This document shows positions 1-64,000 of a stretch of DNA of 64,000 nt, one piece after another. The notes under the pieces are model-generated. The model was given only the letters and a program-made list of their open reading frames with translations, had not been told where the DNA came from and made no database searches. A program made the position numbers and the translations under genes. Where the stretch lies: assembly GCF_000737325.1 (NCBI RefSeq), contig NZ_CP011125.1, forward strand, positions 806,001-870,000. The letters are read 5' to 3'. The DNA is from Sandaracinus amylolyticus. Lineage in GTDB: Bacteria; Myxococcota_A; Polyangia; Polyangiales; Sandaracinaceae. Numbering within the stretch: the stretch's first letter is position 1; each line of letters starts with the position of its first letter.

Positions 1-2
1 TC

Positions 3-509
3 GACGAGACCTGCACGCGCGCGCTCGAGATCGACGGCAAGCCCGCCGCGAAGCGCTACGCCGAGCTCCTCGGCGTGACCGTCGACGATCTCGAGTTCGG
101 CAAGCCCGGCGGCTTCGCGCGGCGTCCCACCGCGCTCAAGGTCGGCCGCGAGCACTTCATCCGCGCCCCGTGGAAGCCGCTCGACGACGGCTCGATCCTC
201 TTCGCGAACCTCATCGACGAGGGCGTCGAGCTCGAGCTCATGCAGCTCGACGATCTCGCCGCGTCCACGCAGCGCTTCTTCGAAGAAGAGCTCCCGCGTC
301 GCGTCGGCGGCGATCCCACCGCCGCGCTCCTCTTCCACTGCACCGCGCGCGACTGGTACGCGAAGGGCAAGGGCGAGCACGCCGCGCTCTCGAAGGCGTT
401 CACGAAGGCCCCGCCCTCCGCGGGCCTCAACGTGTTCTTCGAGATCTACTCGGGGTTCCAGATCAACACGACGCTCACCGCGCTCGCGTTCGGGAAGAAC
501 GATGACTGA
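3..509 (+). CDS. FIST-type sensory protein, C-terminal part (5' end outside window)
   Basis: This is the 3' end of a gene that enters the window already open; the first complete in-frame codon is at 3. The visible 168 residues match my memory of the FIST C domain, a predicted small-ligand sensor found in signal-transduction proteins. The cues are a segment reading LLFHCTARDWY, a following region ending in FEIYSGFQIN, and a stop soon after. The stop (507-509) overlaps the ATG (502) of the downstream hybrid histidine kinase by 8 bp, so the two are probably translationally coupled. FIST proteins commonly sit beside histidine kinases or diguanylate cyclases, so this one likely feeds a signal to that kinase. 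The N-terminal FIST domain cannot be checked here. Confidence 0.75.
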   Translation, partial: DETCTRALEIDGKPAAKRYAELLGVTVDDLEFGKPGGFARRPTALKVGREHFIRAPWKPLDDGSILFANLIDEGVELELMQLDDLAASTQRFFEEELPRRVGGDPTAALLFHCTARDWYAKGKGEHAALSKAFTKAPPSAGLNVFFEIYSGFQINTTLTALAFGKNDD

Positions 510-3348
510 GAGCGCACGCCGCGTGCTGATCGTCGCCACGCCCGACGTGGCGTCGCTCGTCACCTCCGAGCTCGCGCGCGCCGAGCTCCACGTCACCACC
601 GACACGGTCTCCACCGCCGACGCGTTGATCGCCGCGCTCGCCGATCCGCCCGACGCGATCGTCGTCTCGCTCGCGACGCTCGACGCGCCCGCCGCGCGCC
701 ACGCGTGGAGCTCGCGCGGCCTGTCGATCCCGATGATCGCGCTCGCTCCCGCGCACGACGATCGCGAGATGCGCGACGCGATGATCCGCGGCGGCGCGCT
801 CGACTACGTGAGCCTCGATCAGCTCGCGCGCCTCGGGCCCGCGCTGCTCCGCGAGCTCTCGCGCGCCGCGGGCCGAGCGAAGGACTGGCCCGCGCCCGAG
901 GCCACCTCGGCCTCGCTGGTCCAGGCGATCGTCGACAACATGCCGTTCGTCCTCTTCGTGAAGGACGCGGACGAGCTGCGCCTGCGCGTCGTCAACCAGC
1001 TCATGGTCGACTTCATGGGCATCCCGCGCGAGCAGCTGCTCGGGAAGCTCGACCACGAGTACCTCCCGCCCGAGCAGGCCGACGCGTTCGCCGCCGACGA
1101 TCGCGCGGTGCTCGCGAGCGATCAGGTGACGATCAAGGACGAGGTCGCGCGCGCCAACGGCGTCGACCTGTGGTGGCGCACCCGCAAGGTGCCGATCACC
1201 GATCGCGATGGTCGTCGCTACGTGATGGGCGTGACCGAGGAGGTGACCCAGCGTCGCCAGGCCGAGGAAGCGCTGCGCGAAGCGAACCGTCGCCTCGAAG
1301 CGAGCCTCGAGGAGCTCAAGAAGTCGCGCGCGGTCTCGGCCCGCACCCTCGCGAGCTATCAGCAGCGCGCGCTGCAGATGGAGATCATCCGCCAGCAGAA
1401 CGAAGATCTCGATCGCCTCGCGCAGGACCTCGCGAAAGCGAAGCGCATCGAGGAAGAGCGCGCCCGCGAGATCGAGTCCGCCGCGCGCCTCAAGAGCGAA
1501 TTCCTCGCGAATTTCTCGCACGAGATTCGCACCCCGCTGAACGGCATCCTCGGCTACTGCGATCTCCTGATGCGCGAAGAGGGCTCGCGCCTCACGCCGC
1601 ACGGACGACGCGACCTCAACGTCGTCAAAGCGAACGCGAAGGCGCTGCTCGGCCTGATCAACGACATCCTCGATCTCTCGAAGATCGAGTCCGGCCACGT
1701 CGACGTCGTGCGCGAGCAGGTCGAGCTGCGCCCGCTCGTCGACGAATGCATCGCGACGGTGCGCGAGTACGCGCAAGGCAAGCAGGTCGAGATCTACGCA
1801 ACCATCCCGCCCGAGCTCGACACGATCGACACCGACGGGCTCAAGCTCCGTCAGATCCTCCTCAACCTGCTCTCGAACGCGGCGAAGTTCACGGAGGCGG
1901 GCGAGGTCGTCGTCGACGTGAAGCGCGAGGCGGACACCCTCGTGCTCTCGGTGGAGGACACCGGCGCGGGCATCCCGCCCGATCAGCTGCCGTTCGTGTT
2001 CGAGAAGTTCCGGCAGGTCGACGGCTCGAGCACGCGCAAGGTCGGCGGAACCGGCCTCGGCCTCGCGATCGTGCGCGAGCTCTGTCGCGTGCTCGGCGGC
2101 AACGTCGACGCGACGAGCACGCTCGGTCGCGGCTCCGTGTTCCGCGTGCGCCTGCCCGGTGTGTTCGCGGCGGGCGAGTCGCGCACCACCGTGAAGACCG
2201 GTCGTGGCTCGGATCGCTTCGAGATCGTCCCGGGCACCACGGTGCTCGTGGTCGACGACGATCCGCTGATCCACCAGCTCCTCAAGGCCGAGCTCGAGCG
2301 CGAAGGCGTCACGGTGCGGCTCGCGACCGATGGCGTCGCCGCGCTCACCGCCGCGCGCGAGCATCGCCCGAGCGCGATCGTGCTCGACGTGCACCTGCCG
2401 AAGCTCGACGGCTGGTCGGTGCTCGCGGAGCTGAAGAGCGATCCCGCGTTCGCGACCACGCCGGTGATCATCATCTCGGTCGAGGAGCAGCGCACGCGCG
2501 GGCTCTCGCTCGGCGCGTGCGAGTACCTCGTGAAGCCCTTCGAGGCGGCGCGGCTGGTCGACGTGGTGAGCCGCAGCGTCGGCGCCGATCGCGGCGAGGT
2601 GCTCGTCGTCGACGACGACCCGCCGACGCGAGAGCTGGTGTGTCGTCACCTCCGCGCAGCGGGCTTCTCGGCAGCCGAAGCGCGCAGCGGCGAGGACGCG
2701 CTGCTGCGCGCGCGCGTCACGCGCCCGGGGCTCATCGTGCTCGACCTCGTGATGCCGGGGATGAGCGGCTTCGCGCTGCTCGATCAGATCCGCCGCGAGG
2801 GCATCACGTCGCCGGTCGTCGTGCTCAGCGGCAAGGAGCTCTCCGACGAGGAGCAGCGGCTCCTGCGCGACGGAATCGCGACCGTCGTGAAGAAGAACGG
2901 CGTGTCGATCGACAAGGTCGTCGCCGAGGCGAAGCGTCTCCTCCTCGAGCAGCGCGTCGGCGCAGTGAAGCTGCCGCGCGTGCTCTACGTGGAGGACTCC
3001 GCGCAGAACCGCGACGTCGTGCGGCGCTACCTCGCGGGCACGTTCGACGTCATCGAAGCGGAGGACGGCGAGCACGGCCTCGACCGCGCGAACCGCGATC
3101 ATCCGGACCTGATCCTCATGGATCTCTCGCTGCCGCGCCTCGACGGATGGGAAGCGACGCGGCGCCTCAAGGCGAGCACGCTCGCGTCGATCCCGGTCAT
3201 CGCGCTCACCGCGCACGCGAGCCGCGAGGACCAGGCGCGCGCGCGCGCCGCCGGCTGCGACGGATACCTCACGAAGCCGGTCGATCGAGAGCTCCTGATC
3301 TCGACGATCCGCAAGCACCTCGCCGCGGTCGCGGCCACGCAGAGCTGA
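502..3348 (+). CDS. Hybrid sensor histidine kinase with three C-terminal receiver domains
   Basis: A 948-residue soluble signalling protein with no obvious membrane segment. In order: a receiver-like N-terminal domain (about 1-125) whose phospho-acceptor position looks lost (IVVSLATLD); a PAS domain (about 135-250); a coiled coil (about 250-325); HisKA with SHEIRTPLNG and phospho-acceptor His340; HATPase with N box NLLSNAAKF, DTGAGIP and GTGLGLAIV; then three receiver domains. Their acceptor aspartates are Asp629 (VLDVHLPKLDGW), Asp748 (VLDLVMPGMSGF) and Asp874 (LMDLSLPRLDGW). The second lacks the usual KP motif and ends near VVKK. It starts inside the end of the FIST gene, so the two probably form one sensing unit. 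The output is unknown because no DNA-binding or cyclase domain is fused. Confidence 0.93.
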   Translation: MTESARRVLIVATPDVASLVTSELARAELHVTTDTVSTADALIAALADPPDAIVVSLATLDAPAARHAWSSRGLSIPMIALAPAHDDREMRDAMIRGGALDYVSLDQLARLGPALLRELSRAAGRAKDWPAPEATSASLVQAIVDNMPFVLFVKDADELRLRVVNQLMVDFMGIPREQLLGKLDHEYLPPEQADAFAADDRAVLASDQVTIKDEVARANGVDLWWRTRKVPITDRDGRRYVMGVTEEVTQRRQAEEALREANRRLEASLEELKKSRAVSARTLASYQQRALQMEIIRQQNEDLDRLAQDLAKAKRIEEERAREIESAARLKSEFLANFSHEIRTPLNGILGYCDLLMREEGSRLTPHGRRDLNVVKANAKALLGLINDILDLSKIESGHVDVVREQVELRPLVDECIATVREYAQGKQVEIYATIPPELDTIDTDGLKLRQILLNLLSNAAKFTEAGEVVVDVKREADTLVLSVEDTGAGIPPDQLPFVFEKFRQVDGSSTRKVGGTGLGLAIVRELCRVLGGNVDATSTLGRGSVFRVRLPGVFAAGESRTTVKTGRGSDRFEIVPGTTVLVVDDDPLIHQLLKAELEREGVTVRLATDGVAALTAAREHRPSAIVLDVHLPKLDGWSVLAELKSDPAFATTPVIIISVEEQRTRGLSLGACEYLVKPFEAARLVDVVSRSVGADRGEVLVVDDDPPTRELVCRHLRAAGFSAAEARSGEDALLRARVTRPGLIVLDLVMPGMSGFALLDQIRREGITSPVVVLSGKELSDEEQRLLRDGIATVVKKNGVSIDKVVAEAKRLLLEQRVGAVKLPRVLYVEDSAQNRDVVRRYLAGTFDVIEAEDGEHGLDRANRDHPDLILMDLSLPRLDGWEATRRLKASTLASIPVIALTAHASREDQARARAAGCDGYLTKPVDRELLISTIRKHLAAVAATQS

Positions 3349-3388
3349 GGCTTCCCGCGCGATCCGAAGAGCGCTATGCACAGCGCTC

Positions 3389-5437
3389 ATGCGCGCGCGG
3401 GACGTGCTCGGCGAAGGAGGCCTGCTCGAGGCGGCGATCGAGGGATACGAGCGCCGTCCGTCGCAGCTCCGCATGGCCGAGCTCGTCGAGCGCGCGCTCG
3501 ATCACGACGGCGTCGCGCTGATCGAGGCGGGCACCGGCACCGGCAAGACGCTCGCGTACCTCGTGCCCGCCGCGCTCTCCTCGCGGCGTCGCGTGATCAT
3601 CTCGACCGGCACGCGCACGCTGCAGGATCAGCTCGTCGAGCACGACGTGCCGCGCCTCGAGCGCGCGCTCGGCCGCCCGATCTCGATCACGGTCCTCAAG
3701 GGGCTGCCCAACTATCTCTGCCTGCGCCGCTACGGCGAGCTCACGCACTCCGCGGACTCGCTCACGAAGCCCGACATCGCGCGCATGCTCCCGATCGTGC
3801 GCGAGTGGAAGGAGCGCACCGAGACCGGTGATCGCGCCGAGCTCGTCGATCTGCCCGAGGACGCCGCGATCTGGACCGCGATCCAGAGCGGCTCCGACAC
3901 GCGCATCGGGCGCGCGTGCCGCCACTACGACGACTGCTTCGTCACCAAGGCACGACGGCGCGCCGACGAAGCGCACCTCGTCGTGGTCAACCATCACCTC
4001 TTCTTCGCCGACCTCGCGCTGCGCGCGCACGGCGGCGGCGTCCTGCCCGATCACGACGCGGTGATCTTCGACGAGGCGCATCAGATCGAAGACGTCGCGA
4101 CCGCGTTCTTCGGCGTGCAGCTCTCCTCGCAGCGCATCGACGTGCTGCTGCGCGACGCCGAGCGCGCCTTCGCATCGGTGGGCGCCCTCGACGAGGAATC
4201 GCAACGTCTCCTCCGCGTCGTCGTCCTGCGCGCCGACGATCTCTGGGCCGCGCTGCCGCGCACCACGGGGCCCGAGGGTGGACGCAATCCGCTGCCCGAG
4301 TCCGCGCTCTCGTCGAAGGTGCGCGACGCGCTGTTCGCGCTCGACGTCGCGCTCGAGGCGCTCGCCGAGCACGCGCGCGGGCGCATCGTGATGGGCGAGG
4401 TGATGGCTCACACCGCGCGCCGCGCCGAGCAGGTGCGCACCGCGATCGGCACCATCGCCGAGCCGAGCCACTCGCACGTCACGTGGACCCAGCAGCGCGG
4501 CCGCAGCGTGTCGCTCGGCGCGAGCCCGGTGGACGTGAGCTCGCTCTTCCGCGACGAGGTCCTGCATCGCCTCAAGTCGATCGTGTTCGCGTCCGCGACG
4601 CTCGCGACCGGCCGCGCCGCGACGAACGCGCTCGAGCCCGCACCGACGAGCATCGTCGTGCCCGACGGAGACGTGCCCGCGCCCGCGACCCCCGCGCCGA
4701 GCACGCCCTTCGCGTTCACCAAGCAGCGCCTCGGCATCGACTTCGAGGTCGACGAAGAGGTGCTGCCCTCACCGTTCGACTACGCGCAGCAGGCCGCGCT
4801 CTATCTCCCCGATCTCCCCGATCCGCGCGATCCCGCGTTCCTCTCGCTCGCCGCCGCCGAGCTCGACGCGCTGATCGCGCTCACCGGAGGCGGCGCGTTC
4901 GTGCTGTGCACCAGCGTGCGCGTGATGAGCGAGCTCGCGCGACGCCTGCGTCCCGCGCTCGCGGCACGACGCGTCGTCACGATGACCCAGGGCGACGCGC
5001 CCAAGAACGTGCTGCTCGATCGCTTCCGCGTCGCAGGCGACGCGGTGCTCTTCGCGACGCAGTCGTTCTGGGAGGGCGTCGACGTGCCGGGGCGCGCGCT
5101 GCGTCTCGTGGTGATCGACAAGCTGCCCTTCGAGGTGCCCAGCGATCCGCTCGTGGAGGCGCGCTGTCAGCGGATCGAAGAGCAGGGCGGCAGCCCGTTC
5201 ATGGAGTACCTCGTGCCCTCGGCCGCGCTCGCGCTCAAGCAGGGCTTCGGGCGCCTGATCCGCACCAAGCGCGATCGCGGCGTCGTCGCGCTGCTCGACG
5301 CGCGCGTGCGCAAGAAGGGCTACGGCAAGGTGCTCCTGCGCTCGCTGCCCGACGCGCGCCGCTGCCACTCGTTCGCCGAGGTCGAGGACTTCTGGCGCGG
5401 ACAGCAGGACCTGCTCGCGCTGCTACGGAAATCGTAG
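3389..5437 (+). CDS. ATP-dependent DNA helicase, DinG/YoaA (XPD-like) family
   Basis: A 682-residue superfamily 2 helicase acting on DNA, probably in repair or R-loop/D-loop resolution. Motif I is EAGTGTGKT near residue 49, the DEAH box is in VIFDEAHQIED, VVNHHLFFADL follows the iron-sulfur region, and C-terminal motifs include ATQSFWEGVDVPG and QGFGRLIR. Family members normally have four Fe-S ligand cysteines. Here I see Cys111, Cys177 and Cys183, but the position expected to read CxGxxC reads RIGRAC, so one ligand appears replaced by Arg. Start ATG 3389 lies 40 bp after the kinase stop, so read-through from the kinase is possible. The 3' end lies in a perfect palindrome shared with the convergent radical SAM gene. 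Confidence 0.92.
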   Translation: MRARDVLGEGGLLEAAIEGYERRPSQLRMAELVERALDHDGVALIEAGTGTGKTLAYLVPAALSSRRRVIISTGTRTLQDQLVEHDVPRLERALGRPISITVLKGLPNYLCLRRYGELTHSADSLTKPDIARMLPIVREWKERTETGDRAELVDLPEDAAIWTAIQSGSDTRIGRACRHYDDCFVTKARRRADEAHLVVVNHHLFFADLALRAHGGGVLPDHDAVIFDEAHQIEDVATAFFGVQLSSQRIDVLLRDAERAFASVGALDEESQRLLRVVVLRADDLWAALPRTTGPEGGRNPLPESALSSKVRDALFALDVALEALAEHARGRIVMGEVMAHTARRAEQVRTAIGTIAEPSHSHVTWTQQRGRSVSLGASPVDVSSLFRDEVLHRLKSIVFASATLATGRAATNALEPAPTSIVVPDGDVPAPATPAPSTPFAFTKQRLGIDFEVDEEVLPSPFDYAQQAALYLPDLPDPRDPAFLSLAAAELDALIALTGGGAFVLCTSVRVMSELARRLRPALAARRVVTMTQGDAPKNVLLDRFRVAGDAVLFATQSFWEGVDVPGRALRLVVIDKLPFEVPSDPLVEARCQRIEEQGGSPFMEYLVPSAALALKQGFGRLIRTKRDRGVVALLDARVRKKGYGKVLLRSLPDARRCHSFAEVEDFWRGQQDLLALLRKS

Positions 5438-5456
5438 CGCTACGATTTCCGTAGCA
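5421..5456. terminator. 36-bp perfect palindrome at a convergent gene junction
   Basis: The left half TGCTACGGAAATCGTAGC (5421-5438) is followed without spacer by its exact reverse complement (5439-5456). Each half can also fold alone because it contains CTACG...CGTAG. The helicase stop codon (5435-5437) lies inside it and the radical SAM stop is 12 bp beyond, so a bidirectional terminator is the simplest reading. There is no U-tract. A regulator-binding site is the alternative. Confidence 0.6.
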
Positions 5457-5468
5457 AGCTGCGGACGA

Positions 5469-7130
5469 TCACGCCGACATCGCGCGCGCGGCGCCGAGCC
5501 GCGCCTCGACGTCGCGCACCAGCTGACGGTGCACGAACGCATCGAGCCCGCGCACGATACCGCGCAGGATCGGCTGACCGCGCATCACGTCGCGCTGGAA
5601 GTCGAGCAGCGCCTCGCGATCCGCGGGGTCGTAGCCGAGGAGCCCGCGATAGAAGAGGAACCCCTCGAGCCCGACGCGGTGCTCGATGAGCTTCTCGTTC
5701 AGGCGCTTCACCTCGTGCGAGACCTCGGTGCACGACATGCCCGGATGGCGCCAGTAGGGCGCGGGCGAGGGCACCCCGCCGAGCGTGACCAGGCCGTGCT
5801 TCTTCTTGCTCTCGTCCTTCAGGATCGGAACGCCCTCGACCCACGTCGAGAACGCGACGACGTAGAACACGTCCGGCGGTGCGCTCGCGAGCAATGCATA
5901 CGTCTCGTCGACCGTCTCCCGCGTCTCGCCGGGGAACCCGACGATCACCGTCACCAGCGACGTGAGCCCGACCTTTCGGCAATTGATCAGCGCGCGCCGG
6001 TTCTCGTCCGCGGTGCACGCCTTGTTCATGTTCTTCAGGATCACGTCGCTGCCCGACTCGACCCCGATCTGCACCTGCACGCAGCCCGCGTCCTTCATGA
6101 GCTGCGCAGTCGGCAGATCACAGAGATCGTCGGCGCGCGCATAGCAGATCCACTTCAGTCGACTGCCACGCGCGATCAGCCTTCGACACAGCTCCTGCAG
6201 TCGCTTGCGCGGCATCGTGAAGAGGCTGTCGAGACAGCTGACGTACTCGATTCCCTGCGCCTCGAGCGCGGCCCAGTCCGCGTCGATTCGCTCGGCGCTG
6301 CGATATCGGAACTTCGTGTCGTCGAAGAGATACGGATAGTTGCAGAACGCACATCGATACGGACAGCCACGCACCGACTCGTAGTGCGCCATCCGGAACC
6401 GACGTCCGTGCACGCGCTCCGCGATGCGCCAGTCGGGCGCCGGAAGCGCGTCGAGCACGCGCCCCTCGGGCACGCCCGAGAAGAGGATCGGCGTGCCGCC
6501 GCGTTCCTCGATGCGCCCGCGCTCCGGCGCGACGAGCTCGCCGGTGCGTAGCCAGCGCGCGATCGCGGGCACCAGCATCTCGCCGTAGCCCACCGCGAGC
6601 AGATCGATCGCGCTCGAGCCCTCCCACGTCGCGTGGAGCATCGACGCGAGCGCGCCGCCGGCGACCACCTTGTTGTGCGGTCGCTTCAGCATCGCGAGCA
6701 TCGGATCCATCTCCGCGCGATCGTGGAGCAGCGTCGTCGAGGCGAACACCGCATCGGTCCGCGCGAGGAGCCGCTCGCGCAGCGATGCATCGGCGTGGAG
6801 CTTCGAGTACGTCGTGCACTCGACCTCGAGCCCCTCGTGCTCGAGCAGGGTCGCGAGCGCGACCTCCGTGAGCTCGGGGATCTCTCCGATCGGAGCGTGT
6901 CCGTCGAAGCGCTCGACCGCCTCGCGATAGGACGCGCGCCGGAACGTCTCCGAGCGACGATGCCGATCCGCGGCGAGCAGTCGCTCCGCCGCGTGGAGCT
7001 TGATCTGCAGATCGAGCCACACCGCCTGCGATCCGCGCAGCGCCGCGATCTGTTTTCGCAGCGCCTCCAGGAGATCGGTGTCCTCGGCCGAGACCAACCC
7101 TCCCGTGACCACCAGCACGCGCGGCGACAT
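5469..7130 (-). CDS. B12-binding-type radical SAM protein
   Basis: A 553-residue enzyme. The N-terminal ~200 residues look like the cobalamin-binding Rossmann domain of B12-dependent radical SAM proteins (MSPRVLVVTGGL at the start, FASTTLLHDRAEMD, VVAGGALAS). The radical SAM core begins with the cluster motif RGCPYRCAFCNYP (CxxxCxxC), followed by YVSCLDSLFTMP and VQIGVESGSD. Such proteins use S-adenosylmethionine and a 4Fe-4S cluster for radical methylation or rearrangement; the substrate is not evident. The classic DxHxxG cobalamin motif is not clear, so cobalamin binding is an inference. It converges on the helicase and is divergent from the hot-dog gene. ATG 7130 is the natural start. Confidence 0.85.
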   Translation of the reverse strand: MSPRVLVVTGGLVSAEDTDLLEALRKQIAALRGSQAVWLDLQIKLHAAERLLAADRHRRSETFRRASYREAVERFDGHAPIGEIPELTEVALATLLEHEGLEVECTTYSKLHADASLRERLLARTDAVFASTTLLHDRAEMDPMLAMLKRPHNKVVAGGALASMLHATWEGSSAIDLLAVGYGEMLVPAIARWLRTGELVAPERGRIEERGGTPILFSGVPEGRVLDALPAPDWRIAERVHGRRFRMAHYESVRGCPYRCAFCNYPYLFDDTKFRYRSAERIDADWAALEAQGIEYVSCLDSLFTMPRKRLQELCRRLIARGSRLKWICYARADDLCDLPTAQLMKDAGCVQVQIGVESGSDVILKNMNKACTADENRRALINCRKVGLTSLVTVIVGFPGETRETVDETYALLASAPPDVFYVVAFSTWVEGVPILKDESKKKHGLVTLGGVPSPAPYWRHPGMSCTEVSHEVKRLNEKLIEHRVGLEGFLFYRGLLGYDPADREALLDFQRDVMRGQPILRGIVRGLDAFVHRQLVRDVEARLGAARAMSA

Positions 7131-7189
7131 CGGGGCCGAGAGGTAGCACCGCGCCTGCGCGAGTGCCCGACCGCGCTCATGCTCCGGTC

Positions 7190-7891
7190 ATGCATGCCGA
7201 CGTGGTCATCGCTCCGCGCTTCAACGGTCCGCCCGACTCGGGCAACGGCGGGTACTCCTGCGGTTGCGTGGCACGCGCGATCGCAGGCTCGTCGCGGGTG
7301 CGCCTCCACAAGCCGCCGCCGCTCGATCGCGCGATGCACGTCGAGGACGACGCCGGGACGCACGGCGTGCGACTGCTCGACGGCGAGACGCTCGTCGCGT
7401 CCGGCGTGCCCGCGAGCGTCGACGTCGAGGTCCCCGCGATCCCGACGCTCGAGCGCGCGCGCGAAGCGAGCACGCGATACGTCGCGCGCGATCCGCGCGA
7501 CCACGTGTTCCCGACGTGCTTCGTGTGCGGCCCCGCGCGCGCCGAGGGCGATGGGCTGCGCATCTTCGCCGGGGCGCTCGGTGATGGTGTCGTCGCCGCG
7601 CCGTTCGAGCCGAGCGACGATCTCCTCGCGGGCGCGACGCTGCGCTCCGAGATCGTGTGGGCCGCGCTCGACTGCCCCGGCTACTTCGCGATCGTCGGCA
7701 CGACGATGCAGCCGATGTTGCTCGGCGAGCTCGCGGTCGACGTGCGCGCACCGGTCGGTCGCGGCCCGCACGTGATCGTCGGATGGTCGCTCGGCGGCGA
7801 GGGGCGCAAAGCGCGCTGCGGCACCGCGCTCGCGACCCCTTCGGGGCAGGTGCTCGCGGTGGGCGTCGCGACCTGGATCCGCATCGCGTAG
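7190..7891 (+). CDS. Hot-dog-fold (thioesterase-like) protein
   Basis: A 233-residue protein with N-terminal motif APRFNGPPDSGNGGYSCG and a later TCFVCGPAR segment. From memory this layout is typical of two-repeat hot-dog proteins related to acyl-CoA thioesterases or dehydratases, acting in the cytoplasm on acyl thioesters; the exact substrate cannot be deduced. A GTG at 7163 would add nine residues, but ATG 7190 directly precedes the conserved part and is preferred. It is divergent from the radical SAM gene with a gap of about 60 bp, and its stop is 5 bp from that of the convergent gene at 7897, so the 3' ends nearly touch. Confidence 0.65.
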   Translation: MHADVVIAPRFNGPPDSGNGGYSCGCVARAIAGSSRVRLHKPPPLDRAMHVEDDAGTHGVRLLDGETLVASGVPASVDVEVPAIPTLERAREASTRYVARDPRDHVFPTCFVCGPARAEGDGLRIFAGALGDGVVAAPFEPSDDLLAGATLRSEIVWAALDCPGYFAIVGTTMQPMLLGELAVDVRAPVGRGPHVIVGWSLGGEGRKARCGTALATPSGQVLAVGVATWIRIA

Positions 7892-7896
7892 CGCCG

Positions 7897-8889
7897 TCAC
7901 CGGCGGCGCCGTCGCACCACCATCCCCAGCGACGTCAGCAGCACCGCGATCACGAGCGTGCCAGTCGGGCGACCACGCCCGACTGCGCAGCTCCCACCGA
8001 CGATCTCGTCCTCGCGCGACATCCGTCCTGCGTCGGCATCGCTCGATGCATCGGAGCGCCCCGCGTCGGAGCCGGCGTCGACACCGCCCGCATCGATCAC
8101 GCCCGCATCGCGCTCCATCACGCCTGCGTCGGGCTCCTCGCCGGGAAGATCTGCCGGCCGCACGTCGGCGAGCGAATTCCCCTCCACGACGTCGTCGATC
8201 ACGATCACCGGCACGTCGGAGAACGAGATCGCACCGCGCAGCAATCCGATCTGCACGAAGTGCGGATTGTCGTCGTTCAATGTCCGCGCCACTGCGCCGT
8301 CGACGACACGATCGCCGTCGAGCCACACGCTGACGCGCCCGATCGCGGCGTCCTTCGACCAGCGCACGTGCATCGCGATGCGGTGCCACTCGCCGGGCGT
8401 GATCACACCCTCGCCGCGCCACTGCTCCACGTTCGACGGCTGTCGCGTGGTGAACGTCAGAGTCGTGCCCGACAGATCGAATGCCATCATCTGTCGATAG
8501 CTGTCGGCCGACTCCCAATATCCGATCGTCTGCGCGGGATCGCTCGAGAGCGTCTCGGGAAGATAGAGGCTCCACGCGAAATACGTCTCCGCGCCCTCCG
8601 CGGTGCGCGCTGCGTCGGGCTGGTGGCTCAGCTCCACGCGCTTCAGCCCGTTGGGCCAGACGGCATCGTCGTGCAGCTCGATGCGCGCCGCGCGCGTGCC
8701 CTCCACCACCGTGTCGCTCTGCACGGTGATGTAGCGACGCCCCTCCACCGTCTCGTTCAGCCGATAGCTGAATTGCGACGTATCGCCGGTCTCGAAGTCC
8801 CCGCGCCACGCGACCTGCGCGCTCGCGCGCGACGCGAGCGCCGTCATCGCAGACACCGCCACGAGCCCGAGCACCACGTGTCGCCGCAT
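7897..8889 (-). CDS. Secreted polysaccharide-lyase-like protein with MYXO-CTERM tail
   Basis: A 330-residue exported protein. The signal peptide ends near ASRASA-QV (about residue 25). The following ~210 residues form a beta-rich domain with WRGDFETGD, YFAWSLYLPE and GEWHRIAMHVRW. This resembles heparin-lyase-like polysaccharide lyases and LamG-type jelly rolls, so a carbohydrate target is plausible. An Asp/Ala/Gly-rich linker follows (many DAG repeats). The end shows GGSCAVG, a hydrophobic segment and five arginines, the layout of myxobacterial MYXO-CTERM surface sorting. The long upstream in-frame extension is rejected: ATG 8889 has a strong GGAGGAGG ribosome site and begins the signal peptide. 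Enzyme activity is uncertain. Confidence 0.72.
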   Translation of the reverse strand: MRRHVVLGLVAVSAMTALASRASAQVAWRGDFETGDTSQFSYRLNETVEGRRYITVQSDTVVEGTRAARIELHDDAVWPNGLKRVELSHQPDAARTAEGAETYFAWSLYLPETLSSDPAQTIGYWESADSYRQMMAFDLSGTTLTFTTRQPSNVEQWRGEGVITPGEWHRIAMHVRWSKDAAIGRVSVWLDGDRVVDGAVARTLNDDNPHFVQIGLLRGAISFSDVPVIVIDDVVEGNSLADVRPADLPGEEPDAGVMERDAGVIDAGGVDAGSDAGRSDASSDADAGRMSREDEIVGGSCAVGRGRPTGTLVIAVLLTSLGMVVRRRRR

Positions 8890-8926
8890 CGCTCTTCTCT
8901 CCTCCTCCGCTGCGTTCTCGGGCACC

Positions 8927-9409
8927 ATGTTGCCCGTGTTCCCCGCGCGCATCGAGCACGTGGAGGCCGCGTTCGGATGTGGCGTCGTCGGCCCGGTCGG
9001 CGTGGTCCTCTGGCGAGGTGAGCCGACCGCGGAGCGCCTCGAGCGCGCCACGCTGGTGTTCGAGCGCGCGACGAACGACCTCGCGCGATACGCGATGTTC
9101 GCCGTGTGGGAGCCGGGCTCGCCGCCGCCGAACGTCGCGCATCTTCCCGAGATCGCGCGGCGCTTCGACGGGCTCGATCGCCTCCGTGCCACGGTCGGCA
9201 TCATCGAGGATCGCGGCCCGCTCGCGCGCATGCTCGTCGACGTGGCGAGCACGATCTTCGTGATGCGCCGCCGTCGTGGTCAGCCGCTCAAGCTCTGCAC
9301 CGATCTCGCGGAGGGCGCGTCGTGGGTCGCGCGGCGCGTCGACGAGCCCCCGCAGCTCGCCGACGCGGTGATCGCGCTGGTGCAACGGCTCCGCACGTCG
9401 CTGCCGTAG
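8927..9409 (+). CDS. Small protein of unknown function (paralogue of the gene at 10453)
   Basis: 160 residues, no signal peptide, probably cytoplasmic. It shares WRGEPTAERLER, a V/E-rich strand ending EPGSPPP, a D-x-AS-I-x-M segment and QPLK with the 157-residue protein at 10453-10926. The two are therefore clear paralogues on either side of the beta-barrel-like gene. The alternating strand/helix pattern and ~160-residue size remind me of STAS- or SpoIIAA-like regulatory proteins of myxobacteria, but I do not recognise the family and assign no function. Divergent from the polysaccharide-lyase-like gene with a 37 bp gap. No good ribosome site is visible at ATG 8927. Confidence 0.6.
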   Translation: MLPVFPARIEHVEAAFGCGVVGPVGVVLWRGEPTAERLERATLVFERATNDLARYAMFAVWEPGSPPPNVAHLPEIARRFDGLDRLRATVGIIEDRGPLARMLVDVASTIFVMRRRRGQPLKLCTDLAEGASWVARRVDEPPQLADAVIALVQRLRTSLP

Positions 9410-9419
9410 ACCCGCCTCG

Positions 9420-10136
9420 TCACATCGTGTCGAAGCCGAGGCCACCGAGGAACGCGACGGTCTCGAAGCCGTCGCCGAACCACGTCGGGTGCACCTCGAA
9501 CGAGACCTGGATCGCGTTGCGATCCCCGCTCGCGTAGGTCGGGATGTTCAGCGCGACGCGCCCGTGCAGGCCGAAGAAGGGCTCGTCCGCGGTGCATCCG
9601 ACGGGCGCGTCGATCTGCGTGTCCGCGAGCACGCCCTCGTCGCATCCCGTCCAGATGTCGACCGACGGTCCGACGCCGACCGACACCCAGTCTGCGAGCG
9701 TCGCCTCGACCAAGAACGAGCTCCAGAACGTGAACGCGCCGTCCTGGCGATCACGCGCGGTCTGCAGGCTCGCGTAGAGCGCAGTCGGCTGGTAGTAGAC
9801 CGAGAACCAATCACCGATCTGCACGCCGAGACGCGCGCTGGCGCCCATCATCCAGCCCTCGGGCTCGCTCACCGTGTAGCCGCCCAACAGCGAGAATCCG
9901 GCGCGCGGACGCACGAAGTCGCGAGGAGGGGCGTCGGCGCCCATGAGCTCGCGCGGTGTGATCGCCGTGGGATAGCTGCCCGGCGGCGGAGGCGTCTCCA
10001 TCACGACGCCGGGCGGCTCGGACGGCTGTCCGCCCTCGCCCTCGACCTGCGCCGACGCGATCGACGTGATCGCGAGCGCGACGCTCCACGCCACCGTCGC
10101 GAGGGCGAGCCGCCCCTTCTTGCCATCGTCGAGCAT
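9420..10136 (-). CDS. Exported beta-barrel-like outer-membrane protein, function unknown
   Basis: 238 residues with an N-terminal signal peptide (KKGRLALATVAWS... to SASAQ, cleavage near residue 30), then a Pro-rich linker and repeated amphipathic strands such as RAGFSLLGGYTVSEP, LGVQIGDWFSVYYQP and FLVEATLADWVSVGVG. This alternation suggests a small outer-membrane beta-barrel. Two Cys near WTGCDEG and VGCTADEP may form a disulfide. The C-terminus is LGGLGFDTM and lacks a terminal aromatic residue. ATG 10136 is chosen because AGGAGG lies just upstream and the signal peptide starts there; the upstream extension to 10250 is low-complexity. It converges on the gene at 8927 with a 10 bp gap. Confidence 0.6.
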   Translation of the reverse strand: MLDDGKKGRLALATVAWSVALAITSIASAQVEGEGGQPSEPPGVVMETPPPPGSYPTAITPRELMGADAPPRDFVRPRAGFSLLGGYTVSEPEGWMMGASARLGVQIGDWFSVYYQPTALYASLQTARDRQDGAFTFWSSFLVEATLADWVSVGVGPSVDIWTGCDEGVLADTQIDAPVGCTADEPFFGLHGRVALNIPTYASGDRNAIQVSFEVHPTWFGDGFETVAFLGGLGFDTM

Positions 10137-10452
10137 CGACCTCGTCCTCCTGCGCGCCCGCACGCGGCAGCGCGTCGAGGTGCTCCGCACTCCGCGTTCC
10201 AAGTCGTGCGCGCGAGGCGATCCGTCGCGCGCACGCCCCGCGCGTCGCACATCGCGTCTCGACGATGCGCACGCAGCGCTGCGTCGTGCCTCGTCCGTTC
10301 GCGGATCGCGCGCGCGGGTGCGCTGCGCCGGGCGATGTGACGATCACCGACGTGCTCACGCGCCCCAGCGCCGCGGCGCGCGCGGGACGAAGAGCCTCCT
10401 CGGGGAATTCCACCGTTGACGCGCCCGCGTCCGCTCGCCAAAACGTTCCCGC
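10137..10452. other. Divergent intergenic region, no gene seen
   Basis: 316 bp between the beta-barrel-like gene (reverse) and the small paralogue (forward). All frames look like GC-driven noise. A TTGACG at 10416-10421 could be a -35 element for the forward gene, but I find no convincing -10 at the right distance. No inverted repeat stands out. Confidence 0.4.
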
Positions 10453-10926
10453 GTGGGGGTAGAGCACACCGAAGAGGCGTTCGTGGTCGGCCGGCGCGAG
10501 CGCATCGTGGCGGCGATCTGGCGCGGCGAGCCGACGCGCGAGCGGCTCGAGCGCTCGTTCGACGTGACTGCGCGCGCGATGGAGCGCGCGGGGCACGGCG
10601 TCGGCCTCGTCGTGATCGTCGAGCCGGGCTCACCGCCGCCCGAGCCCGACAGCCTGCCGTGGGTCGCGGGCGTGCTCGACGAGCTCGACTCGCTCGCCGC
10701 GATCGCGGTGGTGCTCGAGGAGCGCACCGACCTGCTCGTCGACACGGCCGCGTCGATCCACTCGATGACGCGGCCGAGCCGTCAGCCGCTCAAGGTGCTC
10801 GCCGACGCCGACGAGGCCGTGGTGTGGCTGCTGCGCCGGCTCGACCCGACGCCGAGCGCGTCGTCACGCATCGCCGTGCGCGCGTGGATCGAGTCGCTCC
10901 GCGCCGCGCTGCCCGAGCCCAGCTAG
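10453..10926 (+). CDS. Small protein of unknown function (paralogue of the gene at 8927)
   Basis: 157 residues starting at GTG 10453; no upstream ATG is available in frame and no clear ribosome site is visible, so the start is uncertain. It shares WRGEPTRERLER, VEPGSPPPEPDSLP, a DTAASIHSM segment and QPLKVL with the protein at 8927-9409. No signal peptide or membrane segment, so it is likely cytoplasmic. The paralogues bracket the beta-barrel-like gene, which suggests local duplication. I do not recognise the family. Its stop codon forms part of a small inverted repeat with the stop of the convergent flavoenzyme gene. Confidence 0.58.
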   Translation: MGVEHTEEAFVVGRRERIVAAIWRGEPTRERLERSFDVTARAMERAGHGVGLVVIVEPGSPPPEPDSLPWVAGVLDELDSLAAIAVVLEERTDLLVDTAASIHSMTRPSRQPLKVLADADEAVVWLLRRLDPTPSASSRIAVRAWIESLRAALPEPS

Positions 10927-10941
10927 GACCGCTTTCTAGCT
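10921..10941. terminator. Short inverted repeat joining two convergent stop codons
   Basis: AGCTAG (10921-10926) and CTAGCT (10936-10941) are exact reverse complements separated by 9 bp. Each arm contains the TAG stop of one of the convergent genes. The arms are only 6 bp, so a role as a transcription stop is weakly supported. Confidence 0.3.
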
Positions 10942-12744
10942 CGCGAGGCGCGGCGCGCCGATGCCGCGCGCCGTCGCGAGCAGCTCGCGCATCGTCGGCC
11001 CCGATTGGTCGTTCTCGACCTCGGGCAGACAGCGCAACATGTCGCGCGCGATCCGCGGGAGCGACTTCCGCAGACTGGCACGCTCGCTCGAAGCGTCGTA
11101 GTCGAGGCGGGCCTCGTCGAACACCAGATCCCACTCCACGAATCGAGTCCTCGCGACGAGCTCGCCGACCTGCTCCGGCCCGACGGCCTTGAGCGCGCGC
11201 AGCGTGAGCTCCGCGACGACCTCCTTCGCGCCCTCGAGGTTCTTCTTCATCACCTCGTAGGTCTCGTCCGGCGTGCGGCGATTCTGCAGATCGAGGTGCA
11301 GATCCGCGAGCAGCGACGGGAACTGCGGCAGCGGGAGGAAATCACCCTTCGCGCGCCCCGGCGCGAGGTGCGCCCACGCCTTGAGCATCTCCTGCGCCTT
11401 CACGTTCAGCGCGGCGAACTCCCGGTGCAGCTCGCGGAACTTGCGATGATCGGCAGGCGAGACGCGATAGACGCGATTGAAGAAGTACTGACAGATGAAC
11501 GACCAGTAATGGAAGTTGTCCCAGTACAGCTTCGCCGGGAGCACGCCGGGCGATCCGTTGATGTGGCTGTGCCGCCGGAACGTCGTCGTCGTGACCTCGG
11601 TGAACCCGAGCATGAACTCGTTCGAGTCCGTCACACGCTGCGCGAAGTCCGCGTCGCCGCGCATCTCCGAGCGCACCAATTCGGTCGCGAGCACGTTCGC
11701 GATCGCGATCAGATCACTGCCCGGCGAATACAGCGGATCGACGAACACGCCCGCTTCGCCGACACACGCCCAGCGGTCCTGACTGAAGACCTGCTCGCTG
11801 GTGTACGCATATCGGCGCAGCACCTTGAAGTCGTCGAGCGGCAGATCCTTGATCTTCTCGAAGAGCACCGGCTCGTGCTCCTCGATCCACTTCATCGCGC
11901 GCTCGGGCCGCGCGTAGGTCTCGAACGGATGGTGCTCCTCGCCCGCGACGATGCCGATCGAGTGATATCCGGTCGACAGCGGAATGAGCCACACCCAGTA
12001 GCCGACGCCGCACAGGTGGCACGTCGAGAGCCAGCGGTTGTGATCGACGTCGCGCGCGTGCCACGCGCGCTCGCTCTCCGGCACCAGCGACGCGACGTCG
12101 AGCTTGCCGGTCACGCGGAACCACGCCGCGCTGTGCGGATGATCGCTGTCGCGCGTCAGGCCGAGCTTCTTCTGGATGATCCGGCGGCGACCGCTCGCGT
12201 CGATCACCCAGCGCGCCTCGAGGACCTCGCGACGACCGCCGTCCGCCGAGATCATCACCTGGTGTCGCGCGCCGTCCTCGAGCAGCGCGTCCTCGGGCAC
12301 CGCGCCCTCGCGCCGCGCGGCGAGCTCGACGCCGTACACGTGCCAGCCCTCGTAGAGCGCCGCGCCGTCCTGCTCGACGAATCCGCGCAGATCGTTCTCG
12401 AAGCGCCCGCGATCGAGCTGGAAGCTCGGCACCACGGGGTGCTCGCTCGGGCCGATCTCGCGACGCGCCGCGAGCGGTCCGCGCGTGTCGCCGGTGAAGT
12501 AGCGCAGACCGTTCTTCACGAGCTGGCGCTCGTGGAGGTACGCGTTGAGGTCGAGCACGTGCTCGAAGAAGTGCGCGCCGATCTCGACGCTCGACTCGCC
12601 GACCTTGTGGCACGCGTCGGGCAGCGGGCGCTTCGTCGGCTCGACCACCGCGACGCTCACCGCGGGCATCTCGCGCCGCAGGTGACGGGCCAACGTCAGG
12701 CCCGCGAGACCACCACCACAGATCACGACGTCGTAGCGCTTCAT
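10936..12744 (-). CDS. FAD-dependent halogenase-like oxidoreductase (copy 1)
   Basis: 602 residues. The N-terminus has a dinucleotide-binding motif (VVICGGGLAGLTLARHLR), and a later segment reads RWVIDASGRR. Near residue 247 the motif YWVWLIPLS resembles the WxWxIP signature of flavin-dependent tryptophan-type halogenases. KVGESSVEIGAHFF and LVKNGLRYF match the equivalent parts of the paralogue at 13041. The family uses reduced FAD and oxygen to halogenate or hydroxylate aromatic or carrier-bound substrates; halogenation itself is not proven by these motifs. The ~200-residue C-terminal extension is longer than in many monooxygenases. It is divergent from an operon holding the second copy, an acyl carrier protein and a ketosynthase, which suggests action on a carrier-bound intermediate. 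Confidence 0.78.
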   Translation of the reverse strand: MKRYDVVICGGGLAGLTLARHLRREMPAVSVAVVEPTKRPLPDACHKVGESSVEIGAHFFEHVLDLNAYLHERQLVKNGLRYFTGDTRGPLAARREIGPSEHPVVPSFQLDRGRFENDLRGFVEQDGAALYEGWHVYGVELAARREGAVPEDALLEDGARHQVMISADGGRREVLEARWVIDASGRRRIIQKKLGLTRDSDHPHSAAWFRVTGKLDVASLVPESERAWHARDVDHNRWLSTCHLCGVGYWVWLIPLSTGYHSIGIVAGEEHHPFETYARPERAMKWIEEHEPVLFEKIKDLPLDDFKVLRRYAYTSEQVFSQDRWACVGEAGVFVDPLYSPGSDLIAIANVLATELVRSEMRGDADFAQRVTDSNEFMLGFTEVTTTTFRRHSHINGSPGVLPAKLYWDNFHYWSFICQYFFNRVYRVSPADHRKFRELHREFAALNVKAQEMLKAWAHLAPGRAKGDFLPLPQFPSLLADLHLDLQNRRTPDETYEVMKKNLEGAKEVVAELTLRALKAVGPEQVGELVARTRFVEWDLVFDEARLDYDASSERASLRKSLPRIARDMLRCLPEVENDQSGPTMRELLATARGIGAPRLAS

Positions 12745-13040
12745 AGAGGCGCGGCGAGTCTACTCGTGGCCCCCCGCCCACGCACCCGCGGGAGAGTGCG
12801 AGATCCCCTAGCGAAACAGACGGCTGCGGCGGGTCCTTGCGCGTGCAAATGTCCGGGGTTCCAGCGTCCGCGGAACGGGTGGCGTGCGGAACATGGCGCC
12901 GATATCCTAGGCCCCCTCTCGGGGGAGAAGCGCACCCACGCCGCCGTAGCGCACCGGAGTCCGCCACGGCGGCGAAGTCGATCCCAGAGCCCCGCGCCGC
13001 GTCGAAGGCAGCTGTCCATCCCACCGAGCCCGGAGAAGTC
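12745..13040. promoter_or_regulatory. Divergent control region between the two halogenase-like genes
   Basis: 296 bp with no plausible gene. It probably carries promoters for both flavoenzyme genes. Visible elements are an inverted repeat GTTCC (12858-12862) / GGAAC (12872-12876) with 9 bp between arms, and a second GGAAC near 12888. GGAAC resembles the -35 element of some ECF sigma promoters, but no confident -10 can be paired. The region just before 13041 carries GGAGAA as ribosome site. Confidence 0.35.
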
Positions 13041-14651
13041 GTGCACCCCGAGAAGAAGGTCGACGTCGCGATCCTCGGCGGTGGTCTCGCCGGCAACCTG
13101 GTGGCGCGTCAGCTGCGCCGGACGCTCCCCGACGTCTCGATCGCGATCTTCGAGAAGGACGTCGAGCGCGGCTTCAAGGTGGGCGAGTCGAGCGTCGAGA
13201 TCGCCTCGAATTTCTTCATCCGGAAGCTCGGGCTCTCGACGTATATGTACGACGAGCAGCTCGCGAAGAACGGCCTCCGCTTCTTCTTCGACACCCCCGA
13301 GAAGAACGCGCACCTCTTCGAGATGAGCGAGGTCGGCAGCAACAAGCTGCCGATGTTCCCGACCTTCCAGATCGATCGCGCGCGCTTCGAGGCGGATCTC
13401 CTCGAGATGAATCGCGCCGACGCGGTCGACGTCCAGGTCGGCGTCACCGTGCGCGATCTCGAGCTGAAGAGCGGCACCGACGAGGCGCGCACGCACCGCC
13501 ACGCGTTCACCGTCGAGGCGCCGGACGGCGCGCGCACGCGCTACGCCGCGCGCTGGGTGATCGACGCGAGCGGTCGGCGCCAGCTGATCAGCAACCAGCG
13601 CGAGCTGCGCGTGCGCGAGCCGCACGGATGCGGCGCGGTGTGGGGCCGCTTCACCGGCATCACCGACATGGACGGCTTGAGCGAGCGAGGCGGCGCGGGA
13701 GAGAGACCGTGGCCCGGCGCCGACGCGTGGAAGGCGCGGGCGCGCCACACCGCGCGCGTGCTGAGCACGAACCACTTCTGCTATCGCGGCTACTGGATCT
13801 GGTTCATCCCGATCGCGCGCGGCGTGACGTCGCTCGGTGTCGTCGGCGAGGTGTTCGAGCCGTGGATGCGCACGGAAGAGGGCTTCTGGAAGTTCCTCCG
13901 CGAGCACCGCGCCGTCGCGTCGCTGATCGAGAAGGCCGAGATGCTCGATGTCGGCCACTACGCTCGATACACGTATGGGACCAAGCAGTTCTGGGACGGC
14001 GCCGAGCGCTGGGCGATGATCGGCGAGGCCGCGGCCTTCAGCGATCCGTTCTACTCGCCGGGCTCCGACTACATCTCGATCGAGAGCGACATGATCACCG
14101 ACATGATCCGTCGCGACTTCGAGGGTGAGTCGGACGCGGATCTCGCGGAGCGCAGCCGTCTGTACGACGAGTTCATGCGCTTCCGGTACGAAGCCACGAT
14201 GAAGCTCTATCGCGAGCAGTATCCGGTGCTCGGCAGCTTCGAGACGATGCGTCTCAAGTGGAACTTCGACATCAGCTGTTACTACAACCTCTGGCTCGAC
14301 TTCTTCTTGCGCGATCACCACCTCGATCTGCGCAAGGTGCGCGAGCAGCTCCGGCGCAAGGAGTACGTGCTCAACGCGCTGGAGAACTTCCGGCAGCTCT
14401 TCGGACGCCTGGTGCGCGAGCTCGAGGTGAGCGGGAATTATCACCGCGCGAACCTCGGCCAATACAACGACGGCACCGATCTCCTGCACTTCCAGGACGA
14501 GATCGGCCGTGAGCGGAAGAAGGGCGGCGTCAACGCGCGCACCGAGGAGATCTTCAATTTCTGTCTGACCGAGGCGCGCCGGATCCTCGGCGAGACCGGC
14601 GGCGCGCCGCTCGATCTCCATCAGTTCATGGAGCCCGTGCAGCTCGCCTGA
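13041..14651 (+). CDS. FAD-dependent halogenase-like oxidoreductase (copy 2)
   Basis: 536 residues, paralogous to the divergent gene at 10936. It has DVAILGGGLAGNLVARQL (FAD Rossmann motif), FKVGESSVEIASNFF, LAKNGLRFFF, RWVIDASGRRQL and YWIWFIPIARG near residue 250, again resembling the WxWxIP halogenase signature. FSDPFYSPGSDYI matches the FVDPLYSPGSDLI segment of the other copy. GTG 13041 is chosen because GGAGAA lies 6 bp upstream and the Rossmann fold begins within ten codons; the ~68-residue extension upstream is low-complexity. It is followed after 44 bp by an acyl carrier protein and a ketosynthase, so a carrier-bound acyl or aryl substrate is likely. Halogenation versus hydroxylation cannot be settled here. 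Confidence 0.8.
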   Translation: MHPEKKVDVAILGGGLAGNLVARQLRRTLPDVSIAIFEKDVERGFKVGESSVEIASNFFIRKLGLSTYMYDEQLAKNGLRFFFDTPEKNAHLFEMSEVGSNKLPMFPTFQIDRARFEADLLEMNRADAVDVQVGVTVRDLELKSGTDEARTHRHAFTVEAPDGARTRYAARWVIDASGRRQLISNQRELRVREPHGCGAVWGRFTGITDMDGLSERGGAGERPWPGADAWKARARHTARVLSTNHFCYRGYWIWFIPIARGVTSLGVVGEVFEPWMRTEEGFWKFLREHRAVASLIEKAEMLDVGHYARYTYGTKQFWDGAERWAMIGEAAAFSDPFYSPGSDYISIESDMITDMIRRDFEGESDADLAERSRLYDEFMRFRYEATMKLYREQYPVLGSFETMRLKWNFDISCYYNLWLDFFLRDHHLDLRKVREQLRRKEYVLNALENFRQLFGRLVRELEVSGNYHRANLGQYNDGTDLLHFQDEIGRERKKGGVNARTEEIFNFCLTEARRILGETGGAPLDLHQFMEPVQLA

Positions 14652-14695
14652 GCCGCGCGGATTCGTGGTTCCAGACTTTTTCGTAAGAGAGCACC

Positions 14696-15025
14696 GTGTC
14701 CGAGACTGCCACGCTCAGCCGCGACGAGATCTTCGGGAAGATCGTCGAGATCCTCAGTGACTCGTTCGAGCTCGATCCGAAGAAGATCACCAAGGAGTCG
14801 ACGCTCTACGAAGAGCTCGATCTCGACAGCATCGACGCGATCGACATCTTCACGCAGCTGCGCGAGATGACGGGGCGCCGCCCCGACCCGGCCGACGCGC
14901 GCAAGGTGCGCACCGTCGACGAGCTCATCGACTTCGTGCTCGCCGAGATCGACAAGGCGAAGGCGGGCGTGCCGGAGGGACCGACCGAGCCGCCGACGAA
15001 CCCGGGCGCGGGCGAGACGCAGTGA
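14696..15025 (+). CDS. Acyl carrier protein
   Basis: 109 residues, acidic, all-helical pattern, with the phosphopantetheine attachment motif LDLDSIDAID (Ser45). The core (about 8-90) has normal ACP length; the last ~20 residues are a Pro/Gly/Glu-rich tail. LDSID rather than the LDSLD of primary fatty acid synthesis hints at a specialised ACP. It starts at GTG 14696 with an AAGAGAG-like ribosome site. Its stop overlaps the GTG start of the ketosynthase (GTGA at 15022-15025), indicating translational coupling, and the pair follows a halogenase-like gene. It likely carries the substrate of the island. Confidence 0.92.
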   Translation: MSETATLSRDEIFGKIVEILSDSFELDPKKITKESTLYEELDLDSIDAIDIFTQLREMTGRRPDPADARKVRTVDELIDFVLAEIDKAKAGVPEGPTEPPTNPGAGETQ

Positions 15026-16257
15026 GCGGCCGCCGCGTCGTCGTCACCGGGCTCGGCCTCGCCTCGCCGATCGGCAACAGCGACGCCGAAGCGACGGAGT
15101 CGCTGCAGCGAGGTCGTCACGGCATCCGCAAGATGCCGGAGTGGGGCCACATCCCCGACCTCCAGACGCGCATCGGCGGCGCGGTGACCGGGCTCGATCT
15201 GCAGGCGCACTTCCCGCGGCGGAAGCGCCGCACGATGGGCCTCGTCGCGCTCTACGCGGCGTACGCGAGCGAGCAGGCGATCGCGCAGGCGGGCATCGGC
15301 CCCGAGGTGCTCGGCAGCGGGCGGTGCGGCATCGCGTACGGATCGACGACGGGCAGCTCGCAGGCGCTCGAGGAGTTCTGCGGTCCGCTCTTCACGCAGT
15401 TCACGATGCGCGGGCTCGACTCGAGCTCGTACCTGAAGTTCATGACGCACACGTGCGCCGCGAACATGGCGTCGTTCTTCGGGATCCGCGGGCGCGTGCT
15501 GCCGATGATCAGCGCGTGCACCAGCGGCTCGCAGTCGGTCGGCGCGGCGTACGAGGCGATCAAGTACGGCATGCAGGACGTGATGGTCGCGGGCGGCGCG
15601 GAAGAGCTGCACTACGCGACGGCGGTCACGTTCGACCTGCTGATGGCGACGAGCATCCGCTTCAACGAGACGCCGGAGCGCTCGCCGCGTCCGTTCGACG
15701 TGAAGCGCGACGGCCTCGTGATCGGCGAGGGCGCGGCGACGCTGGTGCTCGAGGACCTCGAGCACGCGAAGAAGCGCGGCGCGAAGATCCTCGCGGAGAT
15801 CATCGGCTACGGCACGAACTGCGATGGGCTGCACATCACCGCGCCGAGCGAGGACGGGATGCGCGGCGCGATGGAGCTCGCGCTCTCGGACTCGAAGGCG
15901 CACCCGAACGACATCGACTACGTGAACGCGCACGGCACGGGCACGGAGATCGGCGACATCGCGGAGACCAACGCGACGTACTCGGTGTTCAAGCGCGACG
16001 TGCCGGTCTCGACGATGAAGAGCTACACCGGCCACACGCTCGGCGCGTGCGGCGCGATGGAAGCGGTGTTCTGCCTGCAGATGATGCGCGAGGGGTTCCT
16101 CGCGCCGAACCGGAACCTCGACGAGATCGATCCGCGCTGCGCGAAGCTCGGCTATCTGCGCGAAGTCGTGCAGAAGCGACCGAGGACGATCATGACGAAC
16201 AACTTCGCGTTCGGCGGAGTGAACACGTCGCTCGTCCTGCGCGCCTGGGGCGAGTAG
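15022..16257 (+). CDS. Beta-ketoacyl-ACP synthase (FabF/FabB-like)
   Basis: 411 residues, the normal KAS I/II length. The active-site triad is visible: Cys166 in ISACTSGS, His304 in NAHGTGTEIGD and His338 in GHTLGACGAMEA. It condenses an acyl donor with malonyl-ACP. The coupled upstream ACP is the likely partner. No ketoreductase, dehydratase, chain-length factor or acyltransferase lies beside it, so this is not a complete fatty-acid or polyketide operon. It either borrows primary-metabolism enzymes or performs one dedicated condensation. The GTG start overlaps the ACP stop. The gene ends 58 bp before an unrelated lipoprotein. Confidence 0.93.
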   Translation: MSGRRVVVTGLGLASPIGNSDAEATESLQRGRHGIRKMPEWGHIPDLQTRIGGAVTGLDLQAHFPRRKRRTMGLVALYAAYASEQAIAQAGIGPEVLGSGRCGIAYGSTTGSSQALEEFCGPLFTQFTMRGLDSSSYLKFMTHTCAANMASFFGIRGRVLPMISACTSGSQSVGAAYEAIKYGMQDVMVAGGAEELHYATAVTFDLLMATSIRFNETPERSPRPFDVKRDGLVIGEGAATLVLEDLEHAKKRGAKILAEIIGYGTNCDGLHITAPSEDGMRGAMELALSDSKAHPNDIDYVNAHGTGTEIGDIAETNATYSVFKRDVPVSTMKSYTGHTLGACGAMEAVFCLQMMREGFLAPNRNLDEIDPRCAKLGYLREVVQKRPRTIMTNNFAFGGVNTSLVLRAWGE

Positions 16258-16315
16258 CCGCTTACCGATGCTTCGCGGTCGCGGCGCGTGACCGGTGCGC
16301 CGCTACATTCGCGCG

Positions 16316-16987
16316 ATGTCGAACACGACGACGCGCGCGATCATGATCGCGATCCTCGCGCTCGGGTGCGCGCCCTCTCGCACCCCGGCGGCCGAGGAGA
16401 CCAGCACGGCCGAGCAGACGAGCGGAGCCGAGGCGGTCTCGTCCGACCCGTGCCGCGGCTCGGCGCTCGAGCTCGATCGTGTGGCCGCGGAGTGCCGGGT
16501 CGAGACCGCTCGGAACGGGGTCGATCGCGCCGCCGACGCGAGCGTGCTCGTCGCGCGCGTGGAGCCGGTCTCGGTGCGCAGCGGTGAGCGGGCGCGGATC
16601 CCGGTCGCGTTCCGCAACGCGACGGCCGAGCCGCTCGAGGTCGTGCTCCCGCCGCACGTCGGGATCGGCGGCACCGACATCGAGCGCGACGGCGAGCGTG
16701 TGGGCTACCGGGACGAGTACTCGGGGCTCGCGTTCGCGATGGGATGCGCGAGCCCGTGCCGGTGGATCCGCGTCGTCCTCGAGCCTGGCGGAACGCTCCA
16801 CGCGGTCGTCGACGTGTCCGCGCGCGTCCGGGTCCGACGCGGCACCACCGCGCCCGAGATGCACGATGGCGAGGCGATCCCGCCGGGCCGCTACGACCTC
16901 GTGATCTGGACGCCGTGGCTCGGTCCGAGCGCCGACGGCCGCGTCGTGCAGCGCCGGGTGCGCACGACGGTCGACGTGACGCCCTGA
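16316..16987 (+). CDS. Predicted lipoprotein of unknown function
   Basis: 223 residues. The short N-terminus with IAILALGC places a lipobox cysteine at residue 18, so it is predicted to be lipid-anchored in the envelope. A Thr/Ala/Glu-rich linker precedes a beta-rich domain with four further cysteines (DPCRGSALELDRV, AECRVE, MGCASPCRWIRV) and VAFRNATAEPLEVVLPPHVG, similar to an Ig-like fold. ATG 16316 is chosen as it begins the lipoprotein signal. I do not recognise a family. It converges on the GFA-family gene, and inverted repeats lie between them. Confidence 0.65.
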   Translation: MSNTTTRAIMIAILALGCAPSRTPAAEETSTAEQTSGAEAVSSDPCRGSALELDRVAAECRVETARNGVDRAADASVLVARVEPVSVRSGERARIPVAFRNATAEPLEVVLPPHVGIGGTDIERDGERVGYRDEYSGLAFAMGCASPCRWIRVVLEPGGTLHAVVDVSARVRVRRGTTAPEMHDGEAIPPGRYDLVIWTPWLGPSADGRVVQRRVRTTVDVTP

Positions 16988-16998
16988 TGTCTCAGCGC

Positions 16999-17016
16999 GT
17001 TTCACGCGAGTGAAAC
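16999..17016. terminator. GTTTCAC / GTGAAAC hairpin
   Basis: Perfect 7-bp arms with a 4-nt loop (GCGA), starting 12 bp after the lipoprotein stop. It shares the GTTTCAC/GTGAAAC core with hairpins at 17107-17152, 18873-18889 and 18895-18911. A transcription-end role fits its position between convergent genes. Confidence 0.5.
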
Positions 17017-17106
17017 ACACGGGCGCTCTCGCGCGCACGAGCTGGTGCGCGCCGATGCGACAGTTATCGGACGCGCGCCTCGACCGGGCGCGCTGAGCCG
17101 GCGCGC

Positions 17107-17152
17107 GAAACGTGTGTTTCACGACCGATGAAACGCGTGAAACACACGTTTC
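17107..17152. terminator. 16-bp perfect inverted repeat between convergent genes
   Basis: GAAACGTGTGTTTCAC (17107-17122) pairs exactly with 17137-17152 across a 14-nt loop that contains another TGAAAC. It ends 11 bp before the stop of the GFA-family gene (reverse). With the hairpin at 16999 it makes a likely bidirectional terminator. It is markedly AT-richer than its surroundings. Confidence 0.55.
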
Positions 17153-17163
17153 AGCGCGGTCCA

Positions 17164-17613
17164 TCAGAGGTGGCGGGTGCGCGCGGGCGGACGATCCCAC
17201 GCGTCGTTCGCGCCGTCCTCGTAGGTGATCGGCGCGCGCTCGAGCTCCTCCGGCGTCGCATCGTCGAGGCACGCGATGTTGACGGCGTAGAAGTCCCCGC
17301 CGAGCTGCTCCATCGACGCGCTCGCGTACGTCGTGACACCGCACGCCTTGCAGAAGCGGTGGTGGATGGCCCGCGTGCCGAACAGATAGTCGCCGAGCAC
17401 CTCGTCTCCCGCGGTCGCGCGGAAGTCCTTCGCGCGCACGAAGCCTTTCCACATGCGCGTCTTCAGGCAGTACGTGCAGTCGCATCGGAAGGTCGAAGTC
17501 CACCACACGCCGGGCAGCTCCGGCGCCGATCGCTGCTCCGCAGGTGCGAGATCGAGGTCGCACTCGAACCGGACCGCGCCGCAGTGACAGCTGCCTCGAT
17601 ACGTCTTCTTCAT
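17164..17613 (-). CDS. GFA-family zinc protein (glutathione-dependent formaldehyde-activating-like)
   Basis: 149 residues, the usual GFA domain size. The zinc ligands are visible as SCHCGAV near residue 10, CDCTYC in the middle and FCKACGV toward the end. The family includes glutathione-formaldehyde adduct enzymes, but most members are uncharacterised, so the substrate is open. ATG 17613 has GGAGGA upstream; the long upstream extension in the same frame is antisense to the persulfide dioxygenase and is rejected. It is divergent from that gene, and a thiol-related role for both is plausible. Confidence 0.85.
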
Positions 17614-17669
17614 TCGATCCTCCAGCGTTCGTCGAGCCGCGGCGAGGACGCCGCGACGAGGCTTGGACG

Positions 17670-17688
17670 GATCTCGCGGCGCGAGATC
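17670..17688. promoter_or_regulatory. Perfect 8-bp inverted repeat, possible activator site
   Basis: GATCTCGC (17670-17677) and GCGAGATC (17681-17688) are separated by GGC. The centre lies about 66 bp upstream of the -12 element of the sigma-54 promoter match at 17732, a usual distance for an enhancer-binding protein. Binding is an inference. Confidence 0.4.
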
Positions 17689-17731
17689 ATCGGTCTCGTC
17701 GATCGATCGGGGGACGCGCACTGCGCGGCTC

Positions 17732-17747
17732 TGGCACCCGCGTTGCT
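17732..17747 (+). promoter_or_regulatory. Sigma-54 promoter match upstream of the persulfide dioxygenase
   Basis: TGGCACCCGCGTTGCT fits the -24/-12 consensus (TGGCAC-N5-TTGCW), with exactly 10 bp between the invariant GG and GC. Transcription would start near 17758, giving a ~18-nt leader that contains the GGGAGGAGG ribosome site before ATG 17776. Related persulfide dioxygenase genes are known in other bacteria to be driven by sulfane-sulfur-responsive sigma-54 activators (FisR). Confidence 0.6.
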
Positions 17748-17775
17748 GGAGCAAGCGCGGGAGGAGGCCGCCGCC

Positions 17776-18876
17776 ATGCTGTTCCGGCAGCTCTTCGATC
17801 TCGAGTCGTCGACCTACACGTACCTGCTCGCCGACGAAGACACGCGCGAGGCCGTGCTCATCGATCCGGTGCTCGAGCAGGTCGAGCGCGACCTCTCGTT
17901 GGTGCGCGAGCTCGATCTGCGCCTCGTCTACGTGCTCGACACGCACGTCCATGCGGATCACGTGACGGGCGCCGGCGCGGTCCGGGAGCGCACGCGCGCG
18001 AGATCCGTGTTGTCGGAGCGCTCGGGCGCGGGCTGCGCGGACGTCTTCGTCAAAGAGGGCGACGTGATCCGGTTCGGACGCCACGCCCTCGAGGTGCGCG
18101 AGACACCCGGCCACACGAACGGCTGCGTGACCTACGTGACCGCGGATCACACGATGGCGTTCACCGGCGACGCGCTGCTGGTGCGCGGCTCCGGACGCAC
18201 CGACTTCCAGCAGGGCAGTCCGCACGCGCTCTATCACTCGGTGCACGAGAAGATCTTCTCGCTGCCCGACGGATGCCTGCTCTATCCCGCGCACGACTAC
18301 AAGGGTCGCACCGTGACCAGCGTCGCCGAGGAGAAGCGCTTCAATCCGCGCCTCGGAGGCGGAAAGAGCGAGCCCGAGTTCGTCGACATCATGGAGCACC
18401 TGCAGCTCGCCTATCCGAAGAAGATCGATGTCGCGGTGCCCGCGAACCTGCACTGCGGGCTTCCCGAGCCCGCGCACCGCGAGCCCGAGCACGCATCGAC
18501 GTGGGCCCCGGTCGAGACGAGCGCGGGCGGGATCCCCGAGGTCACGCCCGAGTGGGTCGCTTCGAACCGGAGCGCCGCGCGCGTCGTCGACGTGCGCGAG
18601 CCGATCGAGCTCTCGAGCGAGCTCGGGCACATCCCGGGCGTCGAGCACGTGCCGCTCGCCGCGGTGCCGAGCGTCGCGCAGCGCTGGTCGCGCGATCGGC
18701 CGGTCGTGCTGGTGTGTCGATCCGGCGGGCGCTCGGGCAAGGCGGCGCTGCAGCTGCGCGACATGGGGTTTCGCGACGTCGCGTCGATCCGCGGAGGGAT
18801 GACCGCTTGGAACGCGGCGAAGCTGCCGATCGAGCGGCGCCCGATCGCGGCGTACCCGCCGTCGCCGCAGGGGTGA
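17776..18876 (+). CDS. Persulfide dioxygenase (ETHE1-like) fused to rhodanese
   Basis: 366 residues in two parts. Residues 1-240 form a metallo-beta-lactamase-fold domain of the ETHE1 type, with [21 protein letters not shown] and YPAHDYKG as iron-ligand segments. Residues about 260-360 form a rhodanese domain with catalytic Cys314 in [13 protein letters not shown]1 enzymes oxidise glutathione persulfide to sulfite, and the fused rhodanese can move sulfane sulfur between glutathione and thiosulfate. ATG 17776 follows a GGGAGGAGG ribosome site, and a sigma-54-type promoter lies just upstream. Divergent from the GFA gene. No sulfide:quinone reductase gene is in view, so the source of persulfide is unknown. 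Confidence 0.9.
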
Positions 18877-18911
18877 AACGACGTTTCACGCACGGTGAAA
18901 CGCTGTTTCAC
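18873..18911. terminator. Two tandem GTGAAACnnnGTTTCAC hairpins at a convergent junction
   Basis: GTGAAACGACGTTTCAC (18873-18889) and GTGAAACGCTGTTTCAC (18895-18911) are both perfect 7-bp inverted repeats with 3-nt loops. The first includes the dioxygenase stop (18874-18876); the second includes the stop of the reverse CopD-like gene. They share the core seen at 16999 and 17107. The likely role is bidirectional termination. Confidence 0.55.
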
Positions 18912-19381
18912 ATCCCGAAGTGCATGAGCACCATGCAGGTCAGCACGACGAGGAACCCGCTGGTGACGAGCGCGCCCTCGACGGCGACCCGACGCGACGC
19001 GCCGTCGCGCAGCCGGTCGCCGTCCCACACGCGCGCTTCGAGGGTGCGCGAGGCGATCGCGCCGTGCGCCGAGAGCGCCAGCGAGACCACGAGCGCGACC
19101 AGGAACGTCGCCCCGTAGGGCGTCGCGAGGTGGCTCCACGAGCGCACCACGCCGAGCGCGGTGCCGCGCAGCAGACCGAGCGCGAGCGTGCACGTCCCCG
19201 CGATCGCCATCGTCGGCCCGAGCACGCGCGCGATCTCGCGATACGTCTCGCGCGCTTCGCGCGGCGGTCTTCGCAGGAGCGCGGGCCAGCACGCGAGCGA
19301 GAAGAGCACCGAGCCTCCGAGCCAGGTCACGCCCGCGAGCACGTGGAGCGCGTGCGTGAGCAGCACCCACGGCACGCTCAC
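18908..19381 (-). CDS. Small CopD-like integral membrane protein
   Basis: 157 residues with about four hydrophobic helices: LLTHALHVLAGVTWLGGSVL, MAIAGTCTLALGLL, ATFLVALVVSLAL and VTSGFLVVLTCMVLMHF. The opening HALHVLAGVTWLGG is typical of CopD/DUF2269-type membrane proteins, which keep conserved histidines near the membrane surface. Metal or haem binding is a family-based guess only. The GTG start at 19381 has GGAGG upstream and overlaps the stop of the SDR gene (GTGA), so the two are translationally coupled. The 3' end sits in the GTTTCAC hairpin pair. Confidence 0.7.
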   Translation of the reverse strand: MSVPWVLLTHALHVLAGVTWLGGSVLFSLACWPALLRRPPREARETYREIARVLGPTMAIAGTCTLALGLLRGTALGVVRSWSHLATPYGATFLVALVVSLALSAHGAIASRTLEARVWDGDRLRDGASRRVAVEGALVTSGFLVVLTCMVLMHFGM

Positions 19382-20010
19382 GACGACCTCCGATCCGGGC
19401 CCGAGACACCGAGCGCGCGCCCGACGAGCCTCGGGTCCGCGACCGCGTCGAGCAGGGCCATCGCGTAGTCGGCGCGATCGAGCGTCCACGCGCCGCCGGT
19501 CGCGTCGGCTTCGAAGTCGGTGTGCACGCGGCCGCGCGGTGCGCCGTCTCCGAGGCGCGTCGCGCGCACGATCGTCCAGTCGAGGCCGCTCTCTTCGACG
19601 AGCGTCTCCTGGCGCACGAGATCGCAGTAGACGTGGCGGAAGAACAGCCACGCGAGCGCGACCGCGAGCCACGGCCGCGTCGCGACCACCGAGCGGCTGC
19701 TGGTCGTCACGAGGCGCGACACGCTGGCGCTCCGCATCGCGGAGACGAGCGCGCGGGTCACGTCGCTCGCGCTGCGGGTCGGACCGAGACCCTCGCCCGC
19801 CACGATCGAGATCACCGCGTCCTGGCCCTCGAGCGCGGTGCGAAGCGCGCGCGGATCGCGCCCGTCGCCCACGACGACGCGCACGCCGGGAGAGCCCGCG
19901 AGCACGTCGGCACGCCGGCCGAACGCGGTCACCGCGTGCCCGCGGCGGATCGCCTGCTCCACGACGTGACGACCGGTGCGACCGCTCGCGCCGATCACGA
20001 CGATGTTCAT
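19378..20010 (-). CDS. NAD(P)-binding atypical SDR / NmrA-like protein
   Basis: 210 residues beginning MNIVVIGASGRTGRHVVEQA, the GxxGxxG NAD(P)-binding motif of atypical short-chain dehydrogenases. WTIVRATRLGDG matches the usual C-terminal segment of this family, which acts as redox sensor, epimerase-like or flavin/quinone-linked reductase. No catalytic YxxxK is evident, so a sensing or non-classical role is possible. First gene of a two-gene operon with the CopD-like protein (GTGA overlap). It is divergent from a MarR regulator with an 81 bp gap holding tandem 16-bp repeats, and MarR probably controls this operon. Confidence 0.82.
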   Translation of the reverse strand: MNIVVIGASGRTGRHVVEQAIRRGHAVTAFGRRADVLAGSPGVRVVVGDGRDPRALRTALEGQDAVISIVAGEGLGPTRSASDVTRALVSAMRSASVSRLVTTSSRSVVATRPWLAVALAWLFFRHVYCDLVRQETLVEESGLDWTIVRATRLGDGAPRGRVHTDFEADATGGAWTLDRADYAMALLDAVADPRLVGRALGVSGPDRRSS

Positions 20011-20060
20011 CTCCGATCCTCCTGCGCGCCTCGACGTGAGGCATTCTTCGAGAGGTCCGC

Positions 20061-20092
20061 TCGTCGAATCTCTCGATCGTCGAAAGGTTCGA
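20061..20092. promoter_or_regulatory. Two tandem 16-bp repeats, likely MarR operator
   Basis: TCGTCGAATCTCTCGA (20061-20076) is followed directly by TCGTCGAAAGGTTCGA (20077-20092). Each unit carries TCGA motifs that give local dyad symmetry. They occupy the SDR-MarR divergent region and end at the MarR start codon, a typical place for an autoregulatory MarR site. Confidence 0.45.
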
Positions 20093-20613
20093 TGGTCGAG
20101 ACGTATGGTGGAGCGAGAGACTTGTCAACTCGAAAGCCGAAGGTGTCTCCGGCGCGGCGGGCCCTGATCGAGGCAGCGATGCTCGCGGGACGCGAGAGCA
20201 GCACGGCCGGCGTGCTGCTCCACACCGCGATCGCCGAGAGCGTCGGGCTCAGCGCGACGGACGAGAAGACGATCGAGATCCTCGCGCGCCTCGGTCCGCT
20301 GAGCGCGGGGGAGATCGCGCAGCACACCGGGCTCGCGAGCGCGTCCGTCACGAGCTTGATCGATCGTCTCGAGGAGCGCGGGCTCGTGCGGCGGGTGCGC
20401 GACGCCGTCGATCGACGGCGCGTGATGGTCGAGGTCGCGCCCGAGAAGAGCGCAGAGCTCGGCGCGATGTTCGAGCCGATCCGTCGCGAGATGGAGACGC
20501 TGCTCGCGAAGTACGACGACGCACAGCTCGCGGCGATCGCCGACTACCTGTCGCGCGCGGCGGCGTGGTCGCGCGAGCACGCCGCGGCGCTGCGCGCGCG
20601 GAGAGGACGTTGA
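20092..20613 (+). CDS. MarR-family transcriptional regulator
   Basis: 173 residues. The winged-helix core (about 60-130) includes LGPLSAGEIAQHTGLASASVTSLIDRLEERGLVRR and the wing RDAVDRRRVMVEV, diagnostic for MarR. C-terminal helices for dimerisation follow. MarR proteins usually repress a divergent operon and release on binding phenolic or oxidising ligands; here the divergent SDR/CopD-like pair is the obvious target. ATG 20092 is used, with AAAGG a few bases upstream. The first ~25 residues are unconserved and the start could be slightly further in. The stop lies in a hairpin shared with the convergent ArsR gene. Confidence 0.88.
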   Translation: MVETYGGARDLSTRKPKVSPARRALIEAAMLAGRESSTAGVLLHTAIAESVGLSATDEKTIEILARLGPLSAGEIAQHTGLASASVTSLIDRLEERGLVRRVRDAVDRRRVMVEVAPEKSAELGAMFEPIRREMETLLAKYDDAQLAAIADYLSRAAAWSREHAAALRARRGR

Positions 20614-20647
20614 GGTCGAGCGCGACCCGACCTCAGTCGCGCTCGAC
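20611..20647. terminator. Two overlapping, mutually exclusive hairpins at a convergent junction
   Basis: TGAGGTCG (20611-20618) pairs perfectly with 20628-20635, both arms ending in stop codons. GTCGAGCGCGAC (20615-20626) also pairs perfectly with 20636-20647 (12 bp, 9-nt loop). The structures overlap and cannot form together. The likely role is termination of both the MarR and ArsR genes. Confidence 0.5.
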
Positions 20648-20980
20648 GTGCGCCGCCAGGCGATCGAGGGCGTCGTCCCACGCCGCCGAGATGCGATCGA
20701 GCGCGCGTCGCGCGGTCTCGAGCTCGCGCGGGTGCAGCTCGTAGACGCTCTCGCGTCCTTGGCGCGCGCTGCGCACGAGGCCCGCGGTCTCGAGCACGAG
20801 CAGGTGCTTCGAGATCGCCTGGCGCGTGACGCCCGAGCCCTCGGTGAGGCGCGCGATCGACGCCGGCCCGCCGGTGCCGAGACGCGCGACGATGCGCAGG
20901 CGCGTCTCGTCGCCGAGCGCCGCGAACACCGGCGCAGCAGCGCGCAGCTCGCGCGCGGTCGAGCGCTCAGCCCTCGACAT
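20633..20980 (-). CDS. ArsR-family transcriptional regulator (module 1)
   Basis: 115 residues with a single winged-helix domain: FAALGDETRLRIVARL, then recognition helix GVTRQAISKHLLVLETAGLV and wing RQGRESVYELHP. No metal-binding ELCVCDL motif is visible, so it belongs to the non-metal ArsR class that commonly pairs with AHSA1/SRPBCC proteins. Its ATG (20980) lies inside the end of the upstream AHSA1 gene (14 bp overlap), so they are co-translated. The perfect palindrome upstream of that operon is its probable autoregulatory site. Confidence 0.88.
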   Translation of the reverse strand: MSRAERSTARELRAAAPVFAALGDETRLRIVARLGTGGPASIARLTEGSGVTRQAISKHLLVLETAGLVRSARQGRESVYELHPRELETARRALDRISAAWDDALDRLAAHVERD

Positions 20981-21425
20981 GGCGCGCGATGTTCTCCAGC
21001 TGAGCCTCCCAGCCGCCGGTGTTCATGCGGTACGCCTCGGCGCGGCGCGCCAGCGGGATGCGGTCGAAGCCGGACTCGGTCGCGACCAACAGCGTGCCGC
21101 CGGGCGCGTCCTCGAGGACGAATTCGACGAGCGTCGGCTCTTCCTTCGAGTAGTCGACCGCGGGATCGACCGCATACGGGTGCCATCGGAGCGCGAAGAG
21201 GCGCTGCGGCTCGATCTTCGTGATCCACATCTCGATGACGAGGTGCGAGTACTCGGGGATCGTGAGACGGCCGCGGACGTGCGCGCCGGGCTCGAACGTC
21301 GTCGCGTCGAGCCGCATGCCGAACCACTGGCCGAGCTCGGCGGGATCCGTGAGCGCGCGCCACACGCGATCACGCGGGGCGCGGAGCAGGCGCTTCTTCT
21401 CGATGCGATCGGTGCTCGACGTCAT
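20967..21425 (-). CDS. AHSA1/SRPBCC-domain protein (module 1)
   Basis: 152 residues with the START-like SRPBCC fold: IEKKRLLRAPRDRVWRALTDPAELGQWFG at the start and TGGWEAQLENIARHVEG at the end are hallmark segments of AHSA1-family proteins. These bind hydrophobic ligands or act as cochaperone-like factors; the ligand here is unknown. It is first in an operon with an ArsR regulator. A promoter-like pair and a perfect palindromic operator lie directly upstream of ATG 21425. A second, more divergent AHSA1-ArsR pair lies at 51762-52723. Confidence 0.87.
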   Translation of the reverse strand: MTSSTDRIEKKRLLRAPRDRVWRALTDPAELGQWFGMRLDATTFEPGAHVRGRLTIPEYSHLVIEMWITKIEPQRLFALRWHPYAVDPAVDYSKEEPTLVEFVLEDAPGGTLLVATESGFDRIPLARRAEAYRMNTGGWEAQLENIARHVEG

Positions 21426-21426
21426 G

Positions 21427-21444
21427 TGCAACCTCCAGGTTGCA
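21427..21444. promoter_or_regulatory. Perfect palindromic operator upstream of AHSA1-ArsR
   Basis: TGCAACCT (21427-21434), CC, AGGTTGCA (21437-21444): an 18-bp perfect dyad lying between the predicted -10 element and the AHSA1 start codon and covering its AGG ribosome site. This placement suits repression by the ArsR protein of the same operon. Confidence 0.6.
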
Positions 21445-21448
21445 TCAA

Positions 21449-21477
21449 CAGATAGGCGACGTCGCGCTGATGGGCAA
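21449..21477 (-). promoter_or_regulatory. Sigma-70-like promoter for the AHSA1-ArsR operon
   Basis: Read on the reverse strand: TTGCCC (21477-21472), a 17-bp spacer, then TATCTG (21454-21449). Both are partial matches to the -35/-10 consensus with ideal spacing. The start of transcription would fall on the palindromic operator. Confidence 0.4.
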
Positions 21478-21507
21478 CCGTTTAATTGCGCATTGCGCGC
21501 GCTCCGA

Positions 21508-22563
21508 TCAGGGCCGCGTCGCCGGGAGTCCTTCGATCCACGCGCGCACGAGCTCGGCGCCTGCTTCGTCGACGAAGTCGCTGGCGTCCGTCGGGCCCGG
21601 CGGCATGTCCCACTCATCGCCCCGATGCAGCATGCGGACGTAGAGCTGACTCGACAGCGGATCGCCGGGAACGACGGCGATCGTCGTGCCGTCGGCGTCG
21701 TGGTGCATCTCGGCCCCGACGGTCGTCCGCACCGCGGGCGCATCGAGCGGATCGACGAGGCCCACCGGGATGCGCAACCGGAGCGCGCGGAAGCGCGAGA
21801 GCGGGTGAGCCGAATCGTGGCAGTGGCCGCAGTTGGCGTGCAGGTAGCCGAGCGCCGACTGCTCGAGCTCGGTGCCGGGGATCGCTGGCCTCGGGGCGAT
21901 CGGGTCGGTGACGAGCGCCGCTGCCTCGAGCTGCACGAGGAAGTCGTCCGGCGCTCCCGTGGCGAGCTGAATCGCGCCGACGCCGTTCAGACCATCGATC
22001 GCGCCCCGGTGGCAGGTGAAGCAGTCGTCGATCGCGGGCACGTCGTGCGGTGTGCCCAGCACGTCGGTGGCGCCTTCGGGGCGAGCGTCCGCGTCCGATC
22101 CGTCGGCGCGCCAGACGTAGGCGACGTTCTCCCAGCGATCGGCCTCGACCTTGTGGAGGAACCGCGTCTCGACGCGGACGCCATCGACACGGAACTCCTT
22201 CCACACGCGGGTGCCGATCGGGAACACCCAGACGTCGGGATCACGCGTGTCGATGCGCGTGCCGGGAGGCAAGTAGATCCACCGCTGCTTCTCGGCGCCA
22301 TCGGCCCACAGCTCGAAGCGCACGCGGAAAGGCATCACGCCCGGTGCAAGCGTCGCGGCAGCCACGTCGTCGTAGAGGCCCGTCTCGGAGAGCACCGACG
22401 GCCCGACGAACGCCTGTCCGGGCGTCGGCCGTGCATCGGCAGGAGCATCCGCACTGGCGTCCTCGCTGGCTCCGGCGTCGGCCCCACCATCGACCGCATC
22501 GACCGCAGGCGTGCACGCCCAGAGGGCACCCGCAGCAATCGCGACCACGGCTCGGGAACACAT
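21508..22563 (-). CDS. Diheme c-type cytochrome-like lipoprotein
   Basis: 351 residues. A lipoprotein signal with lipobox LWAC puts the anchored Cys at residue 17, followed by an Asp/Ala-rich linker. Two haem-c attachment motifs are visible: CFTCH at 181-185 and CGHCH at 245-249. The region before them (FELWADGAEKQRWIYLPPG, FPIGTRVWKEF) matches what I recall of SO2930-type diheme proteins. Its role is probably electron transfer or oxidation at the cell surface or periplasm; the partner is unknown. It lies downstream of the EF-hand membrane protein with a 153 bp gap. No maturation genes are nearby. Confidence 0.8.
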   Translation of the reverse strand: MCSRAVVAIAAGALWACTPAVDAVDGGADAGASEDASADAPADARPTPGQAFVGPSVLSETGLYDDVAAATLAPGVMPFRVRFELWADGAEKQRWIYLPPGTRIDTRDPDVWVFPIGTRVWKEFRVDGVRVETRFLHKVEADRWENVAYVWRADGSDADARPEGATDVLGTPHDVPAIDDCFTCHRGAIDGLNGVGAIQLATGAPDDFLVQLEAAALVTDPIAPRPAIPGTELEQSALGYLHANCGHCHDSAHPLSRFRALRLRIPVGLVDPLDAPAVRTTVGAEMHHDADGTTIAVVPGDPLSSQLYVRMLHRGDEWDMPPGPTDASDFVDEAGAELVRAWIEGLPATRP

Positions 22564-22716
22564 GGGGGCCGACGGTAGCGACGCGCGTCGTCCCGGTCGA
22601 GCGCGAGCTCGCGAGCGGCCTCGGCGGCTCGTTCTGGGGTCGCAGCCGCTGGAGCGCCTCGCGCTCGTTCGTCGTCGGCGATGGGCAGCGGCGACGAGAG
22701 ATGTTGCGACGGCCCT

Positions 22717-24255
22717 TCAGTGCTTCGTGGGTCGCATCGACGCGCAGAACTCGTCCCAGTCGATCGCGCCGCTGCCGTCGAGATCGGCGGCGTCCATCAG
22801 CGCGTCGAGCTCGACCTTGCGCAGCGCGTCCGCGCCGTCCTGCAGCGCGCGCTGGAGCTCGGCGCGCGTGACGTGACCGTCGCCGTCGTCGTCGAGCGCG
22901 CGGAACGCGAGCGCGAGCGCGTGCTCGTCGTCGGGCTCGGGCGCGAACCACGTCGTGAGGAACGCGGCGAGCTCGCGCGGCTCGATGCGGCCGTTGCCGT
23001 CGCGATCGAGCGCGCTCATCAGGCGATCGAGCTCGTGATCGCGCAGCTCGATCCCTTGGCGCGCGAGCAGCGCGCGCAGCTCGTCGCGGCCGAGCGCGCC
23101 CGCACGATCGAGCGCGAAGAGGCTCGCGATCCAGCGCGCGTCGGGCGCGCTCACGTCGGCGCGACGCGGCTGCGGCGGGCGCGAGAGGCGCAGCGTGCGC
23201 AGCGACGCGACGACCGCGAGCCCGAGCCTCGAGCGCACGATCTGCGCGCGCAGCGAGCGCTCCTTGGTGACGAGCCAGAGCAGGAAGCCGACGTCGATCG
23301 CGGCGAACACGAAGGGCGCGAGCGCGGGCGCGAACCGCGAGCACACGTTCGCGAGCCCGGTGTAGAGCGTCACCTGCACGCAGAACATCATGTTGCGCTG
23401 GTGCTCGGTGACCCATCCCTGCAGCCACGCGCGCGGCGTCGCGCGCAGCCAGTACGAGACGTTGCGCGCGACGAGATAGACGTACGCGGGGATCTGGACG
23501 AGGTAGACGATCGCGAACGGGTACGTGTTCGGCGTCTCCGCGGGGCCGCCGCGCGCGAGGCGCATCACCGCCCAGATCGTGAGCCCGATGCCGAGCACGA
23601 CGCTCGAGAGCGGGAGGAAGAGCATCACCGCGCGCATCGAGCGTGGCGGCGGGCGGTTCTTGTAGCGGAGCGCCGCGAGCCCGTGCGCGAGGAAGTCGAT
23701 GACGAGCGACGAGATGAACGCGAACTGCAGATAGAGATAGAGCGAGAAGCCCTGGTTCGTGACGTCGTAGTAGCGAGTCGGCTCGAAGCCGCGCGCGATG
23801 AGGATGTGCCCGCTGTTGATCAGGCCGTCGATCAGGTGGAGCAGCCACACGACGACGAAGACGCGGCCCGCGCGCACGTGCAGCGCGCTGCCCGGGGTCG
23901 CGAGGAGCGGCACGAGGCACGTCGCGAAGAGCAGGATGCCGGTGACGTCGTGCAGGCCGACGAAGAGCTGGAATCCCCAGCGCCATCCGAACGGGTTCGG
24001 GTGGTGGTGGAACGGCGTGACGTGCTCGGTGACGACCTGCGCGCCCGTGGCCCAGGTGGTGGGATACGCGAGCCCGCCCTGCCACGCGAGGAGCATGCAG
24101 ACGATGCTGTGCACGCGCAGCGCGAGGAGGATCGCGAGCACCGCGAGGAACGCGGCGCGCGGCATCGCGCGGTGGTGCTGGCGGAGGCGCAGGAACGCGT
24201 TGCGACGGATGCGGTCGCGCGCGATCTCGCGGAGCACGTGGCCGGGGTCGAGCAC
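22717..24255 (-). CDS. Multi-pass membrane protein with C-terminal EF-hand (calmodulin-like) domain
   Basis: 512 residues. Residues about 30-350 contain roughly eight hydrophobic segments (for example FLAVLAILLALRVHSIVCML, VFVVVWLLHLIDGLI, FVFAAIDVGFLLWLV) with several histidines in or near them. Residues about 383-502 carry four EF-hand loops: a degenerate first (DRAGALGRDEL at 383), then canonical DRDGNGRIEPRE (417), DDDGDGHVTRAE (455) and DLDGSGAIDWDE (491). Calcium binding by the last three is expected from their acidic positions. A membrane function controlled by Ca2+ is an inference. GTG 24255 is the first start; a Met about 30 residues in is possible. Confidence 0.75.
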   Translation of the reverse strand: MLDPGHVLREIARDRIRRNAFLRLRQHHRAMPRAAFLAVLAILLALRVHSIVCMLLAWQGGLAYPTTWATGAQVVTEHVTPFHHHPNPFGWRWGFQLFVGLHDVTGILLFATCLVPLLATPGSALHVRAGRVFVVVWLLHLIDGLINSGHILIARGFEPTRYYDVTNQGFSLYLYLQFAFISSLVIDFLAHGLAALRYKNRPPPRSMRAVMLFLPLSSVVLGIGLTIWAVMRLARGGPAETPNTYPFAIVYLVQIPAYVYLVARNVSYWLRATPRAWLQGWVTEHQRNMMFCVQVTLYTGLANVCSRFAPALAPFVFAAIDVGFLLWLVTKERSLRAQIVRSRLGLAVVASLRTLRLSRPPQPRRADVSAPDARWIASLFALDRAGALGRDELRALLARQGIELRDHELDRLMSALDRDGNGRIEPRELAAFLTTWFAPEPDDEHALALAFRALDDDGDGHVTRAELQRALQDGADALRKVELDALMDAADLDGSGAIDWDEFCASMRPTKH

Positions 24256-24315
24256 GTCGGTGCGCGATGGGTACCGGCGCGGCGCGAGCGGATCAAGACC
24301 GCGAGCGAGGTCGGA

Positions 24316-25794
24316 TCAGCGCGGGGCCCACGGCAGGACGCTCGATGCTTCGCCGCGCAGCGTGAGCGTGAACGGGCCTGCGGTCGCCTCGTCGGGCACG
24401 CCGATCCACACGCGGTGCGTGCCCGCGCTCCAGAGGTGCCTCGCGCGGGCCGCGCGCACGCACTCGAACGTGCGATCGGGATGCTCGACGACCGCGAACG
24501 GTGCGCTCTCGCCGGCGAGCGCGAAGACCACGTCGCGCGCCTCCGCGAGCTGGAGCGCGACGTGCGGGCGCATGCCGATCAGTCCGCCCGGGCAGTCCGC
24601 GCCGATCGCGCTCGGCGAGACCTCTTCGTGCGCGCTGCCCTCGATCGTGATCTCGCCCGCGCCGAGCTCGCGCGTGCCGTGCTCGGGTGCGGCGTCGCGA
24701 TCGATCACGTGGGCGCTCACGTCGAGCGAGTAGGGCACCGGCGTCGCGCTCTCGGCGTACGTGCCGATCCACACCGGGTGATCGCCGGCGCGCAGGAGCG
24801 TCGCGATCTGCGGCTCGTTGCCGTGGCCCGAGTCGTCGTCGCACTTCACGGTGCCGTCGGGCTCGCGGACGAGCATCACGAGATCGCTCTGGCTGCTCGC
24901 GTGGAGGCGCACCGCGGCATCCCGCGCGAGGCGCAACGTGAGCTGCGGCGCGATCGGGAGGTAGCCGCGGCAGCTCGCGTTCTGCTCGCTCGCCGCGGTG
25001 ACGGGCTGCACGGTGCCGCTGATCGCGCGGGTCACGTCGGGACCCTCGACGATCGGGGTGCCCGCCGACGCGGCCGCCTCCTCGGGCGTCATGCGCGCGG
25101 TGATCGCGAGCGTGAAGTCGATCGACTCGCCGTGGGAGTACGTGCCGACCCACACCCGCGTGTCGCCGGGCGGCACCGTCGCGGAGATCAGCGGGTTCAG
25201 CGAGCCTCCGCCGTCGTCGTCGCACAGCACGCGACCATCCGGGGTGACCACGAGCATCACCATGTCGCCCGAGACCGCGCGCGGCGCGATGCGCAGCGAC
25301 GTCGGGCGCGTGGAGCGCAGCACGAGCTGCGGCGCGTCGGGCACGTAGCCGCGGCACTGGTCGGGCGTGCTCGTCGTGCCGCGCGTGGTGAGCGGCGGGA
25401 GCGCGGGCTCGGGCGTCGCGTCGAGGTCGACGAGGCCGAGCGAAGGCGCCGCGTCGTGCGAAGGGCCGCATCCGATCCCGGTCAGGCGCACGAACGCGAA
25501 GATCGCGCCGCCGACGCCGAGCGCGATCACGAGGTACTTCGGGATCTGCGAGGGCGCCTTCCGGTCGTGGCGCAGCATCTCGACGCGACGCCGCTGCGAC
25601 TCGCGCGCCTCGGCGGCCTTGACCTCGAGCTCCTTGCGCTTGCGCTCCTCCGCGATGCCGAGCTGCTCCTCGAGCTCGCTCACGCGCGCCTTCAGGCGAT
25701 CGCGCTCCTCCGCGACGTCGCGCTGCGCGTCGAGCTCGCGCTCGAGGATCTCGATGCGCGCGCGGAGCGCGTCGGTGTCGTCGCGGAACGCCAT
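24316..25794 (-). CDS. Membrane-anchored coiled-coil protein with three PPC-like repeats
   Basis: 492 residues. The first ~75 form a charged coiled coil (IEILERELDAQRD..., RLKARVSELEEQ) that is probably cytoplasmic. One hydrophobic segment follows (about 87-106), then an extracytoplasmic part with three related beta domains starting at about 147 (CRGYVPDAPQL), 268 (CRGYLPIAPQL) and 400 (CPGGLIGMRP). Each ends in a motif like VWVGTY or VWIGVP. This pattern fits bacterial pre-peptidase C-terminal-like domains that have lost any protease. Function unknown. Its start is 4 bp after the stop of the TPR-PEGA gene, so they form one operon. Confidence 0.7.
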   Translation of the reverse strand: MAFRDDTDALRARIEILERELDAQRDVAEERDRLKARVSELEEQLGIAEERKRKELEVKAAEARESQRRRVEMLRHDRKAPSQIPKYLVIALGVGGAIFAFVRLTGIGCGPSHDAAPSLGLVDLDATPEPALPPLTTRGTTSTPDQCRGYVPDAPQLVLRSTRPTSLRIAPRAVSGDMVMLVVTPDGRVLCDDDGGGSLNPLISATVPPGDTRVWVGTYSHGESIDFTLAITARMTPEEAAASAGTPIVEGPDVTRAISGTVQPVTAASEQNASCRGYLPIAPQLTLRLARDAAVRLHASSQSDLVMLVREPDGTVKCDDDSGHGNEPQIATLLRAGDHPVWIGTYAESATPVPYSLDVSAHVIDRDAAPEHGTRELGAGEITIEGSAHEEVSPSAIGADCPGGLIGMRPHVALQLAEARDVVFALAGESAPFAVVEHPDRTFECVRAARARHLWSAGTHRVWIGVPDEATAGPFTLTLRGEASSVLPWAPR

Positions 25795-25798
25795 CGGA

Positions 25799-26794
25799 TC
25801 AGAAGCGCCCGTCGAGCACGAGGCCCGCGTGCTGCGGACCGATCGCGGGCAGCACGCGGAGCGCGGTGGGCTGCGCCTCCATCAGCTCGGGCTCGGGCAT
25901 CGCGCCCCAGTCGGTCACGAAGATCAGCACGATCGAGGTGACCGCGAAGAGGCCCGCGACGCCGTACATCACGTCGGCGGCGAGCGCGAAGTCGCGGATC
26001 TCGGCGCGGCGCGCGCTGGGATCGAGGCCGCATCCCGCGGTGTCGCGGCACGCTTCGGCGTCCTGGCTGAGCGTCATCGCGTTCACGCCGAGCCCGATCG
26101 CGATGCCCAGCGACGCGACCGCGAGCGCGGTGCTCGTGACGAAGAGCGCGGGCGTGACGCCGCGGAAGTCGGAGAGGCGCGCGAGCTCCAGCTCGAGCTC
26201 GATGCGCTGTCGCGACGCGACCTGGATCTCGCGGCGCAGCACTTCGTAGCCCTGCGCGCGCACCTCGATCGTGTGCTGGCCGCCGGGGATGTGGACCTCG
26301 CCGGGCGCGACGCCGACCTGCCACTCGCCGAGCCACACCTCGGCGGTATCGGGGCCGCCCTCCGCGATCGTGATCGCGACGGTGCCGAGCAAGCGCTCGA
26401 GCGCGCGCAGGCTCGCTTCGACCTCGGCGCGATCCTCGGCGCCGTCGCCGCCCTCGTCGAGGTAGCGGCGGTACATGTCGATCGCGAGATCGTAGCGGTG
26501 CAGCTCTTCGTACGCGCGACCGAGGTTGTAGAGGACGAAGAACTGGTTCGGATGTCCTTCGAGCAGCTCGTAGATGCGCTGGAACTCGGCGAGCGCGCCG
26601 CGGTAGTCGCCCTGCTCGAAGAGGCGCTCCGCGCCTTCGTACCGCTCCATCGCTTCGGCGAGCTCGGGCGAGGGCGGCGGCTCCTCGGGCGCGGCGTCGC
26701 TCGGAGCGGCTGCGTCCTGGGCGCGGCCTCGCGATGGAAGCGCGAGCATCGGGACGAGGACGAGCGCGAGAGCGAGCCGGGGCAGGAGTCGCAC
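25799..26794 (-). CDS. TPR and PEGA domain envelope protein
   Basis: 331 residues from GTG 26794, which opens a clear signal peptide (RLLPRLALALVLVPMLALP, cleavage near GRAQ); an ATG at 26851 would add a non-signal extension. Two or three tetratricopeptide repeats follow (YEGAERLFEQGDYRGALAEF, FFVLYNLGRAYEELHRYDLAI), then a PEGA-type segment (VWLGEWQVGVAPGEVHIPGGQHTIEVRAQGYEV) and two hydrophobic helices near the C-terminus. Such TPR-PEGA proteins are common in myxobacterial envelopes as scaffolds; the partner is unknown but is probably the next gene in the operon. Confidence 0.75.
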   Translation of the reverse strand: MRLLPRLALALVLVPMLALPSRGRAQDAAAPSDAAPEEPPPSPELAEAMERYEGAERLFEQGDYRGALAEFQRIYELLEGHPNQFFVLYNLGRAYEELHRYDLAIDMYRRYLDEGGDGAEDRAEVEASLRALERLLGTVAITIAEGGPDTAEVWLGEWQVGVAPGEVHIPGGQHTIEVRAQGYEVLRREIQVASRQRIELELELARLSDFRGVTPALFVTSTALAVASLGIAIGLGVNAMTLSQDAEACRDTAGCGLDPSARRAEIRDFALAADVMYGVAGLFAVTSIVLIFVTDWGAMPEPELMEAQPTALRVLPAIGPQHAGLVLDGRF

Positions 26795-26883
26795 GACGTG
26801 GTTCTCTCGCGTGCGCGTCGTCGCGTCAACAGCCAGGCCGCGAGCGCGCACGCGCGTCGCGCTTGGTGTACCGTCGCGTCGAG

Positions 26884-29157
<2,274 letters not shown>

Positions 29158-29193
29158 GGGGTCGCCGGGCGCCTGGCGTGGGGCATGCGCTGG

Positions 29194-29521
29194 CCGACCG
29201 TGGTTGAGGTTTTTCGCAATGGTTTCGCGGCATCCGGGAGCCGCGAAACCGACCGTGGTTGAGGTTCGCGAGGCCGACGAGCGTCGGATGGCGGCCGCCA
29301 GGCGGCCGCCTGGCGGGCGTCATCGCATGCGACGGCGAGCGAAATCTCCGCGCCCAGTGCGGCTCGAGATCGACCGCGGGCGCGGCTCGTCTGGCCAGCA
29401 GCGAGCGGGTGGGCCGCCTGCAATCGCGGCCCCTCGATCGCGGACAGAAACCGACCGTGGTTGAGGTTTTCCTCAATGATTCCGCAGCGCCCACCCGGCT
29501 GCAAAACCGACCGTGGTTGAG
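29194..29521. repeat. Four copies of an 18-bp core, parts of a ~55-bp repeat, in a 428-bp noncoding block
   Basis: CCGACCGTGGTTGAGGTT occurs exactly at 29194-29211, 29249-29266 and 29451-29468, and as CCGACCGTGGTTGAG at 29507. Copies 1-2 and 3-4 are 55 and 56 bp apart, and the intervening DNA is related (TTTTCGCAATG versus TTTTCCTCAATG, then a GC hairpin), so the true unit is about 55 bp in two pairs. In pair 1 the hairpin is perfect: 29221-29231 pairs with 29240-29250. The block (29158-29585) separates convergent genes and contains no credible gene. Confidence 0.75.
29297..29314. repeat. 18-bp perfect palindrome inside the repeat block
   Basis: GCCAGGCGGCCGCCTGGC is its own reverse complement. 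It lies between the two pairs of 55-bp repeats. It may be part of a terminator or a mobile-repeat remnant. Confidence 0.4.
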
Positions 29522-29540
29522 CTCAGACCGAGCTCAGACC
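29519..29540. repeat. Tandem 11-bp duplication
   Basis: GAGCTCAGACC is repeated exactly twice back to back, at the end of the fourth core repeat and about 45 bp from the stop of the reverse TRAP gene. No function is evident. Confidence 0.45.
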
Positions 29541-29585
29541 ACGCCCGCCACCCCCTCAATCGCAGACGTGGCCACCACCCCGCGA

Positions 29586-30590
29586 TCACTGCTCGCCGAA
29601 CGCCGCCGCCCGCGCGACCAGCGCGGGGTCCGCGATGCGCGACGCGACGCGATCGCGCACCTGACGACCGACCGCGCGCCACGCCGTCACGTCCGCCGGC
29701 GTCGCGCGCGTGATCTGCATCCCGCGCCGCACCATCGCGTCGATCGACTCCTGCTCCGCGCGCGACGCGTTCCGCCGCGCGAGCCCGTGGAACTGCGCGC
29801 CCGTCTCCGTGAGCACCTGCTGCTGCGCGGGCGTGAGCGACTGGAACGTGCGCTCCGAGATCACGCTGCCGCCCACGAGGATCGCGACCGCCGTGTCGCC
29901 CATGTGCGTCGCGTGCGCGCTCCACTGCAGCGCGACCGCCACCGCCGGCGGCGCGAGGAACGTGTCGATGCGTCCCGTCTGCAGCCCACCGAGCACCTCG
30001 GGCACCGAGAGCGACACCGGGTTGCTCCGCACGAAGTCGAAGAGCACCGGCAGGATCACGTCGTCCGAGCGCACCCAGAACCGGCTCGCCGACAGATCGG
30101 TCGGCGTGTGGATCTCGCGGTTCGAGAAGAGGTGCGCCGAGCCCACGTCCGCCCAGCCGAGCATGCGGAAGCCCTGGCCGATCATCCCCTGCTCGATCTC
30201 CGGCGCGAGCGCCGCGCGCGCGGCCTCGACCTGCTCGTAGCGAAGGAACGTGCCCGGCAGCTGGAAAACCAGCGCGGGCCGATGGATCTGCGCGAGGCCG
30301 GTCGACGTCACACCACCCGCGTCGAGGCGCCCCGATCGAATCTTGCGGATCACCTCCGGCTCGTCGCCCTGCACGCCGCCCGAGTAGAAGCGCAGCTGCA
30401 GCGATCCTTCGGTGCGTCGCCGGATCTCGCGGTTCCACGCGTCGAGCCCGCGCATGATGAGCGAGCCGGGCGGCGCGAGCGTCGCGAAGGTGATCGTGCG
30501 TGTCTGCGTGTCCTGCGCGCCCGAGGGCGCGTGGGGCAGCAACACGAACGCGAAGGCGAGGAGAAGAGCGATCAGGGCGCGGATACGCAT
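29586..30590 (-). CDS. TRAP transporter substrate-binding protein, DctP family
   Basis: 334 residues. A signal peptide (IRALIALLLAFAFVLLPHAP, cleavage near SGAQ) precedes a DctP-type solute-binding domain starting ITFATLAPPGSLIMRGLDAWNREI, with the conserved Arg region FWVRSDDVILPVLFDF. These proteins deliver carboxylates to DctQM membrane partners in the periplasm. No DctQ or DctM gene is adjacent, so it is an orphan here. It may serve a transporter elsewhere or act as a sensor. The next gene upstream on the same strand (aldo-keto reductase) is 62 bp away. Confidence 0.87.
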   Translation of the reverse strand: MRIRALIALLLAFAFVLLPHAPSGAQDTQTRTITFATLAPPGSLIMRGLDAWNREIRRRTEGSLQLRFYSGGVQGDEPEVIRKIRSGRLDAGGVTSTGLAQIHRPALVFQLPGTFLRYEQVEAARAALAPEIEQGMIGQGFRMLGWADVGSAHLFSNREIHTPTDLSASRFWVRSDDVILPVLFDFVRSNPVSLSVPEVLGGLQTGRIDTFLAPPAVAVALQWSAHATHMGDTAVAILVGGSVISERTFQSLTPAQQQVLTETGAQFHGLARRNASRAEQESIDAMVRRGMQITRATPADVTAWRAVGRQVRDRVASRIADPALVARAAAFGEQ

Positions 30591-30652
30591 GCGCGCGACC
30601 GTAACACAAGATCGTGAGACGGTTGCTACAGCAACGATTCCTCGCGAAAAGC

Positions 30653-31648
30653 TCAGCGATCACCGCCGATCGCGACGAGCCCTTCCTCGGTGCGATCGGT
30701 CGCGGGCGGCGGCGCCGTCGAGAGCAGCGAGATCGACTCGCGCAGCTCGCACGTCATCCCGATGTCCACCGCGCCGAGCACCGCGTCGAGCTGCGCGACG
30801 CTGCGCGCGCCGAGCAGCGGCGCCGTGACCGCGGGGTGCGACGCGACCCACGCCACCGCGAGCGCCGCCGGATGCCAGCCGTGATCACGCGCGAGCGCGA
30901 CGAAGCGATCCGCCGTCTCGTACACGCTCGGATCGCCGTAACGCACGCGGTAGACCTCCCAGTCGACGAGGCGCCCCGCCGACGGTCGATCGTGCACGCC
31001 GTACTTCCCCGAGAGCAGCCCGCCTCCGAGCGGCGAGTACGGGAACACGGCGAGCCCTTCGTCCTGTGCCATCGGCAGCAGCTCGACCTCGGCCTGGCGC
31101 TTCACGAGGCTGTACATCGGCTGGATCGCCGCGAGCGGCGCCCATCCGCGCATCCGCTGGATGCCGAGCGCCTTGCTCACCTGCCACGCCGCGAAGTTGC
31201 TCACCGCGGGGTAGAGGATCTTCCCGCTCTGCACGAGCTGCTCGAGCCCGCGCAGCGACTCCTCGAGGTCGGTGCGCTCGTCGAAGCGATGCAGGTAGTA
31301 GAGCTCGATGCGATCGGTGCCGAGCCGCCGCAGCGATCCCTCGACGCTGCGCACGAGGTGCAGCCGCGAGCTGCCGCGATCGTTCGGCCCACGCGCACCG
31401 CTCGGGAAGTACGCCTTGCTCGCGAGCACGATGCGATCGCGCTCGCCGCGGATCAGCGCGCCGAGGATCTCCTCGCTGACGCCCTTCTGGTAGATGTCCG
31501 CCGTGTCGAAGAGGTCGATCCCCGCGTCGCGCGCGCGCCGATAGATCGCGGCCGACGTCTCGCGATCGGCCTCGCCGCCGAACGTCATCGTCCCGAGCGC
31601 GAGGCGCGAGACCTTGATGCCGGTGCGCCCGACGAACGCGTGCTGCAT
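30653..31648 (-). CDS. Aldo-keto reductase (Tas/YajO-like)
   Basis: 331 residues of the NADPH-dependent TIM-barrel family. Catalytic-type residues appear in LFDTADIYQKG (Asp, Tyr), LASKAYF (Lys) and YYLHRFD (His). The C-terminal GARSVAQLDAVLGA is the usual cofactor-binding segment. It reduces carbonyls or similar; the substrate is unknown. ATG 31648 is the start, beginning FVGRTGIKVSRLALGTMTFGG; a longer in-frame extension overlaps the upstream gene and is rejected. Its start is 5 bp after the stop of the alpha-E gene, so they share an mRNA. Confidence 0.88.
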   Translation of the reverse strand: MQHAFVGRTGIKVSRLALGTMTFGGEADRETSAAIYRRARDAGIDLFDTADIYQKGVSEEILGALIRGERDRIVLASKAYFPSGARGPNDRGSSRLHLVRSVEGSLRRLGTDRIELYYLHRFDERTDLEESLRGLEQLVQSGKILYPAVSNFAAWQVSKALGIQRMRGWAPLAAIQPMYSLVKRQAEVELLPMAQDEGLAVFPYSPLGGGLLSGKYGVHDRPSAGRLVDWEVYRVRYGDPSVYETADRFVALARDHGWHPAALAVAWVASHPAVTAPLLGARSVAQLDAVLGAVDIGMTCELRESISLLSTAPPPATDRTEEGLVAIGGDR

Positions 31649-31653
31649 CGCGA

Positions 31654-32751
31654 TCAACCCTGCGACTGTCGCTGCGACTGCGACTGCGCCATCGGCATCG
31701 CCACCGACTGCGTCTGCGTCTGGACACGCGCCGGCGGCAGCTGCGACTCCGCGCGCGTGCTCACCGGCCGCGGCGCGAGGAACTCCTCGTAGATCGCCTG
31801 GCCCACACCGTTCAGCTTCGTCTGCAGCGCGTCGATCCACGCGTGCAGCTCCGCGCCGCCGTCACCGAGCACCTTGCTCGCGTCGCCCTGCTCGAGCTCG
31901 GTGCGCAACGTCGCGACGAGCGCTTCCGGAGGCAGCGTGCGACCCTCGAGCGAGTTGCCGGTGATCGCGTGGAGCGAGCGCTCGGCCTTCGTCACGCAGT
32001 AGCGCACCGAGCGCGGGAACTTGTTCTCGAAGAGCAGGAACTCGACGACGCGCTCGGGGACGATGCGCCCGTGGCGCTTGCGGTACATCTCGAGCGCGCT
32101 CGCGCTCTTCAGCAGCGCGGCCCACTGGATCTCGTCGATCGCGCCCGCGAGCGCGCTCCGCTGCGAGAGCAGCAGGAACGCCTTCACGTCGACGATGCGC
32201 GAGGTCTTGTCGGCGCGCTCGAGCAGGCGGCCGAGGCGCCCGAAGTGCCACGCCTCGTTGTGCGTCATCGTGAGGTACGTGACGCCGACGAACGCGTGGC
32301 AATCGTGCTTGATGCGGTCGTAGAGCTCGCCGGGCGACGCGAACGCGGCGACCGGATCGCGCGAGGCCTCTTTCACCGAGAGGTACATCTCGTTGAGCTG
32401 CTTCCACATCTCGCTCGAGATCACCTCGCGCACCGACCGCGCGTTCTCGCGCGCGGCGCGCAGACACGACGCGATCGAGTTCGGATAGCTGCGGTCGAAC
32501 GTGAGGAACTCCATCACGTTCTCGCGCGTCGGTGCGCCGTACTTCTCCTTGAAGAGCGCGTGATCGCCGGTCGTCGCGACGAGCGAGGCCCACGGGCTCG
32601 CGCCGTGATCGGTCGGCGCGTCGAGCGTCAGGTGGAGGTTCACGTCGACGAAGCGCGCGACGTTCTCGGCGCGCTCGACGTAGCGATTCATCCAGTGGAC
32701 CGCGTCGGCGACGCGCGACAGCAGGGGAGGCTCGGACGGCGACAGGCTCAC
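31654..32751 (-). CDS. Alpha-E domain protein (DUF403 type)
   Basis: About 365 residues, mostly helical. LLSRVADAVHWMNRYVERAENVARFVDVN is the hallmark opening of alpha-E proteins; FLTFDRSYPNSIASCLRAARENARSVRE and WHFGRLGRLLERADKTSRIVDVK are further conserved blocks. The family usually travels with a circularly permuted ATP-grasp and transglutaminase-like partners in peptide-modifying systems; none is adjacent here. The C-terminal tail is Gln/Ser-rich (QTQTQSVAMPMAQSQSQ) and encoded by short tandem repeats. GTG 32751 fits the family start; ATG 32829 would add 26 residues. Confidence 0.82.
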   Translation of the reverse strand: MSLSPSEPPLLSRVADAVHWMNRYVERAENVARFVDVNLHLTLDAPTDHGASPWASLVATTGDHALFKEKYGAPTRENVMEFLTFDRSYPNSIASCLRAARENARSVREVISSEMWKQLNEMYLSVKEASRDPVAAFASPGELYDRIKHDCHAFVGVTYLTMTHNEAWHFGRLGRLLERADKTSRIVDVKAFLLLSQRSALAGAIDEIQWAALLKSASALEMYRKRHGRIVPERVVEFLLFENKFPRSVRYCVTKAERSLHAITGNSLEGRTLPPEALVATLRTELEQGDASKVLGDGGAELHAWIDALQTKLNGVGQAIYEEFLAPRPVSTRAESQLPPARVQTQTQSVAMPMAQSQSQRQSQG

Positions 32752-32849
32752 GACACGAGCGTAGAGGACGAGCGCACGACGTGGAAGCTTCGAGATCGCG
32801 CGCAACACACTCGAAACAAGGGCGCGCATCGCGTGTAGGATCGCCGCGC

Positions 32850-33689
32850 ATGCGTGCGTCGCTCTTCTCTCTCGTCGTCGGGTCGGTCACGGTGCTCGCG
32901 TCGCCGCTCGTCGCCCGCGCGCAGCTCGAAGGACATCGCGTGCAGGTCGTGACGTCGAGCGCGCCGAGCGCGGCGGATGCGGCCCGCGTGCTCGAGGTGC
33001 AGCAGGACGGCCTCGACGCGTGCACACGATCGGCGCAGGCGATCGGCGCGTCGACCGAGGCGCGCGTCGGGCTCGCGATCGACGCGCGCGGTCGCACCGC
33101 CGCGCAGGTGCTCGACGCCGCGGCGAGCGAGCCGATCACACGGTGGCGCGCCTGCGTGTCGCGTGCGCTCTCGCGCGTCCGGTTCACGCCCGGCGCCGCG
33201 CGCACCATCGAGGTGCGCGTCGGTTGGATCACACCGCCGCGCGAGCCACCGCTCGGCGCGGTGACGGGCTCGGACGCCGCCGAGCCCGCGCGCTCGAGCG
33301 GCCTCGGAGCGCGCGTTTCCCGCGAGAACGGGCCTCCCACCGAGCCGCTCGGATCGCTGCCCCGCGAGACGATCCGTCGCGTCATCCGCGCGCACATCGG
33401 TGAGGTGCGCGCCTGCTACGAGCGTACGCTCGCGCGTCGGCCGGACGCGCGAGGGCGCGTGGTGGTGTCGTTCATCATCGCCCCCGACGGAGCGGTCCAG
33501 AGCGCGGCGGTCGGGGAAGATGACATCGGTGATGCCGAGCTCGGCGAGTGCATCACGGGCGCGGTGCGTACGTGGGTGTTCCCCGCGCCCGATGGCGGCG
33601 GCGTGGTCGGCATCAACTATCCGTTCGTGCTCGACTCGCAGCAGCGGGGCGGCGCGCGCCCGCCGGTCGAGCCACCCCGCGAGGACTGA
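32850..33689 (+). CDS. Exported protein with AgmX/PglI-type C-terminal domain
   Basis: 279 residues. A signal peptide ends near VARAQ. The C-terminal ~95 residues (LPRETIRRVIRAHIGEVRACYE..., GRVVVSFIIAPDGAVQSAAV, ECITGAVRTWVFPAP) match the AgmX/PglI C-terminal domain of myxobacterial gliding-motility and envelope proteins, related to TonB C-termini. The middle region carries a similar shorter half-repeat (DACTRSAQAIGASTEARVGLAI). It probably works in the periplasm as a protein-interaction module. Followed after 4 bp by a TraB-like lipoprotein, hence an operon. Confidence 0.8.
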   Translation: MRASLFSLVVGSVTVLASPLVARAQLEGHRVQVVTSSAPSAADAARVLEVQQDGLDACTRSAQAIGASTEARVGLAIDARGRTAAQVLDAAASEPITRWRACVSRALSRVRFTPGAARTIEVRVGWITPPREPPLGAVTGSDAAEPARSSGLGARVSRENGPPTEPLGSLPRETIRRVIRAHIGEVRACYERTLARRPDARGRVVVSFIIAPDGAVQSAAVGEDDIGDAELGECITGAVRTWVFPAPDGGGVVGINYPFVLDSQQRGGARPPVEPPRED

Positions 33690-33693
33690 GCGC

Positions 33694-34740
33694 ATGTCGA
33701 TCACGATGCGCCTGCTGCTCGTGCTCTCGTGCTCGCTCTTCCTCGTCGCCTGCGGCGGCGGAGGTGGCGCGCCGCTGCGCGTTGGCGTCGGCGGCGACGT
33801 CACGCGTCAGCACCGCGCGCCCGATCCCGATCCCGTCGCCGATGCGACGCCGCGTGCGTGGCTCTGGGAGATCAGCGGTGGAGGCTCGCTCGCTCCCTCG
33901 TACGTGCTCGGCACGATGCACCTCGGGGTCACACGCCGCCGCGCGCTGCCGCCGCCGCTCGACGAGTTCCTCCAGCAGTCACGCGTCGTCGTGATGGAGA
34001 TCGATCCCCGCGAGCTCGATCGCATGTTCGCCGGAGAAGGCGCGGCCGCCCCGACGTCGAGCGCGGCGCCGCGCCGGGTGTCGCGCCGCGAGTGGCTCGA
34101 TCGCGCGCTCCCTCCCGCGACGTGGCAGCTCCTCGTCGACGAGCTCGGCGCGCGTGTCGCGCCCGACGTGCTGCGCCGCATGCCGCCGGGGCTGCTCTCG
34201 CTCTACCTCTCGCAGGTGCGCATGGCCGAGGTCGAGGCGCTCGAAGAAGGACGCACGCCGGTGCGCGGCGCGGCATCGACGGCGCGGCTCGATCAGTCGA
34301 TCTTCGAGTGGGCCGTCGCGATGGGTCGCCCGGTGATCCCGCTCGAGACGCCGGAGCAGGCGCTCGACGCGCTCGAGCGCGTCAGCCACGGCAGCGCGCT
34401 CGACGGCTTGCGCGAAGTGCTCGAGCGAGCGGACGACGCGCGCGCCGAGCAGGCGCGGCTCCGCGAGGCGTACCTCTCGCTCGACGACGCGCGCACGCGC
34501 GCGCTGCTCGACGAGGAGATGGACGCCGAGACGCGCGAGATCCTGCTCCTCGCGCGGAATCGCGCGTGGATGGAAAACCTGATCCCGCAGATCGAGGAAG
34601 GTCGCGCGTTCGTCGCGGTCGGGCTCGCGCATCTGCTCGGCGAGCAGAGCGTGCTCTCGATGCTCGAGGCGCGCGGGTTCCAGGTGCGTCGCGTCGGCGG
34701 TCGGGAACGCCCGCCCCAGCGCGAGCACGCGCGTCGCTGA
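33694..34740 (+). CDS. TraB/GumN-family lipoprotein
   Basis: 348 residues. Lipobox LVAC then poly-Gly. The TraB/GumN fold is indicated by SYVLGTMHLGVTRRRALP (GTxHxG motif), VVVMEIDPRE, KxLE-like helices and C-terminal FVAVGLAHLLGEQSVLSMLEARGF. The family is linked to Tiki-like metalloproteases, so a peptidase role is possible, though not proven. ATG 33694 begins the lipoprotein signal; the upstream extension is a shadow. It lies in an operon with the AgmX/PglI-type gene; the next gene starts 39 bp later. Confidence 0.85.
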   Translation: MSITMRLLLVLSCSLFLVACGGGGGAPLRVGVGGDVTRQHRAPDPDPVADATPRAWLWEISGGGSLAPSYVLGTMHLGVTRRRALPPPLDEFLQQSRVVVMEIDPRELDRMFAGEGAAAPTSSAAPRRVSRREWLDRALPPATWQLLVDELGARVAPDVLRRMPPGLLSLYLSQVRMAEVEALEEGRTPVRGAASTARLDQSIFEWAVAMGRPVIPLETPEQALDALERVSHGSALDGLREVLERADDARAEQARLREAYLSLDDARTRALLDEEMDAETREILLLARNRAWMENLIPQIEEGRAFVAVGLAHLLGEQSVLSMLEARGFQVRRVGGRERPPQREHARR

Positions 34741-34779
34741 GGGTTCCGCGCGCCCGCGCGTGCAGGTATCGTCGATCGC

Positions 34780-35955
34780 GTGGAGGGGACCACGGGGGCG
34801 TGGCTCGGGCGCTACCTCGAGCCCGACACGATCCGCAGCGACGGCGCGTTCGCGCGCTTCGCCACGCGCAGGCTCGAGGACGGCGCGGCGTGCGTCGTGA
34901 TCACCGGCGCCGGCGGCGCGCTCGCCGAGCTCGCGCGCGCTCATCGCGAGGTGCTGCACCCGTCGATCCCACCCGTCACGCACCAGGGCGATCTCTTCGT
35001 GGAGCTCGCGAGCGATGCGCGCATCGACGGGATCGAGCTCGTCGCGCGCTGCATCGCGCAGCGGCGGACGCTCGAGCACGCGCAGCTCGACGCGCTGGTG
35101 ATCGCGACCGTCGACGCGCTGCGCGCGGCCGCGTCGTGCGGTCGCTTCGCGGGACGGCTCTCGCTCGCGAGCCTCTTGGTGTCGGCGCGCGGGGAGCTCG
35201 CGCTGATCGGGCTCGGGCATCGCGTCGCGGTCGACGACGAGCGCGGCGCGATCGCGGTGGCGCACGCGGTGTTCCAGGCGCCCGAGGTCGGCGCCGGCGG
35301 CGCGGCGAGCGCATCGGGCGATCTGATCGCCTGCTGGCAGCTGTGGAAGGCGTTGCTCGCGCTCGCCGAGCTCCCCGACCCGCTCGCTCGTGCGCTGCGC
35401 GGTGAGCCGCGCGACGAGGACGCGCCGATCGCCGCGGCGCTGCGCGAGATGGAGCGCTGGGCGAGCGAGAGCGCGGATCGGCGCGCCGGCTACGACGAGG
35501 GCCAGCGTCGCTGGGCCGCGCTGCGCGCCGCGATCGGCGTCGAGCCCGACCCCGAGGGCCTGTCGCGCGTGCTCGGCGACGTCGCGCTCGGTCTCGATCC
35601 CGCGCTCCGGCTCGACGAGTGGGGCGAGGCCACGGAGGAGAGCGTCGCGCTCGGCCCCGCCGGCGCGTGGATCGACACCGCGCGCGGCGAGCGCGTGAAG
35701 CTCGGCCCCGCGCTGCGCAACGTGCTCGCGCTCCTGCTGCAGCGTCACGCGGAGGACCCCGGGCGCACCACGTCGACGTGGGAGCTCCTCGAGATCGGCT
35801 GGCCGGGCGAGTCGATCCAGCCCGACGCCGGCGCGAACCGCGTGTACGCGACGATCCGCAGGCTGCGCAACATGGGGCTGCGCGGCGTGATCGAGCGGCA
35901 CGACGACGGCTATCGCATCGTGCCCGGGGCGCAGATCACCTGGATCCAGGAGTAG
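34780..35955 (+). CDS. Pseudokinase-like domain fused to a winged-helix DNA-binding domain
   Basis: 391 residues. Residues ~10-200 follow the layout of a protein kinase fold but lack catalytic residues: HREVLHPSIPPV resembles the strand before the hinge, RLSLASLLVSARGELALIGLGH (127-147) sits where HRD...DFG should be, and FQAPEV (165-170) then GDLIACWQLWKALL mirror the APE and helix F segments. Residues ~290-385 look like an OmpR/PhoB-type winged helix (WELLEIGWPGESI, AGANRVYATIRRLRNMGL, DDGYRI). I infer a transcription factor with a dead kinase domain. It is convergent with a kinase-ATPase gene. GTG start; no better one seen. Confidence 0.6.
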   Translation: MEGTTGAWLGRYLEPDTIRSDGAFARFATRRLEDGAACVVITGAGGALAELARAHREVLHPSIPPVTHQGDLFVELASDARIDGIELVARCIAQRRTLEHAQLDALVIATVDALRAAASCGRFAGRLSLASLLVSARGELALIGLGHRVAVDDERGAIAVAHAVFQAPEVGAGGAASASGDLIACWQLWKALLALAELPDPLARALRGEPRDEDAPIAAALREMERWASESADRRAGYDEGQRRWAALRAAIGVEPDPEGLSRVLGDVALGLDPALRLDEWGEATEESVALGPAGAWIDTARGERVKLGPALRNVLALLLQRHAEDPGRTTSTWELLEIGWPGESIQPDAGANRVYATIRRLRNMGLRGVIERHDDGYRIVPGAQITWIQE

Positions 35956-35966
35956 TCGGAGTTCTC

Positions 35967-35989
35967 GAACGATCCGCGCCGGGTCGTTC
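35967..35989. terminator. 9-bp stem-loop at a convergent junction
   Basis: GAACGATCC (35967-35975) pairs with GGGTCGTTC (35981-35989) with one G-U pair and a 5-nt loop. It lies between the pseudokinase stop and the stop of the reverse kinase-ATPase, which it partly covers. Probably bidirectional. Confidence 0.45.
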
Positions 35990-38900
35990 AGGAGATCCGA
36001 ACGCCGGGGAGCAACATCGACGCGAGGCGCGCGGGCGCGCGGACGCGCTCCCGCTCGGCCCACTCGCGTGCCGCCGCGCGATGTCGCGCGTCGTGCGGCG
36101 CGAGCGCGATCCGCGCGGCCGCGGACCACAGGCCGAGCTCGGCGCGATCGAGCGCGTCGATCGTGTCGCCCAGCCGCGCGAGCGCGCGCTCGTGATCCTG
36201 CTTCGCCGCCACGCACGCCGAGAGCATCGACGCGAGCGCACCGGTCCAGGGCCGCGACTCGCGCGCCAGCTGTGCGATGACGAGGCGCGCCCACGCGAGG
36301 CGCGGGGGCGAGCCGATCGCGATCGAGGTCGTCGCGTCCATCACCAGCATGTGCGCACGCGTCCACTGCGTGCGCGCGAGGAGCGAGCGCACGAGCCGGC
36401 CGCGGGTGCGCGCGTAGAGCGCCCGCGCATCGCGCGCGCGTCCTTCGTAGAGCGCGACCGCGACGCGTCCCCACAGATCGAACCAGCTCTGCACCACGAA
36501 CCCGCGCGCTCCGAAGCCGTCCATCGCCGCGTCGAGATCGGCGTGCGCGCGCCGCGGATCGTCGGCCGCGAGCCAGCGCAGGATCATCAAGCCCTGGCGG
36601 TGGTTCGTCAGCGCGTAGCGCTCTCCGCGCTGCTCGGCGACGCGCTCGTGCTCGGCGAGCCGGTGCGCCAGCGCGTCGAGCCGTCCTTCGATCGCGAGCG
36701 TCGCGTTCGCGAACGTCTGCGCGGTGGCGATCTCCTTCGCCGTGCCGATCGTCTCGCGCGCGAAGATCGCCTCGGCGCGCTCGCAGTGCGCGCGGGCGCG
36801 CGCGTTGTGGCCGAGGTGGAACTCGGTGAGCGCCGAGGCCGCCTCGAAGCATCCGCGCGCGTACGCGTCGCCGTGTGCCTCGGTGAGGGCGCGCGCGTGC
36901 GCGAGCACCGCGCGCGTGTGCGCCTCGGCAGGCCCTGCTTCGTTCGCGAGGAACGCGACGTGCCACGAGAGCGTCGCGGCGAGCCTCCTCCGATCGCCGA
37001 TCGCGAGCGTGCGGTGCAGCGCCTCGCTCATCAGGTCCGCGGAGCGGATCGAGTCGACGACCGAGAGCCCGACGGCGCCCGACATGCACGCATCGATGCG
37101 TCGCAGCTCGGCGGGATCGGGCGTGCGCTCGGCGCTCGGCGCGAGCCCGTGGCGGAGGATGCGCACGCGGTTCGCGATCAGCGTCGCGATCGCGTGCATC
37201 GGAGAGCGGCGGACGACGACGCCCGACAGCGCGAGCACCTCGTCGAGCAGCGCCGTGCCCTCGGCGAAGAACCCCGAGCGCAGCAGCTGCTCGGCCGCGC
37301 GCCGGCGAAGATCGAGGCGGCGATCGGGATCGCGCTCGCCCCGCTCCGCGTCGAGGTACGCGCTCGCGGCGTCGCGCCCTCGCCCCGCGTGCGCGAGCGC
37401 GTCCCCGAGCGCGACCCGCAGCGTGCGCGTGTGATCGTCGTCCTCGGCGCGGTGCGCGATCGCGAACCGATAGAGCTCCGCCGCGCGCGCGAACGCGAGC
37501 GCCTGTGCGGCGCGATGCGCGCCCGACTCGGCGAACGACGCGGCGCGCTCGAGCTCCCCGGCGCCCTCGAGGTGCCGGCAGATCCACACCGGATCGATCC
37601 CGGGGCGTGCCTCGAGGACGCGCGCGAGCGCGCGGTGCACCTCGCGTCGCCGTGACGCCTCGAGCTCGTCCGCGACGATCTCGCGCACGCGATCGTGGTA
37701 CGGCTCGATCTCGCTCGCGCCGTCGGCACCGGGACGCGAGCGCGCGAGGCGCGACGTCGTGAGCGCGCGCAGCACCCCGACGTCGGCGCGCGTTCCCGCC
37801 GCGGCCGCGACGAGCTCCGGCGAGAGCGGATGCCCCGCGATGCACAGCGTCTCGACCATCGCGCGCGCGCCGGGATCGAGCGTCGCGATGCGGCGGCGGA
37901 GCGCGGCCCGCGCGAGCTGATCGGGATCGGTCGCGTCGTCGTCGCCACCGGCGAGCGCGAGCGCCTCGAGCAGGAACGGCGATCCACCGCTGCGCGCGAC
38001 CTCGCGCGCGTGACGCGACGGATCGATCCCGAGCGCGTCCGCGAGCGCCGCGGCCTCGATCGCGTCGAGCGGAGGCACGTCGATCGTCGCGACGTCGAGC
38101 GACGCGAGGTGCGCCAGCGCGGGACCGCGCGCTTCGTCGCGGTGCGCCGCGATCACGCACACGCGCGCCGCCCCGAGCGCGGTGAGCGCGTCGTGGAGGA
38201 GACGCGCACCGTCCTCGTCGGCCCACTGCAGGTCGTCGATCGCGATCACGACGGTGCGCCGCGCCGCGATCTGCCGCAGCAGCGACGCGAGCGCCGCGCC
38301 GATGCGACGACGGCGCTCGCTGGGATCGAGCGGCGCCTGCCGCGACGCGGGCGCGTCGGCCGCGTCGAGCACCGAGCGGAACACCGGGAACGCCTCGACG
38401 AGCGCGATCACGTCCCCGAGATCGTGCAGCTCGTCGCGCAGCGCATCGTCGCTCGCGAGGCGCCGCGCCAGCGCGTCGAGCACCGCGTCGAGCGTCGCGT
38501 ACGGCACCGTCTCGTGCTCCGAGCAGCGCCCGCGAAGCACCAGCGTGGTCGCGGCGTCGACGCGCGCGAGCACGCGATCGAGCAGCGTGCTCTTGCCGAT
38601 CCCCGCGGGGCCTCGGAGGAAGCGCACGACGGGCGTGCCACGATCGGCCCGCGCGAGCGCCGCGGCGAGCTCGCTCGCGAGCCCGGCGCGCCCGACGAAG
38701 GTGCGCGCGACCGCGAGCGAGGGTTGCGCCACGCGCTGCGCGAGCCGTGCGGTCAGCTCGCGCGCGTCGGGCCGTGTCTCGGGATCGGGATCGAGCAGCG
38801 CGTCGATCGCGCTCGCGAGCTCCGCGTCCACGTGCGGCGCCACCTCGCGCACCCCCGGCGCGCGCTGCATCAGCTTGCTCGCGAGGATCGCCGTCGCGTG

Positions 38901-39545
38901 GCCCTCGAACGGACGGCGCCCGGTGAGCATCTCGAAGCCGAGCACGCCGAGCGCGTAGAGATCGCTCTTCGGGCTCGGCGCGCGCCCGCGCATCAGCTCG
39001 GGCGCGACGTACGCGGGTGTGCCCGCCGGCGCCGCGCGGGCCGCGAGCGACGCGTCCGCCAGCGCGAGCCCGAAGTCGAGCAGCACCGGCGTGCCGCGCG
39101 CGTCCACCCACGCGTTCGACGGCTTCAGGTCGCGATGCACGATCCCGCTCTCGTGGAGCGCGGCGAGCCCCGCGGTGAGCCCGGCGAGCACCTCTCGCGC
39201 GCTCTCTCTGCCGTGGCGCTCCACGTGCGTGAGCACGTCCACGCCGCGCACCAGCTGCATCGTGAAGAAGCAGGCTCCGTCGCGCACGAAGAGCTCGTGG
39301 AACGCGACGACGTTCGGATGGCTCACCGACGCGAGCGTGCGGAACTCGTCCTTCAGCGCGAGCAGCGCGTGCGCGTCGAGCTCGTGCGGAACCTTCAGCG
39401 CGACGCGCGTGCGCTGCGCGCGATCGAACGCGCGGAACACCGAGGCGTACGCGCCCGCGCCGAGCTTCTGCTCGATCTCGAAGCGTCCGTCCGCGCCCGT
39501 GACCGAGCGGAGGACGTGGGCGATCGACGCTCCGTCGCGCTGCAT
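35988..39545 (-). CDS. Serine/threonine kinase fused to AAA-type ATPase and TPR-like region (PknK-like)
   Basis: 1185 residues. The kinase domain (about 20-270) has glycine loop LGAGAYASVF, Lys51 in VALKVP, HRDLKPSN with Asp139, DFG Asp157 and APE, so it looks active. Next, a predicted ATPase (about 280-560) with FVGRAGLASEL, Walker A GPAGIGKST at 312-320 and Walker B VVIAIDDLQWADED. The last ~550 residues are helical repeats resembling TPRs. This is the PknK/'predicted ATPase' layout common in myxobacteria for signal integration. No C-terminal DNA-binding domain is visible, so output may pass by phosphorylation. It directly follows (0 bp) the ATP-grasp gene in one operon. Confidence 0.9.
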   Translation of the reverse strand: MQRDGASIAHVLRSVTGADGRFEIEQKLGAGAYASVFRAFDRAQRTRVALKVPHELDAHALLALKDEFRTLASVSHPNVVAFHELFVRDGACFFTMQLVRGVDVLTHVERHGRESAREVLAGLTAGLAALHESGIVHRDLKPSNAWVDARGTPVLLDFGLALADASLAARAAPAGTPAYVAPELMRGRAPSPKSDLYALGVLGFEMLTGRRPFEGHATAILASKLMQRAPGVREVAPHVDAELASAIDALLDPDPETRPDARELTARLAQRVAQPSLAVARTFVGRAGLASELAAALARADRGTPVVRFLRGPAGIGKSTLLDRVLARVDAATTLVLRGRCSEHETVPYATLDAVLDALARRLASDDALRDELHDLGDVIALVEAFPVFRSVLDAADAPASRQAPLDPSERRRRIGAALASLLRQIAARRTVVIAIDDLQWADEDGARLLHDALTALGAARVCVIAAHRDEARGPALAHLASLDVATIDVPPLDAIEAAALADALGIDPSRHAREVARSGGSPFLLEALALAGGDDDATDPDQLARAALRRRIATLDPGARAMVETLCIAGHPLSPELVAAAAGTRADVGVLRALTTSRLARSRPGADGASEIEPYHDRVREIVADELEASRRREVHRALARVLEARPGIDPVWICRHLEGAGELERAASFAESGAHRAAQALAFARAAELYRFAIAHRAEDDDHTRTLRVALGDALAHAGRGRDAASAYLDAERGERDPDRRLDLRRRAAEQLLRSGFFAEGTALLDEVLALSGVVVRRSPMHAIATLIANRVRILRHGLAPSAERTPDPAELRRIDACMSGAVGLSVVDSIRSADLMSEALHRTLAIGDRRRLAATLSWHVAFLANEAGPAEAHTRAVLAHARALTEAHGDAYARGCFEAASALTEFHLGHNARARAHCERAEAIFARETIGTAKEIATAQTFANATLAIEGRLDALAHRLAEHERVAEQRGERYALTNHRQGLMILRWLAADDPRRAHADLDAAMDGFGARGFVVQSWFDLWGRVAVALYEGRARDARALYARTRGRLVRSLLARTQWTRAHMLVMDATTSIAIGSPPRLAWARLVIAQLARESRPWTGALASMLSACVAAKQDHERALARLGDTIDALDRAELGLWSAAARIALAPHDARHRAAAREWAERERVRAPARLASMLLPGVRIS

Positions 39546-40763
39546 CTACTCCGCGTACATCGTGATGTCGGTCGCGGCGAGCGTCGCCATGCGCACCGTC
39601 TCGTCCCAGTCGGGATGGCGCACGACCACGTGCCCGTCGGAGAGCAGCGTCTGCTTCCAGTTGCGGCGCGGCGTGCCCGGGCGGAGCAGCGCGTCCTCGA
39701 CGACGTAGGGCGCGCACGCGCGCTTCCACGCCTCGAGCCCCTCGATGCGCGTGATGCGTCCCTGCCCCTTCGCGCGCTTGAACACGATCGCGACGTTGAA
39801 CTTGCGCTCCGTGCGCCCCTCGAACGCGTGCCAGCACACCGCGCGCGCCCACTCGCGGAAGAGGTCGACGTCGGACGTGTAGTTCATCTGATCGACGAGG
39901 TGCGCGCCGCCCGGACGACACCCGATCTCGCCGAACACCGCCTCGCCCTTCGGCGTGAGGAACCACTCCATGTGCGTGAACCCGTCGCCCATCCCGAGCG
40001 CGCGCAGCACGTCGCGACCGAGCGCGACGCCGGGCTGCAGCTTGCGCTGGCCGAGGTCGCGCACCGTGACGATCACCGGGCTGATCCACTCGTGGGTGCG
40101 CGCCTCGAGCGGCTTCGGCAGGTAGCGCGCGACGTTCTCGTAGACCGGCGCGCCGCCGATGCAGACCGTGTCGTACGTGTGCTCCTCGCCCTCGACGTAC
40201 TCCTCGACGCTCGCCTCGACGACGTGGTCCATCTTCGCGAGCGCGCTCTCGAGCTCCGCGCTCGACGCGACGCGATAGGTGTCCGCGCTCCCCGCGCCCG
40301 AGATCGGCTTGATCACGACGGGGAACCCGATGCGCTCGGCGGCCTCGCGCGCCTCGGAGGCCGTGCGGATGCGGAACGCACGCGGCACCCGCAGCCCCGC
40401 GGCCGCGACGCGCTCCTTCATCAGCTGCTTGTCGCGGAACGCGCGCACCGTGTCCACGCTCATCCCGGGCACGCCCCAGCGCTCGCGCATCCGCGCGGCG
40501 AGCACGACGAGCGGCTCCCAGTTCGCCAGCACCCGATCGATCTCGCGCCCGCGCAGCCACGCCGAGACGCGCTCGATCACGTCGTCCTCGTCCATGATGC
40601 GCGGCACCTGCAGGTAGTCGTGCAGGTGCGGTCGCACGTCGCGGGGCAGCGCCTCGCGCGGTGTGTCGCCGACCCCGAAGACCTGCGCGCCGACCTCGGC
40701 GAGGCCTCGCGTGTACTGCTGCATCTCGGGGGGATAGGACGGCGAGAGGAAGACGACGCGCAT
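39546..40763 (-). CDS. ATP-grasp enzyme (paralogue A)
   Basis: 405 residues. An N-terminal Rossmann-like part (RVVFLSPSYPPEMQQYTRGLAEVG) is followed by the ATP-grasp core: FRDKQLMKERVAAAGLRVP, FPVVIKPISGAGSADTYRV (ATP Lys), VEEYVEGEEHTYDTV and metal site GFTHMEWF...GEIGCRPGG. Such enzymes join a carboxylate to an amine or thiol through an acyl phosphate; the substrate is unknown. It shares these blocks with the genes at 40835 and 56165. The stop codon abuts the kinase-ATPase start. It is divergent from paralogue B. Confidence 0.85.
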   Translation of the reverse strand: MRVVFLSPSYPPEMQQYTRGLAEVGAQVFGVGDTPREALPRDVRPHLHDYLQVPRIMDEDDVIERVSAWLRGREIDRVLANWEPLVVLAARMRERWGVPGMSVDTVRAFRDKQLMKERVAAAGLRVPRAFRIRTASEAREAAERIGFPVVIKPISGAGSADTYRVASSAELESALAKMDHVVEASVEEYVEGEEHTYDTVCIGGAPVYENVARYLPKPLEARTHEWISPVIVTVRDLGQRKLQPGVALGRDVLRALGMGDGFTHMEWFLTPKGEAVFGEIGCRPGGAHLVDQMNYTSDVDLFREWARAVCWHAFEGRTERKFNVAIVFKRAKGQGRITRIEGLEAWKRACAPYVVEDALLRPGTPRRNWKQTLLSDGHVVVRHPDWDETVRMATLAATDITMYAE

Positions 40764-40834
40764 CGCGGTCCGACGTTAACACGACGCCACGCGCGATTGA
40801 CGTCCTCCGCGCCGACCGTCGATGCTGCACGCAG

Positions 40835-42064
40835 ATGCCGCGCAACCTGATCTTCGTCGCGCCGTTCCCGCTCGAGACCACGATGCGCTTCGCGCGCGCG
40901 CTGCCTCGGCTCCGCTCTGTCGGGGCCGGCGACGTGCGCGTCCTCGCGATCATGCAGGAGCCGCCCAAGGGCGACGACGCGCGCGTCTTCGACGACGTGG
41001 TGCGAGTGAGCGACGCGCTCTCCGCGCGCGACCTGATCGAGGCGACGCAGCTGCTCGCGTCGCGGCACGGCCCGCCTCATCGCGTGCTCGGCATCCTCGA
41101 GGCCGTGCAGGTGCAGCTCGCCGCGGTGCGCGCGCACTTCGGCGTGCCGGGCACCGACGTGCGCACCGCCGATCTCTTCCGCGACAAGGCGCGCATGAAG
41201 GACGCGCTGCGCGCCGCGGGCCTGCCGTGCGCGCGCCATCGGCTGCTCGCGAGCATGCGTGACGCGGAGGACTTCGCGCGCGAGGTCGGCTTCCCGATGG
41301 TGCTCAAGCCGCCCGCCGGCATGGGCGCCAAGGCGACGTTCCGCGTGAGCGCGATCGACCAGCTGCGCGGCGCGATCGACGGCATGCGCGTCAGCGCGCA
41401 GAAGCCGATGCTCGCCGAGGAGTTCCTGCGCGGCCGCGAGCACAGCTTCGAGACGATCACGACCGGCGGACAGGTGCGCTTCCACTCGGTCTCCGAGTAC
41501 TTCCCGACGCCGCTCGAGGTGCTCGAGAACCCGTGGATGCAGTGGTGCTGCGTCCTGCCGCGCGAGCTGACGCGCGAGCACGACGACGCGCGGGAGGTCG
41601 GCGTCGCCGCGATCCGCGCGCTCGGTCTCGACGACGGCTTCACCCACATGGAGTGGTTCCGCCGCGCCGACGGATCGATCGCGATCGGCGAGATCGCGCA
41701 GCGCCCGCCGGGCGCGAACATCACGCGCATGACCGGCCTCGCGCACGACTTCGATCCCTACCTCGCGTGGGCGCGCGCGGTGGTCGACGGCGGGTTCGAC
41801 GGGCCGTACGAGCGACGCTGGTCGGTCGGCTGCGCGTTCTTGCGCGGCATGGGCCGCGGCCGCGTCGCGCGGCTCGAGGGCGTCGACGAGGCGAACGCGA
41901 AGGTGCGCCAGTACGTCGAGGAGGCGAAGCTGCCGACGATCGGCGCGCCGAAGAGCGACTCGTACGAGGGCGACGGCTACGCGATCGTGCGCGCCCGAGA
42001 CACCGACACCGTGAAGAGCGCGCTCAAGACGATCATCGAGACGGTGCGCGTGCACTACGCTTGA
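40835..42064 (+). CDS. ATP-grasp enzyme (paralogue B)
   Basis: 409 residues. Conserved blocks: FRDKARMKDALRAAGLPCARH, FPMVLKPPAGMGAKATFRV, AEEFLRGREHSFETITTGG and GFTHMEWFRRADGSIAIGEI, the last with the acidic metal ligands of the ATP-grasp fold. Family role as for its paralogues: carboxylate activation and ligation. The opening NLIFVAPFPLETTMRFARAL differs from the other two, so it may use a different acceptor. Divergent from paralogue A across a 71 bp gap that must hold both promoters. The following gene (42112) is exported and probably separate. Confidence 0.84.
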   Translation: MPRNLIFVAPFPLETTMRFARALPRLRSVGAGDVRVLAIMQEPPKGDDARVFDDVVRVSDALSARDLIEATQLLASRHGPPHRVLGILEAVQVQLAAVRAHFGVPGTDVRTADLFRDKARMKDALRAAGLPCARHRLLASMRDAEDFAREVGFPMVLKPPAGMGAKATFRVSAIDQLRGAIDGMRVSAQKPMLAEEFLRGREHSFETITTGGQVRFHSVSEYFPTPLEVLENPWMQWCCVLPRELTREHDDAREVGVAAIRALGLDDGFTHMEWFRRADGSIAIGEIAQRPPGANITRMTGLAHDFDPYLAWARAVVDGGFDGPYERRWSVGCAFLRGMGRGRVARLEGVDEANAKVRQYVEEAKLPTIGAPKSDSYEGDGYAIVRARDTDTVKSALKTIIETVRVHYA

Positions 42065-42111
42065 TGTGGGCGTTGCGCGGCGCGCGCGGCCCGCGCATAG
42101 AGCGCGCCGCC

Positions 42112-43044
42112 ATGACCACTGCGATCCCAACGCGCGCCGGCGCTCTTGTCCTCTTCCTGCTCGCGCTCGCGGCATCTCCGTGCCGCGCGCAGACCCCGCC
42201 GGACGTCGTGATCCTCCGCGACGGAACGATGTTCCGCGGCACGCTCGTCGAGCGCGGCGCCCAGCGGGTGATCTTGCTGCTGCCCACCGGCGAGACCCGC
42301 GAGTTCGCGGGCGCCGACGTGGAGAGCGCAGGGCCCGACGTGCCGCCGCCGCCGCCCGTCGTCACGCCTCAGGCGCTCGAGTCGGTGCCCGTGCTCGCTC
42401 CGCCGCCCTCGGTGCGGCTCCACGTCCAGAGCCCCTCGGCGGGCCGCACGCTCCACCGCGTGATCGCCTCGACCGAGGTGCCCCTTCGCGATCAGGTCCA
42501 TCGACCGCGGCTCGACACGATGGAGCCGATCTGCGCTGCGCCGTGCGATCTCGATCTCCCCGCCGGCACCTATCAGTTCGGCGTCTCGGAAGGCACCGGG
42601 AACGCGCATCGCGCCGGCATTCCCGTCCACCTCGACGCGGGCGAGCGCTGGGTCGAGATCGACCACATCGACAACACCGGGACGCGCATCGCGGGATGGT
42701 TGATCGTCATCGCTGGTGGCGGCGCGGGCACCGCGCTCGCGGTGGCGGGAGTGCTTTCCGACGACGGTGTCGACGAGCCCGGCGGATGGGCCGATCACGG
42801 CGGTGGGCTGGGCGACCCGGGCTGGCTCGGGTGGGATCATGGCGTGTGGCTCGGCATCGGCCTGGGCGTCGCGGCCGTCTTCGCGGCGATCGGCGCGTGG
42901 ATGGGCATCACCGACGACGAGGGACGAATCCGCATCGACACGGCGCCTCCCACGGTCGCGCCCCCGCCGGAGGAGCCGGAGCGCGAGGAGCCCGTGCGGC
43001 CCGAGCCCCGCCGCCCCAGAAGCGTGGAGCCCGACGCATATTGA
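42112..43044 (+). CDS. Exported/membrane protein with two C-terminal hydrophobic helices, unknown
   Basis: 310 residues. A signal peptide (GALVLFLLALAASPCRAQ) precedes a short beta domain (VVILRDGTMFRGTLVERGAQRVIL) that resembles an SH3/LSm-like motif seen in myxobacterial envelope proteins. Next comes a PEGA-like part (CDLDLPAGTYQFGVSEG), two hydrophobic helices (AGWLIVIAGGGAGTALAV, WLGIGLGVAAVFAAIGAWM) and a Pro/Glu/Arg-rich tail. ATG 42112 begins the signal peptide. Located 42 bp before the glycogen synthase gene. I do not recognise a specific family. Confidence 0.62.
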   Translation: MTTAIPTRAGALVLFLLALAASPCRAQTPPDVVILRDGTMFRGTLVERGAQRVILLLPTGETREFAGADVESAGPDVPPPPPVVTPQALESVPVLAPPPSVRLHVQSPSAGRTLHRVIASTEVPLRDQVHRPRLDTMEPICAAPCDLDLPAGTYQFGVSEGTGNAHRAGIPVHLDAGERWVEIDHIDNTGTRIAGWLIVIAGGGAGTALAVAGVLSDDGVDEPGGWADHGGGLGDPGWLGWDHGVWLGIGLGVAAVFAAIGAWMGITDDEGRIRIDTAPPTVAPPPEEPEREEPVRPEPRRPRSVEPDAY

Positions 43045-43086
43045 CGCGTCGTCGGGCGCCCGCGGGTGGTGATATTCTCGCCGCGC

Positions 43087-44532
<1,446 letters not shown>

Positions 44533-44541
44533 GCGAACGAC

Positions 44542-45423
44542 CTACGGGGCCGCGCTCGTCCGCTCCGCCGCGTCCCTGCTGGGCGGGACGCCGAAGCGGC
44601 GCGCGTACTCGCGGCTGAACTGGCTCGCGCTCTCGTAGCCGACGTCGAACGCGACGGTGGACACCGACGCGCTGCCGGCCGCGAGCAGCCGTCGCGCCTG
44701 CAGCAGGCGCAGCTCCTTCTGGTACTGGAGCGGCGTGGTCGTCGTGATCTCCTTGAAGTGCTTGTGGAACGAGGCCGGGCTCATCCCGACCTTCTCGGCC
44801 AGCTCGGAGACCGCGATCGGCGCCCGGAAGTCGCGGCGGATGTGGGAGATCGCGCGCCCGATCGCGCTCTCGTAGCTGTCGCGCCGGAGCAGCCGCCGCA
44901 GCATCGCGCCCGAGGGCGACATCAGCACGCGGTAGTGGATCTCCTTCAGGATCAGCGGGCCGAGCACCTTCGCGTCGCTGCCCGACCCCGCGAGCGCGAG
45001 GTAGCGGCCCAGCGCGTCGAGCAGCGGCTCGTCCGCGTCGTGCGTCTCCATCGCGCGGGCGTCCGCCGCGTCGAGGCGCGCGTCCGCCAGCTCGTCGTGG
45101 AGCCCCCTCAGCGTCGCGAGGTCGATGTCGAGCAGCAGCGACAGGTACGGCGCGCGCGTCACCCGCGAGAGCACCGGCAGGTCGTGGCTGACGACGAGAC
45201 AGCGTCCCGCGCCCGCCTCGAAGGTGCTCCCGCCGAGCGTGACCTCCTTCCGCCCTTGGACGATCAGGCAGAAGACGGGCTCGTAGATCGTCGACTCGAA
45301 GGCAGTGCGCCGGTGATGCCGGAGCAGCACCAGACCGGACAGGACCTTCACGGTCTGGGGCGATTCGTCGAGCTGACGGGGCACCAGCCGGAGCGCGCGT
45401 TCCGCGATCGTCTCGACGTCCAT
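44542..45423 (-). CDS. AraC-family transcriptional regulator (AraC_N type)
   Basis: 293 residues. The N-terminal cupin-like AraC_N domain (about 20-170) has [20 protein letters not shown] and [13 protein letters not shown]. The C-terminal double helix-turn-helix (about 190-285) has [39 protein letters not shown] and [18 protein letters not shown]. This subclass commonly controls a divergent aldo-keto reductase or alcohol dehydrogenase in response to aldehydes or oxidants; here the divergent gene is an aldo-keto reductase 134 bp away. Direct repeats between them are the likely binding sites. Confidence 0.92.
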
Positions 45424-45457
45424 TCGCTCAGGGATATCACGATCCCCGCAGGCATAG

Positions 45458-45492
45458 AGGATCGGGCAAGCAGTGGAGAGGAACGGGCAGGC
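45458..45492. promoter_or_regulatory. Two direct repeats 21 bp apart, likely AraC binding sites
   Basis: AGGATCGGGCAAGC (45458-45471) and AGGAACGGGCAGGC (45479-45492) match at 12 of 14 positions and are spaced 21 bp start to start, two helical turns. AraC-family proteins typically bind such direct half-sites. They lie 66 bp upstream of the aldo-keto reductase ATG. Confidence 0.5.
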
Positions 45493-45557
45493 GGCGTCGA
45501 GCCCCTCGTGAGAGAGATGGCGAGCGCTGCATCGCAGCCGCTCGAAGGAGAACCGAC

Positions 45558-46484
45558 ATGGGCACGAACGACACCACCCGCCTGCTCACCCCCGGCGTCG
45601 AGATCCCGTACCTCGGCTTCGGCACCTATCTCGTCCCGAACGACGAGGCCGCCGCCGTGGTGCGCGCCGCGATCGCCATCGGGTACCGGCACATCGACAC
45701 CGCCGAGTTCTACGGGAACGAGGAGGGCGTCGGCACCGGGATCCGGCAGGCGCTCGCCGACACCGGCCTCTCGCGGAACGACATCTTCGTCACGACGAAG
45801 CTCTGGCCCGGCAACGCCGCGTGGGGGCAGACGCCGAAGACGACCGAGACCACCATCGCGTCGCTGAACGAGAGCCTCGCGCGGCTCGGCCTCGAGCACG
45901 TCGACCTCTACCTCATCCACGCGCCCTTCGAGCGCGAGCAGCGGCTCGCGCAGTGGCGCGGCCTCGTGGAGCTGCAGCGGCAGGGGAAGGCGCGCGCCAT
46001 CGGCGTCAGCAACTTCCACGTCGCGCACATCGAGGAGCTCGTCGCCGCCGGGCTGCCGCTGCCCGCGGCGAACCAGATCGAGCTGCACCCCTGGTCGCAG
46101 AAGCCCGCGCTGGTGCGCTACCTCGCCGAGAAGGGCATCACGCCGATCGCGTACAGCAGCCTGGTGCCGCTCTCGACGTGGCGGACCGCCGAGGGCCACG
46201 ACAGCGCGAAGACCGCCGAGATGCGGGCGAGCGGTGAGCGCGCGGACTCGCCCTTCAAGGCGATGGCCGCGAAGTACGGCGTGAGCGAGCCGCAGGTGCT
46301 GCTGCGCTGGGGGATCCAGAGCGGGTACCCGGTGCTCCCCAAGAGCACGAAGCCCGAGCGCATGCGGCAGAACGCGGACGTCTTCTCGTTCCGCATCGAC
46401 GACGACGACATGGCCGCGATCGCGAAGATGGATCGCGGCGACGGCGTGGCGTGGGCGGTGGGCGATCCCACCAAGGCCGCGTGA
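45558..46484 (+). CDS. Aldo-keto reductase (AKR5-like, 2,5-diketo-gluconate reductase type)
   Basis: 308 residues. Classic AKR signatures: [18 protein letters not shown] (Asp and Tyr of the tetrad), TTKLWPGN (Lys), LYLIHAPFE (His), [17 protein letters not shown] and [14 protein letters not shown] (NADPH site). It reduces small aldehydes and ketones in the cytoplasm; it is a different subfamily from the AKR at 30653. ATG 45558 has AAGGAGAA upstream. Control by the divergent AraC regulator is likely. A CPA1 antiporter starts 15 bp downstream, so the two may be cotranscribed. Confidence 0.93.
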
Positions 46485-46499
46485 GCGCATCGGTCGGCG

Positions 46500-48041
46500 A
46501 TGGAGACCTTCGAGATCGTCGTCGCGCTCGTGCTCGCGGGTGCGGCGCTCACCGCCGTCTCGAGGCGGATCGGAGCCCCGTACCCCGCGACCGCGGCGCT
46601 CGTCGGCGCGGTGATCGCGATGCTGCCCGGCGCGCCCGAGATCGTGCTCGACCCCGAGCTCGCGCTGACGCTCTTCGTCGCGCCGCTCCTGATCGACGCC
46701 GCCTTCGACGCGTCCCCGCGCGATCTCCGCGCGAGCTGGCGCGCGGTCTCTGGTCTCGCGCTGGGCGCGGTCGTGCTCACGGTCGCGGTCGTCGCGATCG
46801 TGGTGCGCGCGCTCGTGCCCTCGATGCCGTGGCCCGCCGCGATCGCGCTCGGTGCGATCGTCGCGCCGCCCGACGCCGCCGCGGCGACCACGGTGCTGCG
46901 CCAGCTCCGGCCGCCGCATCGGATCCTGGTGGTCCTCGAGGGCGAGAGCCTCTTCAACGACGCGAGCGCGCTGCTCATCTACCGGCTCGCGATCGGCGCC
47001 GCGCTCGCGGGCTCGCTCGCGCTCGAGTCGGTGATCCCGATGCTGCTCGTGGTCAGCGCGGGGAGCGTCGTGCTCGGGCTCGTGCTCGCGCGCGCCGTCC
47101 TCTGGATCACCGCGCGCATCGACGACGTCGCGCTCGCCGTGGTGGTGCAGTTCGGCGCGACGTTCGGGGTGTGGATGCTCGCGGAGCGCCTGCACCTCTC
47201 GGGCATCCTCGTGCTGGTCGTGTTCGCGATGGCCTACGCGCGGCGTGCCGGCGACGTCATCCCGGCGCGGGTGCGCGTTCCCTCCTACGCCGTGTGGGAG
47301 CTCGCCGTCTTCGTGCTCACCGTGCTCGCGTTCACCCTCGTCGGGCTGCAGCTCGAGGCGATCGTGGGGCGCATGAGCGCGAGCCTCCTGCTCGAGCACG
47401 TCGCCATCGCGACCGCGGTGTGCGTCGCGACGATCGTCGCGCGCATCGTGTGGGTCTCGGGGGCGGCGCTGGTGCAGAGACGGGCCGGCGCGTCCGCGCT
47501 GCCGCCCCGCGCCGCCGCGCTCGTCGGGTGGTGCGGCATGCGCGGGATCACCACGCTCGCGGTGGCGCTCGCGCTGCCGGGCGGCGTTCACGGCGAGCCG
47601 GCGTTCCCTCATCGCGATCTGATCCTCTTCTGCGCGTTCGCGGTCGTGCTGGGCACGCTCGTGGTGCAGGGGCTCACGTTGGGCCCGCTGGCGCGGGCGC
47701 TCCGGCTCGAGGACGACGGCGAGGTCGACCGCGAGACGGCGCTGGCGCGGGCCGCGACGCTGCGCGCGGCGATCGCCGCGACCGACGCGCACCGCGGGGC
47801 CCAGCTCGCGGAGCTGCTGCGGCATCGCTTCGAGGTGATGCTCTCGCGGGTCGAGCACCAGCGGCCCTCGGGCGAGCCTCACGACGCCATCGTGGTGCAG
47901 GCGGCGATCGACGCGGAGCGGCGACACCTGCTCGCGCTGCGCGCGGACGGCACGATCGGCGACGCCGCGTTCCAGCGGGTCGAGCGCGAGCTCGATCTCG
48001 AGGAGCTGCACCTCGAGCCGCTGGCGTCCCGCTCACGCTGA
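46500..48041 (+). CDS. CPA1-family Na+(K+)/H+ antiporter
   Basis: 513 residues with about 12 hydrophobic segments to residue ~410 and a cytoplasmic tail of ~100. Signature sequences are FVAPLLIDAAFDASPRDL, IVAPPDAAAATTVLRQL and the ion-binding EGESLFNDASALLIYRLA (Asn-Asp pair), plus WCGMRGITTLAVALALPGG. These mark NhaP/YjcE-type sodium-proton exchangers of the inner membrane. The tail is helical and charged and may be regulatory. It is 15 bp after the aldo-keto reductase. The 41-bp repeat array begins right after its stop. Confidence 0.93.
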   Translation: METFEIVVALVLAGAALTAVSRRIGAPYPATAALVGAVIAMLPGAPEIVLDPELALTLFVAPLLIDAAFDASPRDLRASWRAVSGLALGAVVLTVAVVAIVVRALVPSMPWPAAIALGAIVAPPDAAAATTVLRQLRPPHRILVVLEGESLFNDASALLIYRLAIGAALAGSLALESVIPMLLVVSAGSVVLGLVLARAVLWITARIDDVALAVVVQFGATFGVWMLAERLHLSGILVLVVFAMAYARRAGDVIPARVRVPSYAVWELAVFVLTVLAFTLVGLQLEAIVGRMSASLLLEHVAIATAVCVATIVARIVWVSGAALVQRRAGASALPPRAAALVGWCGMRGITTLAVALALPGGVHGEPAFPHRDLILFCAFAVVLGTLVVQGLTLGPLARALRLEDDGEVDRETALARAATLRAAIAATDAHRGAQLAELLRHRFEVMLSRVEHQRPSGEPHDAIVVQAAIDAERRHLLALRADGTIGDAAFQRVERELDLEELHLEPLASRSR

Positions 48042-48305
48042 CGCGACGCGAGCGAAGCGGGCCTCGACGCCGCGCGCCCGCAACTCGATGCGAGCGAAGA
48101 GGGCGTCGAGGCCCGAAGTCTCGTCTCGATGCGAGCGAAGAGGGCGTCGAGGCCCGAAGTCTCGTCTCGATGCGAACGAAGAAGGCGTCGAGGCCCGAGC
48201 TCCCATCTCGATGCGAAAGAAGCGGGCCCCGACCCCCCGACGCTCATCTCGATGCGAGCGAAGCGCCTCTCGAGGCCCGGAATTCCATCTCGTTGCGAGC
48301 CGTTC
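48042..48305. repeat. Array of about seven ~41-bp tandem repeats
   Basis: CTCGATGCGA recurs at 48084, 48125, 48166, 48207 and 48248, and as CTCGTTGCGA at 48289, every 41 bp exactly; a degenerate first copy starts at 48042. Each unit continues GCGAAG...GGCGTCGAGGCCCG. Units 2 and 3 are nearly identical; later ones diverge. The array fills the whole gap between the convergent antiporter and the gene at 48306. 41 is not a multiple of three and all frames are low quality, so it is noncoding. Confidence 0.85.
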
Positions 48306-49118
48306 TCACTTGTCCTCGTCCTGTTCGCCCTCTTCTTCGCCCTCGCCCTCCTCGCTCGTGCGCGAGCCGCGCGCGGGGCGGATCGAATAGATCGTCGGGA
48401 AGCGCTCCTCGCCGTCGTGCGCGAAGAGCGCGCGGCCGAAGAGGCGCACCGGCTCGTAGGTCTGCTCGAGCACCCGGAACGCGCGGAACGCGTCTTCGCG
48501 CGCGATGCGGGCCTCGGACGGCTCGTCGTCGTTCAGCTCGGCGAGGATCGCCGCCGCCGCGTCCCTCGCGCTGCGCGCGTCGGTGCGCCGGTAGTGCACG
48601 CCGCCCTCCGCCAACCGCGCCGCGTGCTCCCGGTACAGCGCGGCGAGCCGCGTGAGATCCTCCGCGAGATCGGCGTGGCCCGCGCCGGCGCGGATCGATG
48701 CGAGCTCGGTCGCGGCGCGCGCGTCGCCGTCGAGGACGTACTCGGCGACCTTCATCATGCGCGCCTTGATCGCGCTCGCGCGCTGCAGCGTCGCCTCGCT
48801 CAGGCGCGCCGACGACTCACCGGCGGTGGCGCTCGCGCGCCTCGCGACCGCGTACCAGAGCGCCCACGCCGCGGGGCCGATCGTGTTGCGCGCGCTGGGG
48901 CTCAGCAGGTCGTCGGGCAGCCGATCGAAGCGCGCCTTCACCGCCGGCTCGGCGAGTTGTCGCGCGATCCGCAGGCCGAACAACGCTGCCTGCTGGAGAT
49001 CGAGCCCGCGTGGTGCGCTGGGGTCGCGCACCGCTGCGCGCAGCGCCGTGGTGTCCCTGAACCCTCGCTCCGCCGCCTCGGCGTCGTAGCGAACCTCTTC
49101 TTCTCTCGTGTCGGGCAT
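48306..49118 (-). CDS. Helical protein of unknown function with acidic tail
   Basis: 270 residues, largely alpha-helical and rich in Ala/Arg, no signal peptide or membrane segment. The C-terminus is strongly acidic (EEGEGEEEGEQDEDK). Segments such as DLLSPSARNTIGPAAWALWYAVARR and RASAIKARMMKVAEYVLDGD suggest a compact helical bundle. I do not recognise the family. ATG 49118 is taken; the longer in-frame extension is unlikely because its composition changes. It ends at the tandem array and is divergent from the phosphodiester glycosidase gene 178 bp away. Confidence 0.6.
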   Translation of the reverse strand: MPDTREEEVRYDAEAAERGFRDTTALRAAVRDPSAPRGLDLQQAALFGLRIARQLAEPAVKARFDRLPDDLLSPSARNTIGPAAWALWYAVARRASATAGESSARLSEATLQRASAIKARMMKVAEYVLDGDARAATELASIRAGAGHADLAEDLTRLAALYREHAARLAEGGVHYRRTDARSARDAAAAILAELNDDEPSEARIAREDAFRAFRVLEQTYEPVRLFGRALFAHDGEERFPTIYSIRPARGSRTSEEGEGEEEGEQDEDK

Positions 49119-49296
49119 GGCGCGAGCGTAGCGGACGCTGCCGCGCGCGAGCATCCACGCGCGCGGCTGATCATCCGTCGGGCGTCCGGCGGGCGGATCG
49201 CGACACCGCGGCGCGATCACCGCGGCCCCGAGGCCGCATCGCGCGCGCGTCGAGCGTCGATGCGCGTGGAACGTGGCGTGCTCACGACGCGCCTCG

Positions 49297-51891
49297 ATGA
49301 GAGCTCTCTCGATCGCGTGCGTCGTCGCGGCGCTCTTCTCGGCGCCGGCGCGCGCGCAGACGATCTCGTCGCGCGCGTGGTCCGATCCCCAGCCCGGCGT
49401 CCGGCTGCTCACCGGCCGCACGACGTCGCCGACGACGCGCTTCTGGGCGCTCCACGTCGACCTCTGCGCGGAGCGCGTGCACGTCGCCGCGACCTCGCGC
49501 CCGACGAGCCGGCGCACCGCCGCGTCGTGGGGCGCGTCGGTCGGCGTGCAGGCCGCGGTGAACGGCGACTTCTTCCGCACCGACACCTCGACGCCGATCG
49601 TCTACGGACAGGCCGCGGGCAGCGGCGCCGCGTGGCCGGTCGCGCAGACCGGTGAGGCCGCGGCCTATCGCGACGACTGGTACTACCGCGACTACGGCTG
49701 GATCGCGTTCGGCCCGAGCTGGGTCGAGTTCAGCCACACCGGCGCGGTGAAGCGCGCGGGCGGCGCCACGCAGGGCTTCATGCCGGGCATGGTCACCGGC
49801 GCGATCCCCGCGGGCACCACCGCGCTCGTCAGCGGGTTCCCCGAGCTCGTGACCGAAGGTCGTCGCTACACCTGCTCGAGCCCGACCGCGAGCTCGTGCT
49901 TTCCCGAACGCAGCGACATGCGCGCGCGACACCCGCGCACCGCGATGGGGCTCAGCGACGATCGACGCACGCTGATCCTGCTGGTCGTCGACGGTCGATC
50001 GTCGGTGTCGGCGGGGATGTACGGGACCGAGCTCGCGTCGCTGATGGATCAGCTCGGCGCGTGGCAGGCGTTCAACCTCGACGGCGGCGGATCGAGCCAG
50101 ATGTGGCTCGAGGGACGCGGCACGATCAACGCGCCCTCGGATGGGACGCCGCGCGCGGTCGCGAACCACTGGGGCATCTTCGCGGGGACCGCGGGCGGGC
50201 GGCCGGTCGCGCCGGGGAGCTGCATCCCGCGCGAGCTCGACGACTGCTTCCGCACCTCGCAGGACGGCGGCGCGTGCGGCGAGCTCGAGGCGGTCCTCGG
50301 CGCGAGCGATCTCGGGCGCACCAGCGACGTCGACGGCGACGGACGCGCCGACGTGTGCGCGCGCGGCGTCGCGGGCTGGGCGTGTCGCGTGTCGACGGGC
50401 GATGGGTTCGCGGACGCCGCGTTCGCGATCGATGCGCTCTCCGACACCGCGGGGTTCGATCAGGCGTCGCGCTTCTCGACGATCCGCACCGGCGATCTGA
50501 ACGGCGACGGCCGCGCCGACGTGTGCGCGCGCAGCAGCGCGGGCGTGCGCTGCTGGATCGCGGGCGACACGGGATACGGCGCGGCGATCTCCGGTCCCGC
50601 GCTCGACGACGCGGGCGACTGGGATCGCGCGATGTACTTCTCGACGATCCGCCTCGCCGACGTCGACGGAGACGGGCGCGACGACCTCTGCGCGCGCGGC
50701 TACTCGGGGCTCCGATGCTGGCGCAGCGCCGGCGACGCGCTCGAGGCCGAGTCGCACGAAGGACCGGCATGGGGCAACGCCGCGGGGTTCGATCAGCCCT
50801 CGCGCTACGGCACGATCCGCTTCGGCGACGTCGACGGAGATCGCCGCGCCGACGTGTGCGCGCGGACCGCGAGCGGCGTCGAGTGCTTCCTCTCGGACGG
50901 CACCGCGCTCACCCGACGCGTCGAGGGCCCCGCGTGGTCCGACGCGAGCGGCTGGGGCGCGACGAAGCACTGGAGCACGATCCGTCTCGCCGACGTCGAC
51001 GGCGACGGACGCGACGATCTCTGCGCCCGCGGAACGAGCGATCTGCGCTGTCATCTCTCGACCGGCGAGGGGTTCGCGGCGAGCGCGACGATCGTCGCGC
51101 CGCTCGCGGACGAGAGCGGCTGGGGCGATCACGACAACTACGCGACGCTGCGGGTCGGCGACGTGACCGGCGACGGTGCCGACGATCTCTGCGCACGCGG
51201 CAACGCGGGGATGCGCTGCTACGCGCGCGAAGGCGACGCGTTCCGCACGATCGACGGCCCCGCGCTCGCCGACGCGCAGGGCTGGGACGATCCGCGGCAG
51301 TACTCGACGATCCGGCTCGCCGACGTGACCGGCGACGGGCTCGCGGACGTGTGCGCGCGCGGCGCCGACGCGTACGCGTGCTGGCCGTCGAGCGGCGACG
51401 GGTTCGGCGCCGCGATCACGCTCGCGGCGTTCCGCGACGCGCAGGGCTGGGGCGACGCGCGCTTCTACTCGACGATGCGCGTGGCCGGCCCGGTGTGCGT
51501 CGCGCGCCAGGAGGTCTGCGACGGAGGCGACGACGACTGCGACGGCGTGATCGACGAGGACGCGTGCGAGCGCGACGGCGGCACGAGCGACGACGCGGGC
51601 AGCGCGAGCGATGCGGGCACGTCGAGCGATGCCGCGGCGCGCGGGGACGCATCGATCGCGGAGCCTGCGAGCAGCGGGTGCGCGTGCGGCGTCGCAGGCC
51701 GCGGCACGGCGCGCGGCGGGTGGGCGATCGCGCTGCTCGTGCTCGTCGCGTGGATCGCGCGTCAGCGGGAGCGCTTGCGCTTGCCGCGCGCGATCTCGGT
51801 GGCGAGCGCGTCGAGGCGCGGCTCCCAGAACGTGCGGAAGCGATCGAGCCAGGCGTCGACCTCGGCGAGCGGGCGCGCGTCGACGGCGTAG
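49297..51891 (+). CDS. Secreted phosphodiester glycosidase with FG-GAP-like repeats and MYXO-CTERM
   Basis: 864 residues. A signal peptide ends near PARAQ. Residues ~30-310 match the NAGPA-type phosphodiester glycosidase domain (AAVNGDFFRTD, AMGLSDDRRTLILLVVDGR, FNLDGGGSSQMWL). Next come seven repeats of ~55-60 residues, each with a DxDGDGRADxCARG calcium-type motif as in FG-GAP/VCBS propellers. Then CDGGDDDCDGVIDEDAC, a MopE-like motif; an Asp/Ala/Ser linker; and GCACG at 794-798 with a hydrophobic segment and Arg cluster (from 822), i.e. MYXO-CTERM. It is predicted surface-anchored. Oddly it runs 42 residues past the Arg cluster, overlapping the convergent ArsR gene by 130 bp. Confidence 0.82.
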   Translation: MRALSIACVVAALFSAPARAQTISSRAWSDPQPGVRLLTGRTTSPTTRFWALHVDLCAERVHVAATSRPTSRRTAASWGASVGVQAAVNGDFFRTDTSTPIVYGQAAGSGAAWPVAQTGEAAAYRDDWYYRDYGWIAFGPSWVEFSHTGAVKRAGGATQGFMPGMVTGAIPAGTTALVSGFPELVTEGRRYTCSSPTASSCFPERSDMRARHPRTAMGLSDDRRTLILLVVDGRSSVSAGMYGTELASLMDQLGAWQAFNLDGGGSSQMWLEGRGTINAPSDGTPRAVANHWGIFAGTAGGRPVAPGSCIPRELDDCFRTSQDGGACGELEAVLGASDLGRTSDVDGDGRADVCARGVAGWACRVSTGDGFADAAFAIDALSDTAGFDQASRFSTIRTGDLNGDGRADVCARSSAGVRCWIAGDTGYGAAISGPALDDAGDWDRAMYFSTIRLADVDGDGRDDLCARGYSGLRCWRSAGDALEAESHEGPAWGNAAGFDQPSRYGTIRFGDVDGDRRADVCARTASGVECFLSDGTALTRRVEGPAWSDASGWGATKHWSTIRLADVDGDGRDDLCARGTSDLRCHLSTGEGFAASATIVAPLADESGWGDHDNYATLRVGDVTGDGADDLCARGNAGMRCYAREGDAFRTIDGPALADAQGWDDPRQYSTIRLADVTGDGLADVCARGADAYACWPSSGDGFGAAITLAAFRDAQGWGDARFYSTMRVAGPVCVARQEVCDGGDDDCDGVIDEDACERDGGTSDDAGSASDAGTSSDAAARGDASIAEPASSGCACGVAGRGTARGGWAIALLVLVAWIARQRERLRLPRAISVASASRRGSQNVRKRSSQASTSASGRASTA

Positions 51892-52094
51892 ACGCGGCGC
51901 GTGCCTTCCACGCGCACGCTCGTGAGCCCGCTCTCGCGCAGCACCTTCAAGTGCTGGGAGACCGCGGACTGCGTGATCCCGAACTCGCGCCCGACGATCG
52001 CGACGATCTCACCCGAGGTGTGCTCGCCGTCGGCCGCCAGGAGCTCGAGGATGCGCCGCCGCACCGGGTCTCCCAGGACGTCGAAGGCGTGCAT
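51762..52094 (-). CDS. ArsR-family transcriptional regulator (module 2)
   Basis: 110 residues. Winged helix: FDVLGDPVRRRILELLAADGEHTSGEIV, recognition helix GITQSAVSQHLKVLRESGL and wing VEGTRRVYAVDARPL. The length and the SQHLKVLRESGL signature fit ArsR regulators paired with AHSA1 genes, without a metal-binding motif. ATG 52094 overlaps the stop of the upstream AHSA1 gene (TGATG). Its last 130 bp overlap the end of the convergent glycosidase gene, so the basic tail (ARGKRKRSR) and that gene's extension share DNA. Confidence 0.88.
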   Translation of the reverse strand: MHAFDVLGDPVRRRILELLAADGEHTSGEIVAIVGREFGITQSAVSQHLKVLRESGLTSVRVEGTRRVYAVDARPLAEVDAWLDRFRTFWEPRLDALATEIARGKRKRSR

Positions 52095-52723
52095 CAGCCG
52101 CCAGTGTAGAACGCGATCGTGCGCTCCGCTTTCTCGCGCGCGGCCTCGCGATCCTCGCCCGACGCGGCGTGCGCGTCGCCCCACGCGTCACCGCTCGCGC
52201 GCACGAACGCCTTGCCCTCGCTCGACGCCATCCACGCGTCGACCGCGGCGCGATCCACCGGCGCGCCGCCCGCGTCGATGTGCAGCGCGAGGCCGTAGAG
52301 CGCGAGATCCCAGCCGATGCCGACCGCCCCCGGGCCGTACTTCGCGAGGTGCTCTTCGCCGACGCCGTCGCGCGGCGCGATGTGCTCGAGCGTGAGCTTC
52401 GTGCGCTTTCCGTCGGGCGCGAGCCGCACGTTCACCCAGCTCACGCCGCCGCCGAACTCCCACGTCACGTCGAGCGCTTCGGGGCGATCGCAGCGCGTGA
52501 TCGTCCCGCCCGCGTTGCCGACGAGCTGATAGCGCCCGCCGAGCTTCAGATCGCCTTCGATCGGGAGGAACCAGCGCGGCAGTCGCTCCGGGCTCGTGAG
52601 CGCCTCCCAGAGATCCTCGATCGTCGTGTCGTAGGTGCGGATCGCGACCGCGACCATCGCGCGTTGCCCCAGGTGATCGCGATCCTCGAGCCGACGGAAC
52701 TCCGCGCCGAACGCATTTCGCAT
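52094..52723 (-). CDS. AHSA1/SRPBCC-domain protein (module 2)
   Basis: 209 residues, longer than its counterpart at 20967. The SRPBCC core is visible: IRTYDTTIEDLWEALTSPERLPRWFLPIEGDLKLGGRY, GVSWVNVRLAPDGKRTKLTLEHI and VGIGWDLALYGLAL. The extra ~50 residues at the C-terminus are helical. The usual role is binding of a hydrophobic ligand; the target is unknown. It is the first gene of a pair with ArsR (TGATG overlap), probably repressed by it. GAGGAGG lies just upstream of ATG 52723 on the reverse strand. Confidence 0.88.
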   Translation of the reverse strand: MRNAFGAEFRRLEDRDHLGQRAMVAVAIRTYDTTIEDLWEALTSPERLPRWFLPIEGDLKLGGRYQLVGNAGGTITRCDRPEALDVTWEFGGGVSWVNVRLAPDGKRTKLTLEHIAPRDGVGEEHLAKYGPGAVGIGWDLALYGLALHIDAGGAPVDRAAVDAWMASSEGKAFVRASGDAWGDAHAASGEDREAAREKAERTIAFYTGG

Positions 52724-52747
52724 GAGCTGACCTCCTCGCGCTCATCT

Positions 52748-52779
52748 AACAGCGACGACTTATATTAGCAAGCGCTGTT
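52748..52779. promoter_or_regulatory. Candidate ArsR operator upstream of the second AHSA1-ArsR pair
   Basis: AACAGCG (52748-52754) and CGCTGTT (52773-52779) are exact inverted repeats with 18 bp between. The spacer is AT-rich and, read on the reverse strand, contains TATAAG as a possible -10. A regulator bound here would block the promoter. Confidence 0.4.
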
Positions 52780-52885
52780 GGTCTTCGCGCACGCCGTCCG
52801 CACGTGCGCGCACGCCTCCGGCGCCGCGACGTTCGCGCGTTCCACGGCGAATCCGCGCGGCACACGCGCTGCTCGTGCGGCGCGC

Positions 52886-54238
52886 ATGAGCCGTTCCTCG
52901 ACGTTCGTCACCACCTGTCTCTTGTCGTCGCTCGTCGTCGTCGCGACCCCGGGCTGCGGCGCGGGGCCCTCGAGCCCGATGCCCGACGCCGGTCCGCTCG
53001 CGCAGGGCGATGCGGCGATGCCGATGCCCGGCGACGACGCCGCGGCCCCCGAGCCCACGACGCTCGACGTCTCCGGCACGCTGATCGACGAAGCGGGCGC
53101 GCCGGTCGCCGGCGCGCACGTGCACGCGGGCGGGCGAAGCGCGATGACCGACGCCGAAGGGCGCTTCGCGATCGACGCGCTGAGCGCGCCGTACGCGCTC
53201 CGGATCTCGTTCACCGGTGAGACGCGCGTGTTCGTGTTCGACGCGCTCTCGAGCGCGACGCCGGTGCTGCGATTGCGGCGCGGGTGGGCCGTGCGCGACG
53301 CGTCGCTGCGCGGCGCGATCGCGATGGGCGCGACGCCGCTCGGCGACGACGAGTCGATCCGCGTCGGCGTCACGACGCACGACCGCCACTTCGATGGCGT
53401 CGCGGCGCTCACGCACGACAGCCAAGCGGTCTGGGAGCTCGGCGCGACCGCGAGCGCGTCGCTGCTCGCGGTGCGCGTGCGCGAGGACGCGGAGGGCTGG
53501 CCCGTCGCGTACACGTGGCTCGCGACCGCGTCGCGCGAGGACGTCGCCGAGGACGCGACGCTCACCGGTGTCGACCTCGTCGGCACGCCGTGCGGCACGG
53601 CGCACGTCGATCTCTCGATGCGCTTCAACGAGGGCGCGGCGCAGGGCTATCTCTACGCGTACGCGCGCGTGGGCGACGCGTTCGTGCGGGTGACCGACGG
53701 GCTCGAGGTCGACGATGGAACGCGCACCGTCGCGGTGCCGACGACGGCGGGCGCGTCCGCGGCGATCCTCGCGCTCGGCCACGGCGCGAACGTGCGCGCG
53801 GTCGCGATGCGCACGTCGGTGCCGCTCGGCGCGGAGGTCGAGCTGACCGTGCCCGATCTCGTGCTGCAGGCGCCCGAGGGCGCGATCGGTCCCGGCGATC
53901 GCATCGCGTGGACGTGGAGCGGCGGCGACGCGTACTTCGTCGTCGAGCTGCTCGTGTCGAACGGAGATCTCGGCTACGCGCCGTACCTGCTGATGTCGAC
54001 GAACGAGCGCGAGGTCGAGGTCCCCGACCTCGCCGACATCGGCATCGCGTGGCCCGAAGGACGCGCGACCTCGATCTACGTGTACGCGTTCGCGCCGGTC
54101 GAGGGCTTCGAGGGCGACGAGGCGACCTCGTTCGAGTGGGGCGCCGCGATCAACCACGCGCTGAGCGACGACCTCCCCGCGTACGACGGAGCGCTGGTGC
54201 GCGTCGAGAGCCACACGCACACGTCGGGCAGCGACTGA
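52886..54238 (+). CDS. Predicted surface lipoprotein with carboxypeptidase-regulatory-like domain
   Basis: 450 residues. A lipoprotein signal with VATPGC puts the anchored Cys near residue 24, followed by an Asp/Ala/Pro-rich linker. Residues ~55-115 resemble a carboxypeptidase regulatory-like beta sandwich (LDVSGTLIDEAGAPVAGAHVHAGG, MTDAEGRFAIDAL), often found in surface proteins. The rest is beta-rich with no recognised family. ATG 52886 starts the signal; the ORF extends to 52778 only by low-complexity DNA. It is divergent from the AHSA1 gene and is followed by a strong hairpin and then a second lipoprotein. Confidence 0.72.
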   Translation: MSRSSTFVTTCLLSSLVVVATPGCGAGPSSPMPDAGPLAQGDAAMPMPGDDAAAPEPTTLDVSGTLIDEAGAPVAGAHVHAGGRSAMTDAEGRFAIDALSAPYALRISFTGETRVFVFDALSSATPVLRLRRGWAVRDASLRGAIAMGATPLGDDESIRVGVTTHDRHFDGVAALTHDSQAVWELGATASASLLAVRVREDAEGWPVAYTWLATASREDVAEDATLTGVDLVGTPCGTAHVDLSMRFNEGAAQGYLYAYARVGDAFVRVTDGLEVDDGTRTVAVPTTAGASAAILALGHGANVRAVAMRTSVPLGAEVELTVPDLVLQAPEGAIGPGDRIAWTWSGGDAYFVVELLVSNGDLGYAPYLLMSTNEREVEVPDLADIGIAWPEGRATSIYVYAFAPVEGFEGDEATSFEWGAAINHALSDDLPAYDGALVRVESHTHTSGSD

Positions 54239-54307
54239 TCGGATCGACGCGGCGCGAGAACGGCGCGGGCGTGCTTCGGCGCGCTCGCGCCGTTCGCGTT
54301 CGGGGCG

Positions 54308-54347
54308 GCGCACACCGACGAACGTTCGCGCACGCGTCGGTGTGCGC
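54308..54347 (+). terminator. 13-bp hairpin followed by a T run
   Basis: GCGCACACCGACG (54308-54320) pairs exactly with 54335-54347 across a 14-nt loop. A run of five T lies at 54359-54363. It is 70 bp after the lipoprotein stop and 57 bp before the next gene, so it reads as an intrinsic terminator or an attenuator of the following gene. Confidence 0.5.
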
Positions 54348-54420
54348 GATTGCGCGTGTTTTTCGCGGGAATTCGCGTGGCCGCGCGCTTGCTCAGGGGG
54401 GCGCCCACGGAGGTCTCGTC

Positions 54421-56118
54421 GTGATCCAGCTTCGCCGTCTCGTGCTCCTCGCCACCCTGATCGCGCCCGCCGCGTGCGCCGGCCCGAGCGCGCCGCCCGC
54501 GCTCGTCGACGACGGCGGCACCATGCCCACGAGCGACGCCGGCGCGCCTCCGGTGCCGACCGACGACGCGCAGATCGTCGATCCCGACGCGGGCGCGCCG
54601 ATCGCGACGCGCTCGCTCGCGCTGCGCAACGCGGGGTGGGGCCGCGGCGCGCTGGTCGTCGAGGGCCACCCGCCGTGCGACGCCGAGTGCACGCTCGCGA
54701 TCCCCGAGGGCGAGACGGTCACGATCACGGCGCAGCCCGGCTACGGCCAGCGCGCCGACGCGTGGGGCGACGAGTGCGCCGCGGCCGAGCCGGGCGGCAC
54801 CTGCACGATCACGATGGACGTCGATCGCACCGCGAGCGTCGAGTGGACCGGGGGCGCCGCCGTGGCCGCACGCGTGATCGGCGGGGCGGGCGTCCAGCAG
54901 GTCGTCGACGTCGACGTCGCGAGCGATGGGGACCTGGTGCTCGCGGTCGAGATCGAAGGCGCGACGACGCTGTCCGACGGAGAGACGCGCGTCGCGTACG
55001 GCCCGTCGGACTGCCTCGTCGTGCGCGTGTCGTCCGATGCGTCGACGGTCCGCTGGGTCGCGCGGACGCGCGGTGGGGGCCGCGAGGAGTGCGAGGACCT
55101 CGCGCTCGGCGAGGACGACGACGTGTTCGTCGTCGGCATGGTGACGGGCGCGTTCTCGATGGGCGCGGAGGCGTTCACCGCGGCCGATTTCGACGCCTTC
55201 GCGGCGCGCATCGACGCGAGCGGCGAGGTGCTCTGGGCGACGCGCATGCCGAGCCTCGCCGCGGGGGCCGAGGCCACGCTCGACCTCGTCGTCCACGACG
55301 ACGGCCACGTCTACGCGTCCGGCTACGCCGCCACGGGCGCGGGCATGCGCGCCGCGTACTTCGTCATCGACGCCGCCGATGGCACCGCGACGACGCACTC
55401 GCTCGGCGGCACCGGCTCGGCGTACGCACTGGCCATCGAGCTCGCGCCCGACGGCGACCTCTATCTCGCCGGGAACTTCGCGTACGAGCTCGGCTCGCCT
55501 GCGGTGCTGAACGCGCCCGACGATTCCGACGCGTTCGTGCTGCGCATGAGCACCGAGGGCGCGATCGCGTGGGCGCGCAAGCTCTCGGGCTCCGGGCAGG
55601 ACGAGGTGCTCGACGTCGCGGTGGACGACGACGGCAACGTCTACGCGGTCGGCATCTTCGAGGGCACGATCACGCTGCCCGCGCGTCCCGCCGCGACGAC
55701 CTCGCTCGGCTCGATCGACTGGCTCGTGACCTCGTTCGACGCGGCGGGCGCCCCGCGCTGGTCGCGCTCGGGCGGCGGTCCCGGCGTCGACGTCGTGAAC
55801 CGCATCGTGTGGGCGCAGGGCGATCTCTACGTGGCCGGACAGTGGGAAGGCACCGCGACGAACCCCGCGACCACCGCGACCTCGTCGGGCCACGCCGATG
55901 CGTACGTCGTTCGATTCGCGTCGACGGGCAACGGAGGTCGCTTCGTGCGCTACTTCCAGGCCGAGGGCGACGAGTGGATCGGCGGCCTCGCGGTGCGCGG
56001 TGACCGCATGATCGTCGTCGGTCACTTCGACGGCACCTCGCAGCTCGGCATGCCCGCCGACGCGACGCCGTTCGTCTCGTTGAATCGAGACGGGCTCGTC
56101 TACCTCGGCGGCAGCTGA
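54421..56118 (+). CDS. Surface lipoprotein with beta-propeller-like (SBBP-type) repeats
   Basis: 565 residues. Starts at GTG 54421 with GGAGG 8 bp upstream; the in-frame extension upstream is rejected. The lipobox ends APAAC near residue 17, followed by an Asp/Ala/Pro linker, then a ~75-residue cysteine-containing domain (EGHPPCDAECTLAIPEGE, CAAAEPGGTC). The main part repeats a motif of the type DGDLVLAVEI, DDVFVVGMVTGAF, DGHVYASGYA, DGDLYLAGNF and DGNVYAVGIFEG. That is the signature of SBBP/NHL-like propellers common in myxobacterial and other surface proteins. Probably a surface interaction protein. Confidence 0.75.
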   Translation: MIQLRRLVLLATLIAPAACAGPSAPPALVDDGGTMPTSDAGAPPVPTDDAQIVDPDAGAPIATRSLALRNAGWGRGALVVEGHPPCDAECTLAIPEGETVTITAQPGYGQRADAWGDECAAAEPGGTCTITMDVDRTASVEWTGGAAVAARVIGGAGVQQVVDVDVASDGDLVLAVEIEGATTLSDGETRVAYGPSDCLVVRVSSDASTVRWVARTRGGGREECEDLALGEDDDVFVVGMVTGAFSMGAEAFTAADFDAFAARIDASGEVLWATRMPSLAAGAEATLDLVVHDDGHVYASGYAATGAGMRAAYFVIDAADGTATTHSLGGTGSAYALAIELAPDGDLYLAGNFAYELGSPAVLNAPDDSDAFVLRMSTEGAIAWARKLSGSGQDEVLDVAVDDDGNVYAVGIFEGTITLPARPAATTSLGSIDWLVTSFDAAGAPRWSRSGGGPGVDVVNRIVWAQGDLYVAGQWEGTATNPATTATSSGHADAYVVRFASTGNGGRFVRYFQAEGDEWIGGLAVRGDRMIVVGHFDGTSQLGMPADATPFVSLNRDGLVYLGGS

Positions 56119-56164
56119 CGATCTCCGCAAGCGTTCGCGACTCGGATACGATCGCGCTCGCCGC

Positions 56165-57394
56165 ATGCCCATCGACGTCGTCTTCCTCGAGCCGTGCTTC
56201 CCCGCCAATCAGCGTGAATTCGTGCGCGCCCTGCATGCCGTCGGGGCGCGCGTCACGGGGATCGGAGAGAGGCCCAAAGAAGCGCTCGACGAATCGCTGC
56301 GACACTGGCTCTTCCACTACGAGCAGGTCGGCAACGTCACCGACGTCGCGCAGGTCGAGAAGGCCGTGCGATGGATCCAACAGAAGGTGCGTGTCGATCG
56401 GCTCGAGGCGGTCGTCGAAGCGCACGTGATGTGCGCGGCGCAGGTGCGCGAGGCGTGCGGCATCCCGGGCACGTCGGTGCGCACCACGTTCCTGTGCCGC
56501 GACAAGCCGTCGATGAAGGAGATCGCGCGCCAGCACGGCATCCCGACGGCGCAGTCGCTCGGCACGAACGATCCCGACGCGGTGCGCGCGTTCGCGGCGA
56601 AGGTCGGATATCCGCTGATCGTCAAGCCGCGCGACGGAGCGGGCGCGTCGGGGACGATGCGAGTCGACTCCGATGCAGAGCTCGAGAGTGCCATTCGCGA
56701 ATATCGGCTCGGGCGCGGTGGCAGCGCGGCAGTCGAGGAATTCATCGAGGGGCACGAGGGCTTCTACGACACGATCACGATCGGTGGTCGCGTCGTGCAC
56801 GAATTCGTCTGTCACTATTATCCGAACGTCCTCGAGGCGATGAGGACGCGCTGGATCAGCCCGCAGTTCGTCTGCACGAATCGCATCGACTCCGCGGCGG
56901 CGTACGAGGAGCTCCGAGCGCTCGGACGCAAGGTGATCAGCGCGCTCGACATCGAGACGTCGGCGACGCACATGGAGTGGTTCTTCGGCCCGAAGGGCCT
57001 GAAATTCAGCGAGATCGGCTGTCGCCCGCCGGGCGTGCGCGCCTGGGATCTCTACGCGGCGGCGAACGACTTCGACATCTATCGCGAGTGGGCGCACGCG
57101 GTCGTGCACGGTCGACCGTCGCAGTCGCTCTCGCGCCGGTTCAGCGCGGGCATCATCGCGCTGCGGCCCGATCGCGACGGAGTGATCTCGCACTACGACG
57201 GTGTGGAGGAGATCCAGCGTCGATATGGAGAGTGGGTGATCGATGCGCACCTGCCGCCGCCCGGGACTCCGACGCAGCCGGTCGAGGCGGGATACATGGC
57301 GAACGCGTGGGTGCGCATGAAGCACCCGGACTACGACGAGCTGCGCCGCATGCTCGACGCGGTCGGACAGACCGTGAAGGTGCGCGCGCGCTGA
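56165..57394 (+). CDS. ATP-grasp enzyme (paralogue C)
   Basis: 409 residues. FLEPCFPANQREFVRALHAVGARVTGIGERPKEALD parallels the start of paralogue A (39546). The core has CRDKPSMKEIARQHGIPTA, YPLIVKPRDGAGASGTMRV, VEEFIEGHEGFYDTITIGG and THMEWFFGPKGLKFSEIGCRPPG. The acidic metal ligands and ATP lysine of the fold are therefore present. The reaction is probably ATP-dependent ligation of a carboxylate; the substrate is unknown. Located 147 bp upstream of the giant adhesin-OmpA gene on the same strand, possibly sharing regulation. Confidence 0.84.
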   Translation: MPIDVVFLEPCFPANQREFVRALHAVGARVTGIGERPKEALDESLRHWLFHYEQVGNVTDVAQVEKAVRWIQQKVRVDRLEAVVEAHVMCAAQVREACGIPGTSVRTTFLCRDKPSMKEIARQHGIPTAQSLGTNDPDAVRAFAAKVGYPLIVKPRDGAGASGTMRVDSDAELESAIREYRLGRGGSAAVEEFIEGHEGFYDTITIGGRVVHEFVCHYYPNVLEAMRTRWISPQFVCTNRIDSAAAYEELRALGRKVISALDIETSATHMEWFFGPKGLKFSEIGCRPPGVRAWDLYAAANDFDIYREWAHAVVHGRPSQSLSRRFSAGIIALRPDRDGVISHYDGVEEIQRRYGEWVIDAHLPPPGTPTQPVEAGYMANAWVRMKHPDYDELRRMLDAVGQTVKVRAR

Positions 57395-57540
57395 TCGCGT
57401 CGTGCGGGAGAGACGTACCTCCCCGCCGTCGGGACCACGTTCCACTCCCAATCTCCGATACGCAGCGATCAAGACTGGCTGCACGTTCACGTTCCAGACA
57501 GAATCGCGCCGGGGGAGCAGGTCGTCTGGAGGTTCGTTCG

Positions 57541-60500
57541 ATGTCGGAGCGCTCGCTGGTCGTCGGATCCCTGGCTTCGTTGCTCGTCGTCCTCTCGCTC
57601 CCAGCTCCCACGGCGTCCGCGCAGACACGGGCCGCCACGCTGCGCACGCGCTTCGATCAGCCCGGCGACATCACGTTCGCCGCGAACTCGATCATGACGT
57701 GCCGCGCGGGCACCGGCGGCAGCGGCGCGAACCTCTGCGAGACGGCGCGCGCGAGCGCCTCGAGCACCCGCGACGACAACGACTACGCGATGGTCCCGAT
57801 CGACGCCGACAACGGCGTCCTTCCCGCGGCGGAAGCGTCGACGACGTTCGACTCCAGCTCGTCGGATCTCGTCATCGCGCCGACCGCCACCGTCTCGTGG
57901 GCGGGCCTCTACTGGCAGTGCGTCTCGAGCGGCAACAGCTCGACGCCCGCGCCCGACGCGACGCGCCGCAACCGCGTGCTCTTCCGCGCGCCCGGGGGCA
58001 GCTACACGGAGGTGACGGCGACCGTCCTCGACGCGATCGTCGACAACGGCGCCAACCTCTTCCAGGGCTTCGCGGACGTGACCGCCACCGTGCAGAGCGC
58101 GGGCGCGGGCACCTACTGGACCGGCAACATCCAGTGCGACAGCGGAGCGACGAACCACTACGGCGGCTGGACGCTCGTGGTCGTCTACCGCGACGAGACC
58201 GAGCCGCTGCGCGACCTCGTGGTCTACGACGCGTGGCGCACCTACAACGCGACCCAGATCGACATCGACGTCACGGGCTTCGTCACGCCGCCGAGCGGCT
58301 CCGTCAACTCGCGCGTCGGTGTCGTGTTCTACGACGGCGATCGCGGATCGACCGACACGCTGCGGCTGATCTCGGGCACGCGGAACACGCTGCTCGGCGG
58401 CGGCACCGTCAACCCCAACGACAACATCGGCAACAGCACGATCACGCGCTTCGGCGCGAACGTCACGACGCGCACGCCGGCGTACGTGAACACGCTCGGG
58501 TACGACGCGGACCTGATCGCGACGGTCGATGCGCTCCCGAACGGCGCGACGAGCGCGCGCATCCGCGGGCAGACGAGCGGCGAGTTCATCGCGCTCGGCG
58601 TGGTCACGTTCGCGACCGACATCTACGCGCCGGAGATCGACCTCGCGAAGACGGCGGTCGACGTGAACGGCGGACAGCTCGTTCCGGGCGACGTGCTCGA
58701 GTACACGATCAGCGGCGTCAACAGCGGGCAGGACCCGGCGATCGGCGTCGTGGTCCGCGACGCGATCCCCGCCGGGACGACGTACGTGGCGGGCTCGCTG
58801 CGGGTCGACGGTGCGGCCGTGACCGACTCGCCGGGTGACGATCGCGGCGAGTACGAGGTCGCGAACGCGCGCATCGTCGCGCGCGTCGGCACGGGCGCGA
58901 ACGCGGCGATGGGCGGGCGCATGAACCCGAGCGACACGACGACGATCGTGTTCCGCGTACGGCTCGCGCCCGCGATCCCCGGCGGCACGCGCATCACGAA
59001 CGTCGCGACCGCGACGTACAGCGGCCTGACGCTCGGCACCGGCACGACGTTCACCGGCTCGTCGGACGGAGACAGCGGCACGCCCGGCAACCAGCCGACC
59101 GAAACGCCCGTGGGCGCGATCTGCGGCGACACCGTGATCACCTCGCCCGAGACGTGCGACGACGGCGCGACGGCGAACGGCGACGGATGCAGCGCGTTCT
59201 GTCGCATCGAGGTGCGCGTCGTCTCGCCCGACGGCACCACCACGAGCAGCACGACGCCGCCGATCAGCGGCACCGCGGATCCCAGCGCGACCGTCGTGGT
59301 CGCGATCGACGGCGCCGCGGTCGGCACCGTGACCGCGAACGCCGCGGGTGCGTGGACGTTCACGCCGGCGACGCCGCTCGCGGCGGGGGCGCACACGATC
59401 GTCGCGACCGCGACCGACACGGGCGCGCACGTCACGACCGACACCGCGACGGTCACGATCGACACCGGCACCACCGTCGCGATCACCACGCCGGCCGAGG
59501 GCTCGGCGACGTCGGATCGCACGCCGGCGATCAGCGGCACCGGCGAGCCCGGCGCGACCGTGGTGGTGCGCGTCGACGGCAACGTCGTCGGTACGGTGAC
59601 GGTGAGCGCAGGCGGCACGTGGACCGTGACCGTCGGAAGCAACCTCGCAGAGGGCGCGCACACCGTGACCGCGAGCGCGACCGACGCGGTCGGTCACACC
59701 GCGACCGACAGCAACACGTTCCGCGTCGACACCGCGACGAGCGTGGCGATCACCGAGCCCGCCGAGGGCGCGACGACGAGCGACACGACGCCGACGATCC
59801 GCGGCACGGCCGAGCCCGGCGCGACGGTCGTCGTGAGCATCGACGGAACGACGATCGGGACGGTCGTCGCGTCCGCGGGCGGCACGTTCGAGGTCACCCC
59901 GACGACGCCGCTCGCCGACGGTGCGCACACCGCCACGGCGCGCGCGACCGACGCGGCGGGGAACGTCGCGACCGACACGTCGAGCTTCACCGTCGACTCC
60001 ACCACGTTCGTGTCGATCACGGCGCCGGAGGAGGGCGACACGATCGCGAGCGCGACGCCGACGATCACGGGCACCGCGGAGCCCGGCGCGTCCGTCGAGG
60101 TGACGATCGACGGAACCGTGCTCGGCAGCGTCACCGCGGATGCGAGCGGCGCGTGGTCGATCGTGGTGCCGAGCGCGCTGGCGCAGGGCCCGCACACCGT
60201 CGTGGCCGACGCGCTGCACGGCGGCGCGACCGCGAGCGCGTCGGCGACGTTCACCGTGGACAGCACGACCACGGTCGAGCTCCAGCAGCCGACCGAGGGC
60301 GAGATCGTGGGCACCGCGACGCCGACGATCACCGGCACCGCGGAGCCCGGTGCGTCGATCGCGATCACGATCGACGGCGCTGCGGTGGGCACGGTCACCG
60401 CCGACGCGGAGGGCAACTGGACGTTCGTGCCGAGCACGCCGCTCGGCGAAGGCACGCACGACGTCGACGTCGTCGCGACCGACGGCATCGGGAACACCGC

Positions 60501-63500
60501 GACCGACGATGGCTCGTTCGTGGTCGACACGTCGCTGCCGTCGCTCGAGATCGTGAGCCCCGGCGACGAGACCAGCACCGCGAGCACCACGCCGACGATC
60601 ACCGGCACCTCGGAGCCGGGGCTCGTCGTGACCGTGAGCATCGACGGCGCGCTGCTCGGCTCGGTGACGACCGACGCGTCGGGCGCGTGGTCGATCCCGG
60701 TGACCACGCCGCTCGCCGAGGGCCCGCACGAGGTCGTCGCGACGACCACCGACGCGGCCGGCCACGCCGCGACCGACGAGAACCAGTTCACCGTCGACAC
60801 CGGCGCGCCGACCGTGACGATCACGTCGCCGGCGCACGGCGCGCGGGTCCCGACCGACGCGCCGACGATCACCGGCACGGCGGATCCCGGTGCGACCGTG
60901 GAGGTGTTCGTCGATGGCGCGCTCGTCGCGACCGTGACCGCCGACGCGAGCGGCGCGTGGAGCACCACCGCGGGCCCGCTCGCGGACGGCTCGCACGAGG
61001 TGCGCGCGGTCGCGCGTGACGACGCGGGCAACACGGCGACCGCGACCTCCGGCTTCGTCGTCGACACCTCGACCGAGGTGGCGATCACGTCGCCGGCCGA
61101 CGGCGGCGCGGTCGGCAGCGCGACGCCGACCATCACCGGCACCGCGGAGCCCGGCGCGAGCGTCGAGGTGCGCGCCGACGGCACGGTGATCGGCACCGTC
61201 GTCGCGGGCGCGGACGGCACGTGGTCGATCGCGATCACGACGCCGCTCGCGGCCGGCGATCACACCATCGATGCGCACGCGACCGACTCGGTCGGCAACA
61301 CCGCCGACGCGACGAGCGACTTCGAGTACGACCCGTCGTCGCTCGACACCGACGGCGACGGCCTCAGCGATGCCGACGAGTGTCCCGACGCGCCGTGCCG
61401 CGACAGCGACGGCGACGGCGATCCCGACTACGACGACGCGGACGACGACGATGACGGCGTCCCGACGAGCGTCGAGTGCACGACCGCGCCGTGCGCGGAC
61501 ACCGACGGCGACGGAACCAGCGATCACCTCGACACCGACGACGACGGCGACGGCGTCCCGACGCGCGACGAGGCGCCCGGCGGCGTGACGCGCGACACCG
61601 ATCTCGACGAACGTCCGGATCACCTCGATCCCGACGACGACGGCGACGGGCTCCCCACGAGCGACGAGTGCGGCACCGCGCCGTGCCGCGACAGCGACGG
61701 AGACGGAGACGCGGACTTCGTCGATCCCGACGACGACGACGACGGCATCCCGACCTCCCGCGAGCGCGCGGACGGCGACACGCACGGCGACGACGTCGAC
61801 GGCGACGATCGCCCGAACTGGCTCGACACCGATGCCGACGGCGACGGCCGACTCGACGGCGACGAGGGCCTCGGTGACGAGGACGGCGACGGCACGCCGA
61901 ACTACCTCGATCCGTTCGTCCCTGCGCCCGACGCGGGCGCGAACGACGGTGACGCGGGCACCGGCGGCGACGCGGGCGTGACCGGCGGCGGTCTCGCGGG
62001 CGGCGCGTGCCACTGCTCGACGCCGGGCGCGATGGGCGCGCGCGGAAACGTCGGTCTCGCCATCGCCGGGCTGCTCGGTCTCGCGCTGCTGCTCCGGCGT
62101 CGTCGCGGGGTGATCGCGGCGGTCGGCGTGGGCGCGGCGCTCGCGTCGACGACGACCGCGCACGCGCAGTCGCAGGGCTTCACGCTCGACCCGTTTCGCG
62201 CCGCGGAGACGCCGAACGACGGGTTCGCGGTGTCGGGCGTGCGGGGGCTCGGTCACCTCGACTTCGGCGCGCGCCTGGTGCTCGACTACGGGCTCGATCC
62301 GCTGGTGTTCGAGGAGCGTCTCGGCGACGCGTCGACGCAGACGATCTCGGTGGTCGAGCACCAGCTCGTCGGGAACCTCGCGCTCTCGCTCGGGCTCTTC
62401 GATCGCGTCGTGGTGTTCGCGGGGCTGCCCGCGACGTTCGTGAGCGAGGGGCAGGACAGCGCGCTCGGTCTCACCGCGGACGGGACGACGATCGGCGATC
62501 CGTACCTCGGCGTGCGCGTGCGGCTCTTCGGTGAGGCGAACGACGTCGCGGCGCTCGCGCTGCAGGTCGCGGGCTCGGCGCCGCTCTCCGAGGTCGCGTC
62601 GGAGGGCCAGCGTTTCGCGGGCGAGCGCGGCTTCGTGTTCCTTCCGCGCATCGCGCTCGAGGTGCGCCCGCACGAGCGCGTGCGCTTCGCCGTCAACGTC
62701 GGCGCGCGGCTGCGCGAGCCCTCGCGCATCGTGAACCTGGAGGTCTCGCACGAGCTCACGTACGGCGTCGGCGCGACGGTGGTCGCGCTGCCGGGCGTGC
62801 TCGATCTCGTCGCGGAGCTCTACGGCTCGACGGGGTTCGAGACGTTCTTCGAGCGCGAGTCGTCGCCGCTCGAGGCGATCGGCGGCGTGCGCGTGCATCC
62901 GGTCTGCGGCTTCAACGTCGGTCTCGCGGGCGGCGCGGGGCTCACGCGCGGCTACGGCGCCGCGGCGTTTCGCGGCGTGCTCGAGCTGAGCTACGCGTAC
63001 GAGGCGCGCTGCCGCGAGCAGCCCGCCGCCGCCGAGCCCCTCGCGCCGCCGCCGCCGAGCGACACCGATCACGACGGCCTGCTCGACGACGCCGACCAGT
63101 GCCCGAACGAGCCCGAGGACGCCGACTCGTGGCAGGACGAGGACGGCTGTCCCGATCTCGACAACGACGCGGACGGCGTCCTCGACACGAGCGACGGCGC
63201 ACCGAACGAGCCCGAGGATCGCGACGGCTTCCAGGACGAAGACGGCGTGCCCGAGCTCGACAACGACGCGGACGGCGTCCCCGACGCGAGCGACGGCGCG
63301 CCGAACGAGCCCGAGGATCGCGACGGCTTCCAGGACGCCGACGGCGTGCCCGAGCCCGACAACGATCGCGACACGCTCCTCGACCCCGAGGACGAGTGCC
63401 CGACCGCGCCGGGCCGCGTCGAGGATCGCGGCTGCCCTCGCGCCGTGCGCCTCGACGAGGCGAGCGGGACGATCGTCATCCTCCAGCGCGTCGAGTTCGC

Positions 63501-63864
63501 GACGAACCGCGACACGATCCTCGAGCGCAGCTTCCCGATCCTCGAGGAGGTGCGCGCGGTGCTCGACGCGAACCCGCAGCTCCGCCGCGTGCGCATCGAA
63601 GGGCACACCGACGATCGCGGGCGCGACGATCGCAACCTCGATCTCTCGATGCGCCGCGCGGGCAGCGTGATGCGCTGGCTCGTCGAGCACGGCATCGACG
63701 CGACGCGCCTCGAGGGCGCGGGCTGCGGCGAGCTGCACCCGATGGACTCGAACCGCACGCAGGCCGGGCGTCAGCTGAACCGACGCGTCGAGTTCCTGAT
63801 CGTCGATCCGCCTTCGCCGACCGCGCGCGCGGCGCGCGAAGGGTGCGTGTCGGTCACCGACTGA
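57541..63864 (+). CDS. Giant adhesin with Ig-like repeats, internal MYXO-CTERM-like signal and fused OmpA-type protein
   Basis: 2107 residues from ATG 57541 (GGAGG upstream). Order: signal peptide (1-27); unassigned beta region (28-360); DUF11-like domain (365-520); Cys motif ETCDDGATANGDGCSAFC (528-556); eight ~88-residue bacterial Ig-like repeats (557-1268), each with TPTITGTAEPGA-type start; Asp-rich TSP3-like calcium repeats (1269-1460); then CHC at 1490-1492, a hydrophobic helix and RRRR (1519-1522), the MYXO-CTERM layout. Without a stop it continues VIAAVGVGAALAS...AHA-QS, like a second signal peptide (to 1542), then a beta-barrel (~1543-1830), more TSP3 repeats (1841-1965) and an OmpA peptidoglycan-binding domain with IEGHTDDRG (~1973-2090). 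Cleavage into two mature proteins is my inference. Confidence 0.85.
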   Translation: MSERSLVVGSLASLLVVLSLPAPTASAQTRAATLRTRFDQPGDITFAANSIMTCRAGTGGSGANLCETARASASSTRDDNDYAMVPIDADNGVLPAAEASTTFDSSSSDLVIAPTATVSWAGLYWQCVSSGNSSTPAPDATRRNRVLFRAPGGSYTEVTATVLDAIVDNGANLFQGFADVTATVQSAGAGTYWTGNIQCDSGATNHYGGWTLVVVYRDETEPLRDLVVYDAWRTYNATQIDIDVTGFVTPPSGSVNSRVGVVFYDGDRGSTDTLRLISGTRNTLLGGGTVNPNDNIGNSTITRFGANVTTRTPAYVNTLGYDADLIATVDALPNGATSARIRGQTSGEFIALGVVTFATDIYAPEIDLAKTAVDVNGGQLVPGDVLEYTISGVNSGQDPAIGVVVRDAIPAGTTYVAGSLRVDGAAVTDSPGDDRGEYEVANARIVARVGTGANAAMGGRMNPSDTTTIVFRVRLAPAIPGGTRITNVATATYSGLTLGTGTTFTGSSDGDSGTPGNQPTETPVGAICGDTVITSPETCDDGATANGDGCSAFCRIEVRVVSPDGTTTSSTTPPISGTADPSATVVVAIDGAAVGTVTANAAGAWTFTPATPLAAGAHTIVATATDTGAHVTTDTATVTIDTGTTVAITTPAEGSATSDRTPAISGTGEPGATVVVRVDGNVVGTVTVSAGGTWTVTVGSNLAEGAHTVTASATDAVGHTATDSNTFRVDTATSVAITEPAEGATTSDTTPTIRGTAEPGATVVVSIDGTTIGTVVASAGGTFEVTPTTPLADGAHTATARATDAAGNVATDTSSFTVDSTTFVSITAPEEGDTIASATPTITGTAEPGASVEVTIDGTVLGSVTADASGAWSIVVPSALAQGPHTVVADALHGGATASASATFTVDSTTTVELQQPTEGEIVGTATPTITGTAEPGASIAITIDGAAVGTVTADAEGNWTFVPSTPLGEGTHDVDVVATDGIGNTATDDGSFVVDTSLPSLEIVSPGDETSTASTTPTITGTSEPGLVVTVSIDGALLGSVTTDASGAWSIPVTTPLAEGPHEVVATTTDAAGHAATDENQFTVDTGAPTVTITSPAHGARVPTDAPTITGTADPGATVEVFVDGALVATVTADASGAWSTTAGPLADGSHEVRAVARDDAGNTATATSGFVVDTSTEVAITSPADGGAVGSATPTITGTAEPGASVEVRADGTVIGTVVAGADGTWSIAITTPLAAGDHTIDAHATDSVGNTADATSDFEYDPSSLDTDGDGLSDADECPDAPCRDSDGDGDPDYDDADDDDDGVPTSVECTTAPCADTDGDGTSDHLDTDDDGDGVPTRDEAPGGVTRDTDLDERPDHLDPDDDGDGLPTSDECGTAPCRDSDGDGDADFVDPDDDDDGIPTSRERADGDTHGDDVDGDDRPNWLDTDADGDGRLDGDEGLGDEDGDGTPNYLDPFVPAPDAGANDGDAGTGGDAGVTGGGLAGGACHCSTPGAMGARGNVGLAIAGLLGLALLLRRRRGVIAAVGVGAALASTTTAHAQSQGFTLDPFRAAETPNDGFAVSGVRGLGHLDFGARLVLDYGLDPLVFEERLGDASTQTISVVEHQLVGNLALSLGLFDRVVVFAGLPATFVSEGQDSALGLTADGTTIGDPYLGVRVRLFGEANDVAALALQVAGSAPLSEVASEGQRFAGERGFVFLPRIALEVRPHERVRFAVNVGARLREPSRIVNLEVSHELTYGVGATVVALPGVLDLVAELYGSTGFETFFERESSPLEAIGGVRVHPVCGFNVGLAGGAGLTRGYGAAAFRGVLELSYAYEARCREQPAAAEPLAPPPPSDTDHDGLLDDADQCPNEPEDADSWQDEDGCPDLDNDADGVLDTSDGAPNEPEDRDGFQDEDGVPELDNDADGVPDASDGAPNEPEDRDGFQDADGVPEPDNDRDTLLDPEDECPTAPGRVEDRGCPRAVRLDEASGTIVILQRVEFATNRDTILERSFPILEEVRAVLDANPQLRRVRIEGHTDDRGRDDRNLDLSMRRAGSVMRWLVEHGIDATRLEGAGCGELHPMDSNRTQAGRQLNRRVEFLIVDPPSPTARAAREGCVSVTD

Positions 63865-63876
63865 GGCGCCGCTCAG
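63861..63876. terminator. Short stem-loop joining convergent stop codons
   Basis: CTGAG (63861-63865), loop GCGCCG, CTCAG (63872-63876). Both arms hold the TGA stops of the giant gene and of the reverse partial gene. Arms are only 5 bp. Confidence 0.25.
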
Positions 63877-64000
63877 AACACCCAGCCGACGCCGAGCATC
63901 AGCCGCCCTGCGGGGAAGTGCTCGCTCTCGGCGTCGCTGGGCGGATCGGTGCGCACCCATCGGCCGCGCGCGCGTGACTGCACCGCGACCTGCAGCAGGA
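63873..64000 (-). CDS. C-terminal end of a probable outer-membrane beta-barrel protein (partial)
   Basis: Only the last ~42 codons are visible; the gene continues beyond the window. The end alternates polar and hydrophobic residues (LLQVAVQSRARGRWV, GRLMLGVGWVF) and finishes with a Phe, the usual C-terminal signal for outer-membrane barrel insertion. That makes an outer-membrane protein likely. Its family cannot be told from this fragment. Convergent with the giant adhesin-OmpA gene, 8 bp apart. Confidence 0.5.
   Translation of the reverse strand, partial: LLQVAVQSRARGRWVRTDPPSDAESEHFPAGRLMLGVGWVF

Follow-up and report, generated by a model that had tools for sequence, protein, structure and literature searches.

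The locus and its reading frame

The window analyzed here is a 64,000-nucleotide stretch of DNA from the soil myxobacterium Sandaracinus amylolyticus, which forms part of a finished, single-contig genome of 10.33 Mb. Close to its right end, one long reading frame carries the following features.

57541..63864, + strand: putative adhesin-anchor precursor, a single open frame of 2107 aa plus stop
57541..57621, + strand: first signal peptide, with a predicted cut between ASA and QT after residue 27 (motif at 57610-57627, read from the sequence)
57622..58650, + strand: N-terminal adhesin domain that belongs to no Pfam family; the AlphaFold2 model (pTM 0.83) is mostly beta
58660..59016, + strand: DUF11-type domain, residues 374-492 (PF01345, 28.6 bits)
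59203..61344, + strand: eight Ig-like repeats (Pfam Big_13, 328 bits; Ca2+-stabilised adhesin repeat NF033510)
61345..61917, + strand: Asp-rich DxDGDG calcium-type repeats, from the translation
61999..62106, + strand: internal MYXO-CTERM-like tail of GGACHCST, helix and RRRR (TIGR03901, 19.9 bits)
62095..62166, + strand: second signal peptide with RRRR as its n-region and a predicted cut between AHA and QS after residue 1542
62107..62112, + strand: GGGG run (62107-62110) and GTG (62110-62112), the only in-frame start candidate
62263..62997, + strand: 12-strand outer-membrane beta-barrel, from AlphaFold2 (FapF/COG4313-like, Z 22)
63058..63435, + strand: TSP3-type calcium repeats between the barrel and the OmpA domain, from the translation (model residues 303-428)
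63496..63783, + strand: OmpA peptidoglycan-binding domain, residues 1986-2081 (PF00691, 61.7 bits)

An earlier note on this DNA had described an uninterrupted frame, and no stop codon was found within it. The order of parts given there also agrees with the positions and the Pfam domains: a signal peptide, eight Ig-like repeats and calcium-type repeats are followed by a tail with CHC at residues 1490-1492, a helix at 1502-1518 and RRRR at 1519-1522. The second signal peptide, the barrel, the TSP3 repeats and the OmpA domain are likewise found where they had been placed, and a cut at the second site would leave 565 residues for the anchor half.

The anchor half was modelled with AlphaFold2 using 14 homologs, which gave a 12-strand barrel and an OmpA fold, with pLDDT values mostly between 70 and 95 in the barrel block. 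The barrel fold is closest to that of FapF, an amyloid secretion pore, and of the COG4313 channels, and comparison with these 12-strand barrels gave Z-scores of 20.7-22.4 over 227-249 residues at 13% identity. Unlike FapF, the window's barrel displays no sign of polypeptide export. For the N-terminal adhesin domain, a Foldseek search returned no clear match, and the TM-scores were low throughout.

The gene directly upstream (56165-57394, + strand) encodes an ATP-grasp ligase whose C-terminus gives a weak L-amino-acid-ligase match. Downstream, a convergent gene (L001:3261-3971, - strand) has its lower end at about 63873 of the window and is cut by the window end; its product of 236 aa is predicted to be secreted and is probably beta-rich. 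Elsewhere in the same genome (L257, C1:6385000-6392000), a paralog of the N-terminal adhesin domain lies in a 1127-aa frame that ends in CSC...RSRRRR, and no barrel-OmpA gene was found within the 7 kb region around it.

A junction that recurs across Myxococcota

The anchor half was searched for in 57 relatives and in 331 genomes from the phylum. About 100 regions were taken, and 105 OmpA-bearing ORFs were classed. Of the 33 loci that received names, with the window's own record excluded, most belong to metagenome bins from Sandaracinaceae or from other Myxococcota, and the closest relatives of the window's genome among them are metagenome bins of Sandaracinaceae. A fused junction, consisting of a Cys motif, a helix, an Arg cluster and a second signal peptide, was found in 30 of the 105 ORFs, distributed over 30 genomes and 17 family-level groups. 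Another 20 directly follow a separate gene whose product has a MYXO-CTERM tail, and the rest display neither arrangement; because the sampling favored long frames, the numbers are counts and not frequencies. Since 29 further ORFs are arranged alike, from the Cys motif, helix and Arg cluster through the second signal peptide to the barrel and OmpA domain, chance is excluded as the origin of the layout. The adhesin halves of the fused ORFs are very diverse and include Ig-like, DUF4215 and FG-GAP domains, as well as TSP3 with DUF3344.

The Cys motif, helix and Arg cluster served as selection criteria for the fused ORFs and consequently do not provide independent evidence for cutting. The signal-peptidase-like pattern [AVSG]xA[QED] was not used for the selection. 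It occurs after the second hydrophobic stretch in 26 of the 30 fused ORFs, compared with a mean of 9.8 in shuffled sequences (sd 2.4, maximum 18 among 2000 shuffles). Only a short loop, with a median of 6-7 residues, separates the two hydrophobic stretches, so in most of these proteins a single Arg cluster would close the MYXO-CTERM on its cytoplasmic side and at the same time form the n-region of the second signal peptide.

The MYXO-CTERM model TIGR03901 scores the window's junction 0.1 bit below its curated cut-off of 20. The fused relatives that match it score between 14.6 and 24.5 bits, with 2 of the 10 junctions scored lying above the cut-off. All three elements of the motif, namely the Cys motif, the hydrophobic helix and the Arg cluster, are present in the window's protein; unlike in the unfused relatives, the tail is not at the extreme C-terminus, and 585 residues follow the RRRR.

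The start codons at the junction bear on whether the second half could be made separately. In 21 of the 30 fused ORFs, the junction loop contains no ATG, GTG or TTG, which means that these proteins have to be produced as one chain and that their second half cannot arise alone. An ATG with a charged n-region was found at none of the 30 fused junctions, compared with 59 of the 71 unfused genes. The window's frame does have a GTG right at the junction, from which the anchor might additionally be made in part on its own, so that one frame would give two products. This GTG, however, has neither a charged n-region nor a Shine-Dalgarno sequence, and an internal start is rejected for the 21 ORFs whose loop lacks a start codon. 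For these reasons, such a second product is regarded as highly improbable, and the window's protein appears, from its sequence, to be made as one chain with no usable internal start.

The fused reading of the window's gene depends on the GGGG run. If it contained one G fewer, through a base-call error or a very recent frameshift, the first frame would end ...RRRRG-TGA, with the TGA overlapping the GTG, and the locus would really consist of two genes whose stop and start overlap in GTGA at 62110. The traA and traB genes of M. xanthus overlap by four bases (PMC3325183), and the nearest relatives of the window's gene are split. However, the second protein would then begin with a signal peptide free of K/R and without a Shine-Dalgarno sequence, whereas in 67 of the 71 unfused homologs a start is followed by an n-region with one or more K/R; in addition, the genome is finished as one contig. 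A stop codon lost by sequencing error, which the earlier note had considered, is possible for this junction, but it leaves the 29 other fused junctions, mostly without any start codon in the loop, unexplained. As a general explanation it is ruled out by them, and for the window itself it is considered unlikely.

Fused forms, split forms and proposed processing

The earlier note had proposed looking for relatives in which the two halves are separate genes, and such split neighboring genes were indeed found. On a tree of 102 anchor halves, the fused state has to change 20 times, and well-supported branches force 11 or more of these changes. A more careful tree of 37 anchor halves gave 9 changes, at least 5 of them forced, and the window's protein clusters there with three split pairs from its own family (100/100 support). 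Its barrel half is nearest to the split pairs of G008 and G004 (support 99 and 100/100), and the upstream gene of one nearest split pair is 47-54% identical to the window's adhesin half over nearly the whole length. In another case, a fused form encoded by one gene (L078) and a split form encoded by two (L077) are 70% identical over 1571 residues, covering the whole adhesin half. Homologs of the N-terminal adhesin domain were also found in reversed order, downstream of a barrel-OmpA gene (L240/G041, L241/G051 and L249/G318). In G041, there are two such reversed pairs in tandem, and in all three genomes the adhesin bears a MYXO-CTERM-type tail at its very end. From the unfused relatives and the reversed orders, it follows that the adhesin and its barrel-OmpA partner stay together, both in fused and in unfused form and with either of the two coming first; fused and split genes are two states of one pair. 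The junction spacer of L078 (G053) contains AAAGGAGG and no start codon; this sequence is possibly a relic of a ribosome-binding site.

The earlier note had left open whether the protein is a polyprotein or a permanent fusion. In a permanent fusion, the chain would stay intact, and the adhesin repeats would be covalently tied to the wall-bound barrel. The single frame without a stop is compatible with this, and a covalent linkage would provide a very firm anchor. However, the two hydrophobic helices and the Arg loop between them would keep such a chain in the inner membrane, and the distance of only about 35 residues from AHA to the first barrel strand is probably too short for crossing the periplasm. 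The signal-peptidase site is, moreover, kept in most of the fused ORFs. A permanent fusion is disfavored because the same pair also exists as separate genes, in some cases with their order reversed, and it is judged very unlikely. The note had also treated a cytoplasmic RRRR loop within one intact protein as evidence against processing. This segment is expected to be cytoplasmic in any case, as in every MYXO-CTERM protein, so such a loop would be no argument against processing.

Good support for the polyprotein reading comes from the split relatives, from the retention of both signals in the fused forms and from the presence of a myxosortase, MrtC, in the same genome (G000:C1:3815648-3815947, 242.9 bits against a cut-off of 195). 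In M. xanthus, the MYXO-CTERM of TraA is cut by MrtX (PMC11980579). With one chain in the sequence, conserved signals, an enzyme gene and the same pair unfused elsewhere, the ORF is likely to encode a precursor that is cut into a surface adhesin of about 146 kDa and an outer-membrane anchor of about 61 kDa, a pair that would work like TraA/TraB.

The proposed processing would proceed as follows. The first signal peptide would direct the adhesin through Sec until the MYXO-CTERM helix stops the transfer. The RRRR would be kept in the cytoplasm and, as the n-region of the second signal peptide, would allow the transfer to restart. Myxosortase, in this genome MrtC, would then cut near the Cys pair and send the adhesin to the cell surface, while signal peptidase I would cut at AHA-QS and release the barrel-OmpA protein. 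The released anchor would insert into the outer membrane, bind the wall and serve as the docking site for the adhesin, a role suggested by analogy with TraAB. A leftover hairpin of roughly 50 residues would stay in the inner membrane.

Relation to MXAN_5598, TraA/TraB and other systems

The earlier note knew of no description of this layout. It is, however, already known: Guo, Haft and Wall 2025 (PMC11980579) describe MXAN_5598 of Myxococcus xanthus as a large adhesin with an internal MYXO-CTERM, a barrel and an OmpA domain. They suggest a gene fusion with processing and anchoring of the N-terminal part, liken the protein to TraA plus TraB, and present the layout as that of one atypical protein, internal MYXO-CTERM motifs being rare. 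Judged by this published description, MXAN_5598 has the same order of parts in one ORF as the window's protein. The gene adjoins ftsA/ftsZ, unlike the loci found here; no FtsZ was found in any of the stretches taken, which are short. A list of vesicle proteins (PMC4158809) also contains MXAN_5598, described there as an OmpA domain protein.

The TraA/TraB pair likewise combines a MYXO-CTERM surface adhesin with a barrel-TSP3-OmpA partner. Against the TraB model NF033763, the window's barrel-OmpA half scored 246 bits in all and 160 bits for the best stretch; the cut-off is 700, and membership in TraB was rejected. No TraB above the curated cut-off was found in the same genome. Membership in TraA was rejected as well: the adhesin half has no PA14 domain or Cys-rich repeats, and Pfam and NCBIfam display only Ig-like and DUF11 domains. 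In view of the TraB score and the missing TraA domains, the window's protein would work like TraA/TraB without being a member of either family. TraA and TraB were, furthermore, overlapping separate genes in all cases examined (PMC6372800), in contrast to the one ORF found here.

Four aspects appear to be new, none of which is described in the available part of PMC11980579: the breadth of the layout, its repeated fusion and fission, the second signal peptide, which goes without mention there for MXAN_5598, and the Arg cluster common to both signals. The MYXO-CTERM helix, the shared Arg cluster and the second signal peptide together form a compact, putatively cleavable hairpin. On a slight balance of probability, this hairpin serves Myxococcota generally as a two-in-one linker that has repeatedly been used to produce equal amounts of a surface adhesin and its wall-bound barrel partner, and the one-gene and two-gene forms have replaced each other many times. 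The recurrence of the layout across the phylum and the toggling with the two-gene form support cutting as the normal fate of the fused proteins. The pairing of an adhesin with a barrel-OmpA protein is thereby marked as a partnership wider than TraA/TraB, and the fused forms offer a natural test of whether myxosortase acts on an internal tag.

A literature search on bacterial polyproteins returned nothing directly on point. In Bradyrhizobium, FbcH (cytochrome b plus c1) is a bacterial precursor that is cut at an internal signal sequence. As proposed for the window's protein, a single chain gives rise to two envelope proteins through an internal signal peptide. FbcH yields an inner-membrane cytochrome pair, whereas for the window's protein the prediction includes a sorting protease as a second enzyme; this protein would thus be a case of a bacterial polyprotein cut by two different membrane proteases.
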